A DNA stretch of 30,731 bases. It comes from a bacterium. Its GTDB lineage: Bacteria; Cyanobacteriota; Vampirovibrionia; Obscuribacterales; Obscuribacteraceae. Under the pieces are notes generated by a model. It was not told the DNA's origin. It made no database searches and saw nothing but the letters and a program-made list of their open reading frames with translations. Shown in pieces: positions 1-30,731 of the stretch. The number at the start of each line of letters is the position of its first letter. The stretch's first letter is position 1. The DNA is taken from positions 1-30,731 of the forward strand of contig JAUIJG010000005.1 in the NCBI GenBank assembly GCA_030431355.1, read 5' to 3'. The translations under genes were made by a program, and so were the position numbers.

Positions 1-1
1 T

Positions 2-178
2 AAAGCCTCTCTTGGAAGGCGGTATATGCACAGCTCAGGTCTAGGTCTTTATTTGTGCAAAAAAATAGTGGAAGGACATAGCGGCATCATAGGCTGTACC
101 AGCGATGACAACGGCACAACCTTTTTAGTTTCGATACCGGCGGCAGAGCCAGAGGCTGCAGCTCCATCTGAAGATTAG
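2..178 (+). CDS. Histidine kinase, C-terminal fragment (HATPase_c end)
   Basis: This is the last 58 codons of a gene that begins before the window. The reading contains GLGLYLCKKIVEGHSG, the G2-box region of a histidine kinase ATP-binding domain, then a final beta strand and an Ala/Glu-rich tail ending in TAG at 176-178. It closely resembles the end of the kinase at 6313-7434 (VGLYLCKRIVSEHGG), so the two are probably paralogues. Only the ATP lid and the last strand are visible; the sensor and H-box lie outside the window, so signal and partner cannot be named. It is the first gene of the signalling island that runs to about 10.7 kb. Confidence 0.85.
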   Translation, partial: KASLGRRYMHSSGLGLYLCKKIVEGHSGIIGCTSDDNGTTFLVSIPAAEPEAAAPSED

Positions 179-400
179 TTCTGTTCACCCTTTAGAGTGG
201 TTGGAGAGCCAATATCACACCGCAGTGTTTCAGTAATTCCTCTCAATCGCCCGATTAGAGGATTATATATACAGTTTTGCCTGCCATAGTGGTAACAACG
301 GAATAGCCACAAGCGCTAGAGAATACAAATAAAGAATGAGGCGGAGAGTCGTACTCTCAGCGCCCTCTCTTTGACGCGCTCAAAATAGGAGGACACGATC
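179..400 (+). promoter_or_regulatory. Leader region of the TPR gene, with a hairpin and strong RBS
   Basis: This is the gap between the kinase tail and the TPR gene. It contains an inverted repeat, GAGAGT (344-349) and ACTCTC (353-358) with a 3-base loop. Imperfect pairing extends it outwards to about 338-367, with one bulged C. No T-run follows, so it is not a convincing intrinsic terminator and may be a 5' leader structure. A perfect AGGAGG sits at 387-392, 8 bases before the ATG at 401. I could not identify a convincing -35/-10 pair. Confidence 0.4.
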
Positions 401-1600
401 ATGTATAGACTAATCGTAGCGCCACTATTGATAATATCACTCTTTGCGAATTCTCCTGCGGCCAATGCCAGGGATCATAATGCTCAAGAGACCAATACCA
501 CTGTTCTGAGGCAGCAATCAAAGACGGACAAACACTTGGTTAAAGCCTGGCAGAATTTCAACCTTGGAGAATACTCCAGAGCGTCAAAAGATCTGAAGCA
601 CTCAATCAAATCGCTGGCAGATAATAGCAATTGCCCTGAAAAGCTAGCCACAAGCTTAGCCAATCTGGCATGTATAAAAAGCGAGAAGGGCTCCTTCAAC
701 GAGGCTGAAGCCCTTTACCTGAAAGCTATTGATATATACGAAAGCTGTCTCGATTCCGAACATCCCTATCTTTCGGTTCTTCTGAACAATTTGGCAGTTC
801 TCTACTACCGACAGGGAGAATATGAAAAAGCCAGACCACTTTATATTGAAGTGCTGACGAGACTGGAAAGGCAATTGGGCAAGGAGCATCCTAACATAGC
901 TGTCAACCACAACAACCTGGCCGCTCTCCTTTGCAAACTAAAAGACTTTGACGGGGCCTCATACCATCTGGAAAAAGCTTTATCAATAAACAAGAAAAAG
1001 CTGGGTACGAATCATCCAGGATATGCCACGGCTCTCAACAATTTAGGAGCGGTACTATTCCTCAGGGGAGACCAAAAGAGAGCAGAAGAACTATACGAAG
1101 AAGCTCTGGAGATCAGAGAGGCGAGTTTGCCCCCGGAACACCCGGACCTGGCATTGAGTTATAACAACATAGCCCGATTAAAACTCAAACAGAATAAGCT
1201 AACAGAATCCAAAAGACTCTATGAACTGGCCCTTCGCATCAGACTGAAGGTATTCGGTAAAAAGCACCACCTGGTAGGAGTTACTTTAAACGGCATGGGA
1301 GACCTGAAGCTAGCCTGCAATGAATATAAGAAAGCGGAAAAACTGTTTTCAAAAGCACTGAGAATTCGAACCGCCGCACTGGGAGCAAATCATCTGGATG
1401 TAGCCGAAAGCTTAATAGGGCTAGCCAAAGCAAAGTATGCGCTAGGTCACAATGGTGACGCTCTAGCGGCCATGGCCAGGGCAAAAAACATAGAAGTGAA
1501 CGCTTACGGACCAGAGAGCAAAGAAGTGTTAGCCCTCAAAAAAGAAACCGAAAAAATGATCCGCAATGTCCAAAATGGTCAAATATGCAGGAAGAGCTAA
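401..1600 (+). CDS. Secreted tetratricopeptide-repeat protein (kinesin light chain type)
   Basis: The 399-residue protein starts with a signal peptide (residues 1 to about 23, hydrophobic core LIVAPLLIISLFA, cleavage likely near ANA-RD). From about residue 83 to 375 it has seven 42-residue repeats with a recurring pattern of NNLA, then AExLYxxAL, then LGxxHP. These are TPR units of the TPR_10/TPR_12 (kinesin light chain) type and form a superhelical protein-binding scaffold. No enzymatic domain is seen. A location outside the cytoplasmic membrane is inferred from the signal peptide. It sits between a kinase fragment and a receiver-HPt gene on the same strand, so it could belong to sensing or to envelope scaffolding, but a partner cannot be named. 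The start is set by the AGGAGG 8 bases upstream. Confidence 0.88.
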   Translation: MYRLIVAPLLIISLFANSPAANARDHNAQETNTTVLRQQSKTDKHLVKAWQNFNLGEYSRASKDLKHSIKSLADNSNCPEKLATSLANLACIKSEKGSFNEAEALYLKAIDIYESCLDSEHPYLSVLLNNLAVLYYRQGEYEKARPLYIEVLTRLERQLGKEHPNIAVNHNNLAALLCKLKDFDGASYHLEKALSINKKKLGTNHPGYATALNNLGAVLFLRGDQKRAEELYEEALEIREASLPPEHPDLALSYNNIARLKLKQNKLTESKRLYELALRIRLKVFGKKHHLVGVTLNGMGDLKLACNEYKKAEKLFSKALRIRTAALGANHLDVAESLIGLAKAKYALGHNGDALAAMARAKNIEVNAYGPESKEVLALKKETEKMIRNVQNGQICRKS

Positions 1601-1725
1601 TGTAATCACCCGAAAGTGGGTTAAGAAAGACCAAAATAGGGATGCTGAGAAGGCGAAAATATGAGATCTTCGAAATAGGTCTGGAGAATTCCGGATTTAA
1701 GAGTAATAAACCACGGCTGAGAATA

Positions 1726-2739
1726 ATGAAAAGCAAAATTTTGATTCTGGATGATGACAGACACGTCATAAATCTAATCCGCGGTATCCTACAAAAGTAC
1801 GACTTTGAGATCAATTGGTCTAGAACTTGCCGAGAAGCTGCACGCCATTTGCGCTCCAATCCCTGCGACTTGGTTGTAGTGGATTACAGGTTGCCGGATG
1901 GCAATGGCATAGACTGGATGACAAACATGAGAAACGAGGGTTGTCTAATTCCCTTTGTATTTCTCTCCGGATTCTGTATTGATAGGAAGGCTCAGAATCG
2001 GATGAGAAATCTGCTGGGAGTGAGATTCATTCTGGAGAAACCCATAGACTCCATACAGTTCGTCGAAGACTTAACTATTGCGTTGACCCAGCCGATAGAA
2101 GACATAAAAAGCCTCTTTGATTGCGAATCTAGAATGGAGAGAATCAAGAAGCTTTGCTCTTCAAGCGACATACTGAAAGAGATTATAGAAGAATGCGTCG
2201 ACCCGGAAGTAGAGGATTGCATTTGGATGGAAGACAAAGAAGAGAAAGGCGAACAAATTGAAGATGACTATGATCTCTTTGAAAAAATAGTATCCGAAGA
2301 CCGGTCGGAGGATGAATATAACCGGAACCAGACCGATGTAGATCTTTCAGAAGAAGAGACCGAAGACGACTTTGATTTGGCCTCATATCTGTCCGACGTC
2401 AGCAATGAAGATGAAACCGGCGACCCGATAGTTATCGATGACGACCTGGAAGAAAGCTTGAAAGAGTTAAGATTGGAGTACCTGAAGGACATTCCAAATC
2501 TGCTCCGAGACCTGGCTGACAAAATAGACAAAGCAGCACAATCGGGGTGGTCCACTGAAGAAGTTGCCAACGCAGTGATGAAAGCTCACAACATAAAAGG
2601 TTCCTCCGGCAGTCACTCTTTGATGGCAATCTCAGAAATCGCAGCAATTTTGGAAGACGCCCTTGAGAGAATAGAACCGGAGGAGAATTCCGTGATGCAA
2701 TCATCCTCCGAGGTAGGTTCTAATATGGCGCAATTGTGA
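1726..2739 (+). CDS. Receiver-HPt fusion protein
   Basis: The 337-residue protein has an N-terminal response-regulator receiver (residues 1-125; acidic pocket DDD at 9-11, phospho-acceptor D53 in VVVDYRLPDG, conserved lysine in ILEKPID). A long, very acidic linker (about 140-245) follows. The C-terminal HPt domain contains AHNIKGSSGSHS, with the phosphotransfer histidine at about residue 288. No output DNA-binding domain is present, so it should act as a phosphorelay intermediate. The frame is open from an ATG at 1642, but the extra 28 residues precede the usual receiver start and that ATG has a poorly spaced SD, so ATG 1726 is preferred. A paralogue with the same layout lies at 9778-10746. 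Confidence 0.85.
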   Translation: MKSKILILDDDRHVINLIRGILQKYDFEINWSRTCREAARHLRSNPCDLVVVDYRLPDGNGIDWMTNMRNEGCLIPFVFLSGFCIDRKAQNRMRNLLGVRFILEKPIDSIQFVEDLTIALTQPIEDIKSLFDCESRMERIKKLCSSSDILKEIIEECVDPEVEDCIWMEDKEEKGEQIEDDYDLFEKIVSEDRSEDEYNRNQTDVDLSEEETEDDFDLASYLSDVSNEDETGDPIVIDDDLEESLKELRLEYLKDIPNLLRDLADKIDKAAQSGWSTEEVANAVMKAHNIKGSSGSHSLMAISEIAAILEDALERIEPEENSVMQSSSEVGSNMAQL

Positions 2740-2749
2740 GGCAGGGACT

Positions 2750-3157
2750 ATGAAAGTAGACAAAGTATTGCTGGTAGATGACGACGCAAGCATCCGAAGA
2801 ATAGCGGAAATAGTGCTCTCTAAATTAAAGAATTGGAAGATAATTCAAGCCGAATCAGGAACCAAGGCCCTGGAGATTCTCAAAGAAGAGAAACCCGATG
2901 TGGTCTTGATGGACGTAATGATGCCGAAGATGGACGGTGTCACTGCGTTCAATAAAATGAAAGAGTCTGGTTATGAAATGACTCCGGTGATTTTTATGAC
3001 TGCCAAAGTACAAAATAGAGAAGTGGCAGCATACAAAGAGATGGGAGCGGCCGGAGTGATAACAAAACCATTTGCCCCCGCCGAACTTCCAGGACAGATA
3101 GAACGGATTTTGGAAGAATGGGCCGGCCGAGGGAATCCTCTATGCTTCAAGCCTTGA
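2750..3157 (+). CDS. Single-domain response regulator (CheY-like)
   Basis: The 135-residue protein is a receiver domain with nothing after it. It has an acidic triad at D10-D12, phospho-acceptor D55 in VVLMDVMMPKMDG, switch Thr84 and the conserved K106 in ITKPF. Such proteins relay phosphate to or from HPt domains or act by protein-protein contact. It starts 10 bases after the receiver-HPt gene, preceded by AGGCAGGG as RBS, and its 3' end overlaps the next gene, so it is within an operon. The receiver-HPt protein just upstream is a natural phosphotransfer partner (inference). The last 8 residues look non-conserved. Confidence 0.9.
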   Translation: MKVDKVLLVDDDASIRRIAEIVLSKLKNWKIIQAESGTKALEILKEEKPDVVLMDVMMPKMDGVTAFNKMKESGYEMTPVIFMTAKVQNREVAAYKEMGAAGVITKPFAPAELPGQIERILEEWAGRGNPLCFKP

Positions 3158-3774
3158 AAAGATCAGGGAAGCTCATTTATCGAATAAATCTCAAGAAAGT
3201 CTCTCAAATCGGAGCAATCTTAGTATGGCTTTTCCTTCTGGCTGGCAGCTACGGCTACGCGATCATGTACAATACCACACCCGGAGCGCGGGAGACGGTT
3301 CCGAAACACTGGCCTGCCGAAACCAAACTTAAACTCGCCAGCCCCAAATACACCCTGGTTACATTTATCCATCCTAAGTGTACCTGCTCCAGAGCCACAC
3401 TGAGGGAGCTCTGTCGCATAGTAAGCACGTGCGGACTAAAATTACAAACTGTCGTCGTAATGCTTGTTCCACAAGGCTTGCCGGAAGATTGGGCGAAAGG
3501 AGAGCTGTATGAAACAGCCAATCAGATACCGGGCACCAGAGTAATCCTTGACATGGGCGGACAAGAGGCAAAAATTTTCAACTGTCTTACGTCCGGTCAC
3601 AGTCTTCTCTACAACAACGCCGGAACTCTTCTTTTCGACGGAGGCATTACACCATCGCGGGGACACGAAGGAGACAATGTGGGCAAAAACACCATAGAAG
3701 ATTTGGTTAGAAGTCGACACAGTCAAACGAAATCAAACCAGGTCTTCGGCTGTCCTCTCAGGGAGAGAAAATAA
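3142..3774 (+). CDS. Membrane-anchored thioredoxin-fold protein, RedB-like
   Basis: This 210-residue protein has one N-terminal membrane segment (about residues 20-42) followed by a thioredoxin-like domain. The motif FIHPKCTCSRATL holds a CxC pair (C80, C82) where thioredoxins have CxxC. Later come a YNNAGTLLFDGGIT segment and an SRGHEGDN segment. These match my recollection of the RedB family, whose function is poorly defined. Topology suggests an extracytoplasmic thiol domain. ATG 3142 is preferred to ATG 3118 because GAGGGA lies about 6 bases before it; it overlaps the CheY-like gene by 16 bases. One base separates its stop from the GTG start of the hybrid kinase, so translation is coupled. 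A redox input to that kinase is only an inference. Confidence 0.7.
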   Translation: MLQALKRSGKLIYRINLKKVSQIGAILVWLFLLAGSYGYAIMYNTTPGARETVPKHWPAETKLKLASPKYTLVTFIHPKCTCSRATLRELCRIVSTCGLKLQTVVVMLVPQGLPEDWAKGELYETANQIPGTRVILDMGGQEAKIFNCLTSGHSLLYNNAGTLLFDGGITPSRGHEGDNVGKNTIEDLVRSRHSQTKSNQVFGCPLRERK

Positions 3775-3775
3775 A

Positions 3776-6316
3776 GTGTCTGATCTTAAACAGTACGCCA
3801 ACACAATAATGACGCCCGGGGCACAAGAAATATTCGACTTGAGAAGAGATGAACTGTCTCGAAGAACAGACCTGCTATTTACCACACTGATAGTTCTGGA
3901 ATGGATAGCAATGATTGTGGTGGCAGTAATAGTATCACCGCTAGCCTGGGAAGGACGGAATAGCTACATCCATCCCCATATTTTTGTGGCCGTAGTGCTT
4001 GGTGGTCTAGTTACTGCGCCGGTGGTCTATCTATACCTGACTTCCCCAGGGAAACCAATCACCAGGCATATGATTGCCTTCTCTCAGTCCCTTATCTCAG
4101 CTCTGCTCATTCACCTGACCGGAGGTCGAATTGAAACACACTTTCACATATTTGGCTCCCTGGCGTTCCTTGCTTTCTACAGAGACTGGAGGGTTTTCAT
4201 AACCGCTGTATCAGTAATTGTCCTTGATCATATGATTCGCGGAATTTACGTGCCCGAATCGGTTTATGGGGTTCTAACTGCAAGCCCCTGGCGTACAGTA
4301 GAACACGCCGGCTGGGTATTGTTCGAGAGTTTTTTTCTGGTCAAAGTCTGCAAACAAAATGAATTGGAGATGAAAGCCCTGGCAATGCAAAGGGACGAGT
4401 TGCAAACTACGAACAGCAGAATCCAGGAACTGGCCGAAGAGAGATCCAGTGAGCTTAAAAAGAAAGAGAGCCTCCTTGCGGCCATCGTGGACAACTCATA
4501 TGACGCAATCATCGCCATCGATCGAGAAGGAATTATAAAAAGCTGGAACGCAGGAGCTTCGAATCTCTATGGCTACGCAAGACAGGATGCCCTGGGGAAA
4601 GATATAAGATTGCTGATTCCAGAGAACTCTATAGAAGAATTTGATGAGATTATTGAATCGATCTATAAAGGAGGAGTGGAAAAGGAGATCGAGACCTTGA
4701 GGCTGAGGGAAGATCAGATTACTGTAGATGTAGCTCTGACTGTCTCTCCAATTATAAATGAAAAGCAGGAGTTCATCGGCTGTTCGTTGATAGAACGAGA
4801 CATAACCCACAGAAAGGAAGTAGAAAAGCGGATCAGTGAATTCTACTCAACCGTCTCCCACGAACTTAGAACACCACTGACTTCTATCAGGGGTGCACTA
4901 AGTCTTATTGATGATGACATTATTGAGCTTGATTCGAATGAAGCCAAAGAGATGATTCAAGTAGCAAGATCAAGTTCAGAGAGGCTTGTACGACTGATCA
5001 ACGATATTTTGGACCTGCGCAAAATTGAAGCAGGAAAGCTGGAACTACATCTGGAGAGAATGAACACCACGGATGTGGTTAAGCAAGGCATAGAAACAAT
5101 GCAGGGAATGGCTGACAAAGCAGATGTTAAACTTGCCACCAATCTCGATGGTAAGTCCGATGTTCTGGTCGACTCGGATAGAATGACGCAAGTTATCTCC
5201 AATCTTCTCTCCAACGCTATCAAGTATTCAGATCCGGGAAATCTCGTACTTCTTTCCGTGGATCGAGGGGAAAATGGACAGGTAAGATTTTCGGTCACCG
5301 ATGAAGGAGAAGGAATTTCCTCGGACCAGCTAGACAAATTATTCGGCAAGTTCCAACAAATCGACTCTTCCGACACCAGACCGAAGGAAGGCACTGGTCT
5401 CGGACTGGCTATTTCAAAAGCCATAGTAGAGCAACACAATGGCACCATCGGTGTTCACAGCAAGCCTGGAACCGGCTCTACTTTTTGGTTTGAGTTGCCC
5501 TATGAAAACTGCGATAGCGAAGAACCCCTTCGGTCCTGCGAAGAAACAGAGAAGTACACTCTCATCATCGAAGACGATCTTAACCTGGCGCAACTTCTAA
5601 AGCTTTGCTTAAAGAAAAGAGGGATCAAAACCAGACACGCAACCTCTATAAGACAAGCCTCAGAGTTTTTGGAAGCGCTTACTCCATCCGCGATTATTCT
5701 TGATGTGATGCTTCCCGATGGAAACGGATTGGAATTTATTGAGAATCAAAAAGCGACAAAAGTGCTGGAGAATGTTCCTGTCATAGTAGTAAGTGGTCAT
5801 GCAGAAAGTGAGTTTGAGTATGCTCAACCGTTTATCTATGACTGGTATCAAAAGCCTTTTGACTTTGAAGAACTCATAGCGACAATCGGAAATATCTTAA
5901 ATGGCAAGAGACATGTTTTGGTTATCGAAGACGACGATGAAACAAGAGCTGTGATTACAGCCCAACTAAAAACTCTGAACGCAGTCTGCCTTGAGGCAGC
6001 CGACGGCAAAAGCGCCATAGAAATTGCAAGAAAGAACCATCCGGACGTTATCGTACTGGATGTGAATTTGCCCCAGATGGACGGATTTGAGGTGGTAAAA
6101 GCTTTGAGCGGAACTCCCCCTCCGGCCCTTCTTGTCTATTCGGGAATAGACCTGGACAAAGAGGATAGAAAACGACTCAATCTAGGAATGACTAAACATC
6201 TAACCAAAGGACGAGTCAGCCCAAAACAATTCGTGTCAACAGTAGAAGAACTGCTGGAGAGGGTGAACAAGCCGGAAAGCCAAATGAGTCCGGAAAGAGA
6301 TAGCCAGAAACAATGA
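3776..6316 (+). CDS. Membrane hybrid histidine kinase, PAS-HisKA-HATPase-REC-REC
   Basis: The 846-residue protein has an N-terminal integral membrane region (about 33-190, five to six hydrophobic segments including LTGGRIETHFHIFGSLAF). A PAS domain follows (about 232-345), then a HisKA domain with the phospho-accepting H362 in SHELRTPL. The HATPase_c domain has its N box at N476/N480 and a GTGLGLAI G2 box near 539-546. Two receivers end the protein: REC1 with D643 in LDVMLPDGNG and REC2 with D762 in LDVNLPQMDG. Start is GTG 3776, with AGGGAGAG 8 bases before it. The stop overlaps the next gene in ATGA. Phosphate presumably passes from H362 through a receiver to an HPt, for which the two receiver-HPt genes nearby are candidates (inference). 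The signal is unknown. Confidence 0.92.
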   Translation: MSDLKQYANTIMTPGAQEIFDLRRDELSRRTDLLFTTLIVLEWIAMIVVAVIVSPLAWEGRNSYIHPHIFVAVVLGGLVTAPVVYLYLTSPGKPITRHMIAFSQSLISALLIHLTGGRIETHFHIFGSLAFLAFYRDWRVFITAVSVIVLDHMIRGIYVPESVYGVLTASPWRTVEHAGWVLFESFFLVKVCKQNELEMKALAMQRDELQTTNSRIQELAEERSSELKKKESLLAAIVDNSYDAIIAIDREGIIKSWNAGASNLYGYARQDALGKDIRLLIPENSIEEFDEIIESIYKGGVEKEIETLRLREDQITVDVALTVSPIINEKQEFIGCSLIERDITHRKEVEKRISEFYSTVSHELRTPLTSIRGALSLIDDDIIELDSNEAKEMIQVARSSSERLVRLINDILDLRKIEAGKLELHLERMNTTDVVKQGIETMQGMADKADVKLATNLDGKSDVLVDSDRMTQVISNLLSNAIKYSDPGNLVLLSVDRGENGQVRFSVTDEGEGISSDQLDKLFGKFQQIDSSDTRPKEGTGLGLAISKAIVEQHNGTIGVHSKPGTGSTFWFELPYENCDSEEPLRSCEETEKYTLIIEDDLNLAQLLKLCLKKRGIKTRHATSIRQASEFLEALTPSAIILDVMLPDGNGLEFIENQKATKVLENVPVIVVSGHAESEFEYAQPFIYDWYQKPFDFEELIATIGNILNGKRHVLVIEDDDETRAVITAQLKTLNAVCLEAADGKSAIEIARKNHPDVIVLDVNLPQMDGFEVVKALSGTPPPALLVYSGIDLDKEDRKRLNLGMTKHLTKGRVSPKQFVSTVEELLERVNKPESQMSPERDSQKQ

Positions 6317-7434
6317 AAGTAAGAGTGCTGCTAATAGAAGACAATAAAGCAGACCAGGCTATTATCAAAACTTGCCTGGAAAGTAACACTTACAAACTTA
6401 AGACCGTCTCCACGCTGGAAGAAGCTATCGCTTCCCTGAAAAAGACATATGATCTGGTCTTGATGGATCTGGGATTGCCTGACAGCAAGGGGATATCAAC
6501 TTATCACAAAGTTAGAGATAGAGCCCCCGCGCTTCCAATCATAGTACTAAGCGGAATCAATGATCAACAAATAGCCCTCGATGCCATTTCTAAAGGAGCC
6601 CAGGACTTTCTAGTGAAAGGCAAGTTCAATCCTCGCAATCTTAGCCGGACCATACGCTTTGCTCTATTAAGACATGAGATGGAAAAGATGAAGGTGGAAA
6701 AGGAGAAGATTAAAGAGAGAGAGAACTTTAGCGCCATGCTGAATCATAACCTGAGGGTGCCACTAATCGGAATGGAAAATGTTCTTCACCCCCTGATCAA
6801 TGGTGTCTATGGGGAACTCTCGGAAGAGGTAAAAGAAGCTATGAAAACTCTTCTGAGGGCTACCAACAATACCCATAGCCACATCAAGAGGGCACTGGAG
6901 GCATATCAACTCAATACGAAAGAGAGTTGTCTTCCCCTCGAAAAACTCGACCTTAAAGCGATTCTAAATCGCTGTATCGAAGAAGTAAAGCACTTTTACG
7001 CAAAAAAAAATGTCAGCATACATCTTGAAATTTCCGATGAGCTTCCGAATTTAACCGGAAATGAATATTCTATCTATACACTATTTCTAAACCTGATAGA
7101 TAATGCACTCAAATTCAGTCCCCAGGGTGAAACAATACAGATTTTCGCCTCCGCTATAGAGCAAGATAGAGTTTTAATCGCTCTTAAAAACAAAGGTCAA
7201 CCTATTCCCCAGGACAAACAGGAAAAAGCCTTTGAGTACTTCTTCTCCACCTCTCCCCAAAACAACTCAGGAATGGCCAGGAATAGTGACACCGGTGTAA
7301 GTATCGGTGTGGGACTCTATCTTTGTAAACGAATCGTGTCCGAGCATGGCGGAACAATAAAGTTGGACAGCGATTCAAACGGCACAAAAGTGGTAGTTGA
7401 ACTTCCCCTCACAAGAGACTCAGTCACCTTTTGA
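6313..7434 (+). CDS. Receiver-histidine kinase fusion (REC-HisKA-HATPase)
   Basis: The 373-residue soluble protein begins with a receiver (D52 in LVLMDLGLPDSKG; K102 in FLVKGKF). A charged helix (about 118-138), a dimerisation/phospho-acceptor helix and an ATPase domain (N260/N264; final GVGLYLCKRIV) follow. The H box reads LNHNLRVPL around H145, with Asn where the usual HELRTP has Glu. The ATP-binding D box is replaced by KNKG (Asn for Asp), a tolerated variant in some kinases. The Glu next to His is needed for efficient phosphotransfer in HisKA kinases, so activity may be altered. ATG overlaps the hybrid kinase stop by 4 bases, so the two are co-translated. Its tail resembles the fragment at 2-178. 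The 3' end overlaps the convergent Rcp gene by 15 bases. Confidence 0.87.
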   Translation: MKVRVLLIEDNKADQAIIKTCLESNTYKLKTVSTLEEAIASLKKTYDLVLMDLGLPDSKGISTYHKVRDRAPALPIIVLSGINDQQIALDAISKGAQDFLVKGKFNPRNLSRTIRFALLRHEMEKMKVEKEKIKERENFSAMLNHNLRVPLIGMENVLHPLINGVYGELSEEVKEAMKTLLRATNNTHSHIKRALEAYQLNTKESCLPLEKLDLKAILNRCIEEVKHFYAKKNVSIHLEISDELPNLTGNEYSIYTLFLNLIDNALKFSPQGETIQIFASAIEQDRVLIALKNKGQPIPQDKQEKAFEYFFSTSPQNNSGMARNSDTGVSIGVGLYLCKRIVSEHGGTIKLDSDSNGTKVVVELPLTRDSVTF

Positions 7435-7866
7435 AGCCGGAAACTCCACCAACTCCAACCAGAAATCATCAATCCTTTTGCAGACTTGCATCAGTCCTTC
7501 AAGGTCCCTGGGTTTTTGTATATAGCAGTTGGCGTGATTTTTGTAGGCTGAAACTATATCGTCTCTTGAATCCGAGCTAGTGAGAATGATAATCGGGGTA
7601 ACTTTGAGCCTGTCATCAGCCTTAATTTGCTGCAAAACCTCAATACCACTCAATTTGGGCATATTGAGGTCTAAAATAATCAAGTCGGGCGAGGGTTTTC
7701 CTAAATAATCACCTTTCTGGGCTAAGAAGTTCAAAACAGCTTCTCCGTCTTTAACCACATGGAGTTCGAAGGAGAATGAAGTTGCCTCCTTCAAACACTT
7801 TTTGATCAGCACAATATCTGCCGCATTGTCTTCAGCCAGAAGTATATTGGTAGCGGTCTTTCTCAT
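7420..7866 (-). CDS. Rcp1-type single-domain response regulator
   Basis: The 148-residue protein is a stand-alone receiver of the Rcp1 class, the partners of phytochrome-type kinases. It has ILLAEDNAADIVLIKKCL at the start, the insertion HVVKDGEAVLNFL, phospho-acceptor D66 in LIILDLNMPKLSG, LTSSDS and K118 in CYIQKP. It starts 40 bases after the stop of the kinase at 7907-9454 on the same strand, with AAGGAGAG 10 bases before the ATG, so kinase and regulator form a two-gene operon. Its likely role is to accept phosphate from that kinase; the downstream output is not visible. Its end overlaps the convergent receiver-kinase gene. Confidence 0.92.
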   Translation of the reverse strand: MRKTATNILLAEDNAADIVLIKKCLKEATSFSFELHVVKDGEAVLNFLAQKGDYLGKPSPDLIILDLNMPKLSGIEVLQQIKADDRLKVTPIIILTSSDSRDDIVSAYKNHANCYIQKPRDLEGLMQVCKRIDDFWLELVEFPASKGD

Positions 7867-7906
7867 TACCGGGATACTCTCCTTTTAGCCTTGCAAACCA
7901 ATTACT

Positions 7907-9454
7907 TTAAGAGTTAGCTTCGGCAGCCTTTAACTTTACAAACACGGTGGCTCCCTCCCCTATTTCCGACTCCAACCAGAGTTCGCCCTTGTGGAGATCT
8001 ACTATTTTCTTGACGATAGACAGACCGATTCCTGAACCGTCATACTCCTCCCTGGAATGCAAACGCTGAAAGGGTAAAAACACCTTGTCTTTGAACTCAG
8101 GCGCAATACCTATGCCATTGTCTTTCACGGATATTATTACATTTCCATCCTGAGTAGTGGAGCTAATCACTACCGACCGGTTCGCCCCATCACTGAATTT
8201 TATGGCGTTGCTTATCAAATTTTGAAAAAGCTGTATCAGTTGACCTTGATTTCCCAGGACCGGAGGAATCGCTTCAACCACAACCTGCTCACTGGCACCT
8301 TCCTCCTGCATCGACAGATTTTCCATAGCAATATCAATGCACGCACGCGGCTCTATCACATCAAATTCAACCTTGCCCCTACCCAAACGAGAGAGTTGAA
8401 GTAAAGAATCTATGAGCACTTGCATCCTATCTACCGCTTGATCAATAAAATCAAGATACTCCTTACTCTCCTCGTCCAGATCCTTGCTTGCTGCTTCAAC
8501 GAGTAGATCTGAGAATCCTCGCACCACCCGTAATGGCTCTCTCAAATCATGGGCTGCTACATAATTAAACTGTTCAAGCTCCTCATTCATAAGCGTCAAA
8601 TCTTCGTTCAAAGCGCTTATTTCTTCTGTTCTCTGGCTAACAAGCTGCTCTAGCTTCTCTTCAGAAAGTCTCTGATCTTCCACATCCACAGCGCAGCCAA
8701 ACCAGATAGTATTTGCACCACTCTTATCCGGCTCTAAACGCACGCCTCTACTGAGATACCGCCTTGATGTTCCATCCTTGATTTTCAAATGAAACTCATA
8801 CTCAAATTGATCTGCTCCACTCTCTACGGCCTCTCTCCAGGCTTTGAACGTGTTCTCACTATCCCTTTCATCTATGTAAGCCTTCCAACCATAACCAAGG
8901 TTATCCTCCAGCCTGCTGCCGGTTCGCTCAAGCCATCTTTCATTGATGAAGTCGCACTTACCCTCGTTGTCGCAGGTCCAGACAGGGACAGGAATACTGC
9001 TGGCAATTTTCTCGAACCCTTTGCTCCTTTCATGAAGCATCTCAAGCTGCAAACGTTCTTTCTCAATCTCGGTCAACTTCCGGCTCGTCTCTTCGAACTT
9101 CTCGGCAGAAGGAATTTTGACCAGGGTAGGAACCAGGCGAAAAAAAACAAGGGCGGTAATCAGCGATACCACACCAGTAATAGCATCGACAATCGCTTCT
9201 GCCCAGTAATGGGGATACCAGAATGTCCAGATCTTTATGAGGTGAGTTAGGGCGCAACAGAAGATAAAGGCTGCAAAAAGTCCGACAAGAGCCCTGTGTT
9301 TTATGTCTTTCCGTTTGCGAACCACTATCAGCAATCCAGCCGGAATTGTCAGATAAGAGATGGCCACAAGTAGATTGCCGGCCACAAAGGTCCAGAGTAG
9401 ATTCGGATCCCACGCTATGCAGTAGCCATGGGGAGCGTAATGAGAAAAATCCAT
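7907..9454 (-). CDS. Histidine kinase with ethylene-receptor-like membrane domain, PAS, HisKA, HATPase
   Basis: The 515-residue protein has three N-terminal membrane helices (about 20-107) that align without gaps in the core with plant ETR1. SYLTIPAGLL aligns with AYFSIPLELI and CALTHLIKIWTF with CGATHLINLWTF. The copper-ligand pair C67/H71 and residues Y34, I37, P38 and I64 are kept; the ETR1 Asp25 position is Asn27. A coiled coil, a PAS domain (about 150-262), a second coiled coil, HisKA with H302 in AAHDLREPL, and HATPase_c (N412/N416, GSGIGLSI) follow. The HDLREP box is typical of phytochrome-like kinases paired with Rcp1. ATG 9454 is chosen because family members begin just before PHGxC; the frame stays open to an ATG at 9529, and neither start has a good RBS. 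Confidence 0.9.
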   Translation of the reverse strand: MDFSHYAPHGYCIAWDPNLLWTFVAGNLLVAISYLTIPAGLLIVVRKRKDIKHRALVGLFAAFIFCCALTHLIKIWTFWYPHYWAEAIVDAITGVVSLITALVFFRLVPTLVKIPSAEKFEETSRKLTEIEKERLQLEMLHERSKGFEKIASSIPVPVWTCDNEGKCDFINERWLERTGSRLEDNLGYGWKAYIDERDSENTFKAWREAVESGADQFEYEFHLKIKDGTSRRYLSRGVRLEPDKSGANTIWFGCAVDVEDQRLSEEKLEQLVSQRTEEISALNEDLTLMNEELEQFNYVAAHDLREPLRVVRGFSDLLVEAASKDLDEESKEYLDFIDQAVDRMQVLIDSLLQLSRLGRGKVEFDVIEPRACIDIAMENLSMQEEGASEQVVVEAIPPVLGNQGQLIQLFQNLISNAIKFSDGANRSVVISSTTQDGNVIISVKDNGIGIAPEFKDKVFLPFQRLHSREEYDGSGIGLSIVKKIVDLHKGELWLESEIGEGATVFVKLKAAEANS

Positions 9455-9777
9455 GAAGACGAAATCTACTAAAGCTACTTTACAAGGAGACTTAGACAAA
9501 TATAGCACAAGCAAAAATTTCCCGAGCATCCCTTCCGGTTGAGGTAACTCGCCTGAGGGATAAGTGTGGCATAGGAACTAATTCTTGATGAACTTTGAGT
9601 CTTTAAAAGGCATTCCTCTCGACAACCGAAACGTATAGCAACCACAGGGATACTGACAAGCCAGAAAAAGAAAAATCCCCCGGATATGATCGCTGTTTTC
9701 CCTTGAAATAGGGATGTCGAATACCGGCAATATATGAGAATTTGGAAAAGGAGACCTATATCAGAGCAGGCAGAAAA
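9455..9777. promoter_or_regulatory. Divergent intergenic region between ethylene-receptor-like kinase and receiver-HPt gene
   Basis: About 320 bases separate the two divergent starts and must hold both promoters. I see a short inverted repeat, TCCCT (9699-9703) and AGGGA (9710-9714) with a 6-base loop, and a TTGAAA at 9703-9708, but no -10 box at good spacing. The left part is also open as a possible 25-residue N-terminal extension of the kinase. No RNA gene or other ORF is convincing here. Confidence 0.3.
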
Positions 9778-10746
9778 ATGGCGAAGAGAATACTTGTGCT
9801 TGATGATGAAAAGCACACGGCTGTTATGGTGAAAGCCATACTAAAGAAATTCGATTACGAAGTAATCTGGGCGCGCAGTAGAAGCGAAGCGACAAGTTTC
9901 TTGAACAATAGCTACTGTGACCTTGTGGTATCGGACTTTCGACTACCCGACGGCGATGGATTAACCTGGATGTCATCCATGCGTGAACAGGGGCATTACA
10001 TTCCTTTTGTGATGCTCTCAGGCTTTTCGATGAATCAGGAGATGCAGAAACGACTGAGAAACTTGCTCGGGGTCAAGTTTATTCTTGAAAAACCGATAGA
10101 CATAAAGAGATTTCCAGACTGTGTGGCGACGGCAATCACCCAGACAAGAGATGAGATCGAAGCAATATTTCTCAATGAAGTTCGTTCGAAAAAAGAATGC
10201 TCGGAAAGCAACATGTTCAGGGAATTGAACGCCATGTCCGATGCGGATCTGGAAAACTTCGATCCCTTCGAAACCTACACTTCCAGCGAAAATGAACAGG
10301 AAGATATAGTCGCTCCCCTCTATCTCCATGAGCATGAGGGGACAGGAGAGACCAAGAGTTTCAGCCTCGTAACTTTCCTCGAAGATGCCAGTAAAAATGA
10401 AGAAGGCAATGGCATGAATGAGTTCCAGGATATTCTGGATCACCGGTTGGAAGAGTTAAAAATCGACTATTTAAAAGACCTTCCGAACACTCTAAAAGTT
10501 CTCGCAGAAAAGATAGAGACTGCGCTGGAGAAGAGCGATAATGACGCTGAACTTGTTCGCGCCTTAGTGGAAGCCCATAGCTTGCAAAGCTCCGCCGGTA
10601 GCCATTCTTTCATGGCAGTGGCGGAAATCGCCCGTCAGGTGGAATCTTGCCTGGAAGCGCTTAGCTTGAGAAAGCAAAGAGAGAAAGAGATTGTGGCAGG
10701 AATGGATCTGGAAAGTGGGGCCTATCCCATAGTTCAGAGTTCTTGA
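9778..10746 (+). CDS. Receiver-HPt fusion protein, second paralogue with divergent HPt motif
   Basis: The 322-residue protein has the same layout as the one at 1726-2739. Its receiver carries D53 in LVVSDFRLPDGDG, then RNLLGVKFILEKPID, which is nearly identical to the paralogue. An acidic linker and a C-terminal HPt-like helix bundle follow. The HPt motif reads AHSLQSSAGSHS: the histidine (about residue 267) is kept, but the usual Lys-Gly after it are Gln-Ser. ATG 9778 is chosen by alignment with the paralogue; the frame also allows TTG 9742, and GAGCAGG lies about 7 bases before the ATG. It converges on the DUF389 gene with a 15-base gap. Its role is presumably a phosphorelay intermediate, but the altered motif may change transfer. 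Confidence 0.85.
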   Translation: MAKRILVLDDEKHTAVMVKAILKKFDYEVIWARSRSEATSFLNNSYCDLVVSDFRLPDGDGLTWMSSMREQGHYIPFVMLSGFSMNQEMQKRLRNLLGVKFILEKPIDIKRFPDCVATAITQTRDEIEAIFLNEVRSKKECSESNMFRELNAMSDADLENFDPFETYTSSENEQEDIVAPLYLHEHEGTGETKSFSLVTFLEDASKNEEGNGMNEFQDILDHRLEELKIDYLKDLPNTLKVLAEKIETALEKSDNDAELVRALVEAHSLQSSAGSHSFMAVAEIARQVESCLEALSLRKQREKEIVAGMDLESGAYPIVQSS

Positions 10747-10761
10747 AAAAATCACTTCCCC

Positions 10762-12246
10762 TTAAGGCTCTATAAATTGAACTGTAGGTTCAGGTTGTGG
10801 CCTCGGATTCGGCTCTTGCTTTAATGTCTCCGGGTTCAAACGCTTCTCTTTATCTCTCCGGGGACGGGGAAGAAGAGGATCTTTGACCGGAGGCGGTTCA
10901 GAGATGGCAGGCTTTCCTGAAGAACCGGAAGAACCAGGAACAGCCTCGCCCAGGGGACTCCTGAGCTTCTTATCCGGTAAAGAATCAGGCAAAGAGTCCG
11001 GCAAAGAATCAGGCAATTCCTCGCCCACTGTCACTCTTTCATGTTCATTCAACTTCGAGTGCTGGTCGTACTCGGATGATTTCTCCGGAACAACCGGAGT
11101 AAGGTCAAAAAACGGATCCACAACCTGTTCCGATGTACCCTTACTTTTGTCCACGGATTCGTCCGCTTCCCACTGTACGCTAGCTGTGTTTATGGACTTT
11201 CCTATGGGCACGGTCTTAGAACTCTCGCCCTGGGGAGTTACCTCAATGGCTGTCACCACCGTAGCCGGTATCACTCGCAACTTAAACTCAATAGGAATTC
11301 CAGTCTGTCTGACCAGGAAATCTTGCACCAGTCTGACCTGTTTAGCGTTTATAGTCTCGTTGGAACCGGACATGACAGTGGCTGTCACCTCCATCGGTTT
11401 CTGAAAACGCTTGACCTCGACTTTCTCCAGCTGTACATCCCTGAATGTGTATGTCTTTTCACTGAGGATTTGTCGAATCTTTTTGGCAAGTTGATCCTCC
11501 AAAAGCAACTCTTTCATCGAGAGCGCAAGCGGTATCGCAAGAGATACCATCAATAGCATCGATACCGAGAGACTCTTTTTGGCGCGTTTTATAGGACCGT
11601 AGCCCATAAGAAGAAAGACTAAGATCGCGGCAAAAGTTATCCCGACCAGGTTGGTGGCATAGAGCAAGAGGGCCCCAATCCAGATTTTCCATTGGCCCAG
11701 AGCGATGCCGATTCCCACCACACCTATGGGAGGAACCAGTGCTACGGCGATGGCGACCCCGGCCAGGGTATCAGCAAGCTCTTTCCGCGTCTGACAGTAG
11801 GCACCGGCGCAGCCGGCGAAAAGTGCCACCCCCAGGTCAAGTAAATTGGGTCTGGTGCGGGCCGCTATCTCATTGGTCACCTCTATGGAATTTAAAAAGG
11901 TAGATAGAAGAAAAGCTATAAAAACACTCAGGAAGGTTCCCACAATCACGGTTATAAGTGCTCTTCTAATCAGAAACGTATTAGCGATCAGACTTCCATA
12001 GGCCAGACCCATAAGCGGCTTCATCAAAGGCGCGATGATCATGGCCCCGATTATTACCGCCGCGCTATTCTGGAACAGTCCGAAAGTGGCGATCATTGTG
12101 GAAGTCGACAAAAGCACGAGAAATTCCGGCGAGAGACTGGAGATCTTGGATAGTCTCTGCCTGAGCTCGACGATATCAGCCTCCTTTTTGCCGAAGAGAG
12201 GCTGAATTCTCACATTTTCTAAATAGGGCAGGGAATCGAAAGACAT
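10762..12246 (-). CDS. DUF389 family membrane protein with proline-rich tail
   Basis: The 494-residue protein belongs to the DUF389 family (TIGR00341-like), recognised by LFQNSAAVIIGAMIIAPLM, which leads a bundle of about six membrane helices (residues 45-245). A soluble domain (about 260-335) follows. The last 140 residues are low-complexity, rich in Ser, Pro and Glu, with DSLP repeated three times and many charged residues. Family function is not established; members are conserved inner-membrane proteins. The tail is unlike the compact family core and may be a cytoplasmic or periplasmic tether. It stands alone on the minus strand, converging on the receiver-HPt gene. Confidence 0.88.
   Translation of the reverse strand: MSFDSLPYLENVRIQPLFGKKEADIVELRQRLSKISSLSPEFLVLLSTSTMIATFGLFQNSAAVIIGAMIIAPLMKPLMGLAYGSLIANTFLIRRALITVIVGTFLSVFIAFLLSTFLNSIEVTNEIAARTRPNLLDLGVALFAGCAGAYCQTRKELADTLAGVAIAVALVPPIGVVGIGIALGQWKIWIGALLLYATNLVGITFAAILVFLLMGYGPIKRAKKSLSVSMLLMVSLAIPLALSMKELLLEDQLAKKIRQILSEKTYTFRDVQLEKVEVKRFQKPMEVTATVMSGSNETINAKQVRLVQDFLVRQTGIPIEFKLRVIPATVVTAIEVTPQGESSKTVPIGKSINTASVQWEADESVDKSKGTSEQVVDPFFDLTPVVPEKSSEYDQHSKLNEHERVTVGEELPDSLPDSLPDSLPDKKLRSPLGEAVPGSSGSSGKPAISEPPPVKDPLLPRPRRDKEKRLNPETLKQEPNPRPQPEPTVQFIEP
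10979..11014 (-). repeat. Three 12-bp tandem repeats coding for (DSLP)n
   Basis: Three adjacent 12-base units, aaagaatcaggc, aaagagtccggc and aaagaatcaggc, lie inside the DUF389 gene and keep its frame. On the minus strand they encode Asp-Ser-Leu-Pro repeats. Unit one and unit three are identical and the middle one differs at silent positions, which suggests expansion followed by drift or selection on the peptide. Confidence 0.85.
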
Positions 12247-12404
12247 TTGATGGAGAGATTCCTTAATAAAATCTATAATCTGTTGAAAATCAGGTTCTTA
12301 CCCTGAATATACAACTAAAAGTGGACCTATTTTGGTAAAACAGCAATAATCCGGATGATATAAGCTATAAAATATCAGGAGCAATAAGCAGGAACAAGGC
12401 AACG

Positions 12405-12722
12405 GTGAACAATCTCAAAACAACAATATTGATACTGGGCTTAATCGTAATGATTGCAATAGGAATATATCCACCCTGGGTGTATCAAAATTCGGACGGA
12501 AAACAAACCCCTATGGGCTATTCATTCATCTGGTCGCCACCAGCCCAGAAAGTCGAGAAAAACGCCAATATATTCGGATTCAAAATTGATATGGAGCTTG
12601 GTGAGATTAAAGCCAACTCCATAGATGTCTGGAAATTACTAATTCAAGAAGCAATAGCTGCCGGTATCACCTTTGGTGCAGCCACGGTAGCCGGCTCTAC
12701 GGGAAAACAAAAAGCGGATTAG
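12405..12722 (+). CDS. Small membrane protein of unknown function
   Basis: The 105-residue protein is not one I recognise. It has a hydrophobic N-terminal segment (about residues 5-24, ILILGLIVMIAIGIYPPW), a short polar region with YSFIWSPP, and a second moderately hydrophobic stretch near the C terminus (LLIQEAIAAGITFGAATVAG). Start GTG 12405 is preceded by AAGG 5 bases upstream. The stop at 12720-12722 is immediately adjacent to the stop of the convergent MscS gene. The coding case rests on the open frame, the RBS and the coherent membrane-protein composition. An anchored, mostly extracytoplasmic small protein is the simplest reading. Confidence 0.6.
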   Translation: MNNLKTTILILGLIVMIAIGIYPPWVYQNSDGKQTPMGYSFIWSPPAQKVEKNANIFGFKIDMELGEIKANSIDVWKLLIQEAIAAGITFGAATVAGSTGKQKAD

Positions 12723-14009
12723 TTAAGTGAGAATAACGGTCTCTTCCTTATCAAATCGCTTCATAATCTCTTCGAACAATCTATCTTTCGTGGTTCTGCG
12801 TTCCTTGAAGTCGACAGGATAGCGAACGGTGTATTCCAGTGCACTACTGGTGATGTTCAAACTGATTATGGGGTCGAGCCGTTCATCCTCCACAAGATAC
12901 TTATTCTTCACAGACTCCCAGTGAATCTTGGCCAGTTTGACGTACTCGCCCACCACCTCTTCAGCCACTTCACCAAGAACCTGCCTGGCGAGCGCAAAAT
13001 CACTCTCTTGTTTAATGGTAATAACGATCTCATCCCAGAGAAATGGCAAATCTTTGGAGTAGTTGAACAAAGGCGCAGTGAATACCACGCTGTTTGAAAT
13101 CCTCACGATGCGTCCAGTGTAGAGGTCGCCGTTAACCCACTCTCCCAGCTCCATCAATGTGGTTCGCATGAATGTTATATCAATAACATCTCCTTTGATT
13201 CCGCCCAGTTGGACCCTGTCACCAACCTTGAAGAGATCTCCGAAAGCGATGGCGACCCAACCGGCCAGGCTGATGAAGACCTCTTTAAGAGCGAAAGCCA
13301 CTCCAGCGGAGATGGCTCCTAAGATTACAGCCAAGTTGCCTAAAACATCACGGAAGACAACTGTGGCAAAGATCAAGCAGATAAAGTAAGCAGCAAACTC
13401 CACCACCTTAGAGAAGGTGTACTTATGAGAGTTATCGGGAAAGTATTTGACGAATGAATTTCTGATGGAATAAGCGAAAAGCATGACCACAAGAAAACCG
13501 AGAAATGCCGTCAGCGCTTTTAAAGCCATGGGAGTGGAGAACATATGAAGCAAGTTAGAGCTGAAATTTTGCCAGCGCACCTGCTCCACAAGTTCGGCAA
13601 AATTTCGCTTCGCCTTGTTGCCTTCAACTAAAGCCCGGATCTTGGCCAGATACTGGTGCCCAAGCTCCATCTGATCTGTCTCTGCCGCTTCAGCATCAGC
13701 CGGAGTAATGGTGGTGATGACTGTATCGCCGGCCACCACATTGACGTTATTGCCAGCGATCTTTACCTTGAAATTGGAAGGATCGAAGTCCGGTTGCTCG
13801 ATAACTTTGATGATTCTCTTTTTTACATGCTCCGCTCTCGAGCGCGGAGAATAAGGACCGAGACTCTCATTAATCGTAAAAATACTCTGATCAAGAATAA
13901 CTACGTCTTCTGCTTTACCGTCGGCTTTCTTTGCTTCAGCCGGCAAACAACTGACACCTAAAAGAAAAAAGACAAAGAGAGCTACAAAAATACGACTGAC
14001 TTCTCTCAT
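12723..14009 (-). CDS. MscS-family mechanosensitive channel (short form)
   Basis: The 428-residue protein has a signal peptide (1 to about 26, ending CLPAEAKK) and an extracytoplasmic domain (about 35-125, with IFTINESLGPYSPRSRAEHV). Three or four membrane helices follow. The MscS pore/TM3 and beta region is ILGAISAGVAFALKE, then FGDLFKVGDRVQLGGIKGDV. A C-terminal alpha/beta domain ends the protein. The family forms heptameric channels that open on membrane tension and release solutes in osmotic downshock. The ATG at 14009 forms TGATG with the upstream stop, so it is translationally coupled to the long MscS gene; TTG 14012 is an alternative. AAGGG lies shortly upstream. Confidence 0.9.
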   Translation of the reverse strand: MREVSRIFVALFVFFLLGVSCLPAEAKKADGKAEDVVILDQSIFTINESLGPYSPRSRAEHVKKRIIKVIEQPDFDPSNFKVKIAGNNVNVVAGDTVITTITPADAEAAETDQMELGHQYLAKIRALVEGNKAKRNFAELVEQVRWQNFSSNLLHMFSTPMALKALTAFLGFLVVMLFAYSIRNSFVKYFPDNSHKYTFSKVVEFAAYFICLIFATVVFRDVLGNLAVILGAISAGVAFALKEVFISLAGWVAIAFGDLFKVGDRVQLGGIKGDVIDITFMRTTLMELGEWVNGDLYTGRIVRISNSVVFTAPLFNYSKDLPFLWDEIVITIKQESDFALARQVLGEVAEEVVGEYVKLAKIHWESVKNKYLVEDERLDPIISLNITSSALEYTVRYPVDFKERRTTKDRLFEEIMKRFDKEETVILT

Positions 14010-16078
14010 CAACCCTTACCCTTAGAAGAGCTCAGCCCTCCGCTCAGATTCACATTGAAAGCCGGAGGTTCATATCCTGGCTTCAAATCACTTTCTGGAA
14101 TAGTGATTCTGTTTCCGTCTCTTACTGCATGGTAAGTAGGAGAAAGAATTTCAATCCCCTTGCGGTGAAAAAGATCCTGTATCTGTAAATGGAGATTGGC
14201 GTAGATCTTGCTCATCAGGTGAGGATGCTCCGTGGAAGCATTAATCTCATACTTAACGGAAAAATCGCCAAGCTCTGTCTGCCAGACAAAGGGTGGCGGA
14301 TCGTCAAGGATATATTCGGTCTGCTGGGCGGCTTCTAATAGGGCTTCATGAACCGCTTGCCAGGGCACATCGTATCCGATAGTCACCGATGTGTGCAGTA
14401 TCAGTCCACCATTTTGGGCGGAGGCGCTGTAGTTCACGATGTGGTTTCCGAGCACAAGACCGTTAGGAATGGTAATGATCTCGTTTTTAATAGTCTTGAT
14501 CTTGGTGGCTAAAAGAGTTTTCTCCATTACATCACCGACGGTATCAGCGATTTTAACCCGATCACCGATTCTCAATGCTCCGGTGTAAGTCAAAAATATG
14601 CCGGAGATAATATGTGACAGGGCGCCGGTTGAGGCAAGAGAAAAGAGAACTCCAAGAAAGATTGAAACCTGCTGAAAGGCTGGACTGCCAGCGCCAGGCA
14701 AATAGGGGAACAAAAGAATGAGAGAAAAGGCGATGATCAAAAATCTTGCGATTTTGTAAGTGGGCATTGACCAGTCCGGATCGAAACCCGGCATGGTAAT
14801 CGTCTCCCGTTGAATCTCCCTGAAGATAAAGTGGGTGAAAGCGATCACATAGTAGGTAGAAACCAGGATGAATATGATGAAAAGCAGATTCGGAATGTAA
14901 GAGACAATGGCCGGCCAGACGATACCTGCAATCGGTCTGAGAAGCAGATGAATTCCTTCCTGGGCAATCGGCTTGGTCACCGGAAAGTAAGAGAGAACAC
15001 AGGATAAGTAGATGGAGATAATAGAGATGAATACTATTACCCGGAATACCCTTACGAATCCGGATATCAAATCAGTAATGGTTGCAGCAGAGACAAGTTC
15101 AGCCTTCTGAATCCGCAAGGGACCAATCACTGTTCCTCTCCAGCGATGCAAGACCACATAGACTTGGCGGAAGATCCAGTTGACTGCCCGGATTAGAAAG
15201 AATAGTACGATGGTGGTCAATATTGAGAAACCCACCGCTATAAGGTTTGTCTCAAGGGTGTTGATCTTGAGATCGTCAAGCAATGCCAACTTCAAAAGAT
15301 AAGCATAATCTTTGGCAAGCTCCTGACGATTCTCATATCCTTCAGCCCTGGCATCCGGCTCCGTAACAGTAAAGAGGGTATGAGGTCCGGCTACTATATT
15401 GGTGCTATAACCACTCTCCTCGGTCTTGATCTCATGAACAAGCCTGAGACTATCCGGATCCTTCTCAAGAGAGGTCAAGCGCTCTTCTATGCTCTTCACC
15501 CTTACCGAAGGAGTATAAGCTCCAAGAGAAGCTCTAATTCTAAAGATCTCTTTCCCATCGAGCATAAGGGGTACACCATCTTTGGTGGTCTTAAGATGGG
15601 GCTCTCTTCTTTCCGGCTCCTTTATAACCTTCTCCAGAACCTTGAATTCAGGCACAGGAGGTCCTTCCAGTGCTCCTGCAGCAGGCACAGGTTGAACCGC
15701 CGGCTTATCTTTTTTCAGCTCCAAACCGCTAACAGGCTCCGGAGAGTCTTTCACCACACCAGAAGAAGCTTTTGGGGGCTTCGAAGTGGAAGGCTCCCCC
15801 GGCGTATTCTTCTGAATTGGCTCCTTCTCACCGGCAAGAGAGCTGGACGGAACAACTGAGGGAACGCTAGAAGGAACATCTGCAGATAGCTCTGAATCGC
15901 TCTTCGCTTCTACATCGTAAACAGTCTTAGCCGATTCTGTGGACTCCTGGCTGGGGCCGCCGGTGGACTCCTGGCTAAAGCCTGGAGTGTAAGCCACGCC
16001 AAAGAGCAGCACTATCAGTAGTGCTCCAACGAAGAAAGGATTCGGAGTAAGGATTGATTTTCTAGAGAGCTCGATCAT
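14009..16078 (-). CDS. MscS-family mechanosensitive channel (long form)
   Basis: The 689-residue protein has an N-terminal signal or anchor segment (about 15-35) and a Ser/Pro-rich linker (37-165). A periplasmic domain (about 168-262, with IFRIRASLGAYTPSVRVKSI) is shared with the short MscS protein downstream. Several membrane helices follow (about 275-460). The MscS core is near 470-550 (STGALSHIISGIFLTYTGAL, then RIGDRVKIADTVGDV), and a C-terminal domain contains ITIPNGLVLGNHIVNYS. It is much longer than the 286-residue E. coli MscS and resembles cyanobacterial large homologues. The adjacent stop and start with the short form suggest equal expression and possibly related or mixed channels (inference). 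The RBS before ATG 16078 is weak. Confidence 0.92.
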   Translation of the reverse strand: MIELSRKSILTPNPFFVGALLIVLLFGVAYTPGFSQESTGGPSQESTESAKTVYDVEAKSDSELSADVPSSVPSVVPSSSLAGEKEPIQKNTPGEPSTSKPPKASSGVVKDSPEPVSGLELKKDKPAVQPVPAAGALEGPPVPEFKVLEKVIKEPERREPHLKTTKDGVPLMLDGKEIFRIRASLGAYTPSVRVKSIEERLTSLEKDPDSLRLVHEIKTEESGYSTNIVAGPHTLFTVTEPDARAEGYENRQELAKDYAYLLKLALLDDLKINTLETNLIAVGFSILTTIVLFFLIRAVNWIFRQVYVVLHRWRGTVIGPLRIQKAELVSAATITDLISGFVRVFRVIVFISIISIYLSCVLSYFPVTKPIAQEGIHLLLRPIAGIVWPAIVSYIPNLLFIIFILVSTYYVIAFTHFIFREIQRETITMPGFDPDWSMPTYKIARFLIIAFSLILLFPYLPGAGSPAFQQVSIFLGVLFSLASTGALSHIISGIFLTYTGALRIGDRVKIADTVGDVMEKTLLATKIKTIKNEIITIPNGLVLGNHIVNYSASAQNGGLILHTSVTIGYDVPWQAVHEALLEAAQQTEYILDDPPPFVWQTELGDFSVKYEINASTEHPHLMSKIYANLHLQIQDLFHRKGIEILSPTYHAVRDGNRITIPESDLKPGYEPPAFNVNLSGGLSSSKGKG

Positions 16079-16183
16079 TCAACACCATCAGGGTTAAAAC
16101 ACCCCTATATTAGCGCCTTGAAACGATCTAAGGTATCAAATTTAGAACCACTTTAGGATGTACGAGCCCCTGGATAGATCCGA

Positions 16184-17056
16184 TCAGACTACAGGTATAT
16201 ATATATCAACCTCACCTTCAAGGGTTTGAGGATTAAATCTATCATCATAGTACTCGAAGTCAGGACCTTTCCTGACTTTATCGGAATTTCTAGGAATCCA
16301 GGTTCCCCAGATATAATTCACTGTCTGGGTCATTTTATCGATCGGTCCACGGTGAGTGAAAACAGCGTACTTACCTGCAGGTATGGTGACAGCATTCATT
16401 CCATCAGGAATCTTTTCGTCGGAAGAGACAGAATAGGCGGCTATATAAATAAACTTGTCCCCATCTTCTATCGGAATATCGGGATGCTGTTCCAGACAAA
16501 TGCCCAGACTAAATTTCGGATCGATATCTTCTATCTCATGGCGACGACTTTCAAAGGTCTGCCAGAGCTTCGCTATCTCCTCAAACTCTCCTATTTTAAA
16601 ACTCTCTCCCAGTCCCACTGCCAGTAAGGCTTTATCCAACTCCTTGTATTCAGGCTCCATGGTCACTCCTCCGTTTAGATGCTCCAGTAATTCGCGTGAG
16701 AAGGTAGAGTCATCAATTATTGGAACTTCAGCTTGATTTTTGCGAAAGCGCAATGGGGTGGTACCGTACATTTTTTTAAATGCCCTGGAGAAGGCTTCCT
16801 GGCTTTCAAAGGCTGCCTCCATGGCAATTCTTGAAAGTGGTATATCCGAGTCCAGCAACTTTCGACTGGCTAGAGCCAGACGCCTTCTACGAATATATTC
16901 CGCCACCGACTCTCCCAGAGCGGATCGAAATACTCTGTGAAAGTGATATGGTGAATAACCCGATTGGGATGCCACAGTTTCAACCTTGATATTGGTCTCA
17001 AGGTTGGTTTCGATGAACTCAATTGCAGCAATCAACTGATCTAAATAATCGACCAT
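16184..17056 (-). CDS. AraC-family regulator with GyrI-like effector domain
   Basis: The 290-residue protein begins with two AraC-type helix-turn-helix motifs (residues 6-108, with SGYSPYHFHRVFRSALGESV, YIRRRRL and FESQEAFSRAFKKMYGTTP). A C-terminal GyrI-like/SOUL-type ligand-binding domain (about 130-290) ends near DIYIPVV. Such N-terminal DNA-binding plus GyrI-like proteins (Rob-like) bind small amphipathic or cationic molecules and control efflux or stress genes. The start is ATG 17056, with GAGG 8 bases before it. The gene is isolated from its neighbours, so no target can be named; the coupled MscS pair downstream and the coiled-coil gene upstream are nearest. Confidence 0.92.
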   Translation of the reverse strand: MVDYLDQLIAAIEFIETNLETNIKVETVASQSGYSPYHFHRVFRSALGESVAEYIRRRRLALASRKLLDSDIPLSRIAMEAAFESQEAFSRAFKKMYGTTPLRFRKNQAEVPIIDDSTFSRELLEHLNGGVTMEPEYKELDKALLAVGLGESFKIGEFEEIAKLWQTFESRRHEIEDIDPKFSLGICLEQHPDIPIEDGDKFIYIAAYSVSSDEKIPDGMNAVTIPAGKYAVFTHRGPIDKMTQTVNYIWGTWIPRNSDKVRKGPDFEYYDDRFNPQTLEGEVDIYIPVV

Positions 17057-17116
17057 CTCATCTACCTCGAGACCAGTTTAAAACCGACCGGGATAGATTT
17101 TTTGACATTTCCTGCT

Positions 17117-17974
17117 CTATTTCTTGCTTTCTTCCCGGAGCGCATCATTAAACTTAAGCTGGGAACGTCCTCGAGCCTTGAGAATCCATCGCTGGACTCT
17201 TGTGAGAACCCCCCGGGGACCTTTGTACATATCCCTTCTGACAGCAGCTATTCTGTTCTTTTCAAGTTCATACTTGACTCTATGCAGTTCGGTACGAAAC
17301 TCCTCTGTTTTAAAAGCAACAGCCATGGCCCGGTCTGCTTGTTCCTGAAGATCAGGCAAGAGCTTCAGCTCTGTCTCAAGGGACGCTATTTTAGCTCTAT
17401 CTTCGACCCTGTCTGTGAGCAGCTTGATAATAGTCTCTTGAGCTTCAATGACAAGACGTCGCATCTCTTCAAGTTCAGCTGTTTTATCTTCAATGTCCAC
17501 ATCGGTGAACTTTAGTTCTTCTTCCGTACTTCTGTTGCGCAACATGCTGGAGCTGACTGCAAGATTCCCATCCTTTCTCAAAATCCCCACAAAACCTTCC
17601 AGGAGGCTTATCAAATCAGAACGGGAGACTTTGTCTTGACCATCCACCAGGGAGTCGGCCAAATCTTCTTCAACAGAACTTTCATGGGATAGAGCCGTGC
17701 CAGTTGTAGCACTCTCCTCCTGCATGTCATCACCGACCTCTTCGCCCTGGGCCGGCGAAAAGTCAAGAACATTGTCAGCGGCTTTAGCTTCCTGGTTCAG
17801 CTCGGACCCTACTTCGGTATCATTTTCAGTGCTGGCTTCGGCGCCGGAGATTGAAGGCTTCTCCCCTGCTTCCTTGCCCACACTGGTATCGGCTGTGGTC
17901 TCATCGCTGAAGACCCCATCCATACCGTCAAGTGATGCTCTATCTTGATCGTCAATTGGCTGCGGGGTACTCAT
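17117..17974 (-). CDS. Acidic coiled-coil protein of unknown function
   Basis: I do not recognise this 285-residue protein. Residues 1 to about 120 are strongly acidic and rich in Ser, Glu, Asp and Ala, with no hydrophobic segment, so likely disordered. Residues about 150-255 form a long heptad-like helix (for example TAELEEMRRLVIEAQETIIK). The last 30 residues are basic (VLTRVQRWILKARGRSQLKF). The start ATG 17974 has TTGGAG 7 bases upstream. The layout of a disordered acidic head, coiled coil and basic tail suggests a scaffold or a protein that binds membrane or nucleic acid, but that is inference. It lies upstream of the AraC gene on the same strand with a 60-base gap. Confidence 0.75.
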   Translation of the reverse strand: MSTPQPIDDQDRASLDGMDGVFSDETTADTSVGKEAGEKPSISGAEASTENDTEVGSELNQEAKAADNVLDFSPAQGEEVGDDMQEESATTGTALSHESSVEEDLADSLVDGQDKVSRSDLISLLEGFVGILRKDGNLAVSSSMLRNRSTEEELKFTDVDIEDKTAELEEMRRLVIEAQETIIKLLTDRVEDRAKIASLETELKLLPDLQEQADRAMAVAFKTEEFRTELHRVKYELEKNRIAAVRRDMYKGPRGVLTRVQRWILKARGRSQLKFNDALREESKK

Positions 17975-18198
17975 GGCAAAACTCCAAACTATAGCTAACT
18001 CTGGAATTATCCTAGAAGGGACCGCTCTCTGTCCAGTTAAGCATTGGCGCCATATTTAGTATTGCCCTCCGGATCGAACACCAAACACATAAGCAACACA
18101 ACCTCAAAACATATACAAAACAACCCGGAAAGATCTGGACTTGCCTCACATCGAACAAATATAGGGCGAAGTCCCTCTTTAGTAAATTCTTAAATAAG
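17975..18198. other. Intergenic stretch downstream of mrdA
   Basis: This 224-base gap lies between the end of mrdA and the start of the coiled-coil gene, both on the minus strand, so it should hold the end of the mreBCD-mrdA transcript and a promoter for the next gene. On the minus strand I see a weak AGGG/CCCT hairpin near 18163-18176 without a good T-run. No tRNA or small ORF is convincing. Confidence 0.3.
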
Positions 18199-19992
18199 TT
18201 AGTGCCCGGGCCGCTTTGCCACCACCGCGTTATTCTTCAAGCCAAAATACTGTTCAAGTACTGCCTTGCAGAGAGGAGCCGCTCCGGAACCACCATGACC
18301 ACCATGTTCCACAAAAGCAGCCACAGCAATCTCCGGCTTATTGGAAGGCGCGTAGCAGGCAAACCAGGCATGGGTCTTACTACCCTTGACGCCAGCTTCG
18401 GCGGATCCTGTCTTTCCTGATACGTCGATATTGGGCAAGCTGGCTCGGCCACCTGTTCCACCATGCACCACAGCGTACAATCCATCACACACAAGCTTCA
18501 TGTATTCGGTGGTTGGATGATAAACTTCCGGCTTGGGCGCCGGTATCTGGCGCTCTCCGATTTTTATGACCAGATGAGAGCTGGGAACTTTGCCCCTCAT
18601 ACCCAAACCGGAATACATTCTCGCTGCCTGCAGGGGAGTAACCTGTAAGTAAGTCTGACCGATGGACATATGAAGGGTGTTGCCCTTGTACCACTTCTGG
18701 CGGAGGCGATCCATTTTCCATTTGGAATCGGGAACCAGTCCGGCACGCTCGTTAGGAAGTTCGACTCCGGTCTTTCTTCCTGCGCCGAAATTAACGCCCC
18801 ACTCACGAATCATCTCCGGAGTAAGCCCAAGGGCCATCTGATAGAAAGCAGTATCCCTGGACCAGGCAAGACACTTGACCAGATCATAAACACCACCGCG
18901 ACCGGTCCAATCGTGGAAGGTGTAGCCACCGACGGTAATACCTCCGGAGACAACCAATTTCGTATCCAGGTTTACCACTTTGTTCTCCAGGGCAGCCAAC
19001 AAAGTTATCGGCTTCCAGATAGAACCGGGAGGGAAACCGGCTAAAGCTCTGTTATGAAGCGGATGCCTGGGATCCATCAATACTTTGCGATCTTCTTTCG
19101 TTAATCTCCGGGTAAAAATATTGGGGTCATAGCTGGGTCTTGATACCATGCACAACACTTCGCCGGACTGCGGATCCATGGCGGTAACGGCCCCGGACTT
19201 TTCTCCCAGAGCGTTGTATGCTGCTCTCTGCAACTCAAGGTCGAGGGAAAGTACAATAGGTAATCCGGCTTTCGCTTTTTGAGTAACCACGGGATGCGCT
19301 GTCTCTTTGGAAAGAGACTGACCCATAGCGTTTACCCTCACCCGCTGCTCGCCGTCGACGCCCCGCAACTGATCGTCATACAGGGCTTCAATGCCCGCCT
19401 GTCCAATCACATCTCCCATTTTGCGAGATTCTGTGCGCTTTAGCTGGGAGCTTGTGATCTCACCGCAGTACCCAAGCACATGGGCGGTGATATCAGCATG
19501 AGGATAAGTCCGACTGATGTCAGGCAAAATATCCACTCCGGGGAGGAATATCTTTTGCTCATAAAAACGGCTGACGATCTCCATATCGAGATCTCTTTCC
19601 ACCACCACCGGTACCACAGACTGAGAAGTCTTAGCCTTCATCAATCGGTCGAGCATCTCAGGATACTCAACTTTTAGAATACTTCCCAAACGACGAGCAG
19701 TCTCTTCCAGGTGCTCCAACTGATTGGGTATCACTATCATTGAGATGGACTGTTTGTTGGTGGCAAGCAAGGTTCCATGTCGATCATAAATACTGCCCCT
19801 GGGCGCCCTCAAGAAAGTAACCCGGGTGGAGTTCTCCACGGCGGCGCTCTGGTAGTACTTGTACTGCAGCACCTGAAGCCAGAACAACCTGGCCATCAAA
19901 AGGAGCATCAAGATAGCAAGTATGCCGCCGAGAACGAATGACTTGATGGCAAAACGCTCGTTCTTATCAAAGTCTTTGCTGGAGCTGTTCAT
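18199..19992 (-). CDS. mrdA: Penicillin-binding protein 2, elongasome transpeptidase
   Basis: The 597-residue protein is the class B transpeptidase that cross-links peptidoglycan during cell elongation, working with RodA and MreBCD. It has one N-terminal membrane helix (about 18-40) and the LRAPRGSIYDRHGTLLA head of the PBP dimer domain. The transpeptidase domain has the catalytic SxxK at S324-K327 (PPGSIWKP), a second motif SRD at 378-380 (PBP2 enzymes often have SxD for SxN) and KTG at 527-529 (SGKTGSAEAG). Its ATG overlaps the mreD stop by 4 bases (ATGA), so it is the last gene of the operon. The PBP2 call over PBP3 rests on the mreD linkage and the SxD motif. Confidence 0.96.
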   Translation of the reverse strand: MNSSSKDFDKNERFAIKSFVLGGILAILMLLLMARLFWLQVLQYKYYQSAAVENSTRVTFLRAPRGSIYDRHGTLLATNKQSISMIVIPNQLEHLEETARRLGSILKVEYPEMLDRLMKAKTSQSVVPVVVERDLDMEIVSRFYEQKIFLPGVDILPDISRTYPHADITAHVLGYCGEITSSQLKRTESRKMGDVIGQAGIEALYDDQLRGVDGEQRVRVNAMGQSLSKETAHPVVTQKAKAGLPIVLSLDLELQRAAYNALGEKSGAVTAMDPQSGEVLCMVSRPSYDPNIFTRRLTKEDRKVLMDPRHPLHNRALAGFPPGSIWKPITLLAALENKVVNLDTKLVVSGGITVGGYTFHDWTGRGGVYDLVKCLAWSRDTAFYQMALGLTPEMIREWGVNFGAGRKTGVELPNERAGLVPDSKWKMDRLRQKWYKGNTLHMSIGQTYLQVTPLQAARMYSGLGMRGKVPSSHLVIKIGERQIPAPKPEVYHPTTEYMKLVCDGLYAVVHGGTGGRASLPNIDVSGKTGSAEAGVKGSKTHAWFACYAPSNKPEIAVAAFVEHGGHGGSGAAPLCKAVLEQYFGLKNNAVVAKRPGH

Positions 19993-20597
19993 CGGCTCAC
20001 CTCCAGCTCTTTCAGTTTAGTGAACTCCAACCATCCACGCATCGGAAAGAAGATAAAGGGAGCAATCAGAGAATTGAGGACAGCCTCCGGCAAAACCAGG
20101 CGAACGAAGTTTTCTAAAACCATAGGTCTCTGCAACAGAATCAATTGAACGGCTGTGATCAGCTCCGAGAGAAACGTGAATATTAGAACGAGCGGAATAC
20201 AGAAGATTAAAGCTCTATTGAATTTGCCCAGGCTGAAATATCCTGCAGTCCATCCGATTAGAGGATAGGAAATTGGTATTACAGGTAACACCGAGGAGTA
20301 AAGCGCCGCGAAGGCAGCCCCCAAAAGTGCACCGGTAAAGGAGCCAGAAAGTAGCTGTCTCAGGAAAACAGACTTCAAAGTGCTCAGCCTCAGTTCGTCC
20401 AGGGTGGGAGCCTCCATGGGAGAGCCGAATGTTAATCCCCAAACAATCACAAAGGTAAGCACCAGATTGCACTGCACGTCGTTGAATCTAATCTGGCTGA
20501 GAACCGACATCTGCAACATCCAAACCACAGAGACAATCAGAGCAGTCAAACCGATAGCTCCAATCCGTGCTCTTTCTCTGTTGGCGAAGACCGACAA
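19989..20597 (-). CDS. mreD: Rod shape-determining protein MreD
   Basis: The 202-residue hydrophobic protein has about five to six membrane helices and the MreD position between mreC and mrdA. It is a membrane partner of MreC in the elongasome that positions peptidoglycan synthesis. MreD sequences diverge widely, so the call relies on size, topology and synteny together. Start is TTG 20597 with a strong AGGAGG 8 bases upstream. It overlaps mrdA by 4 bases. Confidence 0.92.
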   Translation of the reverse strand: MSVFANRERARIGAIGLTALIVSVVWMLQMSVLSQIRFNDVQCNLVLTFVIVWGLTFGSPMEAPTLDELRLSTLKSVFLRQLLSGSFTGALLGAAFAALYSSVLPVIPISYPLIGWTAGYFSLGKFNRALIFCIPLVLIFTFLSELITAVQLILLQRPMVLENFVRLVLPEAVLNSLIAPFIFFPMRGWLEFTKLKELEVSR

Positions 20598-20616
20598 AAG
20601 GTTTTCCTCCTCGGGC

Positions 20617-21426
20617 TTAGTAGTCGGATAGAGGTGGCAATACCAGCACTTGGTTTAAATCGTAGCAGTTCTCGGCCAATTTGACATCGATCTGCATGGA
20701 CGCTCCATTGGTATCTCGCCTCACTGCGGCGATGGTTCCCACCGGGTGGTTGTCGGGAAAGGTTCCTCCTTTTCCGAAACAGACGATCTCGTCGCCCACA
20801 TCCACATTGGTTCCCACCGGCACGAAATCCATCACGGCCAGGTTCTGTCCGTTTCCGGTGATGATGCCCGGCAAGCCTATACGCTTGATTACAACACCGA
20901 GTTTCTGGTCGGGATCCGTTATCAAGCGAACCACGGCGGCATGCTCAGAAGTGCTCACCACCTGTCCCACTACTCCATCTCCGGTAATCACCGCCGATCC
21001 TTTCAAGACTCCCTCGGCAGAACCTTTATCAAGAACAGCCTGATCAAACCAATTGTCCGGGTTACGAGCCACGACCTCGCAGGCTATGGTTCTTCTGGTC
21101 AGCTTCTTCTTCAGACCGAGAAGTTGCCGCAGAGAATTAGTATCCCTTGCTTGTCTCCTCAAGGTGGAAAGCTCAAGCTCGGAATCAGTTAGCTTCCGCT
21201 CCAGTTCTCGAATCCGTTGGGAGGACTCAATCAGTTTCTCGGCCAGATTCTTGGTGGATTCAACTTTGTCGAAACTCTTATTGACCAGGGAAGATGCCCA
21301 TCCGGTAACAGAGAGTACACCGCCGGCCACAGGTCCGCCCAGCATAACTATGACGATTATGATGAACAGTATTTCTGCAATCGACTCGGTCTGCTCGAAA
21401 AGGCGGGGCTCATTGGGAGTGGCCAC
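20617..21426 (-). CDS. mreC: Rod shape-determining protein MreC
   Basis: The 269-residue protein has one N-terminal membrane helix (about 16-41) and a coiled coil (about 48-95) used for dimerisation. The periplasmic beta-barrel pair typical of MreC follows, with ARNPDNWFDQAVLDKGSAEG and ITGDGVVGQVV. It links MreB inside the cell to PBP2 outside. Start is GTG 21426 with GGGGGGAG 7 bases upstream. It lies 14 bases after mreB, in the order mreB-mreC-mreD-mrdA. Confidence 0.96.
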   Translation of the reverse strand: MATPNEPRLFEQTESIAEILFIIIVIVMLGGPVAGGVLSVTGWASSLVNKSFDKVESTKNLAEKLIESSQRIRELERKLTDSELELSTLRRQARDTNSLRQLLGLKKKLTRRTIACEVVARNPDNWFDQAVLDKGSAEGVLKGSAVITGDGVVGQVVSTSEHAAVVRLITDPDQKLGVVIKRIGLPGIITGNGQNLAVMDFVPVGTNVDVGDEIVCFGKGGTFPDNHPVGTIAAVRRDTNGASMQIDVKLAENCYDLNQVLVLPPLSDY

Positions 21427-21440
21427 ATCCAGTCTCCCCC

Positions 21441-22490
21441 CTACTTATTGATCTGACAGAGTTCCAAAACTCTACTGTAAGTAGGGTCTGTGAGTAACTT
21501 ACCTGTTCCTATCGCCACAGCAGACAAAGGATCTTCGCCTATGAAGACAGGCACTTCGGTCTCACTGGAGATCAGTTCGTCCAGTCCCTGCAGGAGTGCG
21601 CCACCACCGACAACAACTATTCCGCGGTTGTAGATATCGGCAGCCAACTCAGGAGGAGTTCTCTCTAAGGTACGTTTCACGGTATCGACAATCTGCATGA
21701 GCGGCTCTTTTATCGCTTCGCGAACCTCGCCTCTGCTCACGGTAACTGTTCGGGGCAGGCCGTTGATCAAATTGAGACCACGGACATTGTACTTGTCGTT
21801 CTCTTCAGTCTTCCAGGCCGAACCGAGACGGAACTTCAGCTCCTCAGCGGTCTTCTCCCCGATCTCCAGACTGTGGACTTTCTTCAAATAAGCCTTTATC
21901 GCGTCGTTCAACTCATCACCAGCGATTCTGATGGATTCGTTTACGACTATTCCGGAAAGACTGAGAACAGCAACTTCACTGGTACCACCGCCGATATCAA
22001 CGATCATGGAGCCGGTCGGCTCAGTGACAGGAAGATCCGCACCGATAGCGGCTGCCATCGTCTCTTCCGGCAGAAAAACTCTATTTGCCCTTGCGTATTC
22101 GGCCACGTTGTGGATGGCTATCTTTTCTACGCTTGTGATTCCAGAGGGTACGGCGATAACTATGTCGGATCTCTTAATCCCTGATGAATTCTGGGATACT
22201 CGCTTAATGAATTCGCTAAGCATAAGCTTGGCATGATCCAACTCCGCTATCACACCATCTCTCAATGGCCTGGAAGCGGATACTCCCTGGGGAGTACGTC
22301 CGATCATTGCGCGAGCTTCTTCACCAACAGCCAGCGGCAGGTTGGTGTTTTCATCTATGGCAATAACCGAGGGTTCGCGTAATACAACACCTTGACTCTC
22401 AAGATAGATGAGTGTGTTCGCGGTACCTAAATCGACACCGACACCCTTGCTCAAAAGTCCTTTAAACCAGCTGCCCACTAGATTAATCAC
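21441..22490 (-). CDS. mreB: Actin-like cell shape protein MreB
   Basis: The 349-residue actin homologue forms membrane-bound filaments that guide lateral wall synthesis, which implies a rod-shaped or elongated cell. The nucleotide-binding signatures are present: GVDLGTANTL (phosphate 1), MIVDIGGGTSEVAVLSLSG (phosphate 2) and IVVVGGGALLQGLDELI (adenosine). Start is uncertain: GTG 22490 has its SD (GGAG) overlapping it, whereas GTG 22478 has the same GGAG about 11 bases upstream. The difference is four residues before the amphipathic SWFKGLLSKG helix. First gene of the elongasome operon. Confidence 0.97.
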   Translation of the reverse strand: MINLVGSWFKGLLSKGVGVDLGTANTLIYLESQGVVLREPSVIAIDENTNLPLAVGEEARAMIGRTPQGVSASRPLRDGVIAELDHAKLMLSEFIKRVSQNSSGIKRSDIVIAVPSGITSVEKIAIHNVAEYARANRVFLPEETMAAAIGADLPVTEPTGSMIVDIGGGTSEVAVLSLSGIVVNESIRIAGDELNDAIKAYLKKVHSLEIGEKTAEELKFRLGSAWKTEENDKYNVRGLNLINGLPRTVTVSRGEVREAIKEPLMQIVDTVKRTLERTPPELAADIYNRGIVVVGGGALLQGLDELISSETEVPVFIGEDPLSAVAIGTGKLLTDPTYSRVLELCQINK

Positions 22491-22656
22491 TCCAACAAAA
22501 GCCCCAAGTATTCTTATCCACGTCTAAGTCTAGCATGACCTGGCGTAAATGCCCACCAGTACAAGGAGATATCGAGTCCACCACAAAAACTATTACCGTT
22601 AAATAACAAATTTAACCACTGGTGATATCAAGAGGATTGACGATCGCCTGCAAGTC
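22491..22656 (-). promoter_or_regulatory. Leader region of the mreB operon
   Basis: The 166 bases between hfq and mreB must carry the mreB ribosome binding site (GGAG just before 22490) and may carry a separate promoter. On the minus strand a TTGTAC lies upstream of a TAGACT box, but the spacing is too long for a standard sigma-70 pair. I see no clear hairpin with a T-run after hfq, so read-through from the upstream genes is possible. Confidence 0.3.
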
Positions 22657-22875
22657 TCAAGACAACGGCCCATAGCCGAGAATATTGCGCTTCAAAAGAG
22701 TGATTGTGCTTCCATCATCTTTGACCAGACAGAAAGCCTCCAGATCAAACCACTTGAGTACTCCTTTGAAGGAGCTACCATCTACCGCCAGAATCTCTAG
22801 TTCTCTTTTAGTGCGCACGAAATTCTGAAGTTCAGCCACGCTGGGTTGCTTACCATCATGACTGTTTATTGACAT
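22657..22875 (-). CDS. hfq: Hfq RNA-binding protein, cyanobacterial type
   Basis: The 72-residue protein is an Sm-like ring protein. PSVAELQNFVRTKRELEILA, then GSSFKGVLKWFDLEAFCLV, then a final strand ending NILGYG follow the pattern I recall for Synechocystis Hfq ([27 protein letters not shown]). It lacks the KHAISTVVPS segment of proteobacterial Hfq. Cyanobacterial Hfq binds the PilB pilus ATPase and has lost many RNA-contact residues, so the role here may be protein-linked rather than sRNA annealing (family knowledge, not shown here). ATG 22875 has GGAG repeats upstream. It starts 41 bases after the glycosyltransferase stop. Confidence 0.85.
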   Translation of the reverse strand: MSINSHDGKQPSVAELQNFVRTKRELEILAVDGSSFKGVLKWFDLEAFCLVKDDGSTITLLKRNILGYGPLS

Positions 22876-22916
22876 GCTCCAGCTCCTCGACCCGGTCCAA
22901 TCAGTTCGAAATCTCT

Positions 22917-24146
22917 TCAGTCAGAGACGTCCGGCATAAGCTTTGCTTTTTCGATACCGCGGGAGGACTTGATGGTCTTTTCAGTGCTGACCACATATTT
23001 ACGTCCCTTCCAGCTAACTTGCTCTCCGAAAAGAACCAGGTATGCGGCATGGAGGAAAAGAGCAGATACAGCCACTCCTCCAAAAGGTATCAGGAAAAAA
23101 TGCATCCAGTTGGTTCCGGCATGGTGGTCCGAAACCCGCTTGAACCAGGAAAATAGAACTACGTATTGGGCAAGAACGAAAAAGGTGAGTCGATAGAGGT
23201 TAACAGTGATATCACCTTCAATCCACTCGGCGATGACCCACGCTAATTCAAAATAAGGAAGAAGGAGAACTGTATTCATCAAAATAAGAATAATGAATAG
23301 GTTGATCACCTTACTGTCTATAAAGGAATAAAGATTCTTGGTCCAACCCTGCCACATCGATTCCCAGTCGGTGTACATGCGCACCGAGTAGAGAGTCTTT
23401 CCGTCGGCAACGGCGATGTTATAACCCTGCTCTTTGAAGACTCTTGCCATGGCATGGTCTTCTACAATCTCATCGCGAACAGCCTGGTGACCGCCGGTTG
23501 CTATATAAGGATCTCTACGGCACATGACGAACTGACCATAGGCATACGCTCGCTTGGCCTCTTTATCGTTAACGGTATGGAAAGGATCTCCGAGAAGGAA
23601 AGAGCTGAGAAGCACCGGCATGACCAGGCGCTCGGGAAAGCTACCAAGCTCTTGAACCGGAACAAAAGAGAGAAGATCGAGTTTGTTTTCCACCGCATGG
23701 GAAACGGCGTCTCGGAGGGAATTCGGCTTGTGATAGGTGTCGGCATCAGTAAAGATAAACCAGTCGCCGGACGCGTAACGCACGGAGTGAGCCAGAGCGT
23801 TGCATTTACCAATCCAGCCGTCCGGCGCGTCTTTGCCCTGAACGAACTTGATTCGCTTATCTTTCTCAGCATAGGAGGCGATGATATCTCCGGTCCTATC
23901 TGTGGAGCGGTCATCGATGATGATCAATTCAAAATTGGGATAGTCCTGATTAAGAATCGACTCTATACAGCGCTCAATCTTGCCTTCCTCGTTTCTTGCC
24001 GGAATCAAGACAGAGACGAAAGGAAGATCTTCATTGGCGATCTTAGAAGCTTCGACGGTGCGAAGATAAGAATAAAAAGCGCAGGTTAGAAGAAACAACC
24101 CAAGAATAAAGAGGGTGCTAACCATGTAGATACTAATTGAAATCAC
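22917..24146 (-). CDS. Family 2 glycosyltransferase, membrane-bound (HpnB/CrtQ-like)
   Basis: The 409-residue protein has an N-terminal membrane helix (about 5-27) and a GT-A catalytic domain. It contains VSVLIPARNEEGKIERCIES, the IDDRSTD nucleotide-sugar motif (77-83), GWIGKCNAL, the DAD metal motif (134-136), a VEDHAM acidic motif and MWQGWTKNL. Three C-terminal membrane helices (about 275-370) follow. The layout resembles hopanoid-associated HpnB and carotenoid CrtQ-type glycosyltransferases acting on membrane lipids; no hopanoid or carotenoid genes are in the window, so the acceptor is unknown. GTG overlaps the stop of the hydroxyacyl-CoA dehydrogenase gene by 4 bases, so the two are coupled. 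Confidence 0.85.
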   Translation of the reverse strand: MISISIYMVSTLFILGLFLLTCAFYSYLRTVEASKIANEDLPFVSVLIPARNEEGKIERCIESILNQDYPNFELIIIDDRSTDRTGDIIASYAEKDKRIKFVQGKDAPDGWIGKCNALAHSVRYASGDWFIFTDADTYHKPNSLRDAVSHAVENKLDLLSFVPVQELGSFPERLVMPVLLSSFLLGDPFHTVNDKEAKRAYAYGQFVMCRRDPYIATGGHQAVRDEIVEDHAMARVFKEQGYNIAVADGKTLYSVRMYTDWESMWQGWTKNLYSFIDSKVINLFIILILMNTVLLLPYFELAWVIAEWIEGDITVNLYRLTFFVLAQYVVLFSWFKRVSDHHAGTNWMHFFLIPFGGVAVSALFLHAAYLVLFGEQVSWKGRKYVVSTEKTIKSSRGIEKAKLMPDVSD

Positions 24147-25018
24147 CCTTTGCCACCATAGTTGTAGAAACCTTTTCCAGTTTTACGCCCCAGATGTCCT
24201 GCCGAAACCAATTGTCTCAACAGGGGGCAGGGACGATATTTCGTATCGCCGAATCCCGACTGCATAGTTTCCATAATATGCAGAACGACGTCCAGCCCGA
24301 TGAAATCCGCCAGGGTCAGAGGACCCATCGGGTGATTATACCCCAGGGTCATTCCCGTATCGATATCTTCAGGCGTGGATAGACCCTCCATGAGGGCAAA
24401 AGCTGCTTCATTAATCAGAACCATTCCCAGCCTCGTTGTGATAAAGCCGGGGAAATCGAGAGATTTGATGATGGTTTTGCCCATCTCCTCTCCAAAAGTT
24501 CTAACTCTATTTAGGGTCTCCTCGGAGGTATCAAAGCCGGGGATAATCTCGACCAACTTCATAACATGGGCAGGAGAGAAGAAGTGCATACCTATGAACT
24601 GACTGGAGCGCTTAGTGGCGGAAGCCAGACTGGTTATAGGAAGAGATGACGTGTTGGAAGCAAAAACTGTGTTGGCGGGACAGATTTCATCGAGCTTGCC
24701 GAATAACTGCCTCTTTATCTCCAGGTCTTCTTTAATCGCTTCGATGACCAGGTCACAACCGGCGGCGGCTTGCAAATCCTTGCCACAGTGAATGCGCCCC
24801 TTGGCATCATCGAATGCCTCCTGGGTAAGAAATCCTTTTGACACGGACTTCTCGCCATACTTGTCGATCTCCGCCATGGCAAGCTTCAAGGCGTCATCAG
24901 AGACGTCGTAAAGCTCCACCTGACAGGAAGTTTTGCTGGCGATCAAAAAGGCGATGGCTCTACCCATAAACCCGCTGCCAGCCATAAATACTTTAGTAAA
25001 TGTCGAAGTCTTGCTCAT
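24143..25018 (-). CDS. 3-hydroxyacyl-CoA (3-hydroxybutyryl-CoA) dehydrogenase
   Basis: The 291-residue NAD-dependent enzyme oxidises L-3-hydroxyacyl-CoA. It has a Rossmann fold with VFMAGSGFMGRAIAF near the start, FASNTSSLPITSLA, the catalytic-histidine region GMHFFSPAHVMKLVEII, and the C-terminal NHPMGPLTLADFIGLDVVLH of the dehydrogenase dimer domain. Length matches stand-alone Hbd/FadB2 enzymes. ATG 25018 is chosen because it places the Rossmann motif at the family position; the frame runs to ATG 25063. The gene is first in a set hbd-GT2-hfq and is divergent from accC, consistent with a fatty-acid or butyryl-CoA theme, though no thiolase or crotonase is present here. Confidence 0.92.
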   Translation of the reverse strand: MSKTSTFTKVFMAGSGFMGRAIAFLIASKTSCQVELYDVSDDALKLAMAEIDKYGEKSVSKGFLTQEAFDDAKGRIHCGKDLQAAAGCDLVIEAIKEDLEIKRQLFGKLDEICPANTVFASNTSSLPITSLASATKRSSQFIGMHFFSPAHVMKLVEIIPGFDTSEETLNRVRTFGEEMGKTIIKSLDFPGFITTRLGMVLINEAAFALMEGLSTPEDIDTGMTLGYNHPMGPLTLADFIGLDVVLHIMETMQSGFGDTKYRPCPLLRQLVSAGHLGRKTGKGFYNYGGKG

Positions 25019-25061
25019 GAAATTCGATTTCAGTGTTTTCCTCAGACCAGAAGATCCTATC

Positions 25062-25092
25062 ATTAATCGCTGTCTGAGTTCTGAGAAGTCAA
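25062..25092 (-). promoter_or_regulatory. Possible sigma-70 promoter for the hydroxyacyl-CoA dehydrogenase gene
   Basis: On the minus strand TTGACT at 25092-25087 matches the -35 consensus in five of six bases. A GATTAA follows about 18 bases later and is a poor -10 box. Transcription would start near 25055, which fits the start at ATG 25018 and excludes the longer form from ATG 25063. Only the -35 is convincing. Confidence 0.3.
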
Positions 25093-25254
25093 CAGTTTAT
25101 AAAGCGCCGGATCTTCCCCTTCAACCTCTGAAAAATGATATTTTCCTGTTTTCTAATTCCTTTTTATTCCTTTGCTGATAGCTTATTAAGACCCGGGGGA
25201 TATGCCCGCGGTGAAACCTAATTTACCTGGTAGACATAAGGATTGATCGATATT

Positions 25255-26652
25255 ATGTTCAAGAAAGTTCTAATTGCCAACCGTGGCGAAATTGCCGTCC
25301 GCATCATTCAAGCCTGTCGCGAGCTTGACATCCAATCGGTGGCTATCTTTTCAGAACCCGATCAGGACAGCAAACATGTCAAGCTAGCCAGCGAGACATG
25401 GAAACTTGAAGGTCCCCCCAATCAGGTTTATTTGGACGTAGAACAGATCATCAAACTAGCCCGGGAATGCAAAGCCGACGCAATCCATCCCGGCTACGGC
25501 TTCCTGGCCGAAAACGCCAACTTCGCCGACCTCTGCGCCAAAAATGATATTGTTTTCATCGGACCCAAGTCAGACATTATAAATATGATGGGTTCCAAAG
25601 TTGAGTCCAGAAGAGTAATGGACAAAGCCGGCGTACCGGTTGTTCCTGGAACCACCGATCCGGTAACCAGCCCGGAAGAAGTGAAAAAGTTAGCCACCGA
25701 GTACGGTTATCCCGTGGCGATCAAAGCTAGCGCCGGTGGTGGTGGCAGAGGTCTGAGAGTAGTCCGCAAAGAAGAAGAGGTGGACAATGCTCTGGCCGGA
25801 GCCCAACGTGAAGGGGCATCTTACTTCGGCAGCAATGAAGTTTATGTCGAGAAATATTTGGACAAACCTCGCCACATAGAAGTTCAGGTAATCGGAGACA
25901 ATCACGGAAACGTAGTTCATCTCTTCGAACGGGATTGCTCCAGCCAGAGACGGCACCAGAAACTTTTAGAAGAATCTCCGGCGGCAAGACTGGACAAGAA
26001 AGTAAAAGACGAACTCCTGGCCGCAGCAGTGAAAGGCACCAGGGCTCTGGGCTACTCTTCAGCAGGGACACTGGAGTTCCTGGTTGAAGACGACAAGTTC
26101 TACTTCCTGGAGATGAACACAAGAGTTCAGGTAGAACACCCGATAACAGAGATGGTTACCGGAGTAGATATAGTTAAGGAGCAGATCAGAGTAGCGTTTG
26201 GCGAGAAGCTTTCGGTCACTCAGGAAGAGCTTTCCCAGCGCGGTCACGCGATCGAATGCCGAATAAATGCCGAAAATCCGGATAAGAACTTCCTTCCCAA
26301 CCCCGGCACCATCGGTCGATACGAAGAGCCCCAGCACCCCTGGTCCCGGGTTGATAGCGCCTGTTACCCAGGCTACACCGTTTTGCCCTTCTACGACTCT
26401 CTTCTGGCCAAACTAATCGTCTGGGGCAAAGATAGAGAAGAAGCGATTGCCAGAATGAAACTGGCTCTGCAAGATTTCGTGATCGAAGGGGTCGCCACGA
26501 CCATTCCTTTCCATCTGGCTCTTCTGGATGATCCAAATTTCCTCTCCGGCGAAGTAACCACCTCTTACGTCGAAAAAGAGATGATGAAAAACTGGAAAGA
26601 CTTGAAAGAGAAGCTGGAAAAAAAAAGTTCTCAGGCAGTAACCAAGAGCTAG
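25255..26652 (+). CDS. accC: Biotin carboxylase subunit of acetyl/acyl-CoA carboxylase
   Basis: The 465-residue protein carboxylates biotin on its carrier using ATP and bicarbonate. It shows MFKKVLIANRGEIAVRIIQA, the HPGYGFLAENANFA motif, the ATP-grasp glycine loop KASAGGGGRGLRVV, the catalytic EMNTRVQVEHPITEM and RINAENP. ATG 25255 is chosen because family members start there; TTG 25243 is in frame but abuts its AAGGA. The final codons run GAA AAA AAA AGT (26617-26628), a slippery A_AAA_AAA site. A -1 shift here continues into the carrier-domain frame, giving a 608-residue BC-BCCP fusion; without it the protein ends 9 codons later at TAG. Confidence 0.95.
   Translation: MFKKVLIANRGEIAVRIIQACRELDIQSVAIFSEPDQDSKHVKLASETWKLEGPPNQVYLDVEQIIKLARECKADAIHPGYGFLAENANFADLCAKNDIVFIGPKSDIINMMGSKVESRRVMDKAGVPVVPGTTDPVTSPEEVKKLATEYGYPVAIKASAGGGGRGLRVVRKEEEVDNALAGAQREGASYFGSNEVYVEKYLDKPRHIEVQVIGDNHGNVVHLFERDCSSQRRHQKLLEESPAARLDKKVKDELLAAAVKGTRALGYSSAGTLEFLVEDDKFYFLEMNTRVQVEHPITEMVTGVDIVKEQIRVAFGEKLSVTQEELSQRGHAIECRINAENPDKNFLPNPGTIGRYEEPQHPWSRVDSACYPGYTVLPFYDSLLAKLIVWGKDREEAIARMKLALQDFVIEGVATTIPFHLALLDDPNFLSGEVTTSYVEKEMMKNWKDLKEKLEKKSSQAVTKS
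26619..26625 (+). other. Slippery heptamer A_AAA_AAA (candidate -1 frameshift site)
   Basis: Nine As (26618-26626) follow GG near the end of accC. In the accC frame they read GAA AAA AAA AGT, so A_AAA_AAA is in the correct phase for tandem slippage by -1. The new frame continues AAG TTC TCA and stays open to the carrier-domain stop at 27078-27080. The run could equally be an indel mutation or a sequencing error in a homopolymer. Confidence 0.6.
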
Positions 26653-26750
26653 AAGAGACTCAAGGCAACGCCGACACCAGCGTTAGATCTAATAAACGCT
26701 CCTTCGAAATCGAGGTTGGGCAGCGGGTTTTCCGTGTCTCCATCTCTGAG

Positions 26751-27080
26751 ATGGTGTCGAGCGATGCTGCGGCGGTAGAACAAAGTTCAGACCAGAGAAA
26801 AGGTCCCCGCCAGAAGAAGAAGAGACAGGACCCCAGAAGAACCGGCGAATACACTGCCATCAATACCGGGGAAGTAAGAGCTTCCATGCACGGGCTCGTA
26901 AAAGAGATTCTGGTGCAGAAAGGCGCACGGGTGGAAAATGGTCAGAGATTGATGGTATTCGAAGCCATGAAAATGGAATCTGATATAGTGGCACTTAAAG
27001 ATGGAACCGTGACCGAGATAGCGGTTACGGCCGGTGAGACCGTGGACAACGAGAGCCTGTTGCTTAAAATCGGAGATTAG
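26751..27080 (+). CDS. Biotin carboxyl carrier domain; real N terminus probably upstream via frameshift
   Basis: The C-terminal 65 residues are a biotinyl domain: GEVRASMHGLVKEILVQKGA, then VFEAMKMESDIV with the biotin-accepting lysine in EAMKM, then VDNESLLLKIGD. The usual Pro before Gly-Leu-Val is His. The first 35 residues are basic and low-complexity. ATG 26751 has no RBS. The same frame is open back to 26532 and encodes RSFEIEVGQRVFRVSISEM just before this ATG, which resembles the N-terminal strands of carrier subunits, but no ATG, GTG or TTG occurs there. The segment is therefore most simply reached by a -1 shift from accC. It is followed two bases later by ispF. Confidence 0.8.
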   Translation: MVSSDAAAVEQSSDQRKGPRQKKKRQDPRRTGEYTAINTGEVRASMHGLVKEILVQKGARVENGQRLMVFEAMKMESDIVALKDGTVTEIAVTAGETVDNESLLLKIGD

Positions 27081-27082
27081 CT

Positions 27083-27574
27083 TTGACCAATTTCAAAGTA
27101 GGCCATGGCTACGACATACATCGACTTGAATCCGGTGTAAAACTAATCTTGGGCGGTGTTGAGCTGGACTTCGACAGGGGTCTGGCTGGACATTCCGACG
27201 GTGACGTTCTTACCCATGCCCTGATTGATGCTCTATTGGGAGCCCTGGGAAAGGGCGACATCGGACAGCTGTTTCCTCCCACCGACAAATCTATCAAAGG
27301 CATCAGTAGTCTGAAAATGTTGGAGCGAACCAGGGAAATTCTGGAAGAAGAGCAGTTCGCTATAGCAAATATAGACTGCACCATCATAGGTGAAAAACCT
27401 AAGCTATCGCCGCACTACCAGGCCATGAAAGAGAAGCTGGCCGATGTTCTTAAAATAAATACGTCGTATATCAATATAAAAGCGAAAACAAAAGAGAAGT
27501 TGGGCCCTGTCGGAGATGGACAGGCAATGGAAGCACATGCGGTGGCACTGGTATTCAAAATAAAAAGTTCGTAG
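27083..27574 (+). CDS. ispF: 2-C-methyl-D-erythritol 2,4-cyclodiphosphate synthase
   Basis: The 163-residue enzyme makes the cyclic diphosphate of the MEP isoprenoid pathway as a trimer with zinc. It has VGHGYDIHRLESG (metal-binding Asp and His), LAGHSDGDVLTHALIDALLG (third metal ligand and active site), IGQLFPPTD and KAKTKEKLGPVGDGQAMEAH. The length is normal. Start is TTG 27083, two bases after the carrier-domain stop, with GGAG 7 bases before it inside the preceding gene, so it is translationally coupled to the carboxylase genes. No other MEP-pathway gene is in the window. Confidence 0.97.
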   Translation: MTNFKVGHGYDIHRLESGVKLILGGVELDFDRGLAGHSDGDVLTHALIDALLGALGKGDIGQLFPPTDKSIKGISSLKMLERTREILEEEQFAIANIDCTIIGEKPKLSPHYQAMKEKLADVLKINTSYINIKAKTKEKLGPVGDGQAMEAHAVALVFKIKSS

Positions 27575-27593
27575 AGACAGGAGAGGACTGAAG

Positions 27594-29372
27594 ATGGTCA
27601 CTAAGGAAGGAAATGGAGACCTGGACGTACTGGTTGTGGGCGCCGGACCCACCGGTTTAATTCTAGCCTTAGAGCTCGCCCGAAGAGGTCTTCACTTTCG
27701 AATAATCGACAAAGCCGATGGACCATCCACCACCTCAAAAGCCCTGGCCATTCATTCACGCTCCCTGGAAGTACTGGAGAATATGGGCGTTGTGGAGAAG
27801 TTTCTAAAGAGGGGAGTAGAACTTCACTCCGTGAATGTGTTTGCCGAAGGAAAAAGAATCGCCCATTTTACATTCGACGAATTAGACTCAAGCTACCCCT
27901 TCGCCCTGAGCATTCCCCAGAATATAACCGAAGAGATATTGGTGGAAGAGCTCAAGAATCGGGGAATAGAGGTCGAGCGAAACAAAGAGTTGTTTGAGCT
28001 GGAGAATGATAGCCGCTCCGTCAATGCGAAGCTCAAAAATAAAAGTGGTGACATAGAAGAGATTAAAGCAAGCTGGCTTGTGGGTGCCGACGGTGCTCAC
28101 AGCGCTGTTCGCCACCAACTCGGACTTGCCTTCCAGGGAGAAAAGTATCCGGAGACATGGATTCTTGGAGACGTGAAAGCGGAGTGCGAGATGGCGGAAG
28201 ACGAGATCAATCTCTATAACAGCGAGGAGGGACTGCTTGCCTTTTTCCCTTACGGAGACAAACGCTTCCGGGTGGTGGCAGATCTTGAACAGAGCGAAGA
28301 TACTCCTGTTCCGGAGAAAACATTCACTGAATATAGTCCACCTTCCCTGGCTGAGATTCAGGAAGCCGTGGATAAACGCTGTCCTACAAAGGCTACCCTG
28401 AGCGATCCTAAGTGGACCAGCTCCTTTTCCATCCACAGAAGACATGTTTCCCAGTACCGAGTCAAAAGGGTCTTTCTGGCCGGCGATGCCGCCCATATCC
28501 ACAGCCCAGCCGGTGGTCAGGGAATGAACACCGGAATGCAGGATTCATTTAATTTAGGATGGAAGTTAGCCCTGGCGGTGAACGGACTGGTCAAGAGTGA
28601 ATTTCTAGACAGCTACAGCGAAGAGAGATTGGCAATCGCCCTCGATGTGCTGCAGATGACCGACTTCATAACCAGAGTCAATACGGTTCGCAATCCGCTT
28701 GCCAGACATCTGAGAAACAAACTGGCACCGCTCCTATCGGCCCAGGAAGTAATACAAAAGAGAGTACGCGGTCAGGTCTCCGAACTGGCGCTTAATTACA
28801 AGAGAAGCTCCATTGTTGAGGAAGACTTTCCCAACATGTTAGGTACGGTTGCAGCTTCTGCAGCCCTTTCCTCCGGTCCCGGTCTACATGACCTGATCGA
28901 TTTCAAGAACGGACCACCGGCCGGAGAGAGGGCTCCGGACGGCTTCGTCACCCTGGCCTACACGGAAAAAACAGGACGTCTTTACGACATTCTCAAACAA
29001 ACAAATGGACATACTCTGCTCATCTTCCCCGGTCCTCAAAAAGATACAGACTCAATTGTGGATGAGATAAAGAAAATCGACACACTCACCAGAGGCGGTA
29101 CCAACCTGCTAATCAAAATGGTAACTATTCTGGCGGAGGAAGGTGATAGAGAGCGCTTCAAATCCCTTGAAGAGCTGAGCGAGCACGAAGTGATCTCGGA
29201 CTTTGAACAATCCCTTCACCACGCCTACGGAGCCGCCGGAGATTGCCTCTATCTAATCAGACCGGATGGCTATATAGGCTATAGATGCCAGCCTATAAGT
29301 GCGGACAAACTCTCCGCCTACTTAGACAGGCACTTCCTGAATAATGAAGTAATCCGGATAGCTTCGGTGTAG
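27594..29372 (+). CDS. FAD-dependent aromatic-ring monooxygenase-like protein
   Basis: The 592-residue protein belongs to the PheA/TfdB-type group A flavoprotein monooxygenases. It has the Rossmann motif VVGAGPTGLILALELARRG (about 14-32), the DG motif LVGADGAHSAVRHQLGL, and the GD motif VFLAGDAAHIHSPAGGQG, then NTGMQDSFNLGWKLA. The last about 150 residues form a thioredoxin-like C-terminal domain (DCLYLIRPDGYIGYRC near the end), as in phenol hydroxylases. Family members use NAD(P)H and O2 to hydroxylate aromatic or polyketide-like substrates; the substrate here is unknown. ATG 27594 has AGGAGAGG 7 bases upstream and lies 19 bases after ispF, in the same transcription unit. Confidence 0.9.
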   Translation: MVTKEGNGDLDVLVVGAGPTGLILALELARRGLHFRIIDKADGPSTTSKALAIHSRSLEVLENMGVVEKFLKRGVELHSVNVFAEGKRIAHFTFDELDSSYPFALSIPQNITEEILVEELKNRGIEVERNKELFELENDSRSVNAKLKNKSGDIEEIKASWLVGADGAHSAVRHQLGLAFQGEKYPETWILGDVKAECEMAEDEINLYNSEEGLLAFFPYGDKRFRVVADLEQSEDTPVPEKTFTEYSPPSLAEIQEAVDKRCPTKATLSDPKWTSSFSIHRRHVSQYRVKRVFLAGDAAHIHSPAGGQGMNTGMQDSFNLGWKLALAVNGLVKSEFLDSYSEERLAIALDVLQMTDFITRVNTVRNPLARHLRNKLAPLLSAQEVIQKRVRGQVSELALNYKRSSIVEEDFPNMLGTVAASAALSSGPGLHDLIDFKNGPPAGERAPDGFVTLAYTEKTGRLYDILKQTNGHTLLIFPGPQKDTDSIVDEIKKIDTLTRGGTNLLIKMVTILAEEGDRERFKSLEELSEHEVISDFEQSLHHAYGAAGDCLYLIRPDGYIGYRCQPISADKLSAYLDRHFLNNEVIRIASV

Positions 29373-29380
29373 AACCCGAA

Positions 29381-30193
29381 TCAATAGTTGTCGATCTCTC
29401 CTTCCATAAGAAGGTTTGAGACAAAGATTCTAATCTTCTTGCTGCCCGGTACATGGATAGGTTTTCCATCAACACCGGCCCCCCAGACTACTATTAAGTC
29501 AGAATCATTGGTGATGGCGGTTATGTCTCCGGGAGAGCCTCGCCAGGCAAGGGGAGGGCTCTGCTCCCATTCCCGAACCGTCTCCGCCGTGAGACTCGGA
29601 TTGAACTCAAGATGAACTTTTTTGTGTCCATAGGCTTCGTAAGAATTATTCGGCACAAAGCTGCTCGCGTCGAAACCGTCGGAAGCCTCTCCGTTGTAGA
29701 ACTGATTAAGGGGTTGATTTAAATATCTATAGTCCGGATCAGTGCTCCTTCCGGAGGATTCTTGAATCTGCCCGGCTTTATATGGATTGTTGGGGACCAG
29801 TTCACATAGCTGATTGGTAACCTGGTTCATCTGCTCCACATAAGAAGGCATACGATGATTCCAGGTGGCCCACTGGCTCAGGTAATTACTCACCTTTTGC
29901 ATCTGTAGATACAGTTGAAAGTCCGCTTGCTGATCTCTCATCTCTCTTTCTATCTTTCGCTGGGCTTTGAGCGCGGCAGAGTCGATGGCTTTATTCTCAG
30001 TACTTTTCTGGGGTTTGCTATTTGACATACTATCAAGACCGATGTCGAAACCTTTTTCGAAAAAGCCTTTAGTGATATCTTTGTTGAAATCGCTTTCAAA
30101 ATTGGCCAGGGCAGATGGACTGAGAAAAAGAGCGCCACAGCAGGCGACCACCAGACCTGGTCTAAAGAGAGAAAGAACCGAGACTTTCGGCAT
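29381..30193 (-). CDS. Secreted protein of unknown function
   Basis: I do not recognise this 270-residue protein. It has a clear signal peptide (about 1-30, core LVVACCGALFLSPSALA, cleavage at ALA-NF). A charged, Gln-rich helical region (about 70-110) follows, then an Asn/Tyr-rich region with PNNPYKAG and FVPNNSYEAYG. The C-terminal half (about 195-265) has beta character with SPPLAWRGSPGDITAITNDS and DLIVVWGAGVDGKPIHVPGS. There is no membrane segment besides the signal. ATG 30193 has TAGGAGTAGGA 6 bases upstream. It converges on the monooxygenase gene and is divergent from the dehydratase. Confidence 0.75.
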   Translation of the reverse strand: MPKVSVLSLFRPGLVVACCGALFLSPSALANFESDFNKDITKGFFEKGFDIGLDSMSNSKPQKSTENKAIDSAALKAQRKIEREMRDQQADFQLYLQMQKVSNYLSQWATWNHRMPSYVEQMNQVTNQLCELVPNNPYKAGQIQESSGRSTDPDYRYLNQPLNQFYNGEASDGFDASSFVPNNSYEAYGHKKVHLEFNPSLTAETVREWEQSPPLAWRGSPGDITAITNDSDLIVVWGAGVDGKPIHVPGSKKIRIFVSNLLMEGEIDNY

Positions 30194-30297
30194 AGCAAAT
30201 CCTACTCCTACTTAGAACTAAGAAAGACAACATCGCTACAAGTCTACCTCAGATTCAATCCATTGACAGCCGGCAACTCCGTAGAGAGGAAGTAAAT

Positions 30298-30675
30298 ATG
30301 ACCACCTCAATCATAGGAAAAGAAGAGCTGGAATCTGCCGCATCAGTAGTCAAAAAATTCCTTGCGCCCACACCGCTAGTTCGCTCGGCATTGCTGAGCG
30401 ATGAGTTGAAAACACCGGTGTATCTAAAATTGGAAAGTCTGCAGCCGACCCATTCATTCAAAGTTCGCGGTGCCCTGAACGCGATCAGTTCTCTAACGGA
30501 GGAGGTTAGAAAGCGCGGCATAGTGACAGCATCAGGCGGCAATCACGGTCTTGGCGTCACCCTTGCTTGCAATTTGCTGGGAACCACCGCCAGGGTTTAC
30601 CTGCCGGTTAAAACCCCGGAGTTAAAAGTAAGCACTCTCAAAAAGCTGGGGGCGGAAGTTTTTAAACGAAGGTGA
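30298..30675 (+). pseudogene. Threonine/serine dehydratase, N-terminal fragment ending in a chimeric join
   Basis: The first about 121 codons encode the small domain of a fold-type II PLP enzyme of the threonine dehydratase/serine racemase family. TPLVRSALLSDEL, the PLP-lysine motif THSFKVRGALNA (K55), ASGGNHGLGVTLAC and [16 protein letters not shown] are visible. Family members are usually 310-330 residues, but homology stops near 30660 and the frame ends at TGA 30673-30675 after four unrelated residues. Downstream sequence belongs to a different enzyme family. The start ATG 30298 has AGAGGA 8 bases upstream. I call it broken as read here; the cause may be assembly rather than biology. Confidence 0.8.
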
Positions 30676-30731
30676 CGAAATTATTCTAAGCCAGATGGAA
30701 CATCATTCGAACATTGTACCATGGCAGATAC
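30662..30731 (+). CDS. SufS-type cysteine desulfurase, internal fragment at window end
   Basis: Read from 30662, the frame gives [20 protein letters not shown], then WQI, and runs off the window. [11 protein letters not shown] is the conserved PLP-pocket segment of class II cysteine desulfurases (E. coli SufS has GDNIIISQMEHHANIVPWQ). In an intact SufS this lies roughly 110-130 residues from the N terminus, yet the sequence immediately before is a threonine dehydratase in another frame. No start codon or N-terminal SufS sequence is present. It is therefore a fragment created by a join near 30660. Confidence 0.85.

Follow-up and report, generated by a model that had tools for sequence, protein, structure and literature searches.

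The closest described counterparts of the locus reported here are two genes in which a run of adenines is associated with a shorter and a longer product. In the dnaX gene of Thermus thermophilus, transcriptional slippage at a coding-strand run of nine As (A9) proceeds at about 50%, and one gene gives two products, tau and gamma, with a common N-terminal part, as described in passages of PMC1088944. In chlD, a metabolic enzyme gene, a poly-A −1 frameshift gives a short and a longer subunit of Mg-chelatase (PMC9227772 and PMC3711429), and frameshifting in Mg-chelatase cassettes amounted to 10%, 40% and 63% at 7, 9 and 11 As, respectively, in the section of PMC3711429 that deals with them. Insertions in homopolymer runs rise exponentially with run length in both E. 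coli and Buchnera (part of PMC5574713). A frame transition at a biotin carboxylase gene is also represented in the GeneTack 'Biotin carboxylase' cluster 697472870, with a poly-A/T stretch near the predicted site in 73% of its 128 members (tabulated in PMC3711429). With regard to the protein itself, the AccA3-type α subunits of acyl-CoA carboxylases comprise biotin carboxylase (BC) and biotin carrier (BCCP) in a single frame.

The locus described here lies in a 30,731-nucleotide stretch of bacterial DNA (the window), the host clade of which is Obscuribacterales-like, as placed from the nearest named records. A complete BC and a biotin carrier with the biotinyl-lysine motif are both encoded at this locus, and a single polypeptide is predicted only via a frameshift. 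An earlier, sequence-only reading of the window had proposed a −1 frameshift at an A9 run joining the two, and had offered a programmed event or a homopolymer indel as its possible origins.

Organization of the locus

The features of the locus are the following.

25255–26652, + strand: BC frame, from ATG 25255 to the stop TAG at 26650-26652, 465 aa
26618–26626, + strand: A9 run, the proposed slippage site, with the in-phase heptamer A_AAA_AAA at 26619-26625
26650–26652, + strand: TAG closing the zero frame, 8 codons past EKK, likewise in the relative L001
26625–27080, + strand: −1 frame after slippage, comprising a linker, the conserved FEIEV segment and the biotin carrier domain, with the stop TAG at 27078-27080
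26703–26750, + strand: FEIEVGQRVFRVSISE segment of the carrier frame, 5′ of any ATG/GTG/TTG, with codon-level constraint

The BC frame contains the Pfam domains Biotin_carb_N, CPSase_L_D2 and Biotin_carb_C and, in the product made without a frameshift, ends in the zero-frame tail EKKSSQAVTKS. Pfam Biotin_lipoyl is matched at 1.8e-15 by the translation of 26532-27082, which includes FEAMKMES, the MKM of which we take to be the biotinylation motif. The carrier frame is −1 relative to that of BC, as had been proposed; TGA 26529-26531 precedes its opening at 26532, and its earliest ATG, GTG or TTG is ATG 26751, in agreement with the earlier reading. The two frames overlap by 121 nt, within which the A9 run is located. 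Across the run the zero frame reads GAA AAA AAA AGT, so that the heptamer lies in exact phase for a −1 slip, as claimed, and it does so in L001 as well. The joined product would measure 608 aa, the length originally given, and can be aligned with BC-BCCP proteins of 598-628 aa that are encoded in a single frame. The comparison in size with fused α subunits of Actinobacteria, also part of that reading, agrees with the fused relative P0003, which matches the mycobacterial acyl-CoA carboxylase α3 over residues 3-594 of 598.

At the right end of the window (30298-30731), the ORF of a PALP-type (threonine dehydratase-like) protein is interrupted after 125 residues, and about 90 final bases correspond, in another frame, to an internal part of a SufS-like cysteine desulfurase, with an overlap of roughly 20-26 nt between the two matches. 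This arrangement looks like a chimeric assembly join.

Conservation of the frame split

The same arrangement was found in L001, a syntenic locus of the metagenome-assembled genome RI_106 (G001), with L116 as additional sequence of its contig. The window and L001 have in common the order MreB-like gene, glycosyltransferase-like gene, 3-hydroxyacyl-CoA dehydrogenase, BC, carrier, ispF, FAD-binding monooxygenase-like gene and another shared ORF. The carriers are 68% identical. In L001 the BC and carrier frames are split at the same place and in the same −1 relation, at a run of ten As (A10, 5994-6003) that reads GAA AAA AAA AAC, and the BC frame ends, like that of the window, at a TAG 8 codons past EKK. 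Since the −1 frame of L001 opens at 5989 and its zero frame closes at 6028, the frame switch must fall within these 40 nt, which contain the A10. The run seems to have varied between nine and ten As through an adjacent base change that left the frame as it was: the codon in which the run ends is AGT in the window and AAC in L001, and the protein P0022 has N at the position of the window's S.

Database searches extended the split to further species. Ten proteins were returned for the carrier. One is that of the window itself, present on 8 contigs; six are close relatives (63-76% identity), and the remaining three are distant short carriers (46-48%). The BC tail as query gave four proteins of 463-465 aa (P0022, P0023, P0024 and P0025), which stop 6-8 codons past EKK with the tails EKKNSQAVTKS, EKKSSQAVIKR, EKKNSQPLAKS and EKKNPISIK, respectively. 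P0025 ends 2 codons before the others, and the tail of the zero frame is accordingly variable. Near-copies of the window or of L001 account for two of the four BC tails (P0022, 99% identical to the window BC, and P0024, close to L001) and for one carrier (P0017, 97% identical to that of L001). P0023 and the carrier P0015 are each found on contigs of 1980 bases, and P0025 and the carrier P0016 on contigs of 37214 bases; each pair probably represents one locus. The count of As in relatives was checked in DNA for L001, where A10 still leaves the frames split; P0022-P0025 were seen as protein tails, in which K could be AAA or AAG, and the A-run is known from the DNA of the window (A9) and of L001 (A10).

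A sequencing or assembly indel was also considered, since homopolymers are commonly sites of such errors and the window has a probable chimeric join at its right end. This explanation is nevertheless extremely improbable, as the same split recurs in an independently assembled genome (L001) and in proteins of further species, and the window's own carrier is present on 8 contigs. As judged from the sequences compared, the frame split is real and conserved, being shared by relatives, and is most likely a retained, probably programmed, frameshift rather than a pair of ordinary genes. Of the two origins first put forward, sequencing error is decided against by the relatives and frameshifting is supported, with the addition that transcriptional slippage fits at least as well as ribosomal slippage.

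Runs of this length are not rare in this DNA, and little is proved by a run of As alone; the weight of the case comes from a relative that has such a run in the same phase. According to a first-order Markov estimate, 0.74 runs of at least nine As are expected per window (GC content 47%) and 0.003 in the 121-nt overlap. The sequence GAAAAAAAAA occurs once in the window and is present in 29 of 100 shuffles. The probability that the wobble A is shared by chance in the E, K and K codons of both DNA sequences is about 0.09 (16/37 × 12/26 × 12/26). The window contains a second A9 at 7002-7010, within an unbroken kinase-like ORF (6313-7434) whose product would be shortened by slippage; no orthologue of this ORF was found in G001, in which the top match has 27% identity.

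Possible translation of the carrier frame upstream of ATG 26751

Substitutions between the window and L001 were counted at codon positions 1, 2 and 3 of the given frame. In BC they number 54/455, 30/454 and 220/454, respectively, and in the −1 frame after 26751 they number 24/108, 14/108 and 54/107. In the −1 frame at 26703-26750 the counts are 4/16, 2/16 and 12/16, a third-position bias which argues for protein-level constraint on FEIEVGQRVFRVSISE, even though the frame contains no earlier ATG, GTG or TTG. A conserved peptide in this stretch had been noted before; it stands, with the correction that the peptide as first written begins at 26700, one codon before 26703. The intervening 26653-26702 shows no codon-phase bias (8/15, 7/16 and 9/16), as expected of a linker and equally of untranslated DNA. 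The segment of fused P0003 that matches 26703-26750 (residues 480-495) forms two strands, predicted at low confidence, in an AlphaFold model with a mean pLDDT of 65.6, the pLDDT of this hairpin region being about 43.

These counts bear on the possibility that BC and carrier are two separately translated genes, the carrier starting at its own codon 3′ of the BC stop. Gene callers do list the carriers as separate ORFs: all six close relatives were called as short ORFs of their own, the called starts of P0015 and P0016 align with window ATG 26751, and an ATC is in frame at 26709, inside the conserved stretch. The called starts are, however, distributed over five places, four of which lie in or after the SFEVEV stretch, itself under codon constraint. 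When start-like codons are extended to seven (ATG, GTG, TTG, CTG, ATT, ATC and ATA), the sole one between the opening of the carrier frame at 26532 and 26703 is CTG 26592, within the BC gene, and none is present in the window between 26595 and 26702; the ATA 5989 and ATC 6037 found 5′ of SFE in L001 are not shared by the window. As had been stated, no purine-rich ribosome-binding site is visible by eye before ATG 26751 (CCATCTCTGAG). A promoter or terminator at the junction was considered and rejected: a single site resembling each was found (promoter-like, 27043-27070), compared with means of 0.5 and 0.7, respectively, in shuffled sequence. Two independent genes are accordingly an improbable arrangement.

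Proposed mechanism

The explanation that we favour, and regard as probable, is that slippage at the A-run joins BC and carrier, with slippage of the RNA polymerase preferred, such that one gene would give both BC and BC-BCCP. The gene would encode an AccA3-like α subunit (BC-BCCP) of an acyl-CoA carboxylase; its ancestor would have been a single frame, relative to which the coding A-run of this clade lacks one A. RNA polymerase would slip on the A9 or A10 and, by a net gain of one A (modulo 3), bring the carrier into frame in a fraction of the transcripts, and the remaining transcripts would stop 7 or 11 codons counted from GAA and provide free biotin carboxylase. The run would then determine the proportion of BC to BC-BCCP made from the one gene. 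The frames of both sequences are compatible with this scheme: with one A more (or two fewer) each continues from the GAA codon through the carrier for 153-154 residues, with the templated count each stops after 11 codons from GAA, and with one A fewer each stops after 7, so that either non-fused reading yields a BC of about normal length. The sequences themselves show the arrangement of the locus, its presence in relatives, the single split clade among fused genes and the codon constraint ahead of any usual start codon of the carrier frame. The making of the fusion or of either protein, a transcriptional rather than ribosomal slip, the usefulness of the mixture, a benefit of free BC and a ratio of BC to fusion that is set on purpose are what we infer.

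The same two products could be obtained if the ribosome, with its paired tRNA-Lys, slipped by −1 on A_AAA_AAA in the window, or on A_AAA_AAA/A_AAA_AAC in L001. The heptamer is in exact phase in both DNA sequences, and the A-rich consensus heptamers given in a section of PMC3711429 include both A_AAA_AAA and A_AAA_AAC. A downstream pseudoknot or an upstream Shine–Dalgarno-like stimulator had been suggested as a feature to look for. Four folds around the run in the two sequences gave z scores of −0.27, −0.57, −1.13 and −1.79, the last for L001, which folds slightly better than its shuffles at the run (11 of 200 as good) and may have a local structure there, the remaining three being ordinary. 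No conserved RNA stimulator was seen in the two sequences in pseudoknot-free folds, with Shine–Dalgarno-like elements judged by eye; a hairpin of L001 (CTAGC/GCTAG) corresponds in the window to sequence with no pairing visible by eye, and the sequence directly 5′ of the run is not conserved. The runs of 9-10 As, moreover, exceed the 7 needed by a ribosome. Slippage of nine-A runs in a described system, the dependence of slippage on run length and the mostly ordinary folds together lead us to prefer transcriptional slippage, ribosomal slippage being unlikely as the sole route and possible alongside it; the two routes can act together.

Phylogenetic distribution

A BC tree of 21 rows was built with the canonical AccC of G001 as the far row (three of the eight named fused loci did not enter). 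The six split rows form one group with support of 100/100 among 14 fused rows, nearest to fused P0003 and P0004 (92/87). In a survey of 53 genomes of the order, a carrier match at 1e-15 was found in 40: one is split (G001), 38 have the match in an open frame (330-724 codons) shared with a BC match and one (G050) is cut by a contig end. Both motifs are in one frame in 20 of the first 29 loci, L001 not being in one frame and the other 8, which lacked one motif, not being compared; loci L030-L080 were covered by a scripted scan only, which reported none of them. A search with the joined protein gave nine matches, all fused, of 598-628 aa, with 36-47% identity in the carrier part compared. The best explanation of these results is that BC-BCCP was ancestrally in one frame and that the split arose in one clade among fused genes.

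Two or three BC matches are present in 38 of the 53 genomes, and 33 of these belong to the 38 fused genomes. In G001 there are two, of which the second is the canonical accC, adjoined by a carrier-like ORF (identified as a carrier by eye). P0001 shares 58% identity with this canonical accC and 77% with fused P0003; the paralogue that became split is thus the fused one.

A non-adaptive version of the history overlaps with the preferred explanation. In it, a single ancestral loss of an A became fixed, slippage restores enough of the fusion and free BC has no role. The single split clade among fused genes is as this version would have it. Slippage is said to rescue broken genes of Buchnera and Blochmannia. 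Slippage cases are named for both genera in the part of the review PMC5009743 considered here. A single gained A in a mutation-prone run would, however, fuse the frames again, yet no fused member of the split clade was found among the nine joined-protein matches, from a search that needs shared short exact words, or the four BC-tail matches. By argument rather than measurement, this suggests that the split state is kept. The GC content of the window also differs from that of an AT-rich endosymbiont, and no frame-restoring transcription error was observed in the portion of PMC5574713 concerned. We consider this version possible, but less probable than not.

Functional context

The top Foldseek match of the model of fused P0003 is a Mycobacterium long-chain acyl-CoA carboxylase, and the top five are all acyl-CoA carboxylase chains. 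G001 possesses two full-length carboxyltransferase genes, located on contigs other than that of the split gene; the contig of the split gene has two weaker carboxyltransferase matches about 17 kb away, which are accD/accA-like by their place in the profile. A stand-alone carrier of G001, 79 aa in length (L142, 6537-6779, − strand), adjoins HMG-CoA lyase and enoyl-CoA hydratase genes, on a contig in which no biotin carboxylase or carboxyltransferase match was found. Free BC might work in trans with stand-alone carriers and BC-BCCP serve the unlinked carboxyltransferases, their ratio being written in the length of the A-run; this assignment of roles is doubtful. Weak short carrier matches are found in fused relatives too, which speaks against a need for free BC. 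A need for free BC for want of another accC was considered and rejected, as G001 has its second, canonical accC. As a separate observation, one response-regulator/kinase query taken from the window had 77 matches in G001, which point to a rich set of signalling proteins. A search of viral contigs gave 7 pattern matches and no relative of the locus.

Comparison with known systems

If the proposed joining is correct, a central metabolic enzyme is added to the frameshift-dependent genes of bacteria, and fused relatives and one split clade of several species provide a before-and-after. The locus makes it testable whether slippage on a plain A-run can serve as a lasting control of how much catalytic domain is made relative to its carrier. 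Gene callers mask such a fusion when the carriers are listed as separate short genes. No earlier report of this carboxylase frameshift was found in the open-access literature, most subscription papers being outside this coverage, and the word biotin is absent from the first 300,000 of the 475,107 characters of the review PMC5009743.

The GeneTack biotin carboxylase cluster, compared by its table in PMC3711429, differs in direction (+1), in that 75% have a start codon no more than 10 nt from the first stop and in being classed as translational coupling. AccA3-type α subunits, matched by P0003 and by the fused relatives with which the joined product aligns, have in one frame the domains that are here distributed over two. 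Mg-chelatase is an unrelated enzyme, for which, in the sources cited above, frameshifting efficiency has been determined and each of the two products is a named subunit. In dnaX, as described in part of PMC1088944, the templated count of As leads to the long product, whereas here the templated count leads to the short product and slippage would lead to the long one, in a different enzyme and as read from the sequence alone. The mechanism is thus of a known kind, and the gene is new to it.
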